A DNA stretch of 64,000 nucleotides from the NCBI GenBank assembly GCA_903885375.1, contig CAISIK010000192.1:88255-152254 (forward strand), written 5' to 3'. Positions within the stretch are counted from its first letter, which is position 1; each line of letters starts with the position of its first letter. Positions 1 to 64,000 of this stretch are shown here, in pieces. A program made the translations under genes and the position numbers. Origin of the DNA: an uncultured Pseudomonadota bacterium (GTDB lineage: Bacteria > Myxococcota_A > UBA796 > SXON01). The notes under the pieces were generated by a model, which worked only from the letters and a program-made list of their open reading frames with translations, did no database searches and had not been told where the DNA came from.

Positions 1-264
1 GACGGCGTTCACGACCTGCTGCTGGGCACCTTCGACGACGCCAACGGCGCCGCCTACGTGTTCTACGGGCCGCTCAGCGGCAGCTACGTGGCCGAGACCG
101 ACGCCGACGCCGCGCTCTTGAATCCCACCGCCTCCCCTTCGAGCTACGTCTACACCATGCTCCTGCCCGTGGGCGATGTGCTGGGCTTCGGCACGGAGAC
201 CCTGCTCCTCGGCGCGCCCGACGAGTCTGCCGGCGCCGGCGGGGCGTGGCTGTTCGGGATGTAG
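1..264 (+). CDS. C-terminal end of an FG-GAP/VCBS-type repeat protein (truncated by window start)
   Basis: Frame 1 open from base 1: DGVHDLLLGTFDDANGAAYVFYGPLSG...LLLGAPDESAGAGGAWLFGM; FG-GAP-like. Confidence 0.7.
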   Translation, partial: DGVHDLLLGTFDDANGAAYVFYGPLSGSYVAETDADAALLNPTASPSSYVYTMLLPVGDVLGFGTETLLLGAPDESAGAGGAWLFGM

Positions 265-346
265 GGTGGCCGCGCCGCAGGACAGCATCGAGCGGGAAGG
301 CGTGAAGTTCCCGTAGGCGCCCCCGAGCGCCGGATACGGTGCCACG

Positions 347-2410
347 ATGGGCCTCCTCCGCCGAGCTCGCACACCCGCGCTCCTCGCGCTCGGCCTCGCC
401 GCGTGCGACACCGCCTCGCCCGACACGTCGCCCGAGCCACGCGACACCGATCTCGCCGACACCGCCGACTCCGCCGCGCCCGAACGCTGGTCGGTGCAGG
501 TTCGCGTGACCCTCGATGGCGCGCCCGTGGCCGGTGCGCGGGTGATGCAGGGCGGCGGGGTGGAAACGTGGGCCACCGACGCCGAAGGCCTCGCCACCGT
601 GGAGATCGACGCCCGCATCCCTGGCGACCTCGCCGTGGTGGCTTCGCACCCCGAAGCGCGCATCTGGTGGGCACCCGCAGACGAAGGGCCCTACCAGGAG
701 ATTGCGCTCACGCGCTTCGACCCCGCCGACAACCCCGACGCCCCCTTCGCCGACCCCGGCGGCGCCGACGTTTCGCAGAGCACGAGCGAGCAGTGCAGCC
801 ACTGCCACGTCACGATCCATGCCTCCTGGTACGCCTCGCCGCACCGGAGCGCGGCCTCGAACACCGTCGTCCAGGACGTGTACGGCGGGGCCGCCAGCGC
901 GTTCACCACCGCCGACGCCTGCGCGATGGCGGGCGGGCGCTGGGAGCCCACGCGCTCGCCCGGCACCGGCGAATGGGGAGAGGGCTGCCGCTTCGGGGAG
1001 GATGTCCTCGGCGGCACGGGCGGCAGCGGCGGCTGCGCCGACTGCCATGCTCCCGGCATCGACGGCGCGCTCGGCGGGCACGATCTGCTCGATGCCACCG
1101 GCGTTGCCTACGAGGCCGGCGTGCATTGCGACGTCTGCCACCACGTGGAGTCCGTGGACATGAGCGCGCCGCCCGGTGTGGGCGGGCGGCTGCACATCGT
1201 GCGGTCGTCCGAGCGCGCCACTTCGCCGGGCATGGGCGACTGGCAGCCGATCACCTTCGGTCCCTACGCCGACGTCCCCAACCTGCGAATGGGGGCCGTG
1301 CAGCGCGACTTGTTCCACTCCGCCGAGCTTTGCGGGGGCTGCCACGAGTCCGCCCAGCCAGTCCTCGTACCGGGTGCGGAGGCCGACCTCTCCCGCTGGC
1401 CCGACGGTCTCCTGCCCATCCACACCACGTTCTCGGAGTGGGAGGTCGGGCCGATGAACCCGGCGGCCCCGTGCCAGAGCTGCCACATGCCGCCGCGCGC
1501 CGACGTGGGCAACTCGGCGGACCTCGGCAACGTCTTCACCGATATCGAGCCCGGGGTTGCGGCCGGGTGGGAGCGGGCGGCGGGCGAGGTGCGGGAGCAT
1601 GCCTGGTGGGGGCCGCGGCAGCGGGCGTCGCGCATGCTGGAGCTCGCGGCGTCGTTGACGCTCGACACGTCGGTGGCCGACGGCATCCTCACCGCCCGGG
1701 CCACCGTGAAGAACGTCGGCCCGGGGCACGCCATCCCCACCGGCGAGCCCTTGCGTTCGGTGGTGCTGCGGGTGGAGGCGCTGTGCGAGGGGGTCGCGCT
1801 GGAGGCCACCGGCGGCTCGGCGATCCCCGACTTCGGCGGCTGGCTCGATCGCCACGAGGCCGGCGAGGACTGGTCGATCTGGCCGGGAGCGCGGGTGGGC
1901 GAGGTGGTGCGCGTGGTGCGCAGCACGGGGCGGTGGCTCGACTATGCGGGCCATGGCCCCTTCGGGGATGGGACCTTCGATGCCGAGGCGAAGGGCATGC
2001 CGGAGGAGGAGGTCGCCGGCTTCGCCACCATCGTGTCGGTGGCGGGCGACCGCGTGACCTTCGACCGCGCGCTCCCGACCGGGGATGTCGCCTACCGGGG
2101 CTCGGCGGCGGAGCTCCCGGCCGACGGGGATGAGGCGCGCGCGGTGGCCGGCGCGCCCGGTTTTGCGTTCGCGCGCGTGCTCGTCGGCGCCGACGGCGCG
2201 CGCATGGTGCCGCACTTCCAGGCGGTCGACGTGGCGAGCGACAACCGCCTGCTCCCTCAAGCCGCGTGGACCAGCACGCACACCTTCGCCGCCCCCTGTG
2301 CCGATCCGGAGGTGCGGGCCGTGCTGGTGCACCGGGCGTGGCCGCTCGCGTTGGCGAACGAGCGCGGCTGGCCGCTCACCGAGTCGGTGATGGCGGAGGC
2401 CACACGATGA
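347..2410 (+). CDS. Multiheme c-type cytochrome-like lipoprotein
   Basis: 687 aa, lipoprotein-like N-terminus (LALGLAACD); five CXXCH motifs (CSHCH, CADCH, CDVCH, CGGCH, CQSCH). Confidence 0.85.
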   Translation: MGLLRRARTPALLALGLAACDTASPDTSPEPRDTDLADTADSAAPERWSVQVRVTLDGAPVAGARVMQGGGVETWATDAEGLATVEIDARIPGDLAVVASHPEARIWWAPADEGPYQEIALTRFDPADNPDAPFADPGGADVSQSTSEQCSHCHVTIHASWYASPHRSAASNTVVQDVYGGAASAFTTADACAMAGGRWEPTRSPGTGEWGEGCRFGEDVLGGTGGSGGCADCHAPGIDGALGGHDLLDATGVAYEAGVHCDVCHHVESVDMSAPPGVGGRLHIVRSSERATSPGMGDWQPITFGPYADVPNLRMGAVQRDLFHSAELCGGCHESAQPVLVPGAEADLSRWPDGLLPIHTTFSEWEVGPMNPAAPCQSCHMPPRADVGNSADLGNVFTDIEPGVAAGWERAAGEVREHAWWGPRQRASRMLELAASLTLDTSVADGILTARATVKNVGPGHAIPTGEPLRSVVLRVEALCEGVALEATGGSAIPDFGGWLDRHEAGEDWSIWPGARVGEVVRVVRSTGRWLDYAGHGPFGDGTFDAEAKGMPEEEVAGFATIVSVAGDRVTFDRALPTGDVAYRGSAAELPADGDEARAVAGAPGFAFARVLVGADGARMVPHFQAVDVASDNRLLPQAAWTSTHTFAAPCADPEVRAVLVHRAWPLALANERGWPLTESVMAEATR

Positions 2411-3753
2411 TCCTGCTCGCCCTCGCCTGCGTGGAGCCCGTCGACACGGCCGGGCCGGGAGAAGCCGACACCGCGCCGCCGGCGGACACGGGCGACTCCG
2501 CTGCCCCGCTCCTCCCCCAGCCTGCACCCGCAGAGGACCTCGACCCCGACGAGTCTGTCGTGCATGTGGCGCTCGAAGCCTCACCCCTCAGCTTCGAGGT
2601 GAACGGCCGCACCGTGGAGGGGTTCGCCTACAACGGACAGGTGCCCGGCCCGCTCATCCGCGCGCAGGTGGGCGACACCGTGGTCGTCGACTTCACCAAC
2701 CACCTCGACGCCCCCACCACCGTGCACTGGCACGGCCTCGCCGTTCCGGCCGCGATGGATGGGGTCACCTGGCTCCAGGACCCCATCCAGCCGGGGCTCG
2801 GCTTCCGCTTCGAGTTCACCGTCACCGAGGCCGGCACCTTCTGGTACCACCCCCACCTCGACTCCGACCACCAGGTCGACCTCGGCCTGTACGGCGTGCT
2901 CCTCGTGGAAGACCCGGCCGAGCCCGCGGTGGAGCAGGACCTCGTGGTGGTTTGGGATGCCTGGGGGGAGGACCCGGAGGCCGACACGCACACGGCCCCC
3001 GACCCGTCCAGCGTGGTGTGGACGGCCAACGGCGTCGTGGAGCCCCGCCTCGAGCTGGCGGCCGGAGAGCGGGTGCGCCTCCGCATGCTCAACGTGGCCA
3101 ACCTCTCCTACCTCGACCTTGCCTGGCCCGGGCTCCGCCAGATCGCCGGCGACCAGGGCCGCCTCGCTGCGCTCGCTGCGCCCGAGAGCGTGCTGCTCGC
3201 GCCCGGCGACCGCGCGGAGTTCGAGCTCCTGCCCACCGCCAGCCTCACCGTGGAGACCGCGCTCCACACGGCGTCGGGGGGCGCCGTACCCGGGGCGGCC
3301 CTCCCGCTCCTCCAGGTGGTGCTCCCCGCCGAGCAGCCGGCGCCCGAGGCGGCCGACTGGCCCTTCGCGGGCGGCGCCGTGGCCCCGGATCCCGGCACCA
3401 CCGATGCGATCTACGTCTTCAGCGGCGGCGGCGGCGATGCCTGGCTCATCAACGGCGAGGTGTACCCCGACGTGACCGTGCAGACGCTCGCGCTCGGCCG
3501 CAGCTCGGTCGTGGAGGTTCGCAACCTCTCCTCCACCGAGCACCCCTTCCACCTGCACGGCCACGCCTTCGAGGTGCTCTCCCAGAACGGCGAGGCGCCG
3601 GCGGCGCGGGAGGTCGAGGACACCGTGAACGTGGGCATCCGCGAGTCGGTCCGCCTGCTCGTGCACGCCGACAACCCCGGCGACTGGATGGCGCACTGCC
3701 ACCTCCTGCCGCACGCCGAGGGGGGGATGATGGCGGTGCTGCGGGTGGAGTAG
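2407..3753 (+). CDS. Multicopper oxidase
   Basis: ATG at 2407 overlaps upstream stop (ATGA); HWHG, WYHPH, HPFHLHGHAF and HCHLLPHAEGGMM copper motifs. Confidence 0.92.
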   Translation: MILLALACVEPVDTAGPGEADTAPPADTGDSAAPLLPQPAPAEDLDPDESVVHVALEASPLSFEVNGRTVEGFAYNGQVPGPLIRAQVGDTVVVDFTNHLDAPTTVHWHGLAVPAAMDGVTWLQDPIQPGLGFRFEFTVTEAGTFWYHPHLDSDHQVDLGLYGVLLVEDPAEPAVEQDLVVVWDAWGEDPEADTHTAPDPSSVVWTANGVVEPRLELAAGERVRLRMLNVANLSYLDLAWPGLRQIAGDQGRLAALAAPESVLLAPGDRAEFELLPTASLTVETALHTASGGAVPGAALPLLQVVLPAEQPAPEAADWPFAGGAVAPDPGTTDAIYVFSGGGGDAWLINGEVYPDVTVQTLALGRSSVVEVRNLSSTEHPFHLHGHAFEVLSQNGEAPAAREVEDTVNVGIRESVRLLVHADNPGDWMAHCHLLPHAEGGMMAVLRVE

Positions 3754-3767
3754 GGGTAGACTGCGGA

Positions 3768-6422
3768 ATGCTCGCCCTCGCGCTCCTCGCCTGCCAGTCG
3801 TCCCCTGCTCTCCGGCTCGTCTCGCCCGAGAAGGGCGCCCGGTTCGCCGTGGGCGAGTCGGCGCCCATCACGGTGGGCGTGACGCCAGCGGATGCCATCG
3901 GCGAGCTGGAGCTCCGCTTCGAGCTCGATGGTGTGGAGCTTTCCGGAACCCCCTCGCGCGATGAGGCCCGCGGCGAGGCCACCCTCTCGCTCGAAGGGCT
4001 CGCCGCGGGCGAGCACGAGATCGTGGTGGTGGGCGAGCTCGAGGGGGGCTCCGACCGGGTGGAGGGCAGCTTCTCGGTGTTCCAGAACCAGCCCCCCGTC
4101 GTGACCTTCCTCACCCCGCCGGAGGGCGGCTTCGTGCTGGAGAACGCCACCTTCGAGCTGGTGGTCCAGGTGGAGGACGCCGACGCGGTGCCCGGCCGGA
4201 CCGGCATCACGCTCTCCTGGGCGGGCGTGGCGGCGGGCGTGGTGGCGGCGCCCGGATCGATGTCGGCGTCGGGCGAGGTGCGCTTCGTGGCAGGCCCGCT
4301 TGTGCCCGGAGACTACACGGTGGGGCTCGTGGCCACCGACGCCCATGGCGCCGCCGGGGAGGGGTCCGCCGCCTTCTCCACCACCACGGGGGACGCCGAC
4401 CACGACGGCTTTGCCGACGCCGCGCTCGGCGGTGATGACTGCGACGATCACGATGCCGCCGTGAATCCGGAGGCCGAGGAGCGCTGCAACGGCGTGGACG
4501 ACGACTGCTCCGGCGCAGTGGACGACAACGCGGTGGACGCCGCTGCCTGGTACACCGACAGCGATGGCGACGGGTACGGCACCGATGCCAGCGCGGTCGT
4601 GGGCTGCGACGACGGCACCCGCGTGGCGAACGGCGGCGACTGCGATGACGCGGACCCCGCCCGCAGCCCCGGCGCGGTGGAGGAGTGCGAGACCGGCATC
4701 GACGAGGACTGCGATGGCATCGTCGACACCGACGCCGCCGCGAGCTTCCCGCTCTACACCGACGCCGACGGCGACGGGTACGGCGGGGCCGCCGCGGGGT
4801 CGGACTGCAGCGTGCCGGACGGCAAAAGCGCCGTGCCGGGCGACTGCAACGACACCACCGCGGCCATCTCCCCCGGCGCGCGCGAGGCCTGCGACGGCGC
4901 CAACGTGGATGAGGACTGCGATGGCCTCGCCGACGACAAGGACGCCGGCCCCACCGGCACCAGCACCTTCTACGCCGACACCGATGGCGATGGGTACGGC
5001 GATGCCGGCTCCACCACCTCCCGCTGCGATGCCGGTGGCGGGTGGGTGGCGAACACCGGCGACTGCGACGACGACGCGTCGCTCGCCTGGACCGGCGCCA
5101 CCGAGAGCTGCGAGGATGGCGTGGACAACGACTGCTGGGGGGGCGATGGGCTCTGCGCGCTCGCCGGGAGCCTCTCGCTCTCCACCGCCGACGTGAAGCT
5201 CACCGGTTCGGCGGCCGCCACGGCCGGCTCGGCCGTGGCCTCCGCCGGCGACCGCGATGGGGACGGCGTGACCGACCTCCTCGTGGCCGCGCCGCTCCTC
5301 GGCACGGGCGGCACGGTGTACCTCGTGGATGGCGCCTCCCTGGCCAGCGGTGCGCTCTCGGGCAGCGCGAGCGTGACGGCGGAGGCTGCCAGCGATGGGC
5401 TCGGCACGGCGCTCGCCGGCTGCGGGGATGCTACCGGCGATGGCCGCTCCGACGTGGTGCTCGGCGCCTACGCGGCCTCGAGCGGCGCCGGTGCCATCTA
5501 CCTCTGGTCGGGGAGCAAGGGCTCCGGCGGGGCCTCCACCGCCACCGACGAGGTGAACGGCGCCTCGGGCGACCAGCTTGGCTACGCGCTCGATTGCGGC
5601 GCCGACGTGAACGACGATGGCAAGATCGACGTGCTCGCCGGCTCCCCCGGTGGCGGCCTCGCCACGCTCTACGACGCCGCCACCCTCACCCGCTTCTCCA
5701 AGCTCGCGGGCGGCTCGGGCTCCGCCACCAGCGTGGCCTTCGTGGACGATCACGACGGCGATGGCATCGACGATGTGCTCGTGGGCGACGAAGCCGGCGA
5801 GAAAGCGTACCTCGTGGTGGGCCGCTCCGGGTTCGGCAACCTCACGCTCTCCTCCGGCGCCGACGCGATCTTCAGCGCCGAGGCCGCGGGCGATGAGTCG
5901 GCGGCTGCGGTGGCCGGCGCCGGCGACCTCAACGGCGATGGGTACGCCGACCTCGCGGTGGGCGCGCCGGAGAACGACAACGCCGGCGCCTCCGCGGGCA
6001 GCGCCTACGTGATCTTCGGCCAGGCCGCCCCGGCCTCGATGGGCCTCGGCTCGGCCGATGCGGTGCTCCGCGGCGGCGACGCCGCCGACTACGCGGGCAG
6101 CGCCCTCGCCGGGGCCGGCGATGCCGACGGCGATGGTTACGCCGACCTGCTGGTGGGCGCCTTCTACGATGAAACGGCCGGCGCCGGTGCCGGCGCGAGC
6201 TACCTCCTCTACGGGTCGGCCGGCTTCGCCGACCTCTCGCTCACCGCGGCCGACGCCATCCTCCTCGGCGAGGGCGCGCGCGACAGCTCGGGCGACAGCC
6301 TCGCCTTCGTGCCCGACCTCGATGGGGATGGCACCGACGAGCTCCTCATCGGCGCGCCCAGCGAAAGCAGCGGCGGCGGCGGCGCAGGTGCCGCCTACCT
6401 GTTGTTCGGCGGCGCGTACTGA
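3768..6422 (+). CDS. Lipoprotein with DxDCDG-type putative metal-binding repeats and C-terminal FG-GAP repeats
   Basis: MLALALLACQSS start; DDDCSG, DEDCDG, DEDCDG, DNDCWG modules, then multiple DGYADLLVGA FG-GAP repeats. Confidence 0.88.
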   Translation: MLALALLACQSSPALRLVSPEKGARFAVGESAPITVGVTPADAIGELELRFELDGVELSGTPSRDEARGEATLSLEGLAAGEHEIVVVGELEGGSDRVEGSFSVFQNQPPVVTFLTPPEGGFVLENATFELVVQVEDADAVPGRTGITLSWAGVAAGVVAAPGSMSASGEVRFVAGPLVPGDYTVGLVATDAHGAAGEGSAAFSTTTGDADHDGFADAALGGDDCDDHDAAVNPEAEERCNGVDDDCSGAVDDNAVDAAAWYTDSDGDGYGTDASAVVGCDDGTRVANGGDCDDADPARSPGAVEECETGIDEDCDGIVDTDAAASFPLYTDADGDGYGGAAAGSDCSVPDGKSAVPGDCNDTTAAISPGAREACDGANVDEDCDGLADDKDAGPTGTSTFYADTDGDGYGDAGSTTSRCDAGGGWVANTGDCDDDASLAWTGATESCEDGVDNDCWGGDGLCALAGSLSLSTADVKLTGSAAATAGSAVASAGDRDGDGVTDLLVAAPLLGTGGTVYLVDGASLASGALSGSASVTAEAASDGLGTALAGCGDATGDGRSDVVLGAYAASSGAGAIYLWSGSKGSGGASTATDEVNGASGDQLGYALDCGADVNDDGKIDVLAGSPGGGLATLYDAATLTRFSKLAGGSGSATSVAFVDDHDGDGIDDVLVGDEAGEKAYLVVGRSGFGNLTLSSGADAIFSAEAAGDESAAAVAGAGDLNGDGYADLAVGAPENDNAGASAGSAYVIFGQAAPASMGLGSADAVLRGGDAADYAGSALAGAGDADGDGYADLLVGAFYDETAGAGAGASYLLYGSAGFADLSLTAADAILLGEGARDSSGDSLAFVPDLDGDGTDELLIGAPSESSGGGGAGAAYLLFGGAY

Positions 6423-6456
6423 GGCGCGTGACGGCAGGCCCGCTCGGGGCCGCCGA

Positions 6457-7065
6457 CTACTTCACCTGGTAGGCGGCCTTGTAGAAGTAGTAGCTGTCCG
6501 TGCCGCAGTGCACCGGGCCGCCGTGCCACTCGCCATCCTTGAAGGAGCTGTTCTCATCGAGCGTGCAGGTCTTGCCGATGATGTTGGCCTTGTCGGAGAA
6601 GTAGGCATCCTCGGAGTGGATGTCGACGATGAGGACCGTGGTGCCAGCGGGCACTTCGGCGGTGGCGCGGGCGCCGGTCACCACCGGAGCGGCGGGGGCG
6701 GCCGCGGCGCTCACCACCTCGTAGGCGGCCTTGTAGAAGTAGTAGGAGTCGGTGCCGCAGGTGACCGAGCCGCCGTGCCACTCGCCGTCCTTGAAGGAGC
6801 TGTCTTCCTGCAGGGTGCAGGTCTTGCCGATGATGTTGGCCTTGTCGGAGAAGTAGGCATCCTCGGAGTGGATGTCGACGACCTTGACCACGCTGCCCTT
6901 GGTGACCAGCTGCGTGGCCCGCACGCCGGTCGAAACCACGGGGGTGCCGAGCTCGGAGGGCACGTCGATGCCCTGCTTCTCAAGCATCTCCTGCATGTCG
7001 GAGCCGCAGCAGCAGCAGGCGGAGGCGGCGAGAACGATGAAGGAGGCGGGGAGGAAGAGCTTCAC
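6457..7065 (-). CDS. Secreted lipoprotein with two copies of the DAYY/GWHGG/YYFYK repeat
   Basis: Signal/lipobox-like start (LAASACCCCGS); two near-identical repeats SEDAYFSDKANIIGKTCT...GEWHGG..C...YYFYKAAY. Confidence 0.85.
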   Translation of the reverse strand: MKLFLPASFIVLAASACCCCGSDMQEMLEKQGIDVPSELGTPVVSTGVRATQLVTKGSVVKVVDIHSEDAYFSDKANIIGKTCTLQEDSSFKDGEWHGGSVTCGTDSYYFYKAAYEVVSAAAAPAAPVVTGARATAEVPAGTTVLIVDIHSEDAYFSDKANIIGKTCTLDENSSFKDGEWHGGPVHCGTDSYYFYKAAYQVK

Positions 7066-7108
7066 GACGGGTCCGGGAGTGGCCGCGTGCTAACGCACGT
7101 GTCGAAAT

Positions 7109-9946
7109 TCAGCGACGAGAAACCGAAACGTAGGCGAAGTACCAGTACTGTCCGCCGCAGGTGAGGCCGCCCCCGTAGAACAAGCCGTCGTTGCGGTGCA
7201 GGTCGCCCTTCACGGTGCAGGCCTGGCCGATGTAGTCGCCGCGGTTGTCGTAGTAGAGGTCTCCCGTGCGGAGGTCGCGGATGGTCACCCGCGTGCCGTC
7301 GGCCACCTTCTCGCCGAGGTCCTGGCCTGCGGTGCCCGCGCTCGCGCCGCCGCCCACGCTGGTGAGCGCCGCCTTGTAGAAGTAGTAGCTGCTGCCATCC
7401 GTGCAGGCGAAGGGCCCGCCGTGCCAGCCGCCCGTGTAGTAGGTGGAGGCTTCGCCGGGGGCGCACGTCTTGCCGATGATGCCGCTCCGGTCGGCGTAGT
7501 AGGCATCCTCGCTGGAGATGTCCTTGATGACCACGGGGGTGCCGGCGGGAACGGAGGCGGTGAGGTCACGCGCGCCCGCCGTGGCGGGCGCCGACGCCGC
7601 ACCGGTGCTGATCCCCACCTTGTAGAAGTAGTAGTCGCTGCCGTCCTCGCAGGCGATGGGGCCGCCGTACCAGCCGCCGCCGTGGTCGGTGAGCGCATCG
7701 GTGGCGGTGCAGGACTTGCCGACGATCCCGGCCTTGTCGGCGTAGTAGGCATCCTCCGAGGAGAGGTCGACCAGCTTCACCTTGGCGCCCTTCGCCACCG
7801 GTCCGCTCGCACGGCCGGCCGAGCTGACCGGTGCGGCCGGGGCAGGCGCCTTCGTGGCCGCCGGTGCCGCCGACCCGCGCGCGACCTGCACCTTGTAGAA
7901 GTACATGCTCCCGCCGGGGCAGTCCATCCCGCCGCCGTACCAGAGGCCGTCGTTGCGGTGGAGGTCGCCCGAAACGGTGCAGTTGAGGCCGATGTAGCTC
8001 CCCTTCGAGCCCACGTAGGCATCGTCGGCGTGGATGTCCACGATGGTCACGCCGGTGCCGTTGGCCACCTTGTCGCCGAGGTCCTGCGCGGAGCCCGACG
8101 CCGTGCCGGTGGCGACGCTGCTGTCGGCCGCCACCAGCGCGGCCTTGTAGAAGTAGTACGCCCCGCCGTCGTCGCAGACCATGGGCCCACCGTGGAAGCC
8201 GCCGCCGTTGTGGCTCATCCCCTGGCCGGTGGTGCAGATGAGGCCGATCATCTCCTTGCCCGGGTAGTACGCATCCTCCGGGGAGATTTCGGTGATGCGA
8301 ACCTCGACGTCCGCGGGCAGGTCGTAGGTCAGCGCACCGCCGGTGCTCGTCGTGGCGCGCGGAGCGGCCTTGGGGGGTGTGGCGGCCGCCCCGGCCATCG
8401 GGATGAGCGCCGCCTTGTAGAAGTAGTAGTCGCCGCCGCCGCAGCTGGCGGGGCCGCCGTGCCAGCCTTCCCCGTTGTGGTTGGTGTCGGTGGTGACGGT
8501 GCAGGTGAGACCCACCATCTCGTCGGAGGAGCTGTAGTAGGCATCCTCGGGCGAGAGCGCATCGAGGCGCACGGTCGTGCCCGCGGGGATCGGGGCGAAG
8601 ATCCGGGCGCCGGCCGTGGGCGCGCTCTTCGGGGCGGCGGCGGCCAGCGTGGCGCGGTCGGCCTCCTCCAGCCAGGCACGCGCCTCGGTGACCTGCGGCA
8701 CCGGCACCACGATCACGGTGTCGTCCACCGAAACGGTGGCCTCGCCGTAGGTGGACAGGTAGGTCTCGACCACCCGCCGGGTGGCGCTGCCGCCGCCCTT
8801 GAGCACGCCCTTCACGGCCGTCCAGTCCTTCGTCGCCTGATCGAGCAAGGCAGTACGTGCCGCATCGGTCCGCTTGCTGCGCTCGGACTCCAGCGTCTTC
8901 TTCATCGAATCCGCCCGCTCTGCCGCGGCCTTGGCCTCCGCGTCGGCCCGCGCGGCCTCGGCCGCCATGGCGGCGAAGTCGGTGCCGCGCGTGCTCACGC
9001 TCGCCACGGGGGCGCGCACCGGGGGGGGCTCGGGCACCACCTCGCGGGAGCGCAGGTCGGGGGCCGGCTCCTTGGCGCCCTTCACCAGCTTCCAAGCGGA
9101 GGCGGAGTCGGTGGTGAGCTGCGGGGTCTGGGCGGTGATGCCCATGGCGCCTAAGGATTCGGTGATGAACTCGTGCGACTCCTCGGCGGTGATCACGCCG
9201 TCCTTCTTGCCGTCGAGCTGACCGTCGGCCCAGCCTCGACCGGCGCCCACCCAGAAGTAGGTGAAGGCGCCGTGACCGGTGCCGGGGAGGGGGCGGGCGA
9301 GCTGGTCGGGACCCGCCGCGTTCCACTCCGCGATGCCCTTGACTTGCTGGATCGCCGCGGAGGGCACCACGAAGCGGGTGCCGCCTTCGAGCACGCTGCC
9401 GCCCTGGCGGGTGCCGCCGTTGTAACAGGCGTCGATCACCATCATCAGCTGGCCCGCCCCCGTCTTGCCGACCTTGCGGATCTCGGACACGGTCACGGAG
9501 CGGGCGCGCAGGGCCTCCGGCGCGGTGGGAACGTCATCGCCGAGGAGGAGACGCTCGCCGTCGGGGGAGGCGCCGCCGTGGCCGGCGAAATAGAACCAGA
9601 GGGTGCCACCGGCGCCCACCTGGTGCGCCATGTCCTGCAGCGCGCCGAGGATCACCTCGCGCGAGGCGCCCGCCGTGAGCAGGCGCACGCGGCCCGGGGA
9701 GACGCCGCGGGTGTACACGAGGAAGTCGCGCACGAGCTTGGCATCGGCCACCGCGCCGGGCACGTCGGCCACCCGGAGGTAGTCCTCCACCCCGATGACG
9801 ACGGCGGCATCCTCGGGGCTCGCCTGACCCGTCTTCAGCGGGGCGCCATCGAGGACCGGCAGCGCATCGAACGCGAGGGTCGGCGCCGAGAGGAGGGCGG
9901 CCAGCGTGAGCAGAGTGGGGAGCATTGCCCAATTTGTCGCGATCAC
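7109..9946 (-). CDS. Caspase-family (peptidase C14-like) secreted protein with coiled coil and six C-terminal DAYY/GWHGG/YYFYK repeats
   Basis: Signal peptide; His motif WFYFAGHGG and Cys motif MVIDACYNGG; Ala/Glu-rich coiled coil; six repeats with C-x19-C. Start could be 9925. Confidence 0.88.
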   Translation of the reverse strand: MIATNWAMLPTLLTLAALLSAPTLAFDALPVLDGAPLKTGQASPEDAAVVIGVEDYLRVADVPGAVADAKLVRDFLVYTRGVSPGRVRLLTAGASREVILGALQDMAHQVGAGGTLWFYFAGHGGASPDGERLLLGDDVPTAPEALRARSVTVSEIRKVGKTGAGQLMMVIDACYNGGTRQGGSVLEGGTRFVVPSAAIQQVKGIAEWNAAGPDQLARPLPGTGHGAFTYFWVGAGRGWADGQLDGKKDGVITAEESHEFITESLGAMGITAQTPQLTTDSASAWKLVKGAKEPAPDLRSREVVPEPPPVRAPVASVSTRGTDFAAMAAEAARADAEAKAAAERADSMKKTLESERSKRTDAARTALLDQATKDWTAVKGVLKGGGSATRRVVETYLSTYGEATVSVDDTVIVVPVPQVTEARAWLEEADRATLAAAAPKSAPTAGARIFAPIPAGTTVRLDALSPEDAYYSSSDEMVGLTCTVTTDTNHNGEGWHGGPASCGGGDYYFYKAALIPMAGAAATPPKAAPRATTSTGGALTYDLPADVEVRITEISPEDAYYPGKEMIGLICTTGQGMSHNGGGFHGGPMVCDDGGAYYFYKAALVAADSSVATGTASGSAQDLGDKVANGTGVTIVDIHADDAYVGSKGSYIGLNCTVSGDLHRNDGLWYGGGMDCPGGSMYFYKVQVARGSAAPAATKAPAPAAPVSSAGRASGPVAKGAKVKLVDLSSEDAYYADKAGIVGKSCTATDALTDHGGGWYGGPIACEDGSDYYFYKVGISTGAASAPATAGARDLTASVPAGTPVVIKDISSEDAYYADRSGIIGKTCAPGEASTYYTGGWHGGPFACTDGSSYYFYKAALTSVGGGASAGTAGQDLGEKVADGTRVTIRDLRTGDLYYDNRGDYIGQACTVKGDLHRNDGLFYGGGLTCGGQYWYFAYVSVSRR

Positions 9947-9968
9947 CCGGAGGCGGCAACCGAAGGGG

Positions 9969-10928
9969 CTATTTCAGATCGACTTGTACCTTGTAGAAGT
10001 AGTAGTACTTCTTCTTGCAGGTGAGGCCGCCGCCGAACCACTTGCCGTCCTGCTGGGGGTGGAGGTCGCCCGTGACTCGGCACTCCTTGCCGATGAAGTC
10101 GGCGCGGTCGGCGTAGAAGGCATCCTCCTCGGAGACACCGCGGATCACCACGGCGGTGCCGTCGGCGAGCGTGCCGGGCAGCTCGGGGAGCGCCGAGGGG
10201 TCTTCAGTGAGCAGATCGCTTGTGGAGGGCGCGCCCGGCGTGGGCCGCAGGAGGTCCTGGCTCGCGTGCGTGGGGTCGCTCGCGAGGGCCACCATGAAGA
10301 AGTAGTAGTTCTCGCCATCCCAGCAGCGCATCGGCCCGCCGTGCCAGCCTTCGGCGTTCTGCGTGAGGTCGTCGGTGGGGTAGCAGGCCTTGCCGATCAC
10401 CGCACCACGGTCGGGGTAGTAGGCATCCTCGGAGGAGAGGCCCACGATCCGCACGGCCTCGCCCGCGCGAATGCTTCGACGCAGGGCCTCCGGGGGCGCC
10501 GGCTCGCCCGACCGCCCGGGCCACGCCCGCGGCTCCGCTGCTGCTGCGGCGGCGGCCGCTCCACCCGCTCCAGCCGTTCCCCCCGCGGGCGCTCCACTGG
10601 TACCGAAGCGGATGCCCTTGCCGATCTGCTGGGCAATCGTGGCGGCAGAGACCGAGCGGGGCTGCGCCGCCGTGCCCGGCACGGTGACCGCCACGGCGTT
10701 GGGGCTGTACGACGCGCCGTTCGCGCATTGCAGGGAACCCTTCCACCAGCCGTCCCCGCTCGAGGTGAGCGCCGTGGTGCCCACTGCGCAGACCTCGCCG
10801 AGCAGGGTTGCCCGGTCCCGCGCGAGGGGGTCGGCCGGGCCGACGTCGGTGACGACCACGACGGTTCCGGTGCCGAGCGTGAGGCTGCCCGCCTGCACGA
10901 GGCCCACGAGGAGGAGGGGAAGCAGCAT
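9969..10928 (-). CDS. Secreted protein with three DAYY/GWHGG/YYFYK repeats
   Basis: MLLPLLLVGLVQAGS signal-like start at 10928 overlapping the upstream stop (TGATG); three repeats, first divergent. Confidence 0.82.
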   Translation of the reverse strand: MLLPLLLVGLVQAGSLTLGTGTVVVVTDVGPADPLARDRATLLGEVCAVGTTALTSSGDGWWKGSLQCANGASYSPNAVAVTVPGTAAQPRSVSAATIAQQIGKGIRFGTSGAPAGGTAGAGGAAAAAAAAEPRAWPGRSGEPAPPEALRRSIRAGEAVRIVGLSSEDAYYPDRGAVIGKACYPTDDLTQNAEGWHGGPMRCWDGENYYFFMVALASDPTHASQDLLRPTPGAPSTSDLLTEDPSALPELPGTLADGTAVVIRGVSEEDAFYADRADFIGKECRVTGDLHPQQDGKWFGGGLTCKKKYYYFYKVQVDLK

Positions 10929-12742
10929 CAGCGGTCTCCTGGGGCCAGTCGGGTGCGCCACACCTCGCCGAAGGGCAAGGTGATCACCAGCTCGTCTATC
11001 GTGCAGCCGCCGTCGAGGCCGACGGTCAGCGCGGTGTCGTGTTGCATGCCCCAGAGCCCGTAGCCGCCCGACACCTCGAAGGTCTGGATCATTCCGCTCG
11101 CCGCCACGTCTACCCGGGTGCCGGCGGGGAGCCCGTCGAGGCGGAGCGAGGAGCCGCCGAGGCCGTTCTCGTACAGATGGAGGGCGTGCTCCGACCAGGG
11201 AGAGCCGTCGCGTGCGTTGGAGCTGGCCGTCACCACGTCGAGGTCGCCGTCACGATCGAAGTCGGCCACTGCGAGGCCGTGCGGCCAGGGCTGGTCGAGG
11301 CCGCTGGCCTCGCTCACGTCGAGCCAGGTCCCGTCGCCCTCGTTGTGCCAGAGCCGGAGGTGGGTTCCCGGGTAGTCCGAGTCCATCACCAGGAGGTCCT
11401 TCCACCCGTCGAGGTCGAAGTCGATGAGCGCCGCCTGCATGTCGCCTTCGTTCCAGTCGGAGTCGGGAGGGCGGGGGCGCGCGAGCCCGATGGCCGCGTT
11501 GTCCTGGCGGGCGAAGGTGCCCCGTCCGTCGTTGAGCAGGAGCTGGGAGGAGTCGGCGCCCTCGCCGGTCCAGTCGTGGTGGATCTCGCCGTGGAAGAGG
11601 TCGAGGTCCCCGTCGTTGTCGGCGTCGGCGCACACGGTGGTGAAGGTGTTGCCGGCGAGCCGACCCCGTTGGTCGCTGAACCCCGGGGTCCAGTAGGTGG
11701 TGGCCATGTGGCCATCGCAGGTGACGGTCGGCGCCGGATCGCAGCGCTGGGTGGTGCACCAGCACGCGTACTGCATGTCGGCGCGGTAGTCGTCGTTGTC
11801 GTCGGCGTCGATGCCGGCGGCCTGGCCGGACTCGACCCAGATGCCGGTGGCGCGGGTGAAGAGCAGGTTCCAGGTGCGCGCGTAGCTGGACTGGATGAGC
11901 TCGGGAACGCCGTCGGCGTCGACATCGCAGGCGGTGGCGCCGTAGCCGGGCCGGCGGTGGCCGCGGTCGAGCCAGTCGGCGTGGGTGCGGGTGGGCAGGA
12001 GGTCCATGCCCGTGCCGCGGGTCACGTCGAAGAAGGTGCCGTCCCCCCGGCCCTGGAACACGTGCGGGCCGCTGGCATCGAGCTCGCCGTACTCCCGATA
12101 CCAGCCCACCACCCAAAGGTCGGGGATGCCGTCACCGTTCCACTCCGTGAACGCGGCCGCCGCCGTGCTGGTGGCGATGGGCTCCTCCACGCCGCTCGCC
12201 CGAACGCGGGTGTAGTGCCCTTGGCCGTCGTTGAGGAAGATGGCGCTCCGGTCGCCTGTGGGGTCGGGGTGGCCCTCGTCGTGGTAGCGACCGGCGAACA
12301 GATCGAGGTCGCCGTCGAGGTCCACGTCGGCGCCCACGTAGAGGCTGTGGCTGCTGCCGACCTTGCCGTCGCGGCCCACGAGGAGGCCGCTCTCCACGGT
12401 CTCGTCCACAAAGGTGCGCCGACCGTCCACCTCCCGGTTCATCAGCACGGCGTGGTGCAGGATGCCGGCAGCCGGGTCGTCGCGCGTGTCGTGCGGACTG
12501 CCGCTGGCGAGCAGGTCCGTCCACCCATCCCCATCGAGGTCGAGCGCGACGGCGTTCGTCGCCGTGAGGTCGGAGAGCCCCCAGCCGCGCGTGGCCTCCG
12601 TGTAGGCGGGGCGGGCGGCGTGCCAGAGGGCGCCCGGCCCGCCGCAGTTGAGCGCGGCGCGCACGCCTCCAGGGCCAGCTCCCGACGCGGGCGTTCGGCC
12701 TTCCCCGGCGATCAGCTGGTGAACGAGGAGGGCGAGCAGCAT
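10928..12742 (-). CDS. VCBS/FG-GAP repeat protein with C-terminal ASPIC/UnbV-like domain
   Basis: DLDGDGWTDLLASG, DVDLDGDLDLFAG, DFDRDGDLDVV repeats; C-term SSLRLDGLPAGTRVDVAASGMIQTFEVSGGYG. Start at the internal MLLALLVHQ; the rest of the 1581-aa ORF is antisense extension. Confidence 0.82.
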   Translation of the reverse strand: MLLALLVHQLIAGEGRTPASGAGPGGVRAALNCGGPGALWHAARPAYTEATRGWGLSDLTATNAVALDLDGDGWTDLLASGSPHDTRDDPAAGILHHAVLMNREVDGRRTFVDETVESGLLVGRDGKVGSSHSLYVGADVDLDGDLDLFAGRYHDEGHPDPTGDRSAIFLNDGQGHYTRVRASGVEEPIATSTAAAAFTEWNGDGIPDLWVVGWYREYGELDASGPHVFQGRGDGTFFDVTRGTGMDLLPTRTHADWLDRGHRRPGYGATACDVDADGVPELIQSSYARTWNLLFTRATGIWVESGQAAGIDADDNDDYRADMQYACWCTTQRCDPAPTVTCDGHMATTYWTPGFSDQRGRLAGNTFTTVCADADNDGDLDLFHGEIHHDWTGEGADSSQLLLNDGRGTFARQDNAAIGLARPRPPDSDWNEGDMQAALIDFDLDGWKDLLVMDSDYPGTHLRLWHNEGDGTWLDVSEASGLDQPWPHGLAVADFDRDGDLDVVTASSNARDGSPWSEHALHLYENGLGGSSLRLDGLPAGTRVDVAASGMIQTFEVSGGYGLWGMQHDTALTVGLDGGCTIDELVITLPFGEVWRTRLAPGDR

Positions 12743-12754
12743 CGGGCGTAGGGT

Positions 12755-13924
12755 ATGATGGGCAGCATGTGGTTGTCCGTTCTGGTGGCGTGCACGGGGG
12801 AGGTGATCCACCACCCCGACACGGCGGGAGAGTCGCCCGTTGCGGGCTTTTCGATTTCCGGCGTCGACCCGTCGAGCGGGCCGGAGTCGGGAGGAACCTT
12901 CGTGCGGATTGCCGGAAGCGGATTTTCCACCGCCACGGCGGTCAAGGTGGGGGGCCAGCCCTGCGCCTCCACCACGCTCCTGTCCTCGACCGAAATATTC
13001 TGCACCACGCCGCCCGGTGCGGTGGGCGAGGTTGCGCTCACCGCGGTCGATGGCACCGACGAGGCGAGCGCCACCTTCACCTACCTCCCCGCGGAGCCCG
13101 ACACCGGCGATACCGGCGAGGCTTCGCCCGTGATCACGGACTGCCTCCTCGAGGAGCCGCTCGCGCTGTCCGACGAGGAGTACCAGTACACCGAAGGCGT
13201 GCTCGGGCGGGTCACGGTTCCCGGCCGCACCGGGTTCGACTCGGTGCCGCTCGGGGTGGAAGCCGAGGCGGGCTGGGGCCCCGCGGCCGACGACCCCGAC
13301 CTGTGGACGTGGTCGGAGATGGCCTTCCTCGCCGCCGCCGGCGAAGCCTCGGAGTACTCGGGCGGTCTCGCGCTTGAGGGCCGGGGCACCTACGCCTTCG
13401 CGGTGCGCTTCCGGGTGGACCACGGCCCCTGGTCGCTCTGCCGCTCCGCCGCGGGCAGCTTCGGCGCCGTGGAGGTGGTGCCCGACACCGTGGAGGAGCC
13501 TGTCGACTATTGCCACATGCAGTGGCCGTGCGACATGACCGCCCCGGCCGGCGAAACCTCGCCCGAGGTGTACGCCTGGATCTACGAGGGCGGGGTCAGC
13601 CAGGGCGCCGGCCAGGGCGTGGGCGTGCTCTTCGACGTGGGCGTGGGCAACGCGGGGAGCGATCCCGAGTCCGACGCGAGCTGGCGCTGGTTCCCGATGG
13701 ACTACTTCGCCGACAAGGATGGCCTCTCCGCCGGCGACCTCGCGAACGACGAGTATGTCGGCACCTTCGCGGTGCCCGGCACCCCCGGCACTTACGCCTA
13801 CACCGCCCGGGCCAGCGCCGACGATGGCCTCACCTGGACGCTCTGCGACCTCGGCGGGGACAGCTGCAACCTCGGCGGCTCCAGTGATGGGTACGACGAC
13901 CCCGGCGTGTGCATCGCCGAGTAG
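12755..13924 (+). CDS. IPT/TIG-domain lipoprotein
   Basis: MGSMWLSVLVACTGE; ISGVDPSSGPESGGTFVRIAGSGFSTATAVKVGGQPC typical IPT/TIG. Confidence 0.75.
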   Translation: MMGSMWLSVLVACTGEVIHHPDTAGESPVAGFSISGVDPSSGPESGGTFVRIAGSGFSTATAVKVGGQPCASTTLLSSTEIFCTTPPGAVGEVALTAVDGTDEASATFTYLPAEPDTGDTGEASPVITDCLLEEPLALSDEEYQYTEGVLGRVTVPGRTGFDSVPLGVEAEAGWGPAADDPDLWTWSEMAFLAAAGEASEYSGGLALEGRGTYAFAVRFRVDHGPWSLCRSAAGSFGAVEVVPDTVEEPVDYCHMQWPCDMTAPAGETSPEVYAWIYEGGVSQGAGQGVGVLFDVGVGNAGSDPESDASWRWFPMDYFADKDGLSAGDLANDEYVGTFAVPGTPGTYAYTARASADDGLTWTLCDLGGDSCNLGGSSDGYDDPGVCIAE

Positions 13925-13942
13925 CGGCGCGGCCCCTGTTTC

Positions 13943-15283
13943 GTGATAGCGCCCGCGCCCATGTCGAAGCTCGGAAGACTCGCGAAGCTCGGCTCCCTCA
14001 CCACGAGGGTCACGGGCAGCTACCTCGGCCAGCAGCTGGCCGGGCTCATGCAGAACGAGGAGCAGCGCAAGGAGGCCGTGGGGAAGCTCCACGTCGAGAA
14101 CGCCGGTCGCATCGTGCAGAACCTCGGCGCGCTCAAGGGCGCGGCCATGAAGGTGGGGCAGGCGGTGGCGCAGGTGGTGGACACGCTCGACATGCCGGCC
14201 GAGGCCAAGGCGGTGCTCGGCAAGCTCCACGACAAGGCGGAGCCGGTGGCGTGGGAGGTCGTGAAGGCCCGGATCGAGGCGGAGCTCGGCGGCCCGGTGG
14301 CGAGCCTGTTCGCGGAGATCGACCCCAGCCCGCTCGGCACCGCCTCTCTCGGCCAGGTGCACGCCGCGCGGCTGCCCGATGGCAGCGACGTGGTGGTGAA
14401 GGTGCTGCATGCCGGCGTGGAGGAGGCCGTTCACAGCGATCTCTCCGCGCTGAAGAACATGCTCGTCGGCGGGCGCTTCCTTCGCCGGAGCAAGGCGGAG
14501 ATCGATGCGTGGTTCGAGGAGATCGACGCGCGCCTCGCCGAGGAGATCGACTACACCAACGAAGCCGGCAACCTGCAGGCCTTCCGCCGGGTGCTCCTCA
14601 ACGACCCCGACGTGATCGTGCCGCGGGTGTACGAGGGCTGGAGCACGAGCAAGGTGCTCACGATGGAGCGCCTGCACGGCAAGCCGCTCGCCTCGTTCGT
14701 GGCCACGGGCACTCCCGAGGCCAGGCAGCGCGCGGGCACGGCGCTCGGCCGCACCTTCTTCGACCTGTTCTACGGCCATCGGATGATCCACGCCGATCCG
14801 CATCCGGGCAACTTCCTCTTCCAGCCCGACGGTCGCCTCGGCCTCCTCGACTTCGGCTGCGTGCGCACCTTCGATCTGGAGTGGGTGGCCGACTACGGCG
14901 CCTGCGCCATCTACACCCGGCGCAACCAGCGCGAGCTGATGATGCGCCACGCCGTCGCGCTGGGCGCCCTCTCCGAGCGCAACGCCGCCTCGGAAGAAAC
15001 GTTGTGGACGCTCGGCCGCGCCATCGGCATCCCCTTCCGCGGCGGTGCGTTCACCACCGGCGGCCCCGAGGATGACGCGCACGAGCACATCGCCCGCATC
15101 ATGCCGAAGGTGATGATCGACTCCCGGCTGCGCGCCCCGAAGGAGCTGGTGTTCCTGCACCGGGCGCTCGGCGGCATCTACTCGATCAACAAGCAGCTCC
15201 AGCCCCGCACCGACTGGGGGCTCGTGATCGAGGCGGCCTACGCGCGCACCCTCAAGGACGCCGGGCGAACGCTCGAAGGCTAG
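13943..15283 (+). CDS. ABC1/AarF (UbiB/ADCK) atypical kinase family protein
   Basis: GAAMKVGQ, LGTASLGQVHAARL, RMIHADPHPGNFLF...LLDFGC motifs; start may be 13961. Confidence 0.9.
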   Translation: MIAPAPMSKLGRLAKLGSLTTRVTGSYLGQQLAGLMQNEEQRKEAVGKLHVENAGRIVQNLGALKGAAMKVGQAVAQVVDTLDMPAEAKAVLGKLHDKAEPVAWEVVKARIEAELGGPVASLFAEIDPSPLGTASLGQVHAARLPDGSDVVVKVLHAGVEEAVHSDLSALKNMLVGGRFLRRSKAEIDAWFEEIDARLAEEIDYTNEAGNLQAFRRVLLNDPDVIVPRVYEGWSTSKVLTMERLHGKPLASFVATGTPEARQRAGTALGRTFFDLFYGHRMIHADPHPGNFLFQPDGRLGLLDFGCVRTFDLEWVADYGACAIYTRRNQRELMMRHAVALGALSERNAASEETLWTLGRAIGIPFRGGAFTTGGPEDDAHEHIARIMPKVMIDSRLRAPKELVFLHRALGGIYSINKQLQPRTDWGLVIEAAYARTLKDAGRTLEG

Positions 15284-15381
15284 GCGATCGGGGCGGTGCG
15301 GGAATCCCGTCACCGGGGTGGGCGTGGGCAGGCCCGCACCGCGGCGCCGGGGGCAAGATTGCTCCCCCACGGCGGGTTGCA
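15206..15381. repeat. 176-bp direct repeat, copy 1 (aarF-like 3' end plus downstream)
   Basis: Near-identical to 16337..16512; spans ...TDWGLVIEAAYARTLKDAGRTLEG* and the GCGGTGCGGG...CCCGCACCGC inverted repeat. Confidence 0.92.
15293..15342. terminator. Perfect 10-bp inverted repeat (GCGGTGCGGG / CCCGCACCGC) just after the aarF-like gene; hairpin/terminator candidate
   Basis: Read directly; duplicated at 16424..16473. Confidence 0.45.
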
Positions 15382-15505
15382 TGGCGGCAGACCCACCGCC
15401 GGAGCGTACGCCCGCTCGGGTCGGCTGGGCAAGCCTGTGGGCGGCGAAAAGCGCGATGATCCGCGTCCGAAAGTGAGCTTCGCGCGCACCTCCGTTCCCG
15501 GCCCC

Positions 15506-15525
15506 GTTCACGCGCTCGCGTGAAC
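15506..15525. other. Perfect palindrome GTTCACGCG-CT-CGCGTGAAC at the 3' boundary of the IS91-like remnant
   Basis: 9-bp arms, 2-nt loop; overlaps the transposase ORF stop. Confidence 0.6.
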
Positions 15526-16341
15526 CCCCCGGTCGTCGCCGCCGGAGAAGGGCCGGGGCGGCCCAGTGGAGCGAAGCAGGCTCGTGGTGATCGTCAACGC
15601 GCTGGGTGAGCCCTCGGGAACCGTCCGCAGGCGCATGTTCTTTCCACAGTCGGCCGGGGTCGCGCTCGACCACTGCCAGCCGTCAACACCGAATACCCTC
15701 TTTAGAAGCTCGGCCCACCCCAGCGGCGCGTTGTCGGGGAGCTTGTCCCGGCCGCGTTTGCCGTCGCGCTTGACCAGGCGCAGCGCGGCTCGCGCTTCCT
15801 GGTTCGCCTCGTCGGAGCTCGGCACCCTGGGGACCACCTCGCTCCGCCAAGCGGCGTTGCCCGCGAGCACGCCCGCGTAGGGCTCGATTTCGGAAGTGCC
15901 ATCGCTCCACGTTCTCTTCATGGCCACGCGAACCCGCCCATCCGGCAATCGCTCGATCCGGTCGGCGGCGAGCGGCGGACGCAGGATGTACCGGCACAGT
16001 CGCCCCAACCCGCCCCGATCGTGCGCCGCGAGCGACACATTGGCGTGGACATTATAGCCGTTGAAGCTGGCACACCGCGGCCCCAGCGCGTACTCCTTGC
16101 CCCCGAGGGTCACCACCTTTCGTACGCGCTTCCCGGCTCGCTCCCCGAGCGCGACGAGGTTTTTGAGCGACGCCATCTGCAGCCCGCCCTGCGCGTCTTC
16201 GTCGTCCGCCTGCTTCGCGAGCCAGCGCTCGGCGGCGCGGGCGATGTCCTCGACAAGGCGATCCACCACCTCGGTCGAGGGCAGAGACGTTGTGGACGCT
16301 CGGCCACCGGCGGCGCCGAGGATGATGCCCACGAGCCGCAC
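15508..16341 (-). pseudogene. Degenerate/truncated IS91-family (Y2) transposase remnant
   Basis: ALGPRCASFNGYNVHANVSLAAHDRGGLGRLCRYILRPPLAADRIERLPDGRVRVAMKRTWSDGT... resembles the IS91 transposase C-terminal half; apparent internal deletion before GVLAGNAAWRSEVVP; the N-terminal part lacks most of the protein. Confidence 0.72.
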
Positions 16342-16512
16342 CGACTGGGGGCTCGTGATCGAGGCGGCCTACGCTCGCACGCTGAAGGACGCCGGGCGAA
16401 CGCTCGAAGGCTAGCGGGTCGGGGCGGTGCGGGAATCCCGTCACCGGGGTGGGCGTGGGCAGGCCCGCACCGCGGCGCCGGCGGCAAGATTGCTCCCCCA
16501 CGGCGGGTTGCA
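16337..16512. repeat. 176-bp direct repeat, copy 2, preceded (~16286-16336) by further aarF 3' fragments with internal deletions
   Basis: Matches 15206..15381; ACGTTGTGGACGCTCGGCC and GGCGCCGAGGATGAtGCcCACGAG upstream match pieces of the aarF-like gene around 15000-15090. Confidence 0.9.
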
Positions 16513-16533
16513 GGAGGGATAGGGGCGCCCGCC

Positions 16534-17910
16534 ATGCTTCCGCTACCCGGTCTGTTCCTCTCCGCTGCCCTCGCTGCCGCGCCCGCCGCGCCCACGCCCG
16601 CCGTCGAGGCGCCCGTGCCGCCCCCCAACCCCGACTACGAAGCCGGCGTGGCCGCCCTGAAGCAGAAGGACGCCACGGCCGCCGCGGTGGCGTTCTCCCG
16701 ATGCGCGCCCGCGGTGCAGGCGTGCGCCTGGGAGCTCGGCTGGGCGCGCTGGCTCACCCGCGACTGGCGCGGCGTGGTCGAGGCCTGGGCGCCGCTCCCG
16801 GAGGACTGGCCCGACCGCAAGGCGAGCCTCGCCATCGCGCACGGGCAGCTCACCGCGCGGCAGCTCGCCGAGGAGCTCAAGCGCACCGCGCCCGCCACCT
16901 TTGTGAGCACGGCGCCGCCGGGCGCGTCGGTGCGGCTGCGCGCCACGGGCGACCTCATGATCGGCACCGCCTTCCCGGCGGGCTACCTCCCGCCGGATGC
17001 CGGCGCCTCCACGTTCGCCGGCGTCACCGCCGCGCTCTCCGACGCGGACTTCACTTTCGGCAACCTCGAAGGCCCCCTCTGCGACGAGGAGGTGGAGAGC
17101 ACCAAGTGCAACCCGGAGGGCAAGGCCGGGAGCTGCTACGCCTTCCGCACACCCACGAGCTACGCGCCGCTCTACAAGGCGGCCGGCTTCGACGTGATGA
17201 GCACCGCGAACAACCACGCCGCCGACTTCGGCGACGTGTGCCGCGACCAGACGGCCGCCGCCCTCGATGCCCAGGGCATCCTGCACACCGGGCGCCCCGG
17301 CACCGTGGCCACCTTCACGCGCAACGGCTTGCGCATCGCGGTCATCGGGTTCCACACCAACCCCTCCTGCCACGACCTGAACGACACGGCCGGTGCCGTG
17401 GCCCTCGTGTCGGGGCTCGCCGCGCAGAACGACGTCGTGATCGTGAGCTTCCACGGCGGCGCCGAGGGCAGCAAGGCACAGCACGTGCTCGAAGGCCACG
17501 AGAGCTTCTACGGCGAGGACCGCGGCGACCTCCGCAGCTTCACGCGCGCCGTGATCGGCGCGGGGGCCGACCTCGTCCTCGGCCATGGTCCCCACGTGCT
17601 GCGGGGGATGGAGGTGGTCGACGGTCGGCTCGTGGTGTACTCGATGGGCAACTTCGCCACCTACGGCCGCTTCAACCTCACCGGTCCGCAAGCGGTGGGC
17701 ATGATCGTGGAGGTCACGCTTGCGGCTGATGGGCGGTTCGCCGGCGGGCGCATCCTCGGCACCGCCCAGGTGGGGGAGGGGATACCCACGCTCGACCCGG
17801 TGAACGAAGGCGCCGACCTCGTGCGGATGCTCTCCGCGCAGGACTTCCCCACCACGGGCGTCACCGTGGCGCAGGACGGCACGTTGGGCGCGCCCCGCCC
17901 GCCCGGCTAA
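16534..17910 (+). CDS. CapA-family (poly-gamma-glutamate capsule synthesis-like metallophosphatase) protein
   Basis: RATGDLMIG, FGNLEGPL, STANNHAADFG, SFHGG..., LGHGPHVLRGMEVVDGRLVVYSMGNF. Confidence 0.88.
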   Translation: MLPLPGLFLSAALAAAPAAPTPAVEAPVPPPNPDYEAGVAALKQKDATAAAVAFSRCAPAVQACAWELGWARWLTRDWRGVVEAWAPLPEDWPDRKASLAIAHGQLTARQLAEELKRTAPATFVSTAPPGASVRLRATGDLMIGTAFPAGYLPPDAGASTFAGVTAALSDADFTFGNLEGPLCDEEVESTKCNPEGKAGSCYAFRTPTSYAPLYKAAGFDVMSTANNHAADFGDVCRDQTAAALDAQGILHTGRPGTVATFTRNGLRIAVIGFHTNPSCHDLNDTAGAVALVSGLAAQNDVVIVSFHGGAEGSKAQHVLEGHESFYGEDRGDLRSFTRAVIGAGADLVLGHGPHVLRGMEVVDGRLVVYSMGNFATYGRFNLTGPQAVGMIVEVTLAADGRFAGGRILGTAQVGEGIPTLDPVNEGADLVRMLSAQDFPTTGVTVAQDGTLGAPRPPG

Positions 17911-17936
17911 GCCCGGGTGCAACACAGGGAGGCCCG

Positions 17937-18707
17937 ATGGGCAGCAGTTCCGGACGTCACGTTGTCATCACCGGCGCCGGTACCGGCATCGGCCGCGCCA
18001 TCGCGCTTCAGCTCGCCGGAGAGGGCGCACGCGTGAGCCTGCTCGGGCGGCGCGTGGGGCTCCTCGAGGAGACCGCCGCGGCCTGCCCGGCTGGCTCGGC
18101 GTTCGTGGCGGCCTGCGATGTGGCCGATGCCGCCGCGGTGGCGGGCGCGTTCGCGGCGGCCTCGGGCGCCCACGGTCCGATCCATGCGCTCGTGGCGGCG
18201 GCCGGGGTCGGCGGGGCCAACCAGCCGGGCGAGGGCGATCGTTTCGATCTGCTCGTCGACACCAACCTCCGCGGCTCCTACCACTGCCTCCGCGCGGCCC
18301 AACGCCACCTCGCGGCGGGCCCCGAGCCGCGGCAGCTCGTGGTGATCGCGAGCATCCTCGCCCGCTTCGGGGTGCCCGGGTACACCGGCTACTGCGCCTC
18401 GAAGGCGGCGCTCCTCGGGCTCACCCGCGCGCTCGCCCTCGAGGTGGCCGCGGAGGGCATCACCGTGAACGCGATCTGCCCCGGGTGGGTGGATACCGCG
18501 ATGGCCTGGGAGGGGATCGAGGGCATGGCGGCCGGCATGGGCATCTCCCGCGATGCGGCCTACCGCATGGCGATGGGCGCCGTTCCGCAGGGCCGGATGG
18601 GCAAGCCGGAGGAGGTCGCGGGGCTCGTGTCCTGGCTGCTGAGCCCGGCCGCGGCGAACATGACGGGGCAGGGCATCGACATCAACGGTGGCGCGTGGAT
18701 GGGGTAG
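17937..18707 (+). CDS. SDR-family oxidoreductase
   Basis: VVITGAGTGIGRAIA, YTGYCASKAAL, C-terminal TGQGIDINGG. Confidence 0.93.
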   Translation: MGSSSGRHVVITGAGTGIGRAIALQLAGEGARVSLLGRRVGLLEETAAACPAGSAFVAACDVADAAAVAGAFAAASGAHGPIHALVAAAGVGGANQPGEGDRFDLLVDTNLRGSYHCLRAAQRHLAAGPEPRQLVVIASILARFGVPGYTGYCASKAALLGLTRALALEVAAEGITVNAICPGWVDTAMAWEGIEGMAAGMGISRDAAYRMAMGAVPQGRMGKPEEVAGLVSWLLSPAAANMTGQGIDINGGAWMG

Positions 18708-18723
18708 CCGCCGGGGTGCCGGC

Positions 18724-19755
18724 GTGAACGCGCTGCACCGCCTGCGAGTCCACGCGCTGGTGCAACTCCTCCAGTCGCCCGAGCCAGTGCTCCGGCGGCT
18801 GGCGAGGGTGCCGGCGGAGATCGACGGCCAGCGCCTCGACGTGCACACCCGCGCCTTCCTCACGCTCCTGCGGCTCGACGGTGTGGCCCACCACGCCTTG
18901 CCCGTGGCCGCCCAGCGCGCCGAGATCGAGTTCGTGGAGCGGGCCTTCGCCAGTGATCCGCGCCCGCTCCGCTCGGAGTGGCTGGAGATGCGGCTGCCGG
19001 GGCGCACGTTGCGGGCGCTGCGGTGGCGTGCCCCGGGGGCCGGTCCCCGGCCGGCGCTGCTCTACCTGCACGGCGGCGGTTTTGTGACGGGCTCGCCGGA
19101 GAGCTACGCGCCGCCCGCCTCGCGGCTCGCCGAGGGCCTCGACTGCGACGTGATCGTCCCCGACTACCGCCTCGCGCCCGAGCACCCCTTCCCGGCGGCG
19201 GTGGAGGATGCGCTCGATGCCTTCCGGTGGCTGCGCGCCCACGCGGTGGAGCTTGGCCTCGACCCCGACTGCCTCGCCATCGGTGGCGACTCCGCCGGCG
19301 GCAACCTGAGCGCGGTGGCTTGCAACACGCTGCCGGCGGGGGAGCGCCCCGCCTGGCAGCTCCTCCTGTTCCCGGGGGTTGAGCCGGAGATCGACACGGC
19401 CTCGCGTCGCAGGTTCGCCGAGGGCTACTACCTCACGATGCCGCTCGTGGAGTTCTACTTCACGACCTACCTCCCGCGCCCCGAGGATCGTCGTGATCCC
19501 CGCGCGGCACCGCTGCTCGCGCCCGCGCTCGCGCCCGTCCCCGCGCTCGTCGTCATCGCCGGCCTCGATCCCCTCGCGGATGAGGGCCGCCTCTACGCCT
19601 CCCGGCTCGAGGCAGCCGGCGCCCGCGTGGAGCGCCTCGAGGTGGAGGGGATGGTGCACGGTTTCGTCAGTCTCGATCGCATACTGCCCGCCGCTGAGGC
19701 GGCTATTTCGGAGACAATTTCGCGGATTCGCTCCGCCGGGTGGGTTAGCCGCTGA
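18724..19755 (+). CDS. Alpha/beta hydrolase (HSL-type esterase/lipase)
   Basis: YLHGGGFVTG oxyanion motif, GGDSAGGNL nucleophile elbow. Confidence 0.9.
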   Translation: MNALHRLRVHALVQLLQSPEPVLRRLARVPAEIDGQRLDVHTRAFLTLLRLDGVAHHALPVAAQRAEIEFVERAFASDPRPLRSEWLEMRLPGRTLRALRWRAPGAGPRPALLYLHGGGFVTGSPESYAPPASRLAEGLDCDVIVPDYRLAPEHPFPAAVEDALDAFRWLRAHAVELGLDPDCLAIGGDSAGGNLSAVACNTLPAGERPAWQLLLFPGVEPEIDTASRRRFAEGYYLTMPLVEFYFTTYLPRPEDRRDPRAAPLLAPALAPVPALVVIAGLDPLADEGRLYASRLEAAGARVERLEVEGMVHGFVSLDRILPAAEAAISETISRIRSAGWVSR

Positions 19756-19812
19756 AACCTCGCCGTGCCCCCCGGCATCGGTGGGGGGAACCCCTTATCC
19801 CTGGAGTGCCCC

Positions 19813-20244
19813 GTGAAGTCTTCCTCCCTCCTCTTCGCCGCCATGACCGGCGTCCTCGCCGGCGCCTGCGCCTCTGAAGCCCCCAAGGCCCCCGAGGCCC
19901 CCGCCGCCCCCCCGCCGGCCGCCGCGCCCGCGCCCGAGGCGGCCCCCGCCCCCGCGGCCGATGCCACCATGACGGCCACCGCCGATGCCGGCGCCGCGGG
20001 CGAGAAGCACGCATGCAAGGGCATGAACAGCTGCAAGGGCAAGGGCGGCTGCAAGACCGACAAGAACGAGTGCGCCACCCACAACGAGTGCAAGGGCCAG
20101 GGTGGCTGCGCCACCGCCAAGCACGACTGCGCGGGCAAGAACGAGTGCAAGGGCCAGGGCGGCTGCAAGACGGCGAAGAACGATTGCGCCGGCAAGAACG
20201 AGTGCAAGGGCCAGGGCGGCTGCAAGTCCCCGAAGGTGATGTAG
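19813..20244 (+). CDS. Cys-rich bufferin-type (BufA-like) RiPP precursor
   Basis: Signal region then HACKGMNSCKGKGGCKTDKNECATHNECKGQGGC...NECKGQGGCKSPKVM; immediately followed by DUF692 and DUF2063-like genes. Confidence 0.85.
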   Translation: MKSSSLLFAAMTGVLAGACASEAPKAPEAPAAPPPAAAPAPEAAPAPAADATMTATADAGAAGEKHACKGMNSCKGKGGCKTDKNECATHNECKGQGGCATAKHDCAGKNECKGQGGCKTAKNDCAGKNECKGQGGCKSPKVM

Positions 20245-20254
20245 TCTCCCCTCC

Positions 20255-21094
20255 GTGAGCTCCGCCGCGCAGCCTCGCCTTGGTTTCCCCGATCTGGGCA
20301 TCGGGGTGGGGCTGCGTACGGCTCACTACCGTGAAATCCTCGACCACTGGCCCGAGATGGCCTGGTTCGAGGTGCTCACGGACAACTACCTGCAGACGCA
20401 GGGCCGGCCGCTGATGGTGCTCGATGCCATCGCGGCCCGGTACCCGGTGGCCCTGCATGGCGTGGGGCTCTCCATCGGGAGCACCGATCCGCTCGATGTG
20501 GCCTATGTGCGCGAGGTGGCGGCGCTCCAGGCGCGGGTGGGCGCCCGGTGGGTGAGTGATCACCTCTGCTGGACCGGCGTGCTCGGCCGCAACAGCCACG
20601 ATCTGCTCCCCATGCCGCTCACCGACGCCGCGCTCGACCACGTCGTGGGCCGGGTGCGCGCCGTACAGGACATCCTCGGCCAGCCGCTCGTGCTCGAGAA
20701 CCCCTCCACCTACGTGGGCTTCCGGGCCGACACCTGGCACGAGGCCGACTTCCTCGCCGAGCTCTCGGTGCGGAGCGGGTGCGGGCTCCTCCTCGATGTG
20801 AACAACGTCTACGTGTCCAGCCGCAACCACGGCTGGAACCCGTCGGACTACCTCGACCGGCTCCCGCTGGACCGTGTGGTGCAGGTGCACGTCGCCGGCC
20901 ACACCGACATGGGCACCCACTGTGTGGACACCCACATCGGCCCGGTCGTGGAGCCGGTGTGGGCGGTGCTCCGCGAGGCCTGGCGCCTCGGCGTGCGGGC
21001 GAGCATCCTGCTCGAATGGGATGCCGAGATTCCTTCGTTCGCGGAGGTGGCTGCCGAGGCGGCCCGCTCCGCGACCGCGCTGGGGCCCCGATGA
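20255..21094 (+). CDS. DUF692/MNIO-family multinuclear iron oxidase (BufB-like)
   Basis: GIGVGLRTAHY..., HGVGLSIGSTDPL, SDHLCWTG, LENPSTYV, LLLDVNNVYVSSRNHG, HVAGHTD. Confidence 0.93.
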   Translation: MSSAAQPRLGFPDLGIGVGLRTAHYREILDHWPEMAWFEVLTDNYLQTQGRPLMVLDAIAARYPVALHGVGLSIGSTDPLDVAYVREVAALQARVGARWVSDHLCWTGVLGRNSHDLLPMPLTDAALDHVVGRVRAVQDILGQPLVLENPSTYVGFRADTWHEADFLAELSVRSGCGLLLDVNNVYVSSRNHGWNPSDYLDRLPLDRVVQVHVAGHTDMGTHCVDTHIGPVVEPVWAVLREAWRLGVRASILLEWDAEIPSFAEVAAEAARSATALGPR

Positions 21095-22026
21095 AGGGCG
21101 GAGCGGGGCCGGTGGCGGAGGAAGGGGGGGCCGTGGAGCTCCTGGCGACCGAGCGGGTGAGCGCCACGCAGGCGCGCGCGCTCCCGTTCCGCCCGCCGCG
21201 CCTGCCGCGCAAGGTCGCCCCAGCCGAGCTCTCCCTCGCCGACACGCAGGCCTGGTTCTTCGAAGCGGTGAGCGCGCCCGGCACCCTCACGGGCGGCCTC
21301 CGCGCGCTCCGCAAGGCGAGCGGCCTGCCCGCCGAGGCCGTGCTCACCGCCGGTCCGGCGCTCGGGGCGAAGGACCGCCTCGCGGTGTACCACTTCGCCT
21401 ACCGCGCGCGCCTCGTCGATGCGCTCGCCGATGACTTCCCCGCGGTGCGGTATGCGATGGGCGCCGCGGCGTTCCAGCGGCTCGCCGACCGCGTCATCAC
21501 CGCGCACCCCTCGCGGCACCCGAACCTCAACCGGTACGGCGTGGTGCTCGTGGAGGCGTTGGCGAACGCCCCGCGGCTGCCGAACCGCGGCTTCCTGCTC
21601 GACCTCGCGCGGCTGGAGTGGGCCCTGGTGGAAACCATCCACGCACCCGCGCCCCCCCGGCTCGACCCCGCGGTGCTCGGCGCCATTGCGCCCGAAGCCT
21701 GGGGCTCGGTGCGGTTCCGGCCGAACCCCGCGCTCCAGGTGCTCGATTCGGCCTGGCCCGTGAACCGCTTCTTCTCGGCCTGGCGGCGCGGCGAGGAGCC
21801 GGCGCTACCGGCCCGGGAGCGGAGCGCCACCGTGGTGTACCGCGTGGAATTCACGCTCTGGCGGATGGACCTGAGCCCGCTCACGCGGGGCCTGCTCGGC
21901 GCGCTGCTGGCCGGCGTGCCGCTGGGCGAAGCGCTCGCGCCCATCGAGGGCAGGGCGGGCGCGGAGCGGGTGATGGAGTGGTTCAGCGCCTGGGTGCGCG
22001 GCGGCTTCTTTGCCGGCCTGGCCTGA
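21091..22026 (+). CDS. DUF2063-like HvfC/BufC-family partner protein
   Basis: ATGA overlap with DUF692; GLPAEAVLT...RLAVYHFAYRARLVDALADDFPAVRYAMG...YPSR/HPSRHPNLNRYG features. Confidence 0.85.
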   Translation: MKGGAGPVAEEGGAVELLATERVSATQARALPFRPPRLPRKVAPAELSLADTQAWFFEAVSAPGTLTGGLRALRKASGLPAEAVLTAGPALGAKDRLAVYHFAYRARLVDALADDFPAVRYAMGAAAFQRLADRVITAHPSRHPNLNRYGVVLVEALANAPRLPNRGFLLDLARLEWALVETIHAPAPPRLDPAVLGAIAPEAWGSVRFRPNPALQVLDSAWPVNRFFSAWRRGEEPALPARERSATVVYRVEFTLWRMDLSPLTRGLLGALLAGVPLGEALAPIEGRAGAERVMEWFSAWVRGGFFAGLA

Positions 22027-22029
22027 GCC

Positions 22030-23304
22030 TCAGTACTCGCACACGAAGGGGTAGGTGGAGGCGCAGGACACATCCACCCAGGAGCCGCGGCGGCCCCCGT
22101 TGTTGGTGATGGCGCAGTCCGCCGAGGCGGAGGAGCTCGGGTATCCAGAGGCCCAGCTGTCGTACCCCACGGCGTAGCCGTCGGTCCAGACCCAGTCGCC
22201 CTCCACGTCGAGGTCGCTCGCGCCGATCCAGGTGCTCCGCACGGCGAGCGCGGCCACGTCGTCGTTCTCCGACGAGCTCGAGATGGTCACGAGGTAGCCG
22301 CCGAAGGCCTCGCAGGCGCCCTGGGCGGTTTCCCAGTCGGCGCTGGTGGTGCACAGGTCGTAGTCGCCGGTGCGGGTGCAGGTGTAGCACTCGCGCATCT
22401 CATCCACGTAGCCATCGCAGTCGTTGTCTACGCCATCGCAGGACTCGGTGCCGCCGGGGAGGGCGGCCGCGCTCTCGTCGTTGCAATCGCCCGTGCAGAG
22501 GGAGTAGCCATCGCCATCGCGATCGCCCGCTTCGTCGTTGGCGGCGTCGCAGTCGTTGTCCACGCCGTCACAGACCTCCTCGGCGTCGGGGTACACGGTG
22601 GCGTTGTGGTCGTCGCAGTCGCCCTCGCAGGTGGGCACACCGTCGGCGTCGATGTCGTTGTCCTCGTCCACCCGGCCATCACAGTCGTTGTCCACGCCAT
22701 CGCAGGGGTCGCGCACGCCGGGGGTGATCTCCGGGTCGTCGTCCTCGCAGTCGCCTTGGCAGGAGGAGAAGCCGTCGCCATCGAAGTCCCAGAGCTCGTC
22801 GATGTCGCCGTCGCAGTCGTTGTCCATGCCGTCGCAGGCTTCGGCGGCGCTGGAGTTCACGAACGAATCGCTGTCGTCGCAGTCGAGGCACACGTCCTCG
22901 CCATCACCGTCGTAGTCGCCGTTGTCGATGGTGCCGTCGCAGTTCTCGTCGATGTAGTCGCAGGTTTCGCGCGCGCCGGGGAAGACGTTCGGGTTCTGGT
23001 CGTTGCAGTCCCAGTTTCCGCTCAGGTGGTAGCAGGCGGCGGCATCGTTGTAGCCATCATCGTCGGCGTCGTAGTTGTCCTCATCCACATCGCCGTCGCA
23101 GTCGTTGTCCACCCCATCGCACTCCTCGGGTGCGCCGGGATGGAAGTCGCTGTCGTAGGGCTCGCAATCGCTGGCATCGACCGTGCCGTCGTGGTCGGCG
23201 TCGTTTAGGAGAGGATCGATCTCGGGGCTTCCCTCGACCTTCCGCTCGGTGGTGGTCGATACCTGGGTATCGATACAGGCAAGCAACAGGAGTGCAACGA
23301 ACAT
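22030..23304 (-). CDS. DNDCDG-repeat lipoprotein with C-terminal C-type lectin-like domain
   Basis: Six DNDCDG/DENCDG motifs; C-term TSADWETAQGACEAFGGYLVTISSSSEN...WIGASDLDVEGDWVWTDG...CAITNNG...CASTYPFVCEY. Confidence 0.87.
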   Translation of the reverse strand: MFVALLLLACIDTQVSTTTERKVEGSPEIDPLLNDADHDGTVDASDCEPYDSDFHPGAPEECDGVDNDCDGDVDEDNYDADDDGYNDAAACYHLSGNWDCNDQNPNVFPGARETCDYIDENCDGTIDNGDYDGDGEDVCLDCDDSDSFVNSSAAEACDGMDNDCDGDIDELWDFDGDGFSSCQGDCEDDDPEITPGVRDPCDGVDNDCDGRVDEDNDIDADGVPTCEGDCDDHNATVYPDAEEVCDGVDNDCDAANDEAGDRDGDGYSLCTGDCNDESAAALPGGTESCDGVDNDCDGYVDEMRECYTCTRTGDYDLCTTSADWETAQGACEAFGGYLVTISSSSENDDVAALAVRSTWIGASDLDVEGDWVWTDGYAVGYDSWASGYPSSSASADCAITNNGGRRGSWVDVSCASTYPFVCEY

Positions 23305-23914
23305 CGCGAGCAGTGTAGCCCAAACCCACCGCGTCCACCTGCTCGATCTCAACGACGGGGTGACGAATCTGGGCGTCGCGGCGCTGCAGTTGCTCGTTTC
23401 GCGGGAGGGGTTCGCGCCCACTACCTGGGATGTGCGCCAGGCCCACCAGCTCCCCCCCGACGACGCCACGCCGTGGGTCCTCACCGGCGGTCCGGGGTCG
23501 CCGCTCAGCGAAGGGCCCTGGCGTGCCCCCCTGCTCGCCGCGCTCGCAGCCCGGATCCGGGGCGCGCGCCCCACGCTCGGCATCTGCTATGGCTTCGAAC
23601 TGATGGCGTTGGTGGCGGGTGGTGAGCTGCGCCTCCTCCGGGCCCCCCGGCAGGGCACCTACCCGCTGGCGCTCCTCGGCCCGGACCCCTGGCTCGCCGA
23701 CCTGCACGCCGCGTGCGCCTACGAGAGCCGCTCGTGGGGGGCCTTCGGGGGCGAGGGCGAGGTGCTCGCCACGGGCCCCGAGGGCGATGTGGCGGCCATG
23801 CGATTCGGGCCCGGCGTGTGCGGGGTCATCTTCCACCCGGAAGCCGACATCGGCCCGGACACGCGGCGGGTGTACGCGAGCGTGCTGCCGCGCTACCTCG
23901 CGAACCTCCGCTGA
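23183..23914 (+). CDS. Class I glutamine amidotransferase-like protein
   Basis: VLTGGPGSPL, TLGICYGFELMA, GVIFHPEADIGPD; 5' end overlaps the divergent gene, so the true start is uncertain (may be ~23300). Confidence 0.75.
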   Translation: MPSWSASFRRGSISGLPSTFRSVVVDTWVSIQASNRSATNIASSVAQTHRVHLLDLNDGVTNLGVAALQLLVSREGFAPTTWDVRQAHQLPPDDATPWVLTGGPGSPLSEGPWRAPLLAALAARIRGARPTLGICYGFELMALVAGGELRLLRAPRQGTYPLALLGPDPWLADLHAACAYESRSWGAFGGEGEVLATGPEGDVAAMRFGPGVCGVIFHPEADIGPDTRRVYASVLPRYLANLR

Positions 23915-23924
23915 CCGGGCCCCC

Positions 23925-25055
23925 ATGAAGAAGTTTCCGCTGACCGCCGACACCGTGGGGCCCGTGGCGCGTGGCCACCCTTGGGTGTACCACGATGGGG
24001 TCCGGGGCAAGGCCGAGCCGGGCGACGCGGTCGAGCTCCTCGACGGCCGGGGCAAGCGGGTGGCCTGGGGGGTCTGGGATGAAGGCACCATCGCCGTGCG
24101 CGTGCTCGGGCGCGATCCGCTCCCCATCCCGCAGCACCTCGCTCGGGCGTTGCCGGCCGCGGCGCGCCGTCGCCAGCTGGTCGGCGGAGAGACCAACGCC
24201 TACCGGCTCTGCAACGGCGAGGGCGATGGCCTCGGCGGCCTCGTGGTGGACCGGTACGACGACGTCCTCGTCGTCCGCCTCTACAGCAAGGCCTGGGAGC
24301 GGCACCTCGGCACCATCTGCGACGTGCTCATGCCGCTCACGGGCTGCCGCACCATCTTCCGCCGCTTCGGCGTGGGCCGGGTGGATGACAAGCAGGGCGG
24401 GCAGACCCTCCGCGGCCCCGATCCCGCCGAGGTCTTCCCCGTGGTCGAGAACGGAATGAAGCTGCTCGTGCGGGTGCGCGATGGCCAGAAGACCGGCCTC
24501 TTCCTCGACCAGCGGGAGCACCGGAAGCTCATCCGCGGGTGGGCCGCCGGGCGCACGGTGGTGAACCTGTTCTCCTACAACGGGGGCTTCTCGGTGGCCG
24601 CGGCTCTCGGCGGTGCCAAGCGGGTCACGTCGGTCGATGTGGCGGCTGGCGCCATCGAGGATGCCCGCGAGAACTTCCGCATCAACGGCCTCGATCCGTC
24701 GGCGCACGCCTTCCACGCCGAGGATGCCTTCGCGTTCGCGGGCGAGCCCTCCGACCTCGTGGTGGTCGACCCCCCTTCGCTCACCCACGCCGCGAAGGCC
24801 GACCAGGCCGCGCGAGGGGCCTACAAGGCGCTGCACCGGCACGTGGGCACCTACGCCACCGACCTCGTGGCGAGCAGCAGCTGCACCGCCCGCCTCAGCT
24901 TCGAGCGCTGGGAGGAGGCGGTGCGCGAGGGGCTCGGAGGGGCCTGGGCGGGCCTCCACCGCTCGGCCGAACCCTGCGACCACCCCGTGGCGGTGGGGCA
25001 CCCGGAGGGCCGGTACCTGAAGTTCGCGCTGTACGGGCGGCTCGGCGGCAGCTGA
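23925..25055 (+). CDS. Class I SAM-dependent 23S rRNA methyltransferase (RlmI-like, PUA plus methyltransferase)
   Basis: RGHPWVYHDGV, FLDQREHRKLIR, VVNLFSYNGGFSVAAALGGAKRVTSVDVA, VVVDPPSLTHA. Confidence 0.88.
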   Translation: MKKFPLTADTVGPVARGHPWVYHDGVRGKAEPGDAVELLDGRGKRVAWGVWDEGTIAVRVLGRDPLPIPQHLARALPAAARRRQLVGGETNAYRLCNGEGDGLGGLVVDRYDDVLVVRLYSKAWERHLGTICDVLMPLTGCRTIFRRFGVGRVDDKQGGQTLRGPDPAEVFPVVENGMKLLVRVRDGQKTGLFLDQREHRKLIRGWAAGRTVVNLFSYNGGFSVAAALGGAKRVTSVDVAAGAIEDARENFRINGLDPSAHAFHAEDAFAFAGEPSDLVVVDPPSLTHAAKADQAARGAYKALHRHVGTYATDLVASSSCTARLSFERWEEAVREGLGGAWAGLHRSAEPCDHPVAVGHPEGRYLKFALYGRLGGS

Positions 25056-25077
25056 AGCAATGGGATAGGGCGGGCCC

Positions 25078-28008
25078 GTGCGTGACCCGGTCGTCATCGA
25101 TGAACGCTGGGTACTCGGGCCGCTGCTCGGCACCGGGGGGAGCGGGCGGGTGTGGCGGGCCACGGACCGCGTCACCGGCGAGGAAGTGGCGCTCAAGATG
25201 GTGCGTGTGGTGTCTGCGGCGCACCGGCTGCGGGTGGCTCGCGAAATCCGGGCGATGCAGGCCCTCCAGATCGCGGGCGTCGTCCAGCTTCGGGCCGTGG
25301 GCGAGCACGGGGGGGATCCCTTCCTCGTGATGGAGCTGCTCGGGGGCAGCCGCTTTCCGGGTGCGAGCGCCACCGGAGGCTGGCGGGCCATCGCCCAGCC
25401 CTTCATCGCGCTCCTGCAGGTGCTCGCGCAGGTGCACGCCGCGGGCTTCGTTCACCGCGACCTGAAGCCCGACAACGCCCTCGTGAGCTCGGATGGGCAC
25501 GTCACCCTGCTCGACTTCGGCCTGGCGCGCGAGATGGTGGGCGAGGCCTCCGTGACCGGGGATGGCGGGGGCCCCCTCGGCACCCCCGGGTACCTCGCCC
25601 CCGAGCAGCTCCTGGGCCTCAAGGCGGATGCGCGCGCCGACCTCTTCGCCGTGGGGGTGATGCTCTTCGAGGCGCTCACGGGGCGGCTCCCCCACGACGA
25701 CGCAAACTTCTGGGCCCAGGTGACCAGCCGCCGGGTGCCCCGCTGTCCGCCCCTCGCGACCGTCGTGCCGGGGGTGGATCCGGCCCTCGCCGCGGCGGTG
25801 GATGCGCTGCTCGCCATCGAGCCGGCGGGGCGCCCCGCGAACGCTCCGGCCGCGCTCGCGCTGTTGCGCGGGGTCGACGAGGCGGAGACGGTGGGCCGCC
25901 CCGTGCAGCTCCCCTTCCTCGGCCGCGAGGTGGAGCTGCGCGCACTCATGGACAGCGCCCGCCGTGGCCGCTCGCGCGACCTCTGGGGGGCTCCCGGGAG
26001 TGGTCGCCGCCGCCTGCTCCACGAAGTGGCCCACCGCCTCGGGGCCGAAGGCGTGGAGGTGGCGTGGCCTCGTTCGGGGGTGCGTCCGCTCTCGTCGCTG
26101 CTCGACCTCCTCGGCGCGCCGACCGGCGAGGATGCCATGCGGGAGCTCGGCGCCCGTCTCCAGGACCGGATGGCCACGGGCCTGGTCCTCGCGGTCGACC
26201 AGCCCGCGGCGCTCGATCTGCACAGTCGGGAGCTCATCGAGGCGGCCCGTTCCTGGGGAAGCGTGCTGCGCATCGCCGATGGCACGGAAGCCATCCACCT
26301 CGAGCCGCTCACCCCCGAGGCGCTGCGTCCGCTGTTCCACGGACCGGATCGGGTGTTCCACCTGCGGGAGGATGCGGCCGAGGAGCTGCACGTCCGGGTG
26401 GGCGGCCTCCCGGAGCGCGTGGCGGGCGAGCTGCAGGGGTGGATCACGGCTCGGCTCTGCGCGTGGGATGCCGGTCGGGTCCGCATCGACCGCGTCGCGC
26501 TCGATCGGCTGCAGGCGGGCCTGCGCGTGGGCAGTGGCATCGCGTGGTCGCCCGGTCCGCCGGCGCCCCTCGACCCGGAGGGTGGCGAGCTCCTCGCGTG
26601 GATCGTCGTGGGTGCGGGGAGCCTCGACGTGGCCGCGTTGGCGCGGCTGGTGGGCCGCCCCACGTGGGAGGTGCGCACGCGCGTGCAGGTGATGGAGCGT
26701 GCGAGCGTGGTGCGGCAGCGGCCGGATGGCCGACTCGACGCGATGATGGTGTCTGCCGAGCACACGGAGCTCGATGAAGCCGCCCTGACCGAGCGCCACC
26801 GGGCGGTCGCCACGGTCTTGCCGTACGGAAGCGAGGAGCGGCTGCGCCAGTGGCTCATGGCCGGCGCGGAGGAGAGGGTGGCGGAGGAGGCCACTGCCGT
26901 GGCCGAGTCGCTCTCCGTGACGGGACGGGCCGCGCGGGCGTCGGCCACGCTGGCGGCGGCCTGGCCGGCCACCCGGGCCCTCTCCACATCCCACCGGTAC
27001 GCCTTCGCGCAGGCGTGGGCCTCCTGCGCGATCGACGCCGGCGATGTCGCCGCGGCGGCCGATGCCTTGACCAGTCGGGCCACGTTCGCGGAGCCGAAGG
27101 TCCGGGCCGTCGGGGAGCTGCTCCAGGCCTGTCGGGATGCCGCTTCCGGCCTCGCGCACGACGCGGCCGAGCGGGCCGAAACGTTGGGGCCGTTCGACCA
27201 TCCGGAGCTGGAGCTGCACCGGGTTTCGTTGTGGATCCGGGCCGCGGTGGAGCGTGGAGCGTCGATCGAGCCCATCCTCGCCGAGAACCCGCCCGCGGAC
27301 TCCACCCTCGTGGCCGAGCGGCATGCCGGCTGGCGAGGACTGGCCGCATACCAGCGGGGGGATTTTGCGGCTGCGGCCGCCAGCCATGCGCGCGCCGCCA
27401 CCCTGAGCGCCTCGCCGCGGCGTCGCCTCGTGGCCGTGGTGAACGAAGCGTCGGCGCGGCTGGACATCGATGACGTGGCCGGCGCGCGCGCGCTGGTCGA
27501 TTCGCTGGTCGCCGAGGCGGAAGCCCGTCGGTTCGCCGATATCGAGGCCTGGGCCTACGGGCTTCTGCGGACCGCCGAGTACCGCGCCGGGCGGGAGCTC
27601 CAGCCCGAGCCGGAGTGGGTGGAGGTGTCACGCGCCGTCGGCCCGCTCCAGCGGCACGCCCACGCCTGCCTGATCGAAGCGGCGGTTCGGTGTCGCCGCG
27701 GGCAGGGCGTCGAGGCTGCCGAGCTCGCGGCCGAATCGGCGTTCGCCTTCCGGAAGGTGGCGCGGAACGACCTCGGCGTGCTCCCGGAAGCGCTGCGGCG
27801 GCTCAACGGGGGCGAACTGCCCGCCGGTGACGACGCGGCGTTTGTCGCGGAGGTAGCCGCCCGCCGGTCGCCGCGTTTTGCGGAGCAGGCCGCGCGCATC
27901 CTGGAGGCGCTGTCGCGAGTCGGGGGCGACCTTCCGGGCGCTTCCGCAGATTTGTGGCGGCGAGAACGCGCAGGTGCCCTGCGTCGGGACGTGTTGGCGA
28001 TCGAGTAG
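25078..28008 (+). CDS. Serine/threonine protein kinase with large C-terminal ATPase-like/TPR-like region
   Basis: LGTGGSGRVWRA, VALKMVRV, VHRDLKPDNAL, LLDFGLARE, GTPGYLAPEQ; later WGAPGSGRRRLL degenerate P-loop. Confidence 0.92.
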   Translation: MRDPVVIDERWVLGPLLGTGGSGRVWRATDRVTGEEVALKMVRVVSAAHRLRVAREIRAMQALQIAGVVQLRAVGEHGGDPFLVMELLGGSRFPGASATGGWRAIAQPFIALLQVLAQVHAAGFVHRDLKPDNALVSSDGHVTLLDFGLAREMVGEASVTGDGGGPLGTPGYLAPEQLLGLKADARADLFAVGVMLFEALTGRLPHDDANFWAQVTSRRVPRCPPLATVVPGVDPALAAAVDALLAIEPAGRPANAPAALALLRGVDEAETVGRPVQLPFLGREVELRALMDSARRGRSRDLWGAPGSGRRRLLHEVAHRLGAEGVEVAWPRSGVRPLSSLLDLLGAPTGEDAMRELGARLQDRMATGLVLAVDQPAALDLHSRELIEAARSWGSVLRIADGTEAIHLEPLTPEALRPLFHGPDRVFHLREDAAEELHVRVGGLPERVAGELQGWITARLCAWDAGRVRIDRVALDRLQAGLRVGSGIAWSPGPPAPLDPEGGELLAWIVVGAGSLDVAALARLVGRPTWEVRTRVQVMERASVVRQRPDGRLDAMMVSAEHTELDEAALTERHRAVATVLPYGSEERLRQWLMAGAEERVAEEATAVAESLSVTGRAARASATLAAAWPATRALSTSHRYAFAQAWASCAIDAGDVAAAADALTSRATFAEPKVRAVGELLQACRDAASGLAHDAAERAETLGPFDHPELELHRVSLWIRAAVERGASIEPILAENPPADSTLVAERHAGWRGLAAYQRGDFAAAAASHARAATLSASPRRRLVAVVNEASARLDIDDVAGARALVDSLVAEAEARRFADIEAWAYGLLRTAEYRAGRELQPEPEWVEVSRAVGPLQRHAHACLIEAAVRCRRGQGVEAAELAAESAFAFRKVARNDLGVLPEALRRLNGGELPAGDDAAFVAEVAARRSPRFAEQAARILEALSRVGGDLPGASADLWRRERAGALRRDVLAIE

Positions 28009-28037
28009 GCGAGCGATAGGTTTTCGGAGGAGGTTCC

Positions 28038-28811
28038 ATGTTCCTGCTTTCCGTCCTTTGTCTCTCCTCCGCTTCCCAGGCCGCGCCCCAAGGCATGGGC
28101 GGTATCTACAATGTCGTCATCACCCGAGGCACAACCACCTGGAATGCTTCCCGCAGCATCTACGGGCCGACGGCGCCGGATGCGGCCGCCGCCCCGCGGG
28201 GGGGCCTGGAGGGCATGTGCCTTGCCGGCGGTGATTTCCCGTACAAGCCGGCCACGGGCGATGCCACCAAGTGGACGATCTCGCAATCCGGCGATGTCAC
28301 CAACCCCGTCGAGGTCGCGGTGCCCTGCGCCGGCGGTCAGCCGCCCCGCCAGCTCTTCTCCACGCTCCCGTGCGACCAGGCGGGGCAGTACGGGTGTCCG
28401 GTCCAGTCGCCGGGGATCAGCACGCACGCCTACAACACCTTCCTGTCGCCCGGTGTCTATTCCGTCACCTCCACCGCCAAGAACGGCGCGGCCGACGTCA
28501 CGGGGAGCGCGGTCGTGATCGTGCGCCCCGTGGAGGACACGCTGAGCCAGCGCGTGGAGACCTGGTGCTACACCGCCAACTTCGCTTTCGCGAAGTCCGG
28601 GTCGCAGACCACCGCCGGCGGCACCACGGTCACCCTCGCCACCAACGTGATGGAGATGACCTCGTCGGTGGTGAGCTGCAGCGATGGCGCCGGCGGGCAG
28701 ACCGCCTGCAATGCCGGCCAGGCGGCGCTGGACTGTTCGGCGAACGGGGCGCCCAACGGCACCTACCCCAACAAGGTGCGTTTCCACGTGGTTCGGACGA
28801 GCGCGAAGTAG
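28038..28811 (+). CDS. Secreted protein of unknown function
   Basis: 257 aa, signal peptide MFLLSVLCLSSASQA; good coding context between kinase genes. Confidence 0.7.
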   Translation: MFLLSVLCLSSASQAAPQGMGGIYNVVITRGTTTWNASRSIYGPTAPDAAAAPRGGLEGMCLAGGDFPYKPATGDATKWTISQSGDVTNPVEVAVPCAGGQPPRQLFSTLPCDQAGQYGCPVQSPGISTHAYNTFLSPGVYSVTSTAKNGAADVTGSAVVIVRPVEDTLSQRVETWCYTANFAFAKSGSQTTAGGTTVTLATNVMEMTSSVVSCSDGAGGQTACNAGQAALDCSANGAPNGTYPNKVRFHVVRTSAK

Positions 28812-28834
28812 GCCACGGCCCAAGGACATCCGTC

Positions 28835-29668
28835 ATGTTGAACCCGGGCGCCGTCGTTGACGGCTACCTCGTGGAGTCGGTCGTCGGCCGTGGCGCGATG
28901 GCCACCGTGTACCGCGTCTTCCACCTCGAGCGGCAGAGCGTGCATGCGTTGAAGGTGCTGCACGTGGGCGATGCCAGCCTGTCCGACCGTTTCGCGCGGG
29001 AGGTGCAGGCCCAGCGGCGGCTGCTCCACCCGAACGTCGTTCGGGTGGACGGCCTCACCGAGGTCGATGGCCTGCCGGGGCTCCTCATGGAGCTCGTTCC
29101 GGGGAACACGCTGCTCACCGTCATTTCGGGCCGCTCCCTTGATCTGGCCTCCGTCGATGCGCTCTTCGCGCAGGTCTGCGATGGGGTGGAGGCCGCCCAT
29201 GCCCTCCGCATCGTGCACCGAGATCTGAAGCCGGGGAACGTGCTCGTGGCGGTGCAGGAGGGTCGACTGGTGGCGAAGGTCTCCGACTTTGGCATGGTGA
29301 AGGTGCTGGGCGACTCCTTCACCGGGCCAGCGCTCACGCGGTCGCAAAGCGGTCTGGGCACCCCGGGGTACATGTCCCCGGAGCAGGTGTTCGACGCCAA
29401 GCGGGTGGACGAGCGAACCGACATCTTCGCCCTCGGCTGCTTGCTCTTCCGGATGCTGTGCGGCCGGGCTCCCTTCAGCGGTGAGCTGAGGGAGGTGCTG
29501 CAGAACGCCGCGAAGGGCGAGTACCCCGATCCGCTCTCGCTCCGGCGCGATCTCGCGGTTCGGCATGTCGAGACGATCCGGGCCTGCCTCCAGCCCAACC
29601 GCGATCGCCGCCCCCCCGACATCGCGGCGCTGCGCGCGTTGCACTCGGCGGGCCTTCCTCAACGATAG
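28835..29668 (+). CDS. Serine/threonine protein kinase
   Basis: VVGRGAMATVYRVFH, HALKVLH, IVHRDLKPGNVLV, VSDFGMVK, GTPGYMSPEQ. Confidence 0.92.
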   Translation: MLNPGAVVDGYLVESVVGRGAMATVYRVFHLERQSVHALKVLHVGDASLSDRFAREVQAQRRLLHPNVVRVDGLTEVDGLPGLLMELVPGNTLLTVISGRSLDLASVDALFAQVCDGVEAAHALRIVHRDLKPGNVLVAVQEGRLVAKVSDFGMVKVLGDSFTGPALTRSQSGLGTPGYMSPEQVFDAKRVDERTDIFALGCLLFRMLCGRAPFSGELREVLQNAAKGEYPDPLSLRRDLAVRHVETIRACLQPNRDRRPPDIAALRALHSAGLPQR

Positions 29669-29676
29669 GCTCCCGC

Positions 29677-30543
29677 GTGAGCCTCCTCTGGTTGATGCTG
29701 GTGCATGCCGCGCCGGGGGCCGCCCCGCCGCCGATCGTGGGGGGCGAGCCCGTCGATTCGGGCGCGGTGGTGCTCCTGGTCGTGAGCAACGAAACCGCCG
29801 ATCTCACGGCGGTGTGCTCCGGCTCCCGCCTCGACGCGTGGACGGTGCTGACGGCCGCCCACTGCGTCTTGCCCGGCGGCGGGCTCGAGCCGGCGCGCGT
29901 GCAGGTGGTGGCGGCCGCATCGCGCAACGACGCCACCGGATCGAACACGGTCGAGGCGGAGAGCTGGTCGGTCCACCCGGACTACGACGCCGACTCCGCC
30001 ACGTTCGACGTGGCCCTCCTCCTGCTCGCCGAGCCCTCGGAAGGGGAGACCGTGGCGCTCTTGCGGGATGCCCCCCGCGAGGGCGATGTCGGCGCGCCCC
30101 TCCAGCTCGTCGGCTTCGGGGCCACGGCGGATGCCGACGACAACGAGAACCCCACCCGCCGGGCGGCCAGCGTGCCCCTCTACGAGTTCGACTCCGCCTC
30201 GCTGTTCACGTGGGACCCGGCGGGCGAGATGAACGCCTGCTTCGGCGACTCCGGCGGCGCGATGTTCGCCCCCGACGGGAAGGGTGAGCCGGCGCTCGCG
30301 GGGGTCATCGGCTTCGTGAGCCTGTGCGAAGGTGGCAGCGCCGGCGGCGCCCGGAGTGACAAGGTGCTCCCCTGGCTCCGCGAGACCGTGGCGGTGGAGG
30401 ACACCACGCGCGCGCCGCTGGACGACGATACGGGCATCACGAGCCCCGGCGAGTGCGGCTGCGCGACCTCGGGCAGCCCCCACGGCCTCGCACCGGTCGC
30501 CCTCTTCCTGCGCCTCGGCCGCCGGCGCAACCGCCGCCGCTGA
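29677..30543 (+). CDS. Trypsin-like serine protease with MYXO-CTERM-like tail
   Basis: IVGGEPV, LTAAHCV, GDSGGAMF; C-term GECGCATSG...VALFLRLGRRRNRRR. Confidence 0.9.
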   Translation: MSLLWLMLVHAAPGAAPPPIVGGEPVDSGAVVLLVVSNETADLTAVCSGSRLDAWTVLTAAHCVLPGGGLEPARVQVVAAASRNDATGSNTVEAESWSVHPDYDADSATFDVALLLLAEPSEGETVALLRDAPREGDVGAPLQLVGFGATADADDNENPTRRAASVPLYEFDSASLFTWDPAGEMNACFGDSGGAMFAPDGKGEPALAGVIGFVSLCEGGSAGGARSDKVLPWLRETVAVEDTTRAPLDDDTGITSPGECGCATSGSPHGLAPVALFLRLGRRRNRRR

Positions 30544-30573
30544 CGGCCCCCGCGGGCGTGCTATCGTCGCCGC

Positions 30574-31002
30574 ATGTGGCTGATGCTGGTCCTGCAGGCG
30601 TGGGCCGTCGACGTGGACGTGACCGTGCGCCCCCCGCACGCCGCCCCCTTTTCCGTTCGCCTCCTCGACGTGGAGCCCGGCCCCGTCGGCGGTTCGCTGG
30701 TGATGCCCTGGTTCGACCGCGACACCGTAGTGGTGGACCTCGAACTGTACAGGAAGAAGGGCGTCTACCGCCTCAACGTCATCCTGACGCAGCTCCTCCG
30801 GACCGAGAGCGGGGGCCTGCGCCCGGCGCCCGTCAAGACCGAGATGCTCGACATGCTCCCCGACAAACGCGCGAGCCTGAGCCTCCGCCGCGGCGCCCCG
30901 ACGGCGGCCGATCCCGATCTCGAGGACGTCTGGATCCTCGAGGCGAACCTCACCCAGGTGCCCGACCCGCCTCCCTCGGACCCCGGCGCCCCCGTGCCGT
31001 GA
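30574..31002 (+). CDS. Small secreted hypothetical protein
   Basis: 142 aa, MWLMLVLQAWAVD signal-like start. Confidence 0.55.
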   Translation: MWLMLVLQAWAVDVDVTVRPPHAAPFSVRLLDVEPGPVGGSLVMPWFDRDTVVVDLELYRKKGVYRLNVILTQLLRTESGGLRPAPVKTEMLDMLPDKRASLSLRRGAPTAADPDLEDVWILEANLTQVPDPPPSDPGAPVP

Positions 31003-31011
31003 CGTGCCGCG

Positions 31012-31072
31012 GTCGTCCCGCGTCCGCCACCGTCGACCCCGCGCCCAGGGTCGCCGCGTCCTGCCCGGCCGG
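31012..31072. repeat. ~60-bp direct repeat, copy A
   Basis: Near-identical to ~31259..31318 (GACCCCGCGCCCA-GGTCGCCGCGTCCTGCCCGGCCGG). Confidence 0.75.
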
Positions 31073-31258
31073 TCAGGCCGGTGCAGCCAGACCATCGCGG
31101 GCCGGCGGTGTGTGGCGCTCTCCGCCCTCGGCGCCCCCCGGTCCCGATGACGAGCCGGGTGACGGTGCGGTCCGCGGCGACCGAGGCCCGCTTCGGGCCG
31201 ACGGAGCGGTGGACTGCGCCGGCAGGCCCCCACACCAACGCCCGGTCGTCCCCGCCGC

Positions 31259-31318
31259 CGTCCCGCGTCCGCCCGCCGCCGACCCCGCGCCCACGGTCGC
31301 CGCGTCCTGCCCGGCCGG
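31259..31318. repeat. ~60-bp direct repeat, copy B
   Basis: See copy A. Confidence 0.75.
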
Positions 31319-31360
31319 CTCGGAGCGCCGCCGGTCGGGCAGTGAGCGCCGGACCGCCCG

Positions 31361-32839
31361 TCAGAACCGATAAAGCGCTCGCTCGCCGTCCTCCTCCGCC
31401 AGAAACGCTCCCCCAGCCACCAGCGCTGCTTCGAGCCGGGCAGCCCGCTCGGGACCGTAGAGATCGCGGTGGACCATCGCCTGGTGCACCCCCGCATCCC
31501 GCGCCCCCACGAGGTCGGGCGCGATCGGCTCGACGCCAAGGGCACGATCCCAGCTCCGGAAGGAGTCGAGCCAGGCGGCGTCACCATCGTGGGCGATGCC
31601 GTTGAAGTCCAGCGTCCACGGGGAAGCCGCGCCGGTCTGGAGCTGCGCGTAGAGGAACCAGCGCGCCCGGGGACGCGAGGGGTTCGGCACCCCCGGCGGG
31701 AGCGCCAACGGACCGGGGAGCTCCAGCAGGACCGTGGGCGTGACAGCCTCGTAGACGGTGGGCAGCTCACGGGGCGCGCCGGGAACGACGGGGTGGATCG
31801 GCCCCAGCAGGAGCCCCTCCAGCCAGGGGAGGAAGAGCCACACCGCACGCACCTCCATCGCAGAGACCAGCGCCGCGAGGCAGAGGAGCGTGCCGGCGTG
31901 CCAGCGGTAGGGGAAGCGCACCATCTCCAGCACGGGCAGGTGCCACCACGGCCCTCGCCCCGTGCTCAGGACGAGGCAGAGGAGCGCGCCCGCCACGAAC
32001 ACCGGGGAGCGGTGGCGCGCGAGGACCCCGATCACCACCGCGCTCACGCCCACGAAGGTGTTGAGCGCGAACGGGGTGCCCCCGAGGAACCAGGGGGTGG
32101 CGAAGCCGAAGGGGGCGCCCATGGCGGCGCGGAGCGTGTCGTCGAGGGGGGCGTTGCCGCCGAAGGCGCCGTGGAAGGCGCTGAAGGCCACGGGGGCCAC
32201 GAGGAAGCCGAGGAGGCTCCATCGCGCGGTGGGCAGGCGCAACGCGGCGAGGGCGGCGAGCGCGCACGCCACCATGCCGAGGTACCAGCTCGCGAGGATG
32301 CAGAGGCCGAGGGCGAAGGCGGCCGCTACCGGGCGGCGGGCGCTCACCATCCAGGCCCAGAGGGCCAGCGCCCATCCGTCCGTCCCCTCCACGATGCCCT
32401 CGGCGGCGTAGCCGTGAAAGAAGGGCGAGGCGCCGAACAGCAGAGCGCCCGCCAGCGCGGGGATCGGCGGGCGGCCGAGGTCGACCAGCCACTCCCAGCA
32501 GAACCAGACCGTGGCGGCGCGGGCGACGACCAGCGTGGCCACGTAGGCGGCATCGGGCCCGGCGAGCGCGTGCACGGGCCAGCCGAGGAGGCCGTGCAGG
32601 GGGCTGGAGTAGTAGAAGCCGATGCCCCCGGGAGCGCCCATCCGGGTGGTGTGGGTGACGAGACCGGGGAGGCCGGAGGTGAAGACGTCGAGGCCCCAGA
32701 CGGAGGGGTACAGGTCCGTGTAGGGCGAGCCCGGCAGCTCACCGCGCAGGAGCGCCGGCAGCAGGGGCAGGATCGCCCACAGCACGGCGACGAGCACGAC
32801 GACGGGACGCAGCGAGGAGATGCGCAAGCACGCCAGCAT
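31361..32839 (-). CDS. Polytopic membrane protein, unknown function
   Basis: Multiple hydrophobic helices, internal start MLACLRISSLRPVVVLVAVLWAILPLLP. Confidence 0.75.
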   Translation of the reverse strand: MLACLRISSLRPVVVLVAVLWAILPLLPALLRGELPGSPYTDLYPSVWGLDVFTSGLPGLVTHTTRMGAPGGIGFYYSSPLHGLLGWPVHALAGPDAAYVATLVVARAATVWFCWEWLVDLGRPPIPALAGALLFGASPFFHGYAAEGIVEGTDGWALALWAWMVSARRPVAAAFALGLCILASWYLGMVACALAALAALRLPTARWSLLGFLVAPVAFSAFHGAFGGNAPLDDTLRAAMGAPFGFATPWFLGGTPFALNTFVGVSAVVIGVLARHRSPVFVAGALLCLVLSTGRGPWWHLPVLEMVRFPYRWHAGTLLCLAALVSAMEVRAVWLFLPWLEGLLLGPIHPVVPGAPRELPTVYEAVTPTVLLELPGPLALPPGVPNPSRPRARWFLYAQLQTGAASPWTLDFNGIAHDGDAAWLDSFRSWDRALGVEPIAPDLVGARDAGVHQAMVHRDLYGPERAARLEAALVAGGAFLAEEDGERALYRF

Positions 32840-32897
32840 ACGCCGGCACGGCGCGAAGTTCCTGCCCCGCTGGCGCGGGCGGCATAGGCGGCCGTCC

Positions 32898-33956
32898 ATG
32901 ACCCTCCCCGAACTGCTGCCCTGGGGCAGCGAGGCCGAAGCGGCGGCCCTCCTCCACCTCGACCAGCTCACCAAGCCGCCGGGCAGCCTCGGCCGCATCG
33001 AACGCCTCGGCAGCTGGTGGTGTGGCGCCACGAGCACCTTCCCGGCCCGTCGCCCGGAGCGGGCCCGTCTGTACACGTTCGCGGGCGATCACGGCGTCAC
33101 GGCCGAGGGGGTCTCCCCCTACCCGAGCGCCGTCACGGGGCAGATGGTGCACAACTTCCTTGCGGGTGGCGCCGCGGTGAACGTGTTCGCGCGGCAGTAC
33201 GGCGTGGAGCTCGCGGTGGTCGACGTGGGGGTGGCCGGCGGGCTCGAAGGCGCGGCCAGCTCCAGCCACGCCGCGTTCCTCGCGCGTCGCGTGCGGAGCG
33301 GCACGGGCAACATGGCGCGTGAGCTGGCCATGACGCGGGAGGAGGCGGAAGCGGCGGTGGCGGTCGGCGTCGCGTGTGCACGTGAGGCGGCCAGCGAGGG
33401 CGTCTCCATCCTCGGCGCCGGCGAGATGGGCATCGGAAACACCACGGCGGCGGCGGCCTGCCTCGCCGCCACGGCGGGCATGCCCGGCAAGCTCGTGGCT
33501 GGCCGCGGCACCGGGGTGGACGACGCGGGGCTCGCCCGGAAGGTGGCCACCATCGACCGCGCCATCGCGCTGCACCGGCCCGATCGTTTCGATGGCATGG
33601 GCATCCTCTCCGCGGTGGGCGGGCTCGAGATCGCGGCCATCGCTGGCCTGTGCATCGGGGGCGCCTCCCTGGGCATTCCCGTCGTGCTCGATGGCTTCAT
33701 CAGCACCGCAGGCGGCATGATCGCGAACCTGCTCGTCCCGGGGGTGAGCGCCTGGTTCCAGGTGAGCCACAAGAGCGCGGAGAACGCGCACTGGGCGATG
33801 AGTCGGATGCTCGGCAAGGACCCGGTGCACGACCTCGAGCTCCGGCTCGGGGAGGGGACGGGCGCGATCCTCGGAATCGACACCGTCCGCCTCGCCACGC
33901 GCGTGATGGCAGAGATGGCTACGTTCACGAGCGCCGGGGTAGGGAACAAAGCGTGA
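32898..33956 (+). CDS. cobT: Nicotinate-nucleotide--dimethylbenzimidazole phosphoribosyltransferase
   Basis: LTKPPGSLGRIE, FAGDHGVTAEGVSPYP, GAGEMGIGNTTAAA, GTGVDD, DGFISTAGG. Confidence 0.95.
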   Translation: MTLPELLPWGSEAEAAALLHLDQLTKPPGSLGRIERLGSWWCGATSTFPARRPERARLYTFAGDHGVTAEGVSPYPSAVTGQMVHNFLAGGAAVNVFARQYGVELAVVDVGVAGGLEGAASSSHAAFLARRVRSGTGNMARELAMTREEAEAAVAVGVACAREAASEGVSILGAGEMGIGNTTAAAACLAATAGMPGKLVAGRGTGVDDAGLARKVATIDRAIALHRPDRFDGMGILSAVGGLEIAAIAGLCIGGASLGIPVVLDGFISTAGGMIANLLVPGVSAWFQVSHKSAENAHWAMSRMLGKDPVHDLELRLGEGTGAILGIDTVRLATRVMAEMATFTSAGVGNKA

Positions 33957-33966
33957 GGGAGGCGGC

Positions 33967-35238
33967 TTGATGGGGGTTGGCTCGCTGCTCCGACTCCTCG
34001 CCTGCACCGCGAGCCAGGCCATCGCCATCGGCGGCGACTCATCCGCGCCGGTCGACACGGGGAGCGATCCGGCCGAGCTCCTCCCCGCGCCCGATCCCAC
34101 GGAGGAGCCGGCGCTCACGGCCCCCGCCCCGGTGGAGGTGGCCTGCCCCGGTCCCATCCCCGTGGACGCCGACATCCCCTGCACCATCCGCTTCCTCCTG
34201 CCCGACGGCACGGAAACATGGAGCGGCGCGGTGGATGTGCACCAACGCGGGCGCAGCTCGGCCGGCTTTCCGAAGCCGCAGTACCGCCTCACGCTCCGCG
34301 GCGAGGATGGCGAGGAGGCCGCGCCCGATCTGTACGGCATGGGCGGCGAAGCCGACTGGGTGCTCAACGGCATGTGGATCGACCGCGCCCTGATCCGCAA
34401 CAAGCTCGCCTACGACCTGTTCCGCGCGCTCTCCGACGGCGCCGACTGGGCGCCGGAGTCGGTGTACGTGGAGCTCACCCTCGATGGCGGGTACCAGGGC
34501 GTCTACCTGCTCAACGAGGTGGTGGATCGTGATGCGACCCGCCTCGATTTCGCGGCCGACGACGGGACCGGCGCACGCTTCATCGTCGCGGCAGACGAGT
34601 CGGGTTTCGCGAGCACCGTGCAGTATGCGAGCTGGCGCATCGACTCCCCTTCCGGGCAGGCGCTCACCCGCCAGGCCGAAGCCGGGGTGAAGGCGGAGGT
34701 GGCCGCGTGGGAGTCCTCGCTTCGGGCGGGGGATGGTTTCGACCACATGGAGCTCGACAGCTTCGTGCGTTTCGTGATCATCGAGGAGTTCATGAAGAAC
34801 AACGACGCCTACTTCCTCAGCCACCGTGTGTGGCGGGGCGACGAGGGGCGGCTACGGATGGTCCCCTGGGACCTCGACCTCACCCTCGGCCAGCCCAACT
34901 ACAACGAGAACTGGCGGACGGACACGTGGATCGCCTACCGGCCCGAGCTGGTGTCGCTCCCCGCGGAGCAGGAGGCCTTCCGCGCGCGCCTCGTGGCGCT
35001 CTGGCAGGAGGCCCGCGAGGGGCCGCTGGCCACCGACGCCGTGCTGGCCCGCATCGCGGCGCAGCGGGCCGTCCTCGGCGATGCGGTGGATCGAAACTGG
35101 GAGCGCTGGGACATCACCACCGTGGACTTCGGCGGCGAGCTGTACGCGGTGGGCTCCGCCGAGGAGGAGTACGCGCGCGTCGAGGCCTGGGTCGTGGCGC
35201 GGCTCGCCTGGATGGACGCCCAGATCGCCCGCTACTGA
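33967..35238 (+). CDS. CotH-type kinase family protein
   Basis: HQRGRSSAGFPKPQYRLTL, DWVLNGMWIDRALIRNKLAYDLF, YQGVYLLNEVVDRD, KNNDAYFLSHRVWR, MVPWDLDLTLG. Confidence 0.88.
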   Translation: MMGVGSLLRLLACTASQAIAIGGDSSAPVDTGSDPAELLPAPDPTEEPALTAPAPVEVACPGPIPVDADIPCTIRFLLPDGTETWSGAVDVHQRGRSSAGFPKPQYRLTLRGEDGEEAAPDLYGMGGEADWVLNGMWIDRALIRNKLAYDLFRALSDGADWAPESVYVELTLDGGYQGVYLLNEVVDRDATRLDFAADDGTGARFIVAADESGFASTVQYASWRIDSPSGQALTRQAEAGVKAEVAAWESSLRAGDGFDHMELDSFVRFVIIEEFMKNNDAYFLSHRVWRGDEGRLRMVPWDLDLTLGQPNYNENWRTDTWIAYRPELVSLPAEQEAFRARLVALWQEAREGPLATDAVLARIAAQRAVLGDAVDRNWERWDITTVDFGGELYAVGSAEEEYARVEAWVVARLAWMDAQIARY

Positions 35239-35302
35239 CCGGCCCGCCCGCGACATGAACTTGCGGGTGTGCAACGCGGAGAGCCGCGCGGCTTCGTCGT
35301 CG
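35227..35302. repeat. 76-bp direct repeat, copy 1 (cotH-like stop plus 3'-end fragment of the ferritin-like gene)
   Basis: GCCCGCTaCTGACCGGCCCGCCCGCgACATGAAcTTGCGGGTGTGCAaCGCGGAGAGCC...GCGGCTTCGTCGTCG versus 36355..36430. Confidence 0.92.
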
Positions 35303-35515
35303 ATGCCCAGGCGGGGTGCGGTGTGCATGGCTGGGTCGGGCCGGCGCGGCGCGACCGGCAGCTCGGCGCGCGTGGGCAGGACCGCGCCGGGCTCGCCAAC
35401 TGTGCGTTCACCCCGTTCTTTCCAAGCCACGAAGGTGCGTTGTTCGCGACTCGCAGGCGAACCCCTCGCGAAGTCCTCACCTGGTCGGTAGACCTGACGT
35501 ACAGGAGTGCCGTAC

Positions 35516-35779
35516 ATGTCCGCAGCACCGCTCGCCCGGATTGAAATGCGAGTCGGCACCGAACTCAAGGAGCGGGTCCGCCGGGCCGCCGAGCTGCGGG
35601 GGGTCAGCTTCACGCGGTTTGCCCTCGATGCCCTGGCCAGGGCGGCCACCGACGTGCTGGAGCCAAAACCCGACGGGAAGCCGCGCTTGCTGGGATGGGC
35701 GGTGGGAACGGCCAGCGAGGGCGAGGACATCGTGTCCCCCGCAACCTCCCTCGACGACTGGAATGCGCTCCGCGAATGA
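35516..35779 (+). CDS. Ribbon-helix-helix-like antitoxin
   Basis: Short basic protein RIEMRVGTELKERVRRAAELRGVSFTRFALDALARAATDVLE; stop overlaps the PIN-domain start (ATGA). Confidence 0.7.
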   Translation: MSAAPLARIEMRVGTELKERVRRAAELRGVSFTRFALDALARAATDVLEPKPDGKPRLLGWAVGTASEGEDIVSPATSLDDWNALRE

Positions 35780-36174
35780 AGCTCCTGCTCGATACGCATG
35801 TGTGGTTCTGGGCCGCCGTCCGACCCGATTCGCTCTCCGGGCCCGCCGCCGAGGCCATCGCCGACCCCGCCAACCAGCTCGGTCTGTCCGCGATCACGCT
35901 CTGGGAGCTGCTCGTGCTCGCCAGGAACGGGAGAATCGACCTCGGAGCAGACCGACAGGCTTGGGTGCGGAAGCACATCGTGGAATCGCCGATTCCAAAG
36001 GATACCTTCCCGCTCACGTTGGCGATCGCCGCCCGAGGCGAGCACCTGCCCGACTACGAAAATCCGGATCCGGCCGACCGATTCCTTGCCGCCACTGCGC
36101 TGGAGCACGACCTCACGCTCGTGACCGCCGACCGGTCGCTACGCGAATACGGTCGACTCCGCACCCTCTGGTAG
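35776..36174 (+). CDS. vapC: PIN-domain (VapC-type) toxin
   Basis: MKLLLDTHVWFWAAV, SAITLWELLVLA, DPADRFLAATALEHDLTLVTADRSLREY. Confidence 0.9.
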   Translation: MKLLLDTHVWFWAAVRPDSLSGPAAEAIADPANQLGLSAITLWELLVLARNGRIDLGADRQAWVRKHIVESPIPKDTFPLTLAIAARGEHLPDYENPDPADRFLAATALEHDLTLVTADRSLREYGRLRTLW

Positions 36175-36214
36175 GCCCACTACTTCCCCTTCTGCTTGGC
36201 CGCCGGCGTTTCAA

Positions 36215-36332
36215 TCATCCGCACCGGCCCACCACGAGGTCCACGTGGCGGTTCTTCGACTGGTCCGCCGCGTTCTTCTCCTTCACCAGCGGCTTGCTCT
36301 CGCCATGGCCCGTGGCCTCCAGTCGCCCTGAC
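36215..36332 (-). pseudogene. 3'-end fragment of an OmpA-family C-terminal domain gene
   Basis: Minus-strand translation LEATGHGESKPLVKEKNAADQSKNRHVDLVVG resembles the OmpA C-terminal end; no upstream portion present. Confidence 0.6.
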
Positions 36333-36354
36333 GCTGGCCACCGACGCCGTGCTC

Positions 36355-36430
36355 GCCCGCTCCTGACCGGCCCGCCCGCTACATGAAGTTGCGGGTGTGC
36401 AGCGCGGAGAGCCTTGCGGCTTCGTCGTCG
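36355..36430. repeat. 76-bp direct repeat, copy 2, preceded by a 28-bp cotH fragment (36333..36360 ~ 35023..35050)
   Basis: See copy 1. Confidence 0.92.
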
Positions 36431-37527
36431 CCGAACCCGAGGGTCTCGAGCCGCACCCGCCGGCCGTGGTCCATCTCGGCCACGAGCCGGGCCACCGCAT
36501 CCCACCCGCGGGCGAGCGCTCCGGGCGCGAAGGAGCCGGCGGCGAGCACCACGAGGCTGTCGAAGACGTCGGCGTTGAGCCCGGCGGTGTCGCGGAGCGC
36601 GTCGTGCCGGCCCTCCACGGCGGCCACGAGCCGGGCGCGGAGGGCGGGGTCGGCGCGGAGGTGGGCCTGGAGGTGGGAGAGCCCGAACGCCACGTGGCGG
36701 GCCTCGTCCTGGGCGGCCAGGCGCGTGATCGTGCGGGTGAGCGGGTCGCCGTGTTCGGCGAGGAAGCGGAGGAGCGAGAGGAAGCTCCCCTCGCCGAGGA
36801 CGGCGAGCAGGAAGCCGGCGAGCGCGAAGTCGGGCTCGGCGAGGAGCGTGCCGAGCGAGGCCTGCCCGCTCGCCGTGGAGCTGCCGAGGAGCGGGCTCCG
36901 CAGCGCCGCCCGGCGAGTGAACACCTCGATGTGCCGCGCCTCGTCGGCCACCTGGATGGCCAGCACCTGCGCCACCTCGCGGAAGTGGGGGTGCAGCTGG
37001 CCGAGGAACCGCGCCGGCACGAGCAGCGCCGCCGTCTCGTTCTCGATGAGGTAGGTGAACACCTGCACGACGGCCGCTTCCACCTCGGGGTCGAGCCCGG
37101 GGTCCTCCCACGGGATGCTCGCCGGGTCCCACTGGGCGGCGGCGGCCTGCGCGTAGAGCCGCGCGGCGTCGTCGGTCCAGACCTCGTCGCGGGCGTGGAG
37201 CGCGAACGGCTGCGGCGCCGTGCCCGCCTCCACGAGCGCGCCACGGGCCGCGAAGCCCCACGACGCCTCGGGGTGGGCCACCACGCCGTCGGGCGCGGCC
37301 GTCCCCGCCCGCGTGGCGCCCGTCCACCGATCGGCCCTCCCCCGCGTGACCGTGTGCCCGTCGAGCGCATGCCCCTGCGACCGCGCCCAGGCCCGGAGGT
37401 GGGGCAGGAGCTCGGGGTGGGTGCCGCGCACGTGCACCTGCCCGCTCGCCGCGAGCGCCCGCTTCACGAGGAGGTGGGCGCCCCGGTCGAAGCCGAGGCT
37501 GCCGAGGTCGAGCTCGGTGGCCATCAC
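36379..37527 (-). CDS. Ferritin-like (di-iron) domain protein with TusA-like N-terminus
   Basis: VHVRGTHPELLPHLRAWARSQGHAL (TusA-like); two E...EARH motifs: ENETAALLV...VADEARHIEVF and GEGSFLSLL...QDEARHVAFG. Confidence 0.78.
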   Translation of the reverse strand: MMATELDLGSLGFDRGAHLLVKRALAASGQVHVRGTHPELLPHLRAWARSQGHALDGHTVTRGRADRWTGATRAGTAAPDGVVAHPEASWGFAARGALVEAGTAPQPFALHARDEVWTDDAARLYAQAAAAQWDPASIPWEDPGLDPEVEAAVVQVFTYLIENETAALLVPARFLGQLHPHFREVAQVLAIQVADEARHIEVFTRRAALRSPLLGSSTASGQASLGTLLAEPDFALAGFLLAVLGEGSFLSLLRFLAEHGDPLTRTITRLAAQDEARHVAFGLSHLQAHLRADPALRARLVAAVEGRHDALRDTAGLNADVFDSLVVLAAGSFAPGALARGWDAVARLVAEMDHGRRVRLETLGFGDDEAARLSALHTRNFM

Positions 37528-37531
37528 CGAC

Positions 37532-38341
37532 TCAGACGCCCAGCGGCGGGAGCCCGAACCGGCGGCAGGCGCGCTCCAGCGGCGCGTAGCCGTGGGTGCG
37601 GCCGGGAACCCACGCCTTCAAGCCCTCCAGATCAAGCAGCGGACGCAGCGCCGGGTCGTTGTACGACATGGCGAGCAGCAGCTCGGCGAAGCGGCGGTGG
37701 GCCGCGGTGGGGGCGTCGAGCACGGTGAAGTTGCAGTGGTCGTAGGGTTCCGTCACGGCGATGAGCCGCGTGCTGCCGGCGGGGAGGGTGCCCTCCTTGC
37801 CGAACAGGAGGTGGTTGCCGTCGATCATGCAGGCCGCATCGACCTCGCCGCGCATGAGCGCCTTCGCGGCATCCCGCTCGCCGCCGATGTGATCACCGTG
37901 CTTGCCGAGGAGCACGTCGTGGCGCACCGCCTCGACCTTCACGCCGATGCCGGCGAGCAGCTCGAGCGGGATCATCGTGGCCTGCGGGGAGTCGGCCGCC
38001 CCCACGCCCACCCGTTTGCCGGCGAGGTCCTCCAGCGTGTGGATGGGGCTGTCGGCGCGCACGGCGATGACCGAGGTGAGGTCGCAGTCGGTGTCGCGCA
38101 TCACGATGGCATGCGCCTCGCGACCGGCGGCCGCGGCGGCGGCCTTCGCCTGGAGCCAGGCGAGCGGCGAGTTCCACGCCACGTTGATGTCGCCACGCAG
38201 GTGCGCCGCCACCTGCCGTTCGTAGGTGGTGTAGAGCACGTAGTCGAACTCGAGGCCCGCCTCGGCGAAGAAGCGAGCGAAGCCGTCCCAGATGGTGACG
38301 ACCTTGGGGTCGTAGGCGACCGCGCCGAGGAGGATGCCCAT
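37532..38341 (-). CDS. PhnD/SsuA-type periplasmic substrate-binding-like protein
   Basis: YDPKVVTIWDGFARFF..., DINVAWNSPLAW, DLAGKRVGVGAADSPQATMIPL, GEVDAACMIDGNH. Confidence 0.82.
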   Translation of the reverse strand: MGILLGAVAYDPKVVTIWDGFARFFAEAGLEFDYVLYTTYERQVAAHLRGDINVAWNSPLAWLQAKAAAAAAGREAHAIVMRDTDCDLTSVIAVRADSPIHTLEDLAGKRVGVGAADSPQATMIPLELLAGIGVKVEAVRHDVLLGKHGDHIGGERDAAKALMRGEVDAACMIDGNHLLFGKEGTLPAGSTRLIAVTEPYDHCNFTVLDAPTAAHRRFAELLLAMSYNDPALRPLLDLEGLKAWVPGRTHGYAPLERACRRFGLPPLGV

Positions 38342-38349
38342 GAGAACTC

Positions 38350-39465
38350 CTAGAAGAGGGGGAGGCCGCAGGCGGCCTTCCCGAGGAAGTCGAACAGCTG
38401 GTCGGAGGTGGGCGCCATCACGCTCGAAGCCTGGGCGTCGCGGAAGGCGCGCTCCACGCCGACCTCCTGCCGGTAGGCGGCGCCGCCGCACACCCGCATC
38501 GCGGTGGCCGTGACCTCCAGCGCGGCTTCACCGGCGCTGGCCTTGCACTGCAACACCCGGATCATCGCGTCGGCGCGGCCCGTGGCGAGCGCGGTGATCG
38601 TGTCCTGCGCGAGGGTGCGCGCCTGGTCGGCCCGCAAGGCCGAGCGAGCGATGTACGCGCGGATCGTGGGCAGGTCGGCGAGGGAGGTGCCGAGGTGCTC
38701 GTGGCGGGTGGCGCCGCACCAGGCGGAGGCGCCGGCGATCGCGCGGTCCATCGCGCCGAGCGAGCCCGCCGAGTTGAGCACCGAGAACGTGGGAAGCACC
38801 ACGCCCATCATGAGGTCGAAGCCGCCGCCATCGGCGCCGAGGCGGTTGCCGGCGGGCACCCGCACGCCCGAGGCGTTCACCGGCGAGCTGTCGTTGCCGC
38901 GGAGGCCGAGGCCCACGTAGGGGCGCGGCACGCTCAGGCCGGGGGCGTTCGCCGGCACGAGCCAGAGCGTGGACGGGCCCTCGGCGGCCGTCGGGCGGCT
39001 CGACCAGACGTACGCCGTGGCGTGCGAGGCGGAGGTGATCCAGCTTTTGCGGGCCTCCATGACCACCTCGTCGCCCTCGACGGTGGCGGTCGAGGAGGGG
39101 GCCCAGAAGTGGGAGCGGGAGCTCGCTTCCGAGAACGCGAGGGTGGACAGGTGGCGGCCTTCGGCCACCGCGCGGCGCACGTCGAGGGCGCCGGTCTTCT
39201 CCAGCACGGCGGCGCCGCAGTAGTGCATGCACGCGACCATGCTGGAAGAGCCGCACACGGTGCCCAGCGCGTGCACCACGGTGAAGGCATCGGCGAGCGT
39301 GCCGCCGAGGCCGCCGACTTCGGTGGCGGAGAGGAGGCCGAGGAGCCCCTCGGCGCGGAGCGCATCCACCGCCTCCTTGGGGAAGCGCCCGCCGTCTACG
39401 GATTCGGCGTGGGCGGCGGCGATGGCAGTGACACGAGCAAGAGACGAGGTCAGGTCGAAGGACAT
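38350..39465 (-). CDS. Acyl-CoA dehydrogenase family protein
   Basis: GLLGLLSATEVGGLGGTLADAFTVV..., LGLRGNDSSPVNASGVRVPAGNRLG, C-terminal VCGGAAYRQEVGVERAFRDAQASSVMAPTSDQ. Confidence 0.88.
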   Translation of the reverse strand: MSFDLTSSLARVTAIAAAHAESVDGGRFPKEAVDALRAEGLLGLLSATEVGGLGGTLADAFTVVHALGTVCGSSSMVACMHYCGAAVLEKTGALDVRRAVAEGRHLSTLAFSEASSRSHFWAPSSTATVEGDEVVMEARKSWITSASHATAYVWSSRPTAAEGPSTLWLVPANAPGLSVPRPYVGLGLRGNDSSPVNASGVRVPAGNRLGADGGGFDLMMGVVLPTFSVLNSAGSLGAMDRAIAGASAWCGATRHEHLGTSLADLPTIRAYIARSALRADQARTLAQDTITALATGRADAMIRVLQCKASAGEAALEVTATAMRVCGGAAYRQEVGVERAFRDAQASSVMAPTSDQLFDFLGKAACGLPLF

Positions 39466-39680
39466 GGGACTCCGGGGGCAGGCGGGCAGCCTGCCGCCGG
39501 AGCGTCAGGAGCCCAGGGGTGGAGGTCCGCGCACGGCGGACCACACGGTCAGTCAGCGGGCGAAGGTTCGCACGTGAAGCTCCTTGCGCGGGATGCGCGC
39601 CGGGAGTGTAACGCCGCGGCCGTGGCGCGCGATCCGGCCAGCGAAATCGGCTGCGTGCCGCAGGCCCCGCCGCGCGGCGC

Positions 39681-41180
39681 TCAGCGGCGGCGGCGGCGCA
39701 GTGCGGCCAGCCCCAGGACCAGGGCGCCGGCCGCGGTGGGCGCGCCAGCACCGTTGCACCCGCAGCCGTCGGCCTCGTCGCCCCCTCCCGGCGGGTTCGC
39801 CTCCGTGTCCCCGCCGGCGGTGTCGGCCGCGGTGTCCCCGCTGTCCTCCCCGGCCACCGTGGTGGTGAGCACGAGGTCGTCCAGCTCCGCGGTGCCTTCG
39901 GCGTACACGCGGAGCGGGGTGGAGCCGTTGGTGGCGAGCGTCATGTCCGCGCCGTGCACCGTCGCGGTGAGCGTGGTGCCATCCCATCGCAGCCCCACGT
40001 CGAGCCACCCGCCGGGCTGGGCGTGGGCCTCCGCCGTGCCGATGCGCTCCTGCGCGGGCTCCGTGTAGGTGTAGCCGTTGAACCACATCTTCCAGGTGGT
40101 GTCCTTCACCCACACCGACGGCGCCTGGATGTAGCCGTCGTTCCAACTCGCCCAGCCCTTGGTGAGGACGACCCCGCCGTCGGTCCAGACCGAGGGATCG
40201 GCCTTGGAGGCCGTGGCCATGCGGAAGTAGTCGTCCTTGTTGTGGAAGGACACGAGCCCGTAGGGGGAAGCCCACACGCTGAGCCCTTGGAGGGCGTCGG
40301 CCGCGGGGAGGATCGCGCCGTGCTTCGTCCACGTGGTGCCGTCCGGGCTCGTGGCGTAGCCGGTGGGGCCGTAGTGCTCGTCGGGGAGCGTGCCGTCGTA
40401 CCACATGTGCCAGGTGCCGCCGTCGTCGATCCACACGTCGGGCATCCGGAGGCTGCCGCTGTCGAACTCGCCGGCCGCGCCGTGGTCGAGCACCACGCCG
40501 AGCGGATCCCACAGGATGCCTTCGCGCGAGGTGGCGTGGCAGATGCGGTTGCCGACGTTGTTCTGGTAGCAGGCGTAGAACATGTGCCAGGTGCCCGACG
40601 CTTCCCGCACCACGGTGGGCATGTGCACGTGGATGCCATCCACCGTGGTGGTGTCGTAGTCGATGCTGAGGACGGGGTTGCCGGGGTAGGCCGTCCACGT
40701 CACGCCGTCGGTGGAGGTGGCCACGCCGATCTCGCGGTAGGGGTAGCCGTCCTTCATCTCGCCGGTCCAGTACATGAACCAGGTGGCCGTCTCGTCGTCG
40801 TAGAAGACCTCGGTGTGCAGTACGTTGCCGCCGTCCCAGTAGTCGTCGCCCCGTTCGCGCACCGGGTCGGCCTGTCCCGCCCACGCCACGTGCTCGGGCG
40901 GGAGCGGCCAGCGCGTCTCGCCGAACAACACCGCGCCCGGACCGCTGAATTCGAGCTGCAGCGGCTGCCCGCCCGCCTCGAGGTTCAGCCGCCCCTCGGT
41001 CGTCATCCGCACGCGCAGCGTGGCCGTGAAGCTGGTGACCGCGCCCACGTCGAGCACGGCGGGCCCGTCGGCGACACGAAGCACGCCGTCCACGACGGTG
41101 CCGCCCGTCCACAGGCCCTGATCGGTGGAGAAGTCGTCGCTCAGGTCGGCCGCGAGCGCCGGGAGGAGGAGAAGAAGCAT
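39681..41180 (-). CDS. Beta-propeller (GH43/32-like fold) secreted protein with MYXO-CTERM-like tail
   Basis: Repeats such as WTAYPGNPVLSIDYD, GTWHMFYACYQNN, GTWHMWYDG, DTTWKMWFNGYTY; tail CGCNGAGAPTAAGALVLGLAALRRRRR. Confidence 0.8.
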   Translation of the reverse strand: MLLLLLPALAADLSDDFSTDQGLWTGGTVVDGVLRVADGPAVLDVGAVTSFTATLRVRMTTEGRLNLEAGGQPLQLEFSGPGAVLFGETRWPLPPEHVAWAGQADPVRERGDDYWDGGNVLHTEVFYDDETATWFMYWTGEMKDGYPYREIGVATSTDGVTWTAYPGNPVLSIDYDTTTVDGIHVHMPTVVREASGTWHMFYACYQNNVGNRICHATSREGILWDPLGVVLDHGAAGEFDSGSLRMPDVWIDDGGTWHMWYDGTLPDEHYGPTGYATSPDGTTWTKHGAILPAADALQGLSVWASPYGLVSFHNKDDYFRMATASKADPSVWTDGGVVLTKGWASWNDGYIQAPSVWVKDTTWKMWFNGYTYTEPAQERIGTAEAHAQPGGWLDVGLRWDGTTLTATVHGADMTLATNGSTPLRVYAEGTAELDDLVLTTTVAGEDSGDTAADTAGGDTEANPPGGGDEADGCGCNGAGAPTAAGALVLGLAALRRRRR

Positions 41181-41195
41181 TCCTCCGCCTATCGT

Positions 41196-42440
41196 TCACG
41201 CGCGGCGGCGACGACGCCCGCCCGCCAGCAGGACCGCGAGGGCCCCGATTCCGGCCACCGGCACGCCCGGCGCGCTCGCGCAGCCGCTCCCCGCGCCGCC
41301 GGCGAGCGCGAGCTCACCCTTGCCGTCCTCTCCGCCCTCCTCGGGGAGCGGATCGATCATGCACACATTCTCGATGCACGCGTTCTGCTCGACGTTGTCG
41401 GCGAAGGTGGTCACCCGCGACTCGAGGATGCCGCTCGCGTAGAGCACGAGGTCCTGCGTGGCCTGCTCGGGCGTGTAGCGCGAGTGGATGCGCGTGAGGT
41501 GGTGCTCCTCGGGGTTGCCGGTGAAGCCGAGCGCCGCGATGTCCTCGGCGGTGATCGAGGTGCCGGAGCAGGGGTTGCAGTCGTTCCAGAGGCCGGCGTA
41601 CTCCACGGTCCAGCCGGCGTCGCTCACGGCCTCCCAGTCGTCAGTGAACGCCAGCTCGTAGAAGTTCGCGAAGTCGTCGTTGCCGTCGGGGTCGATCCAG
41701 CGGCACTTGTCGGCCACGGTGAACTCCGGGTAGTTGGCGATGCCCACGCGCCCGCCGGTGCCCTCGTCGTCGCTCGTGATCGCGTAGATCACCATGTCCT
41801 GCTCGCCGGGAGAGTTGAGCGTGGCGAGGCGGAGCGGGATGGTGAAGCCATCGCTCTCGTAGGACACCTGCAAGGGCGAGAGGGAGGAGCCATCGGCGAG
41901 CGCGGCGCCATCGGCCACCTTGGCGGCGAGGAAGTAGCTGCCCATCTCGATGTACTCTGCGAGGCGCGCATCGGCGCCGTCGGGCAGGTGGTAGCCGTTG
42001 CTGGAGAGCCAGGCCTCGAGCGAGAGCGACTCCTCGGCCGAGAGGATCACCACCTGGTACTCGCCCACGAGGTAGCTGGCCTCCACGTCCACGGCGCCGT
42101 TCTCGTCGGTGCCACCATCCTCCGAGCTGTCGCTCTGCGTGCCCCCGCCGCTGTTTCCGCACCCGGCGTCGTCCACGTGCCGCGGGCCGGTGTAGCCGTC
42201 GAGCCGGGCGAAGATCGTGGGGTCGAGCGTGCGCACCTCTTCCTGCTTCAGCACGGTGGGAACGGGGAGCACGAGGGCGAAGGACTGCGGATCACCCGCC
42301 GGGTTGATCGAGACCGAGAACGTGGTCCGCTGGCCCTCACGCACGATGGCCACCTGCGCGGTGTCGAAGGACAGCGGCGCGATCGTGCCGGTGGCGATGG
42401 TGGGGCAGGCGTGGGCGAACGCGGCGAGGAGGGCGAGCAT
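41196..42440 (-). CDS. DUF2330-like secreted protein with C-terminal membrane/sorting tail
   Basis: HACPTIATGTIAPLSFDTAQVAIVREGQRTTFSVSI...SFALVLPVPTVL; tail GSGCASAPGVPVAGIGALAVLLAGGRRRRRA. Confidence 0.78.
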   Translation of the reverse strand: MLALLAAFAHACPTIATGTIAPLSFDTAQVAIVREGQRTTFSVSINPAGDPQSFALVLPVPTVLKQEEVRTLDPTIFARLDGYTGPRHVDDAGCGNSGGGTQSDSSEDGGTDENGAVDVEASYLVGEYQVVILSAEESLSLEAWLSSNGYHLPDGADARLAEYIEMGSYFLAAKVADGAALADGSSLSPLQVSYESDGFTIPLRLATLNSPGEQDMVIYAITSDDEGTGGRVGIANYPEFTVADKCRWIDPDGNDDFANFYELAFTDDWEAVSDAGWTVEYAGLWNDCNPCSGTSITAEDIAALGFTGNPEEHHLTRIHSRYTPEQATQDLVLYASGILESRVTTFADNVEQNACIENVCMIDPLPEEGGEDGKGELALAGGAGSGCASAPGVPVAGIGALAVLLAGGRRRRRA

Positions 42441-42471
42441 GGACGATCCCGAGGCTTCGCGGACTATAGCC

Positions 42472-43527
42472 TCAGCTTTTGCCTTCCGACGACTCCGCGA
42501 GTGGAACTGGCGGCTCGTGGGCCGTCATTTGCCGCCGCATGTGCGCGGCATTGAGGCCCTCACGCCACCAGAAGAAGGCGCCGACCGTGGTGATCGGCAG
42601 GAAAGAAACCCCCCAGAAGACGACCGCGAAGGCCTGGGCGGGCCCCGGGTCCTGGCCCCAGAGCACGAGCGTCTTTTCGATCGCCACGTGGAAAACGCCG
42701 AAGAAACCCGGGGCCTGCGGGAGCGCCACCGTGAGCGCGATGGCCACGGTGGTGAAGCAGGCCGCGGCAAAGGGCAGCTGGATGTCGAAGGCGTGCATGA
42801 GCGCGAAGATGCTGAGCGCGCCGTTGAGCCAGTGGAGCATCGAGAGGCCCGCGCTCACCACGAGGGCGCGGGTAGAGCGCACGCTGGAGAGCCCTCCCAC
42901 GAAACCATCGAAGAGCTGGAGGAACCGCGGACGCATCGGTGGCGGCGCGAGGTTGAGCAGCCGCACGTAGAGGCCGCGGGCGCGCGTTTCGTGCGCCGCG
43001 AGCGTGAGGAAGGTGCCGAGGCCCACCACGCCGACCACGCCGAACAGGGTGCCGTACCGTTTGAGGTTGCTCACCAGCTCGCCGTGATCATCGGCAGAGA
43101 CGGGGAGCACCACGAGCATCAGCAGGAAAACACTCAGCAGGCCGAGGATGTCGAAAACGCGCTCAATGACGGCCACCGTGACGAGCGGGAGCATGGGCGT
43201 TCCCGTTTCGCGGGAGCCGAGCCAGGGGCGCGCGAAATCGCCCGCTCGGAAGGGCAGCACGACGTTGAGCGCCATGCCGATCGTGGTGGCGATGAAGAGC
43301 CGGCCGAAGCGGGCGGTCGGGGCGATCTGCCAGAGGAGCTGTTTCCAACGCAGCGCGCGGATCACGAACTCCGTGAACAACACCACCACGCTCAGCGCGA
43401 GCCAGCCAAGGTGGACGCCGGAGAGCGCCTCCCCGAACTCCCCCCAATGGGCGCGGGAGAGGAACCACACCGTGAACCCACCGCTCACGACGATGCCGGG
43501 CGCGAGCTGGAGGAGGCGTGACCGCAC
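42472..43527 (-). CDS. Lysylphosphatidylglycerol synthase TM-region/flippase-like membrane protein
   Basis: IRALRWKQLL, NVVLPFRAGDFARPWL, ALPQAPGFFGVFHVAIEKTL. Confidence 0.87.
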   Translation of the reverse strand: MRSRLLQLAPGIVVSGGFTVWFLSRAHWGEFGEALSGVHLGWLALSVVVLFTEFVIRALRWKQLLWQIAPTARFGRLFIATTIGMALNVVLPFRAGDFARPWLGSRETGTPMLPLVTVAVIERVFDILGLLSVFLLMLVVLPVSADDHGELVSNLKRYGTLFGVVGVVGLGTFLTLAAHETRARGLYVRLLNLAPPPMRPRFLQLFDGFVGGLSSVRSTRALVVSAGLSMLHWLNGALSIFALMHAFDIQLPFAAACFTTVAIALTVALPQAPGFFGVFHVAIEKTLVLWGQDPGPAQAFAVVFWGVSFLPITTVGAFFWWREGLNAAHMRRQMTAHEPPVPLAESSEGKS

Positions 43528-43620
43528 GGCCGGAGCGTAGCACGGGGCACCGGCACGAGGCCCACGGGTTCCGCCGCGCGTCGATTGCGTTAGAGGCCGC
43601 CCGCCCCCCCTGGAGCTTTC

Positions 43621-44616
43621 GTGGCATACGACGTCGTCGGCCTTGGCAATGCGATCATGGATGCGTTGGTGAAGATCGAGGACGACAGCGTCCTCGCCTC
43701 ACTGGGGCTCGTCCGCGGGCAGATGCACCCGGTGGATCACGAGCGCTGGGTCGAGGTGCTCGGCAAGGTGCGCCACCTCGGCGTGGAGTTCCACTCCGGC
43801 GGCAGCTGCGCGAACACCGTCGCCACCATCGGCCTCTGCGGCGGCAACGTGATCTACGGCGGCCAGGTCGGGGCCGACGAGTTCGGGGCCCGCTACAGCC
43901 AGTCGCTCGAAGCGGCCTGCGGGCGGCACGCCCTCCACATTGATCCGAAGCTCCCCACCGGGAAGTGCCTCTCGCTCATCTCGCAGAGTGATGGCGAGCG
44001 CACCATGCTCACCGACCTCGGCGCGGCCATCCATCTGGATGGTCTGGGCGTGATCCAGGAGCACATCACCCGCGCGCGGCTCTTCCACACCACCGGCTAC
44101 AAGTTCCTCGGGGGCGCCATGCGGGAAACCGCCTTCGCCGCCGTGCAGACGGCCGAGGCCCACAACGTGCCCATCAGCTTCGACGTGGCCGACCCCTTCG
44201 TGGCCCGCACCATCGGCGCCGACGTGGAGGCGCTCATCAAGGACCACGTCACCGTGGCCTTCCTCAACCGGGAGGAGGCGGAGATCGTCACCGGCAAGCC
44301 CATCGAGGCGGCCATCGAGGAGCTCGCCGGCTGGGCGGAAACGGTGGTCGTGAAGCTCGGCGGGAAAGGCTCCGTGGTGCTCCACGGAGGCCAGCGCTAC
44401 GCCATCCCCGTCTTCCCCGTCAAGGTGGCCGACACCACCGGCGCCGGCGACACGTACGCGGGCGGCTTCCTCTACGGCTGGCTCCACGGGCTCTCCCCCG
44501 CGGCTTGCGGCGAGCTCGGCTCGCGCATGGCGGCCCTCACCGTCGGCCAGGTCGGCGCGGTGGTGCGCAACCGGGAGCAGATCGCGGCCGTGAAGTCGCT
44601 CGTGGGGCTCGGTTGA
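43621..44616 (+). CDS. PfkB-family sugar/adenosine kinase
   Basis: VVGLGNAIMDALV, SGGSCANTVATIGLCGG, VKLGGKGSVV, DTTGAGDTYAGGFLYG. Confidence 0.92.
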   Translation: MAYDVVGLGNAIMDALVKIEDDSVLASLGLVRGQMHPVDHERWVEVLGKVRHLGVEFHSGGSCANTVATIGLCGGNVIYGGQVGADEFGARYSQSLEAACGRHALHIDPKLPTGKCLSLISQSDGERTMLTDLGAAIHLDGLGVIQEHITRARLFHTTGYKFLGGAMRETAFAAVQTAEAHNVPISFDVADPFVARTIGADVEALIKDHVTVAFLNREEAEIVTGKPIEAAIEELAGWAETVVVKLGGKGSVVLHGGQRYAIPVFPVKVADTTGAGDTYAGGFLYGWLHGLSPAACGELGSRMAALTVGQVGAVVRNREQIAAVKSLVGLG

Positions 44617-45395
44617 ACCTCCCGGTCGAGGTGATCGAGGCGGTCCGCGAGGACCGCTGTGTGGTGTTCCTCGGCAACCGCGCCTCGATGGAGGCCGCGG
44701 AGCTCAAGGACCGCGCCTACCCGGAGCAGAAGGCGCTCGCGCGGCAGCTCGGGTGGCGCAAGCCCACCGGCGCCGTGGGCAAGAAGGGCACCATCGCCTC
44801 CGTGGAGGAGGGCGCCGCCTCGTTCGAGCGGGCGAACGGCCGGCCGGCCCTGCTCGCGCTCCTCGAGGCGGAGCTGGGTGGCGTGGTCGAGCCGAGCGCG
44901 GCCCACAACGCGGTCGTGCGTCGCTTCCCGCTCGTGTTCACCACCAACTACGACGATCTCCTCGAGCGCGCCGCCCGCGAGGCCGGCATCGCCGTGGATG
45001 TGCTCGGCCGCAGCTCGCCCATCCCCGACCCGGAGCCGGGCCGCTGCGTGCTGTTCCACCTTCGGGGTGAGCTCTCTCGCCCCGACACGATGACAGTCAC
45101 CGCGCAGGACCACGCCTCGCATCCGCTCGGCGCCGACCTCAAACGCCAGCTCCGCCTCCTCCTCCGCAAGAAGGTGGTGCTTTTTGTGGGCTACCGCCCC
45201 GACGAGGAGGAGTTCGAGCGCCTCTTCGCCGAGCTCTCGGATGCGTACGGCGGCGAGCTGCCCCGCTGCCACCTCAGCGTGGCGCAGGGCCCGATCGATG
45301 ACTTCCTCTGGCAGAAGTGGGTGTGGCGCGGCTTGCTGATGTTCACGGCCGACCCGATAGAATGCTTCGAACAGCTCGAGGCCCATCTGAAATGA
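44613..45395 (+). CDS. SIR2-like domain protein
   Basis: [56 protein letters not shown] start overlaps kinase stop. Confidence 0.82.
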
Positions 45396-46156
45396 CCAGG
45401 TACGTGCGCATCGAGGTCAACGGCGTCGAGTACTTCGCGCGCGCCGAAGGGCACGGCTTCCACCTGCTCACCGGGCCGCCCTGGGCCGGCGGGCGGGATG
45501 TCGGCGAGATCGTGAGCAACGGGCGCATGCTCGCGCCGGTCGTTCCCTCCAAGATCGTGTGCGTCGGGTCGAACTACCGCGACCACGCCGCGGAGATGGG
45601 CAAGCCGGTGCCCGCCAAGCCCAAGCTCTTCTTCAAGCCGCCGAGCGCCATCATCGGCCCGGGCATGCCCATCGAGATTCCGCCCGACACCACCCGGGTC
45701 GACCACGAAGCCGAGTTGGGCGTGATCATCGGGGCCCGCTGCCGGCGGGCCTGGCCCGAGGATGCGCTGGAGTACGTGTTCGGGTACACGGTCTGCAACG
45801 ACGTGACCGCCCGCGACTTCCAGACGGAGGATGGGGTCTTCGCCCGCGCCAAGGGCTTCGACAGCTTCCTGCCCGTGGGCCCGCACGTGGTCACCGGCTT
45901 GAGCCCCGAGCGCCTCGCGGTGGGCTGCGATGTCAACCGCAAGATCCGGCAGCAGGGCAACACCCGCGACATGGTCTTCTCCGTGGCCGAGCTCATCGCG
46001 TTCATCAGCAACGTGATGACGCTCGAACCGGGCGACCTCATCCTCACCGGCACGCCCGCCGGCGTGGGTCCGATCGTGGCGGGCGACCGGGTGACCGTGA
46101 GCGTGGAGGGCATCGGCGCGATGACGAACCCGGTCGTTGATCGCAGCGACCGATGA
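45392..46156 (+). CDS. Fumarylacetoacetate hydrolase family protein
   Basis: [67 protein letters not shown]. Confidence 0.95.
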
Positions 46157-47070
46157 CCGAGCTGTACCCCGCGGCGCGCGTCCTCCTCGTGATGGGCGGA
46201 CTCGGCGTCGTCGGGCTCGGGCTGGCGAACGCGCGCGGGGCCTGGGCGTGGCTGGGGCTGTGGGTGCTGCTGGCCACGGGTTTTGCGTGGAAGCAGGAGG
46301 CCCTCGCCTGGCGGGTGGTGGGCGAGTCGCTCCGGTTCGACATCGCCTGGCCCGTGGTGGGGCTGCTCGCAGTATGGGCGCTGTTCGGAGCCTCCGGCGT
46401 GGTGCGCCCGGCCAGCTTTTTGGGCGTGGTGGCCGCATCGGCGCTCTTCGGGAGCATGGGTGCGTGGGTCGGGGTGGCGCTCGCGGAGCCGGATGACGGG
46501 CGACGCGCTCGCCTCGTGGTGGCGGCAACCGGAGCGGCGCTCCTCACCCCCTGGGCCTCGCCGGCCTCCCTCTCGCTCGGGGGCGCCTCGCTCGGCGTCA
46601 CCGCGCTCGGCGCGCTCCTCGCCCTCGTCGGCTTCGCGTCGGGGGGCAGGAACACCGTGGCCGCGCCGCGTTGGGGGGAGGTGGCGCGGGCCGGCCTCCT
46701 CCTCACCTGGCTGGTCCTCCTCGTCTGGCTCCTTCGGCAGGGCGGCGTGCCCGACTTCATCGCGACGGGCCTCGAAGCCCTCCCGCCGCGCCTCCCCGGC
46801 CACTCCACCCTCTGGCTCGGCACGGTGGCCACCATCGTGGGGAGCCTCCTGCACCCGGCCGGCGCGGCCCTCCTCGCGGGCGTGGTCCTCGAACACGCCA
46901 CGCAGCTCCGCGGCGAGTGGGCCCAGGAGGCCCTGCGCGTGGGCCTCACCGTGGGCGCCGGCCTCCCCGCGCTCCTGCTCACGCGCGCCCGGATCACCGT
47001 GGGCCTGCCCCTCTGGGTGCTCCAGGTGCTCCTCGCCCTCGCCTACCTCGCCTGGCGCCACACCCCCTGA
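46153..47070 (+). CDS. Polytopic membrane protein, unknown function
   Basis: Hydrophobic throughout; ATGA overlap with the FAH gene. Confidence 0.75.
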
Positions 47071-47078
47071 GGCCCCCG

Positions 47079-48668
47079 ATGTTGCTGCTCCTGTTGGCGT
47101 GCGCACCGCATCCGAGGGTGAACGACCGCGATCCGCACCCCGTCCGGTTCGACGGCAGCCTGCCCGTGGCGGGCGCCGTAGCCGCCGACCAGCCGCTCGC
47201 GAGCGAGGCGGGCGCCGAGGTGCTCCGCGCCGGGGGCAACGCGGTAGACGCCGCCATCGCCGCCGCCCTGGCCAGCGGCGTGGTGCAGCCCAGCGGTAGC
47301 GGCCTCGGGGGGGGCGGCTTCGCGGTGGTGGTGCCGCCCCAGGGGGAGGCGATGGCGCTCGACTTCCGCGAGGTGGCGCCCGCCGCCGCGAGCATGGAGC
47401 GGTACGCGGCCGGGGCTTCCAGCACGCTCGGTGGCGCCGCCGTGGCGGTGCCCACCCAGGCCATCGGCCTCGTCGACCTGCACAAGCGTTACGGTCGGGC
47501 TTCGCTCACCACGATTGCTGCGCCGGCCATCCGGCTCGCCGAGGAGGGCTTTCCCACCGGCACCTGGCTGGCCAGCTCGCTGCTCACCTCGCCGGAGATG
47601 TCGGCGCTGTTCCTCGGCGACAACCGCCAGCCGCGGCTGGCGGAGGCGCTCCGGGCCTGGGCCACCACCGAAGGCGAGGCCATGCGCACCGGCTGGGTGG
47701 CCGAGGACTTCGTGGAGACGGTGCGGCGCAACGGGGGCATCCTCACCATGGCCGACCTCGCGGCCTACAAGGTGGAGCCGCGCACGCCGCTCCGCGGCAC
47801 CTTCGCCGGCCATGCCCTCCTCACCATGCCCCCGCCGAGCTCGGGTGGCATCGCGCTGCTCCAGATGGCGGGCGCGGTCACCCCCCAGACCTCGCTCCAC
47901 TGCGAGGTGGAGGCCGCAAAACACGCCATGGCGGACCGCGCGAGCCAGGGCGGTGATCCCTCCTTCACCCCGGTGCCCGTGGCCGCACTCCTGGCACCGG
48001 CCCGCCTCGCCGCCGTGCGCGCGGACTGCGGCGAGCGCACGTTCCCGCCCGAGCACTACGCGCGCCCCGTCGCGCCCCCCGAGGACCACGGTACGCTGCA
48101 CATCAGCGCGATGGACGCGGAGGGGTGGGCCATCGCCCTCACCACCACCATCAACACCTCCTTCGGCAGCAAGCTCATCTCGGCCCGCTCCGGCATCGTG
48201 CTCAACAACGAGATGGACGACTTCGCCACGCGCCTCGGCGAGCCCAACGCCTTCGGCCTCGTGCAGGGCGCCCAGAACGCGGTGCAGCCGGGCAAGCGCC
48301 CGCTCTCCTCGATGACGCCCACCGTGGTGCTCGATGGCAACGGCCGCGCCGAGCTCGTGGTGGGGGCGAGCGGCGGCCCGTTCATCATTACGGGTACCTG
48401 GCAGGTGCTCCGCAGCATGCTGGTGAACGGCACCCCCGCGCAGGAAGCGGTGGCGGCCCCCCGATGGCACCACCAGTGGCTGCCCGATGCGGTGCTCAGC
48501 GAGACGGCCTTCGCGGGCAACGACGCCCTGCGCGCGGCGGGCCACGACGTGCGGATCGTGGGCACGCCGTTCTCGGCGGTCCAGGCGGTCCGTCGCACCG
48601 ACGCGGGCTTCGAGGCGGGGAGCGATCCGCGCAAGGGCGGGGCCCCGGCGTTCTCGAAGGGGCCCTGA
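47079..48668 (+). CDS. ggt: Gamma-glutamyltransferase
   Basis: EVLRAGGNAVDAAIAAALASGVVQPSGSGLGGGGFAVV, DPSFTPVPV region, TTTINTSFGSKLIS, GIVLNNEMDDF, PGKRPLSSMTPTVV. Confidence 0.93.
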   Translation: MLLLLLACAPHPRVNDRDPHPVRFDGSLPVAGAVAADQPLASEAGAEVLRAGGNAVDAAIAAALASGVVQPSGSGLGGGGFAVVVPPQGEAMALDFREVAPAAASMERYAAGASSTLGGAAVAVPTQAIGLVDLHKRYGRASLTTIAAPAIRLAEEGFPTGTWLASSLLTSPEMSALFLGDNRQPRLAEALRAWATTEGEAMRTGWVAEDFVETVRRNGGILTMADLAAYKVEPRTPLRGTFAGHALLTMPPPSSGGIALLQMAGAVTPQTSLHCEVEAAKHAMADRASQGGDPSFTPVPVAALLAPARLAAVRADCGERTFPPEHYARPVAPPEDHGTLHISAMDAEGWAIALTTTINTSFGSKLISARSGIVLNNEMDDFATRLGEPNAFGLVQGAQNAVQPGKRPLSSMTPTVVLDGNGRAELVVGASGGPFIITGTWQVLRSMLVNGTPAQEAVAAPRWHHQWLPDAVLSETAFAGNDALRAAGHDVRIVGTPFSAVQAVRRTDAGFEAGSDPRKGGAPAFSKGP

Positions 48669-48676
48669 GGCCCGCG

Positions 48677-49150
48677 GTGGCCCGCCATGTGCACCGCGTT
48701 CGCCTCGACGCCTCCGTCGAGGCGGTGGGTGCGCTGCTCGATGCGCTCGGCTCCGAACACGACCGCGTCTGGCCCGCCGATCGCTGGCCGCCCATGCGCC
48801 TCGAAGGGCCGCCGGCTCCGGGCGTGCGGGGCTCGCACGGCCCCGTGCGCTACACCACCGAGGCGTTCGAGCCGGGCCGGCGGCTCTGTTTCCGCTTCAC
48901 CGCTCCCGCGGGCTTCGTGGGCAGCCACCAGTTCCTCGTGATTCCCGAGGGGGAAGGCGTCTGGTTCGTGCACGAGCTGGAGATCACCCCGCGAGGGCTG
49001 GCCCGCCTGCTCTGGCCGCTGGTCTTCGGCCCGCTGCACGACGCCCTCGCACGCGACGCGATCGCGCGCGTGGTGCGGGCGTCGGGGGGAGAGGCGGAAC
49101 CCGCACCCTGGAGCGCGTGGGTGCGCCTCCTGCGGCTCGCTGCGCGCTAG
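48677..49150 (+). CDS. SRPBCC-like polyketide cyclase/START-fold protein
   Basis: VHRVRLDASVEAVGALLDAL...FVHELEITPRGLARLLWPLVFGPLHDALARDAIARV. Confidence 0.68.
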   Translation: MARHVHRVRLDASVEAVGALLDALGSEHDRVWPADRWPPMRLEGPPAPGVRGSHGPVRYTTEAFEPGRRLCFRFTAPAGFVGSHQFLVIPEGEGVWFVHELEITPRGLARLLWPLVFGPLHDALARDAIARVVRASGGEAEPAPWSAWVRLLRLAAR

Positions 49151-50526
49151 GCGGCTACCCAGGGCAGGGCCGGCGCGGGACCGGTGGGGAGGCGCTCCAC
49201 GCGAGGGTCGAACGCCGCGGCGGCGGCGGCGCCCGCCTGCACGGCCGCTTCGAGGCTGGCCGTGAAGTAGGGCGCGGTGCCAGCGATGCTGGTGGCGAGG
49301 TACACGGGCGCGCCTTCTGCCCGGGCGCGCAGCGGGCCATGATGCACGATCTGGGTGGCGTCGGAGAGGCCATGCACCTCGGCGCGGGTGGCCGGCGGCA
49401 GGGAGGGGTCGACGAGGCGCTCGTCCTCCCACAGGATCTCTGCCAGCTCGGCGGGGGCGTGCGCGCGGGCGAGGGTGCCGAGGCGGGGGTGGCGGAAGTC
49501 GGTGTCGAGGCTGAGCGAGCCCACCACCACGGTGGCCGTGCCGGGGCGCAGCGCGGGGCCGTACTGCGCGTGTTGTACGAGGATCGGGTGCCAGCCGCGG
49601 CGGACGTTGTGGCCACCGAGCGGGAGCTCGTTCGGCAGCGGCCGGTCGAAGTGCCAGGTGATGCCGAGGTGTTCGTACCGGGAGGCGTCGAGCCGCTCGG
49701 CCAGCGCCTCGGGGGGGCAGCCGAACGCGGCCTGCAGGGCGGGGCTGCTGCGGCCGAGCACGGCGGCGAGCGCCCGGGGCGGCAGGGCGAGGAAGGCCGC
49801 CTCTACGCGCAGCTCGCCGGCCTCGCCGGTGTGCACGAGCGCCACGCCCGCACCGTCGGCCGCGATGGCCTGCACCTCCACCCCCGTCCGCACCTCCACG
49901 CCGGCCTCCGCGAGCGCGCGGGTCCATTGGGTGAGGAAGCCTTCGGGATCGTCGGGCGGGCGGCGGTTCCAGTAGAGGGTGCCGCCGCTGCCGCTCACGA
50001 TGGAGCCCACGTTGCCCTGGAGGCGGTAGAACAGCTCCCACATCGTCATCTGCAGCGTGCCGGTGACGCCGCCCAGCGCCGTGGCGCGGAGCCAGTCGCG
50101 GCAGGGCTCCCCGATCCCCTGCTCGTCGAGCCACTCGGCCACCGAGACCTCGCGCAGCCGCGGGTCGCCCCGGCGGAAGCGGACGTAGGCGCGCGCGATC
50201 TTCGCGAGATCGAGGACCGAGCTGTCGCGCACGAAGGGGCGGAGCCAGTCGCGGCTCAGGTCGTGCCGGGCCACGAAGTGCTCCTCCCAGCGGGTGCCGA
50301 GCAGCGCGAAGAGGGCGGGGGTGGTGTGGTACGACGCCTGGTACACCTTGCAGGAGTTCTCGCTCTGGTAGAAGCCGTCGGGGTCGCGGCGCGTGGCCCA
50401 GAGCCCGCCCAGGGTGGCGCCGCGTTCGAGCAGGGTCACGCCGTGGCCGGCGCGCGCGAGCAGCAGCGCGCAGGCAAGGCCGGCGGGGCCGCCACCGATC
50501 ACGGCCACGTCGGAGGGGTGGTTCAT
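49147..50526 (-). CDS. FAD/NAD(P)-dependent amine-oxidase-like oxidoreductase
   Basis: DVAVIGGGPAGLACALLLARAGHGVTLLERGATLGGLW Rossmann motif. Confidence 0.88.
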   Translation of the reverse strand: MNHPSDVAVIGGGPAGLACALLLARAGHGVTLLERGATLGGLWATRRDPDGFYQSENSCKVYQASYHTTPALFALLGTRWEEHFVARHDLSRDWLRPFVRDSSVLDLAKIARAYVRFRRGDPRLREVSVAEWLDEQGIGEPCRDWLRATALGGVTGTLQMTMWELFYRLQGNVGSIVSGSGGTLYWNRRPPDDPEGFLTQWTRALAEAGVEVRTGVEVQAIAADGAGVALVHTGEAGELRVEAAFLALPPRALAAVLGRSSPALQAAFGCPPEALAERLDASRYEHLGITWHFDRPLPNELPLGGHNVRRGWHPILVQHAQYGPALRPGTATVVVGSLSLDTDFRHPRLGTLARAHAPAELAEILWEDERLVDPSLPPATRAEVHGLSDATQIVHHGPLRARAEGAPVYLATSIAGTAPYFTASLEAAVQAGAAAAAAFDPRVERLPTGPAPALPWVAA

Positions 50527-50656
50527 CCGAGGTGGCCCGGCGCTCGGCGCGCACCCGGGGCATCAAGGGAAAAATCGGCGCGTTGCACGCCCGCAGCCTA
50601 GCACGGGCCGGCGGCGGCGGCGGGCGCCGGCTCCGGCCCCCCGACCGCCGCGCTAC

Positions 50657-52675
50657 ATGCGGCCGATGGTGCGTGTGCCCTTCGAGCTCCTCGCCACGGC
50701 GCCGGGTTCGGCCGCGCGGCTGGGCCGCCTGCAAACCGCCCACGGCCGCATCGATACGCCCCAGTTCATGCCGGTCGGCACCGCGGGAACGGTGCGGGCC
50801 CAGCGCACGGAGTCGCTCGCCCCGGCGGGGGCCACGATGCTGCTCGCCAACACCTGGCACCTCGTGCAGAAGCCCGGGCTCGAGGTGCTGCAGGCCTTCG
50901 GCGGGCTCCATCGGTTCATGGGCTGGGAGGGCGCGCTCCTCACCGACTCCGGCGGCTTCCAGGTGTTCTCGCTCGGCGAGCACGCCAAGGTGGACGACGA
51001 CGGGATGGACCTCCGCCACCCCCTCTCCGGGCGGTCGAGCCGGCTCACGCCCGAGTCGAGCGTGCAGGCCCAGATCACGATCGGCAGCGACATCGGCATG
51101 GTGCTCGACCATTGCGTGGCGAGCACGGTGAGCGAGGCGGTGGCCCGCGAAGCGATGGAGCGGACCCACCGCTGGGCCGAACGCTCGCTCGCGGCGCGCG
51201 GCGAGGCCCCGATGGGGCTCTTCGGGATCGTGCAAGGCGCCTGCTTCGCGCACCTGCGCGCGGAGAGCGCCCGGGCGCTGAGCGGGCTCCCGTTCGACGG
51301 GTTCGCCATCGGGGGCCTCGCTGTCGGGGAAGGGAAGGCCGAGCGCGAGCTCCACACCGCGGCCGTCGCCGCCCGCCTGCCCGTGGACCGCCCCCGCTAC
51401 CTGATGGGCGTGGGCACGCCGCTCGACCTGCTGGAGGCCGTGCACCGGGGGGTGGACCTCTTCGACTGCATCCTGCCCACCAGCCTGGCCCAGCGCGGGC
51501 GGGCCTACACCCGCACCGGCAAGGTGGAGCTGCGGCGCGGGGCGTACCGCCTGCAGGAGGGGCCGCTCGACCCCGCCTGTAGCTGCGAGGCCTGCCGGCG
51601 CTACTCCCGCGCCTACCTGCGCCACCTCATCCTCGCGGGCGAGCCCCTCGGCTGGACGCTCGTGGGCCTCCACAACCTCCAGTTCTGGCTCGACCTGATG
51701 GCCCGCATCCGCGCCGCCTTGCGCGAGGGCCGCTTCCTTCCGCTCTACGAAGCCGAGCGCGAGTGGCTCGATCGCGCCGATGCCGACACCCCGGTCGTGC
51801 CCCCGCGGCCGAAGCGGCGCCGCGCGCCGCCCCCCGAGGCGCTGGGCCGCTGGACGGTGCACCGCTCCCCCGGCTTCGAGGGCGCGCCGCCCTTCGTGAG
51901 CATCCGCGATGGGCAGTCGGGCGAGGTGATGCACAGCGTGACGGCGCCCCACGAGGAGGCCCGCGCCCTCTACGTGGAGCAGCCGGGGCTCGTGCGGCTC
52001 GCGGCGCTCGGCGGCGCGCGGCCGCTGGTGGTGTGGGATGTGGGGCTCGGCGCCGGCACCAACGCGATGGAGGTGGTGCACGCGTGGGAGGCTGCCGCAG
52101 GCCCGCGGGCCCTGCACCTCGTGAGCTTCGAGCGCGACCTCGATGCGCTCGGCCTCGCCCTCGCCCACCACGCCGACTTCCCCCGGCTGCGCCACGGCGG
52201 CCCGGCGGGCCTGCTCGCGAGCGGCGAGTGGTCCTCCTCGCGCGCCGACATCCGCTGGCAGCTCCTCCACGGCGACGCCCTCGATCAGCTCGACGTCGCC
52301 CCGCTCCCCGACGTGATCCTCTGGGACCCGTTCTCCTTCCGGGTGGATGCGCCGCTCTGGCACCGCTCCACGTTTGCGCGCCTGCGGGCGCGCCTCGGGG
52401 CACACCCGGCGGCGCTCTACACGTACAGCAACTCCACCGCCGTCCGCCTCGCGCTCCTGGGCGCCGGGTGGTTCGTGGGGCCGGGCGCGCCGACGGGCCC
52501 CAAGGAGGCCACGACGGTGGCGTGGTCCACGGCGCCGGAGGGCCCCTGCTTCGGCCGCGAGTGGTTGGAGAAGTGGGCGCGTTCGAGCCAGCGCTGGCCG
52601 GCCGACCTCCCCGAAGCGGAGCGGCCCGCGTTCGAAGCGGCCTTGCGGGGCCACCCGCAGTTCGCCGACGGCTAG
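50657..52675 (+). CDS. tRNA-guanine transglycosylase fused to a C-terminal MnmC-like methyltransferase domain
   Basis: TDSGGFQVFSL, GGLAVGEGKAE, CSCEACRRYSRAYLRHL (Tgt); C-term GEVMHSVTAPHEEARALYVEQPGL...VWDVGLGAGTNAMEVV (MnmC-like). Confidence 0.88.
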   Translation: MRPMVRVPFELLATAPGSAARLGRLQTAHGRIDTPQFMPVGTAGTVRAQRTESLAPAGATMLLANTWHLVQKPGLEVLQAFGGLHRFMGWEGALLTDSGGFQVFSLGEHAKVDDDGMDLRHPLSGRSSRLTPESSVQAQITIGSDIGMVLDHCVASTVSEAVAREAMERTHRWAERSLAARGEAPMGLFGIVQGACFAHLRAESARALSGLPFDGFAIGGLAVGEGKAERELHTAAVAARLPVDRPRYLMGVGTPLDLLEAVHRGVDLFDCILPTSLAQRGRAYTRTGKVELRRGAYRLQEGPLDPACSCEACRRYSRAYLRHLILAGEPLGWTLVGLHNLQFWLDLMARIRAALREGRFLPLYEAEREWLDRADADTPVVPPRPKRRRAPPPEALGRWTVHRSPGFEGAPPFVSIRDGQSGEVMHSVTAPHEEARALYVEQPGLVRLAALGGARPLVVWDVGLGAGTNAMEVVHAWEAAAGPRALHLVSFERDLDALGLALAHHADFPRLRHGGPAGLLASGEWSSSRADIRWQLLHGDALDQLDVAPLPDVILWDPFSFRVDAPLWHRSTFARLRARLGAHPAALYTYSNSTAVRLALLGAGWFVGPGAPTGPKEATTVAWSTAPEGPCFGREWLEKWARSSQRWPADLPEAERPAFEAALRGHPQFADG

Positions 52676-52679
52676 CGGT

Positions 52680-52740
52680 CGGCGCCGCGGTGCGGGGCGA
52701 GGATGCCCGCCCCGAGGTGGGTCGCGCCGCATCCGCCCCG
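52680..52740. repeat. 61-bp direct repeat, copy 1, containing a GGGGCG...CGCCCC hairpin
   Basis: CGGCGCCGCGGTGCGGGGCGA...CCCGAGGTGGGTCGCGCCGCATCCGCCCCG versus 53534..53594. Confidence 0.88.
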
Positions 52741-53533
52741 CTCCCTCGCGCCGGCGTTCATCCAGTTCCCGCCTTGAGGGCTCACAGCTCGGCGGCGATC
52801 CGCTCGGCCTCGAACGCCAGGACCGCGTCGACGGCGGAGAGCTGGGTGGCATGCCCCGACAGATCGTTCACGGCCGCGTCGATCTGCGAGATGCCGGCGG
52901 ACGCCCCGCTGGCGCCCGATCGACCGTTCCTCCTCCTCCTCCGCCCCCCACCGCGGAGGTCCGGAGATTCGGGGGCGAGCGCGGGCCGCCGAGGTGCACG
53001 CCGCGAAAGCCGAGGGCCGCTCGCCGTCGCGGAGCCACTGGCGCGAGGCCGCAGCAGCGACGCCCGCAGTGGAAGTGGTCTTCTCCGCCGAGGCCGCGGC
53101 CGTGCTCGCCGCCGAAGCCCCCGCCGCGACGGAGGCCACGGCGCCAGCGACGACGGACACCACGGCGACGACGGACACCACGGCAACGACGGACGCTACG
53201 ACGGCACCCTCGGATCCGGCGGTGGAAACGCCTGCGACGACCTGAGGCGCCCCCCCCCGGCCTTCCGGATCCCATCCCAGCCCCGGGCACAGCCACACGC
53301 TTCCGGCGTTGCTGGTGGGCGCGTCGTAGGCCTGGGTCGTAGGCCTGGCTGGCCACCGCGAAGTCGCCGCCGGTGTTCGGTGTCGGCGGCTGGCGAGGCT
53401 CGCGCGCGACCCCGGCGTGGCCCACCGCCACCTTCATCGCGCCGGGCCGAGACGTTGGCCGTGCCCGCCTCCTCGGCATTGGGGCCGCCGCGGAAGCAGC
53501 CCGCTCAGTCGACGAGGGAGTGTCCCACACCGG

Positions 53534-53594
53534 CGGCGCCGCGGTGCGGGGCGACCGCGCCCCACCCGAGGTGGGTCGCGCCGCATCCGCCCCG
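53534..53594. repeat. 61-bp direct repeat, copy 2
   Basis: See copy 1; hairpin loop differs, arms retained (GGGGCG-ACCG-CGCCCC). Confidence 0.88.
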
Positions 53595-53596
53595 GC

Positions 53597-54538
53597 TCAG
53601 TCGCCCAGCCAGGCGGCCAGCGCCCGGGCCACCCGCGCACACCGCCCCGCTTCGGGCACCACAAGGCGGAAGGGCACGAACGCCTCCGTGAGCAGGTCGC
53701 GCCGCACCTCGATGCAGGCCACGCGCCCGGGGAAGGCGTGGACCGCCGCCCACGCCGTGGTGACGGGGTGCATCGGGTAGGTCTCGCCGTCGGCGAGCGT
53801 GAGCCCCTCGGCGGCGAACGCGGCGCCGAGCGCGGCGGCCGAGGCCTCGGAGACGGTGCGGACGCCTTCGGGCGTGCGGTGGATGAGGTCCACCTCGGGG
53901 CGGAGCGGCCAGCGCTCCACGGTGCCCGGCGCGTAGGCGGCGTGCAGGTCGGTGACGATGTCGGGGCTCACCTCCACGTCCACCGTGCGCGGCGCGTAGG
54001 TGTGCAGGAGCAGCACGCGGCCGCCCGCGGTGCCCACGGTGGCCAGCGCCTCCTGCACCACGCGCTGGTAGGCGTCGTAGCGACCCACGAGGAAGGCGTG
54101 GTCGGTGGGATCGGTCACCCACGGCGGCACGCCGGGCGTGACCCCGCCCGAGCGGTAGGCCTCGCGCGAGGCGCCGAGCACGCGGTTGCAGTCGATGAAG
54201 GTGCGCGGGATGCACGAGCGCAGCACGCCGACCCACGACACCCGCCCCGCGGCGCACAGGAGCGCGGCCGTGGCCTCGGCCACCTCGAAGGCGCCGGCGT
54301 CGGTGTTCACGTGGAAGAAGTCGATGAGATCGGCGGGGAGCACGCTCTTGAGCTGGTCGGCCACGGCCGCGTACTCGGCGTTGCCTGCGGCGCCGTGCGG
54401 CACCTCGATGAGGAGCGGCAGCGCGCCGGGGAGGGGGGCGGGCGCGCGGTGGAGGCGCACCTCCACGACGTCGGGGATGGAAGCAGGGAGGGTCACGCCC
54501 CAACTTGGCCGTTCGGCGTCGCCTCCGCAAGGCGCCAC
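53597..54538 (-). CDS. N-formylglutamate amidohydrolase-like protein
   Basis: LLIEVPHGA...FHVNTDAGA...FIDCNRVL...LLLHTYAPRTVD...DLIHRTPEG. Confidence 0.75.
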   Translation of the reverse strand: MAPCGGDAERPSWGVTLPASIPDVVEVRLHRAPAPLPGALPLLIEVPHGAAGNAEYAAVADQLKSVLPADLIDFFHVNTDAGAFEVAEATAALLCAAGRVSWVGVLRSCIPRTFIDCNRVLGASREAYRSGGVTPGVPPWVTDPTDHAFLVGRYDAYQRVVQEALATVGTAGGRVLLLHTYAPRTVDVEVSPDIVTDLHAAYAPGTVERWPLRPEVDLIHRTPEGVRTVSEASAAALGAAFAAEGLTLADGETYPMHPVTTAWAAVHAFPGRVACIEVRRDLLTEAFVPFRLVVPEAGRCARVARALAAWLGD

Positions 54539-54542
54539 GGGC

Positions 54543-56420
<1,878 letters not shown>

Positions 56421-56682
56421 GCTTCCCCCTCGCGGAGGCGGGGCTAACGCGCCCCGGCACCGCCGCGGGGTGGGAACGCCGCGCGCGCGCACCGGTGTCT
56501 CAAGTCGGCGAGTCGGGTGCCGACACAGGCGGGTGTCCGCGAGCGACCGGAGGTGTCCAATCTGTCCGGAAAGTGCAAAACCCCCAAATGGCCGTCCAGC
56601 TACGGAATGGCTTGGCATACACTGGAAGCAGGGCCGCGTCGGCCCGCACTCCCGGCGAGCAAACGCCGGAATTGGAGGGATC

Positions 56683-57414
56683 ATGCTGTTTCAAGTGATC
56701 GCGATCGCGGGGCTCGGATGCGCCCCCGAAGGTGAGATGAGCGGCCTCGAAGGCGAGCAGGATCCGGCCGGGGGCTCGCTCGCGGGCGATCTGCGGGCGG
56801 AGACCCCGCGGGACTACGCGAACCCCGACCTCGGCGGCGGCGGGTGGGGGTTCGTGGGAATCCCCGTGGAGGAGGAGCCAGAGCTGCTCGCGGACAGCGT
56901 GGCGGAGTACGGCCCGGTTCAGGGCGAGCGCGGGTGGAGCTACGGCTACCTCGAGCCGGACGGGGCGGGCACCTTCGTGCAGATGCCCACCTACGTGGAA
57001 GGCGGAGCGGATCCGGGCTGGTACGCGGGTGTGGGCGGGGTGTACTGGACGATGATGGACGCCGAGAGCGCCCACCCGAACGGCGAGACGACCACCGGCG
57101 GCCGCGAGCCTGTGGAACAGTGGGCGGTGCGCCGCTGGACCAGCGATGTGGCCGGCGAGATCGACGTGACCGGCGCCTTCGCGAAGGTGTCGGTGGATGG
57201 CGAGAGCAACGGCGTGGCCGCGTACATCTACGTGGACGACGTGCTGAGCTGGGCCTGGTTCCTCGAGGGCTGGGACAACACGGGCATCACCTACACCAAG
57301 CGCTTCACCGTGTCGGAAGGCAGCACGGTGGACTTCGTGATCGACCCCTGGCAGGCCGACGACCGTTCCGATCGGTCGCGGCTCACCGCCCAGGTGTGGA
57401 GCGTGGTGGAGTAG
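56683..57414 (+). CDS. Secreted lipoprotein, beta-rich, unknown function
   Basis: MLFQVIAIAGLGCAPEGE lipobox-like start; no recognised domain. Confidence 0.7.
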   Translation: MLFQVIAIAGLGCAPEGEMSGLEGEQDPAGGSLAGDLRAETPRDYANPDLGGGGWGFVGIPVEEEPELLADSVAEYGPVQGERGWSYGYLEPDGAGTFVQMPTYVEGGADPGWYAGVGGVYWTMMDAESAHPNGETTTGGREPVEQWAVRRWTSDVAGEIDVTGAFAKVSVDGESNGVAAYIYVDDVLSWAWFLEGWDNTGITYTKRFTVSEGSTVDFVIDPWQADDRSDRSRLTAQVWSVVE

Positions 57415-57426
57415 GCGAGCGGCCGC

Positions 57427-58071
57427 CTAGTAGAACGCGGCGCCCGGGCCTTCGTTCGGGCGCCCGTCGATGCTCTCGAGCACCGCCACGGCCGCCGCCG
57501 CGGCACACTTGATCTCCTCCTCATCGCCCCCGAGGTAGAGTCGGCCGAAGGCGCCGAAGCTCACGACCTCGAGGATGTCGACCTTGGCGGCCTTCTCCGC
57601 TTCATTGGCGGCGATGAGGGCGTAGCCGGCGGGGTGGCACTCGAGCACGTAGAGGGTGCGGCCCTCCTCGATGAAGTTGCCGTGCCGCATCCGGTTGGTC
57701 ATCTGGGCGTGGTAGCCGTGGATGCCCGTGATGGTCTGCGCGCTCACCACGCGGGGGCGGAGGCGGTCGGTTTCTTTCAGGCCCAGCGTGTCGAGCACGG
57801 CCTCACCGGCGGCGCGGATCTGACCCTGGTCGAAGTGCTGGAGCTGGAGGCAGCCGAACTGACGCTCCACGATCTGCATGCCCGGCGTGCACGACGTACG
57901 CTTCAGGGCGATGTCGGTGACGAGGTTCACATCCATTCCCGGGGCGACCTCGAAGAAGACCGCCGCCTGGCGCTCCAGCGGCATGTACCCGCGGCTCACC
58001 GTGGCGAGGAACGAGGCGGTCTGCGGCTGGAGGACGTCGATGTACGTGAAGCAGCGAAGCTCGATGGCCAT
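57427..58071 (-). CDS. Tandem BMC-domain (microcompartment shell-like) protein
   Basis: Two BMC-like halves: ALKRTSC.PG...VERQFGCLQLQHFDQGQIRAAGEAVL and PAGYALIAANEAEKAAKVDILEVVSFGAFGRLYLGGDEEEIKCAAAAAVAVLESIDGR. Confidence 0.72.
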   Translation of the reverse strand: MAIELRCFTYIDVLQPQTASFLATVSRGYMPLERQAAVFFEVAPGMDVNLVTDIALKRTSCTPGMQIVERQFGCLQLQHFDQGQIRAAGEAVLDTLGLKETDRLRPRVVSAQTITGIHGYHAQMTNRMRHGNFIEEGRTLYVLECHPAGYALIAANEAEKAAKVDILEVVSFGAFGRLYLGGDEEEIKCAAAAAVAVLESIDGRPNEGPGAAFY

Positions 58072-58080
58072 GGCAGCCGC

Positions 58081-58521
58081 TTATCGCGGATGAAGCGAGA
58101 GCGCCGCCGAGGGGCATGCGTCGATGCACGCGGGCGCGTGGCCCAGCGGCGCGCAGGAGTCGCACTTGTACGCCAGATCCAAGGCGCTCACGCGACGGAT
58201 GGCCCCGTAGGTGCAGGCCGCGATGCAGTGCCCGCAGCCAGTGCAGCGGGATTCGAGGAGGTCCACCCGCCCGTTGGGGCGCACGAGCAGGGCGTGGTGG
58301 GGGCACACCGCCACGCACGGCCGCTCCGCGCAATCCACGCACACATCGAGCGTGGGCACGTCGGCCACCACCCGGATGCGCAGGCGGCGCCGCTCCAGCA
58401 CGAGCACATCGTCGGGCAAGAGGTCCATGAGGCCCGTCCGCGCGCTCACGCACGCCACCTCGCACGCCCCGCAAGGCACGCATCGGGAGGCATCGAGGGC
58501 CGGGTGCAGTGCAGGGACCAT
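58081..58521 (-). CDS. 4Fe-4S ferredoxin-type electron-transfer protein (four cluster motifs)
   Basis: CVPCGACEVAC, CVDCAERPCVAVCP, CTGCGHCIAACTYG, CDSCAPLGHAPACIDACP. Confidence 0.9.
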   Translation of the reverse strand: MVPALHPALDASRCVPCGACEVACVSARTGLMDLLPDDVLVLERRRLRIRVVADVPTLDVCVDCAERPCVAVCPHHALLVRPNGRVDLLESRCTGCGHCIAACTYGAIRRVSALDLAYKCDSCAPLGHAPACIDACPSAALSLHPR

Positions 58522-58568
58522 GCCGGCTGGCTATCGCCGTGGTACAACGACAGCATCCCGAGTCCCGT

Positions 58569-59180
58569 ATGTTGGCCCTCTCCCTCCTCTTTGCTGCCTG
58601 CGACGCCGACTGCGAGAATCCCGGCCGCCTCAACGGCAGCTACGCCGTCCTCCACACCGCCCTGAACGTGGTCGGCGAGCCCGACGACACCGGGGAAGAC
58701 ACCGGCGAGGACACGGGTGAAGAGGCGGGCAAGGCGGCCGGCGGGAGCGTGGTGGGTACGCCCACCGACTACGACGATGTGAGCTACTCCGTGTTCGTGA
58801 ACGGCTGGTCCAAGTGGGACCTCACCTGGGCCGCGAGCAGCGGGCAGCTGAAGGCCAAGGTGCGGGATGCCAAGGAGCGCATGGGCGATCCGGGCGAGGT
58901 GAGCGGGCTGGAGAGCACCTGGTCGGGCGAGCTGACCGCCGCCGACGACAACTGCAACGCCTTCCAGTTGAAGCTGCGCGGCCAGTTCACCACCCCCCAG
59001 GAAACCGAGCACCTCTTCACCTACACGGCCGATGTCGTCTGGCAGGGCGATGGCCTCGCCGGCACCTTCCAGTACTCCGACACCTTCAGCGGCCCCACGG
59101 TGGCTGGTGGGCTCGCCAACGCGCAGGGCGAGGTGGTGTTCGTGGCCCAGCCCGCCGGTGGCTTCGACACCGGCTTCTGA
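58569..59180 (+). CDS. Lipoprotein of unknown function
   Basis: MLALSLLFAACDADC lipobox; acidic DTGEDTGEDTGEE linker. Confidence 0.72.
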   Translation: MLALSLLFAACDADCENPGRLNGSYAVLHTALNVVGEPDDTGEDTGEDTGEEAGKAAGGSVVGTPTDYDDVSYSVFVNGWSKWDLTWAASSGQLKAKVRDAKERMGDPGEVSGLESTWSGELTAADDNCNAFQLKLRGQFTTPQETEHLFTYTADVVWQGDGLAGTFQYSDTFSGPTVAGGLANAQGEVVFVAQPAGGFDTGF

Positions 59181-59227
59181 CCGCGACCGGCCTTGCACGC
59201 CCCCCGGTGCGGGATACCGCGCCGGCC

Positions 59228-60025
59228 ATGTACAACCTCCTCATCGCGGGTGGCGCGGCGCTGGTGGCCTACGCCGTCGGGGCCCTGGCCGTGAGCTGGG
59301 TGGCCGGTTTCGTGCCGGCGTTGCTCGTGTTCGTCGGCGCATGGTTCTTCCTCGCCCGGCGCACTGGCCGCCAGGTGGAGGTCATCGCGAAAGCCGCGAT
59401 GGCCCACATGCAGGAAGGGCGCCTCCCCGCCGCGCGCGACACGCTGCGGAGCGCCCTGCCGCTCGGCCGCTGGCAGCTCCTCGTGGAGTCGCAGCTCCAC
59501 GGTCAGATCGGCGCCATCGACTACCTCGAGGCCTGCTCGCTCGTGATGCAGCGGCAGGTCTCCGCCAGCAAGCCGAAGTTCGAGGAGGCCCGGGCTTCCC
59601 TGTCGAAGTCCTGGTCGCGCGACTGGCGTTCGCGCACGCTGCTCGCCTGCGTGCAGCACCGGGCCGGCGAGGTCGATGCCGCGGTCGCCACGCTGAAGGC
59701 CGCCGAGTCGTCGGGCTCGGGCGAGTCTATCTTCTGGGCGGTTTTCGCCTACGTGCTCAACGAAGCGAAGCGGCGTGAGGAGGCGCTTCAGGTGCTGGGC
59801 CGCGCGCTCTCGGCGCTCCCGAAGAACGCCGGCCTGCTCGCGGTGCAGGAGGCGCTCAGCAACCGCAAGCGCCCCGACTTCAAGATCTTCGGCGACGCGT
59901 GGTACCAGTTCTTCCCCGACCAGATTCCGCAGGAAGTGCTCATCGAGCAGGCCCGGGCCGCGGGCAAGCTGCCCCAGCAGGCCGCCAACCGCAGCATGAT
60001 GACCTGGCCGCAGCCCCGGCGCTGA
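59228..60025 (+). CDS. TPR-like membrane-anchored protein
   Basis: Two N-terminal TM helices followed by helical repeats (HMQEGRLPAARDTLRSALPLG..., REEALQVLGRALSALPKNAG). Confidence 0.78.
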   Translation: MYNLLIAGGAALVAYAVGALAVSWVAGFVPALLVFVGAWFFLARRTGRQVEVIAKAAMAHMQEGRLPAARDTLRSALPLGRWQLLVESQLHGQIGAIDYLEACSLVMQRQVSASKPKFEEARASLSKSWSRDWRSRTLLACVQHRAGEVDAAVATLKAAESSGSGESIFWAVFAYVLNEAKRREEALQVLGRALSALPKNAGLLAVQEALSNRKRPDFKIFGDAWYQFFPDQIPQEVLIEQARAAGKLPQQAANRSMMTWPQPRR

Positions 60026-60125
60026 GGGGTGGAGGGGGCGATTCGGCGCGACCGTCCGCTCGTCGGGCACGCGCCGCCCCGAATCGCGGCGCCGGTGGGG
60101 ATTGCCGCTTCCCGCTCGTGCCGAG

Positions 60126-60479
60126 TCAACCGCAAACGTCGTCCACGCCATACACGTCGAGGGGGCTGCAGATCGAGTAGAAGCGCACCCCGCAGTCGAT
60201 GGGCGTATCGCGCCAGAGGGTGAGGCAGCGGCCGGCCTCGGCGGCGTCGTAGCGGCCGTTGCACACCAGCTTCCACTGCTGGTCCGGCTGCAGGCCGTCG
60301 AGAAAGTCCTTCGTACACTCCTTGCGGGGGCGATCCAGAATCCCGCACTCATCCGCCCATCGGCAGGCGAGGGCCGCGTGCGAGGCAGCGAACTCCTCCT
60401 CGCTCGGCAGGAGGGGGAATACGGCCGTGTCCCCTGGGCCGGCGCAGCCGGCGAGGGTGAGCCAGTACGCTACATGCAC
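60126..60479 (-). CDS. Small Cys-rich lipoprotein, unknown
   Basis: GTG start VHVAYWLTLAGCAGPG; overlaps the previous stop; EEEFAASHAALACRWADECG motif shared with the neighbouring gene. Confidence 0.62.
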   Translation of the reverse strand: MHVAYWLTLAGCAGPGDTAVFPLLPSEEEFAASHAALACRWADECGILDRPRKECTKDFLDGLQPDQQWKLVCNGRYDAAEAGRCLTLWRDTPIDCGVRFYSICSPLDVYGVDDVCG

Positions 60480-60862
60480 CCTTCCTCCGAGAGGTAGCAG
60501 GTGATGGAGATTTTGCAGGAGTCCTGATACCACTCCATCTGTGTGCACAGCACAGTTCCCCACTCGCAGCTGCCGCCGGAATTCTCGGAAAAGTCGAGAC
60601 AAGCGGCCGCTTGGATGGGGGAGTATGTGGCCTCAGGGCAAATATCCGCGAGGGCCGACTTTCCGGCCTCCCAGAACGCGATTATGGTCTCAACGCACGC
60701 CTCCTCGGAATCGTGCCCGAAGTCTCCAAGTGTCCCGCACCGCGCCTCGCGGCGACACGTACGCGTGGCATACCGGAGGTTGAACTCCGCTTCATCGAGC
60801 TCTACGAGCGGTTCGGGCGTGGGTGGTGCGCAACCCAGAATCGCGACCAGCAGAAGTGGCAT
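60470..60862 (-). CDS. Small Cys-rich lipoprotein, unknown
   Basis: MPLLLVAILGCAPPTPEPLVELDEAEFNLRYATRTCRREARCG; overlapping stop/start with the upstream gene. Confidence 0.68.
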   Translation of the reverse strand: MPLLLVAILGCAPPTPEPLVELDEAEFNLRYATRTCRREARCGTLGDFGHDSEEACVETIIAFWEAGKSALADICPEATYSPIQAAACLDFSENSGGSCEWGTVLCTQMEWYQDSCKISITCYLSEEGCM

Positions 60863-62745
60863 CACGCCACTGTACACGGCGTCGCCTCGAACTCGAAGCT
60901 CGCGTTCACCTTGCAGTGCGATTCCGGGTCGCAAATGCGCTGGTACCTGCTTTCCTGGTTCTCTCCGTCGCCGGTGGGCGATTCCTCCCCACAAAGGTGT
61001 TGCTCGATGTCCAAGGTGGGCGTGGCACAGGAGTAATACTCTCGGTCGGGCAGACCCAGCCGGGCCCGGATGCCGCAACTGAAGTGGCTCGCCGAGATAT
61101 CGAAGTAACATTGCGGTGATCGCCGGTCTTCGTCGCCGTCACTTCGGATGCAGTGCCCGCCGATTCCGAACTGCACGTGGCCGAGCTCGTGGATGATGAC
61201 GCCGAGTTGGGAGACCACGTGCACCTGTCCTGCCCGCGCGTACACAGCCGCTGCGGCCAAAGCCGGGAAGTCCGCCTCATCGTACGCGTATTGGAGCGCC
61301 GCCCGGGCCCAGAACAGGCTGAAGTCAAGGGCGTAGGCGCGGAATGCCACCACGTTCGCGGGCAGGTTCACCGCAAATTGAGTAGGCCGAGCGTAACCGC
61401 CGTAGAGTCCCGTGGTAGGCTGCCGTTCGAACGCATTGTCCTCGGTCGGGACCACCAGCATGTAGATCGGGGTAGCGTTGGCGGTGGGCAAGCGCGTCAA
61501 CGACGCGGACCAGCAGTCGAATGAACCGGCCGCGAAGGTGTCGGTGTAATTGCAGTTGGTGTCCGCCTGATTCCCGAGACAGTTGTTTTCGACCGACCGG
61601 TCCCCCAGGAACGAGTGATGGGAGCGCACCCGCATCGTCAGCGTGCACCGATTTTCGTTGTCGTAGTTTCCTACCTCCTTGCCATCCAGCGCGTTGGCCA
61701 CCCACTCGTCGAAGCGGGCGGCGAGGGTGTTTCCCGACCAGTGGTCCTTGATGAGGTCCACGTTTCGCCGAACCAGGTCGAGCGCGAGGTAGAAGTAGTT
61801 GATGGGGGCGTGCCCACCGTCAAAGAACATGGAGTAGGTCCGCCCTGTGCGATCGCGGCTCGTATCGATCATCCAGCAGTCGAGCAGCGCCTTGGCTCGG
61901 CCGGTATCCAGGGGGGTGCCATGCGAGCGCGGGGTGCTCCAGAGTGTTGACAAGGCCTCGGACTCCGACAGCCAGTCGTCGGCATCCACCCGCGCCACGA
62001 ACCAGTCCATGGGCAGGCAAAGCCGCGAACCGGCGTAGTCGATGACCACCTTCTCGGCGAGGGCGCACTCGTACGTGCCCTCGCAGCCACAGGGGTCGGT
62101 GAGCCAGTCCGGCAACTCGGCGGCGGTCGGCGCGAGAGCCGGGTCGTCGGCAGGCAGGACGTACGCCAACAACGGCACGGGCCCCCCGACTGGCTGGGGC
62201 GCTGCCGGCGGCCGGACCCCCATCCCCTGAGCCATCGCGCGGAAGGCTGGTGGCAGCGAGGCCCACCACGCCGCCGGTGCGACCCTCGCCGCCGGACTCG
62301 ATCGTTGCCCCCGGACGCGCCGGCCGGGCAGCAGCGCGGTCTGCGCATCAGGTTGCAGGCAGGTGGCGGGGTTGGGGACCAGGCGGCCGGTAGGACCGTT
62401 CCGAGCGCGCTGCCGGTACTGTTCGACGACCGAAAACCAATCGAGGGTGTTCGGCTGGCCGGGCACGATCGGCACGGCGCCGAACGGGGTCAGGTGCCAC
62501 CCGAACTGCGGCAGGAGCTTCGAGGCGGGAACCTGGGCGGCGGCGGGGAGGAAGCCCCGGTCCGGTGCGTCCGTGCCGCACCAATGCTGGGGGCCGCCAT
62601 GCAGGGGCTGGTTCTGCTTCGGCGAGCCGCGCGACGGGCGCAGGGGTGTAGCCCCGCTACGGGCGGGCTTGCAGCCGCAACCGGACTCGCCGCCTGTCTG
62701 CGCCACAGCAACAGGTGCGGGGCCTTGGCACCCGCAGTCGCTCAT
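60862..62745 (-). CDS. Large zincin-like protein (HELGH) of unknown family
   Basis: QLGVIIHELGHVQFGIGGHC; N-terminal CGC motifs MSDCGCQG...SGCGCKP; no recognised family. Confidence 0.75.
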   Translation of the reverse strand: MSDCGCQGPAPVAVAQTGGESGCGCKPARSGATPLRPSRGSPKQNQPLHGGPQHWCGTDAPDRGFLPAAAQVPASKLLPQFGWHLTPFGAVPIVPGQPNTLDWFSVVEQYRQRARNGPTGRLVPNPATCLQPDAQTALLPGRRVRGQRSSPAARVAPAAWWASLPPAFRAMAQGMGVRPPAAPQPVGGPVPLLAYVLPADDPALAPTAAELPDWLTDPCGCEGTYECALAEKVVIDYAGSRLCLPMDWFVARVDADDWLSESEALSTLWSTPRSHGTPLDTGRAKALLDCWMIDTSRDRTGRTYSMFFDGGHAPINYFYLALDLVRRNVDLIKDHWSGNTLAARFDEWVANALDGKEVGNYDNENRCTLTMRVRSHHSFLGDRSVENNCLGNQADTNCNYTDTFAAGSFDCWSASLTRLPTANATPIYMLVVPTEDNAFERQPTTGLYGGYARPTQFAVNLPANVVAFRAYALDFSLFWARAALQYAYDEADFPALAAAAVYARAGQVHVVSQLGVIIHELGHVQFGIGGHCIRSDGDEDRRSPQCYFDISASHFSCGIRARLGLPDREYYSCATPTLDIEQHLCGEESPTGDGENQESRYQRICDPESHCKVNASFEFEATPCTVA

Positions 62746-63083
62746 CCGCCCTTCGCCACGCCGTCGATCACGACGTCGGGGGAGCCCGCCACGTCGCTGC
62801 TGGTGCGCCACCTCACGTAGCGCAGGAAGGTTGCCACGGTCGTCATTGCCGCTGCGTTGTTCACCGGAAAGGTGTGTACATCGCGCCAGGTGCCTGGCTC
62901 CTTCGTTGCCGACGTCTCGATGATCACGCTGCCCGCGGATCCCGTCTTGAGCACGCGCGGGTCCAGCACCAACACGCTGTACGCGCCGAGATCCAGGATC
63001 GTGCTCGAATCGCTGGATTCGTTGGGGCCGAGGGTGCGGGCGTCCATGAGACGAAATTGCTGACTCGCCATGCGAAACTCCAT
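62742..63083 (-). CDS. Small hypothetical protein, first gene of operon
   Basis: MEFRMASQQFRLMDARTLGPNESSDSSTILDLGAYSVLVLDPRV...; ATGA overlap with the next gene; start may be 63071. Confidence 0.65.
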   Translation of the reverse strand: MEFRMASQQFRLMDARTLGPNESSDSSTILDLGAYSVLVLDPRVLKTGSAGSVIIETSATKEPGTWRDVHTFPVNNAAAMTTVATFLRYVRWRTSSDVAGSPDVVIDGVAKGG

Positions 63084-63102
63084 TGTCGCTCGGGGATGGT
63101 AT

Positions 63103-63140
63103 GCGATGGCGATGGCGACGGCGACGGCGACGGCGATGGC
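63103..63140. repeat. GCGATG/GCGACG hexanucleotide tandem repeat
   Basis: gcgatggcgatggcgacggcgacggcgacggcgatggc. Confidence 0.9.
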
Positions 63141-63142
63141 GT

Positions 63143-63165
63143 ACATTTGTAATGTAGATTACATT
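63143..63165 (-). promoter_or_regulatory. AT-rich operator/promoter-like palindromes ACATT-TGT-AATGT and AATGTA-GAT-TACATT
   Basis: Two overlapping perfect inverted repeats in an otherwise GC-rich context, upstream of the 60.1-63.1 kb operon; weak TTGGAG-N16-TAATCT reading on the minus strand. Confidence 0.45.
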
Positions 63166-63280
63166 TCTCGCGCGTCTCTCCAACCACCATCGCACCACGA
63201 GCAGCAGTGCACAGCGAACGGGAACGCACCCTTCGAGCCTCCATCCCGGCTCGCCACCGGCTGGCGTCGTTGCGACCGGC

Positions 63281-63946
63281 TCAGGCCACCTCGTCCACCA
63301 GCTGCCGCATCGCCTCCACCCAGACCTCGCCGGCCCCGGCGAGCGCGCGGGGCGCGTCCACTCGTTCGGCGCACAGCCCCGCGGCCTCCGCCGCTTCCAT
63401 GGCCCGCTGGGCATGGAGGAGGTTCTCGCCGTGCACGTGGTCGGGCCGGCCCTGCCACCGCACGTAGCGCGGGGGGGAGGGGAGGGCCGCGAGGGCCGGC
63501 AGGAGCGCCACCAGCTCGCGCCCTACCCAGGCCTCGTCGTCGTGCACGGGGAGCCCCCGCCACTCTGCGTGGGACCGCGGCTTGACGAGCGACATCCGGT
63601 CCACAGGCCCCTCCACGTCCACGAACGCCACCACCCGCGCCGCCAGCTCGGGGTTCGAGCGCGCGAGGGCGAGGAGGCCCCGCGCCGCCGCCACGCAGCC
63701 GCCGCTCCACGAAAGCATCACCACCGGACGCTCAGCGGCCGCCGCCGCGAAGACCAACCGCGCCTCCTCGGCGTGGGCGGGGTTGCCCGGCGCCGCCCAC
63801 CCGGCGGGCTGGCGGGCGTACAGCCAGACGTCCGCGAAGGGCGCGAAGGCCGCGTCGGGGAGGCCCAGGAAGGCGAGACGCTCGCGCAGCCCGCCGCTCC
63901 CGGCGTGAACGCCCACCACGGCAATGCGGGCGGCCGCCGACCGCAC
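63281..63946 (-). CDS. Alpha/beta-hydrolase-like protein
   Basis: VVMLSWSGGCVAAARG (SxGG elbow-like), AVVGVHAGSGG N-terminus. Confidence 0.55.
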   Translation of the reverse strand: MRSAAARIAVVGVHAGSGGLRERLAFLGLPDAAFAPFADVWLYARQPAGWAAPGNPAHAEEARLVFAAAAAERPVVMLSWSGGCVAAARGLLALARSNPELAARVVAFVDVEGPVDRMSLVKPRSHAEWRGLPVHDDEAWVGRELVALLPALAALPSPPRYVRWQGRPDHVHGENLLHAQRAMEAAEAAGLCAERVDAPRALAGAGEVWVEAMRQLVDEVA

Positions 63947-64000
63947 GACGGCATGCGGAGGGAGCGCCTCGACGGGCGGCCCGGCGGCCAGTTGGCCGCC

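Follow-up and report, generated by a model that had tools for sequence, protein, structure and literature searches.

Results

Organization of the Locus

The window, i.e., the whole stretch of 64,000 nucleotides analyzed here, carries on its minus strand an operon in the order FG-GAP propeller, three-repeat P0003, six-repeat caspase P0002 and two-repeat lipobox-like P0001. The first gene (10928..12742) encodes an exported FG-GAP beta-propeller protein of 604 aa (PF13517 with 101 bits, PF01839 with 44 bits), and its stop codon overlaps the start of P0003 (TGATG). P0003 (9969..10928) is an exported protein of 319 aa if read from the ATG at 10928, which fits the relatives; an alternative GTG at 10961 gives 330 aa. 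After a gap of about 20 bases follows P0002 (7109..9946), a protein of 945 aa composed of a signal sequence, a caspase domain, a coiled helix and six repeats, as delimited by Pfam and a repeat profile. About 40 bases further lies P0001 (6457..7065), an exported protein of 202 aa with a lipobox-like start (LAASACCCCG), two repeats and an N-terminus which recurs in relatives. The GC contents by codon position in the repeat-gene ORFs (0.58/0.47/0.94 and 0.66/0.55/0.93) are those of typical coding sequence; the three ORFs are real and belong to the minus strand. Neither an Rfam RNA nor a sigma-70-like promoter was found in the region.

The profile built from the copies and a paralog recovered exactly the 11 repeats (2 + 6 + 3) that the first-pass annotation had counted in the three adjoining minus-strand genes. 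The unit comprises about 70 aa with two Cys residues per copy. Each copy in the window scores 75-113 bits and the profile search of the whole genome returned P0001, P0002 and P0003 with E values of 7e-22 to 4e-33, so that chance is ruled out. All copies were delimited by the profile on the minus strand. P0001 contains repeat 1 at 6715..6924 (aa 48-117) and repeat 2 at 6463..6672 (aa 132-201). The repeats of P0002 are located at 8399..8608 (repeat 1, aa 447-516), 8129..8338 (repeat 2, aa 537-606), 7877..8086 (repeat 3, aa 621-690), 7604..7816 (repeat 4, aa 711-781), 7358..7570 (repeat 5, aa 793-863, the copy used for structure prediction) and 7115..7324 (repeat 6, aa 875-944). Those of P0003, numbered in the 330-aa frame, are found at 10680..10895 (repeat 1, aa 23-94), 10278..10490 (repeat 2, aa 158-228) and 9975..10184 (repeat 3, aa 260-329). 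A fourth repeat gene with four copies is encoded about 44 kb away on the same contig.

The Cys spacing noted before was reproduced, with C-x19-C in nine of the 11 copies and C-x20-C in two, namely copies 1 and 3 of P0003. The consensus described for the copies holds overall, with the exception of the divergent copy 1 of P0003, in which YFYK is absent and DP replaces DAYY. The two subtypes said to recur across genes turned out to be loose: GEGWHGGP is found literally in one copy only, while DLHRNDGL is literal in repeats 3 and 6 of P0002 and merely similar in copy 3 of P0003.

Export and Gene Neighborhood

The label "secreted" agrees with the relevant N-termini, which have hydrophobic signal sequences, some of them with clear lipoboxes, and export is predicted. 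Measured against the lipobox pattern [LVI][ASTVI][GAS]C, the starts of P0001 (LAASAC) and of its paralogs (AAGFC) are imperfect, with FC or SAC and a run of Cys. About a dozen related proteins share the P0001-type N-terminus MKLLLPV...AAGxCCC(C)GG. A conserved run of three to four Cys residues after the signal sequence (AAGxCCC(C)GGD) was observed in the window at 7006-7017 (P0001 aa 17-20) and in L009, L032, L044, L046-L053, and L076; in several of these proteins it deviates from a standard lipobox. Because of the signal sequences, the Cys pairs and the lipobox-like starts we place the proteins in the cell envelope.

Orthologs of the FG-GAP protein with 54-61% identity are encoded directly upstream of P0003-type genes in L032, L033, L044, L050, L052, L054, L055, and L056, and the locus L063 from another genus has an ortholog with 51% identity upstream of a repeat gene. 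The adjacency of FG-GAP and repeat genes was thus seen in nine genomes besides the window. L032 (BJHF01000020.1, listed as Myxococcota) and L033 (CAIXRH010000095.1) were both found with the caspase query. Within the genus, a caspase gene between P0003 and P0001 is present only in the window species, L032 and L033 (3 of 11 genomes), the contig of L033 stopping after its caspase gene. In L044 and L050 the P0003- and P0001-type genes adjoin with no caspase gene between them, which indicates that the repeats do not need the protease.

Further ORFs surround the operon. A convergent gene at about 3980-6422 (+) encodes a lipobox-like protein in which MopE-type DDCDG motifs and FG-GAP repeats occur; a comparable gene in L032 (10988-13735, -) matches Cu-binding_MopE and FG-GAP. 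The region 2266-3753 (+) encodes a multicopper-oxidase-like protein with the motifs HWHG, HPFHLHGHAF, and HCHLLPH in its translation. At 13943-15283 (+) lies a gene for an AarF/UbiB-like kinase, and the same neighbor occurs in L032, L050, L055, and L056.

Search for a Named Family and Predicted Fold

The first-pass annotation knew of no named domain with the signature of the repeat, and the database searches bear this out: in Pfam, NCBIfam, PHROGs, PADLOC, and the PDB sequences the repeats of the window proteins stayed below every cutoff. The repeat is a real domain family, unnamed in the libraries searched. Among the weak Pfam matches of window proteins and relatives are small-barrel families, i.e., DUF4926, SH3_3 (two proteins), Tudor_2, Agenet, KN17_SH3, and NfeD. 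SH3_3 (PF08239) reached 14.1 and 17.2 bits in relatives (gathering score 27) and gave no match in the window proteins. Tox-SGS, an isolated match below its cutoff (0.0036; 17.9 vs. 25 bits), was set aside.

For a single repeat (repeat 5 of P0002), AlphaFold2, supplied with an alignment of 28 copies from the window, L032 and L033, returned a model with a pLDDT of 96.2 and a pTM of 0.84. The small beta barrel proposed earlier is confidently predicted: the model is a small all-beta barrel of five strands (15-20, 37-40, 45-47, 51-58, and 63-73) with one short helix (27-32), and its size falls within the 55-75 residues of a five-stranded small barrel. An SH3-like barrel had also been envisaged, and the solved structures nearest to the model are mostly of this kind, though no match is significant. 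In the Foldseek comparison with the PDB SH3-like barrels dominate (best E 0.7, TM 0.44-0.55, none with E < 0.001), the matches comprising PetP, the C-terminal domains of FeoA and IdeR/MntR, KOW-type ribosomal proteins, tandem tudor, PWWP, and SH3 domains; the viral library gave nothing significant. As no fold match is significant, the designation "SH3-like" rests on the confident model together with concordant weak matches, and the repeat probably forms a barrel of the SH3-like kind that is far from any with a solved structure.

Distribution and History of the Copies

The repeat family was detected in 21 of 379 Myxococcota genomes, all of which belong to two families (f1 and f3) of the window's order. 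Within the phylum it is therefore lineage-restricted and confined to part of one order. Matches of the class 2 profile (see below) in the distant family f13 (E 7e-4; two weak) are thioredoxin-like proteins with WCGPC and were discarded as chance. Phages and viral contigs were searched without finding the repeat, and the plasmid matches of P0002, among those listed, are confined to the caspase part; carriage by phages or plasmids was accordingly rejected.

The arrays consist of one to eight tandem copies with linkers of Ala, Gly, and Pro. Copy numbers differ between orthologs, with six repeats in P0002 vs. five and five in its orthologs and two in P0001 vs. one. In the tree of copies most copies of P0002 and P0003 cluster by position with their counterparts in L032 and L033 (three-row clades, several with a support of at least 95). 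These copies were hence distinct before the window species, L032 and L033 split, and are old and kept. The two P0001 copies cluster together (90), which points to a recent duplication.

Two Cysteine Layouts

The alignment comprises 156 copies from the 21 Myxococcota genomes, 154 of them full-length and two fragments. In class 1 (120 full-length copies) Cys residues occupy columns 34 and 54, with none at column 46 or just upstream of the domain. In class 2 (34 copies) columns 34 and 54 are free of Cys, and one Cys is found at column 46 and another 9-14 residues before Gly8; the latter is present in 34 of 34 copies and nearly always lies within a CPxGA-like motif. None of the 154 full-length copies has a mixed layout, the two exceptions being the fragments. 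Both classes conserve an Asp (99%) as well as a set of aromatic residues (Y/F22, W47, Y60-F62-Y63), and the homology of the classes is evident from a profile comparison (hhalign probability 99.8, E 1.4e-27).

The pairing of the two Cys residues, suggested at first by the window copies, is supported by this all-or-none co-occurrence and by covariation, in which columns 34 and 54 rank first among all column pairs (corrected mutual information, z 10.4, Neff 111). The Cys inventory of the window proteins is in line with it. The 13 Cys residues of P0002 are Cys174 and the pairs of its six repeats; P0003 has six, and P0001 has four in addition to the CCCC run at aa 17-20, so that only Cys174 and this run lie outside repeats. 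Since the layouts are all-or-none, the alignment most likely reflects a single structural disulfide in each module, which was relocated as a unit. In class 1 this putative bond would run from the Cys where strand 2 starts to the one where strand 4 ends; in class 2 its partners would be the upstream Cys, which shortly precedes the domain, and the Cys where strand 4 starts. That the pair moved as a unit argues against a catalytic, metal-binding or redox-active role of the Cys residues. Of all features of the repeat family, this apparent relocation of the disulfide was the least expected.

Class 2 is confined to four genomes of f3 (loci L059-L061, L067-L072, L075, L077, and L078), and in five cases (L059, L061, L069, L071, and L075) both classes occur within one protein. 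With the Cys columns left out of the tree calculation, eight changes of layout are needed on the free topology, and supported branches force only two. These eight changes would fit a repeated origin of class 2, yet one clade holding all of class 2 is not rejected (p-AU 0.48). As supported independent class switches are so few, a formal sign test is without power. At L067:5448-7602 (G032:C1) class 2 repeats are distributed among several short frames separated by a stop codon; the array may be decaying or frameshifted.

The Caspase Protein and Its Paralogs

The Peptidase_C14 domain of P0002 (aa 47-185; 9392..9808, minus strand) matches PF00656 with 34.3 bits, above the gathering cutoff of 21.4, and contains a His-Cys dyad on the same strand: His123 (9578-9580) in the motif YFAGHG and Cys174 (9425-9427) in IDACYNGG. 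The label "caspase-like" was therefore appropriate. Both residues are invariant in the P0002 orthologs of three species. A PADLOC caspase model matches P0002 with 3.2e-16, while for caspase_w_EACC1 (NF047832) the protein remains at 56 bits against the NCBI cutoff of 140. The structure model of the caspase part (pLDDT 46, alignment of three sequences) was not used. P0002 has an Asp two positions before Cys174, as do the Arg/Lys-type metacaspases, and we infer protease activity with a preference for Arg or Lys in P1.

In repeat-free caspase paralogs of the genus the catalytic Cys is replaced by Asp, Gly, or Ser in eight loci (L010:2700-4580 and L083-L089). The His is kept in these paralogs, which are present in most genomes of the genus. 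They look inactive and are likely pseudo-caspases, judged from their sequences. Two other repeat-free paralogs keep DAC or DTC.

Discussion

The repeat described here defines a domain that annotation pipelines have missed in a group of uncultured lake myxobacteria. We consider it rather probable that the operon specifies an exported, surface-tethered assembly, in which stapled SH3-like modules anchor or bind and deliver a metacaspase-type protease to the envelope; the ligand and the activity are part of this proposal. Each copy would fold independently into an SH3-like beta barrel of about 70 aa, closed by one structural disulfide in the oxidizing envelope, and the copies would be connected within the exported proteins by flexible linkers of Ala, Gly, and Pro. 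The modules may then act as binding or anchoring units, as do SH3b arrays in exported cell-wall enzymes, and hold the caspase and its partner proteins at the cell surface or link them with one another. The tethered Arg/Lys-type metacaspase would act outside the cytoplasm, P0002 presumably being the protease of the surface assembly in some species only. We infer the function of the repeat assembly by analogy. The joint reading, i.e., an unnamed exported family in which the disulfide moved as a unit (C34-C54 vs. N-terminal Cys-C46) and which mounts a caspase at the surface, in a complex that includes an FG-GAP propeller and lipobox-like partner proteins, has in our judgment about an even chance of being right in all its parts.

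Unlikely, though worth considering, is that the arrays are mere spacers or stalks, the stapled repeats forming rigid beads that keep the caspase and the lipoproteins off the membrane and bind nothing. Tandem arrays of one to eight copies on Ala/Gly/Pro linkers, varying in number between orthologs, would suit such a role. However, individual copies are conserved position by position over species, and the Asp and the aromatic set kept across classes suggest more, although the aromatic residues could equally belong to the core.

A redox switch, in which reversible reduction of the Cys pair would regulate the protease or the binding of partners during oxidative stress, appears improbable. The idea is invited by the two Cys residues of each repeat in a protein whose caspase has a catalytic Cys, and by the thioredoxin-like gene adjoining the repeat gene of one relative (L069), but the repeat has no CxxC, the pair occurs mostly in proteins without a protease, and its relocation in class 2 with the domain kept is what is expected of a structural staple.

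Very improbable, in turn, is an antimicrobial or LPS-binding module akin to crustacean anti-LPS factors. In these factors, as in the repeat, some 20 residues form a loop between two Cys; moreover, one relative scores just above the cutoff of Anti-LPS-SCYG (PF11630) with 26.7 vs. 25 bits, and there the match (L057:5814-7862, -; residues 166-205 of the open frame) lies inside a repeat, in the Cys-Cys loop. It covers only 40 of the 100 profile positions, P0001 in the window reaches 13.5 bits, L057 is the only one of the proteins scanned above the cutoff, and the predicted fold is a closed barrel. Similarly improbable is a metal or ligand site formed by the Cys, Asp, and His residues of SEDAYY and WHGGP, for in spite of the nearly invariant Asp and the His often found beside Trp in the window copies, column 48 is His in only 31% of all copies and 34 copies keep the Asp without Cys at these places.

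With the surface-tethered assembly that we prefer, P0002 would be a concrete example of a bacterial caspase that is exported and equipped with candidate targeting modules and with partners from its operon, which bears on the role of prokaryotic caspases outside the cytoplasm. Both layouts within one polypeptide offer an all-or-none natural experiment on the relocation of a disulfide in protein evolution.

In predicted fold and length the repeat resembles the SH3-like small barrels, e.g., PetP of cytochrome b6f (7r0w_V, 2n5u), FeoA-type, and KOW/tudor/PWWP domains, and class 2 even keeps a GKxGxV-like turn of the sort found in KOW-type barrels. The repeat differs from them in that it lacks a sequence match, is tandem, exported and Cys-stapled, and has a short helix in the first long loop. 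In overall design P0002 recalls exported enzymes which SH3b arrays anchor to the wall (PMC8470621, PMC6461655), such as the C. perfringens autolysin CpAcp with ten SH3b domains (PMC8470621) and the SH3b-carrying lysostaphin (PMC6461655): all combine a signal peptide, an enzyme, and a string of small SH3-like modules, and the function is proposed by this analogy. In contrast to them, P0002 carries a caspase instead of a peptidoglycan hydrolase, the repeats have a Cys pair, SH3_3 was matched below its cutoff and only in relatives, and the operon adds partner proteins with repeats only.

Prokaryotic metacaspases and orthocaspases with wall-binding or FGE-sulfatase domains (PMC3501461, PMC4933709) share the Peptidase_C14 domain, the His-Cys dyad, and an N-terminal signal with P0002. 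Metacaspases have Arg/Lys specificity (PMC3501461); a putative peptidoglycan-binding domain was reported for 11 of 671 survey sequences, and an extracellular location was proposed for some (PMC3501461). The accessory repeat of P0002 is new compared with these proteins, and SH3 is not mentioned in the text of that survey. Pseudo-orthocaspases carry Tyr/Ser in place of His/Cys (PMC6426788), and the same-genus paralogs of P0002 that lost the catalytic Cys (DAD/DAG/DAS) resemble them, with the difference that in these paralogs only the Cys is replaced, whereas the repeat-bearing caspase P0002 is intact.
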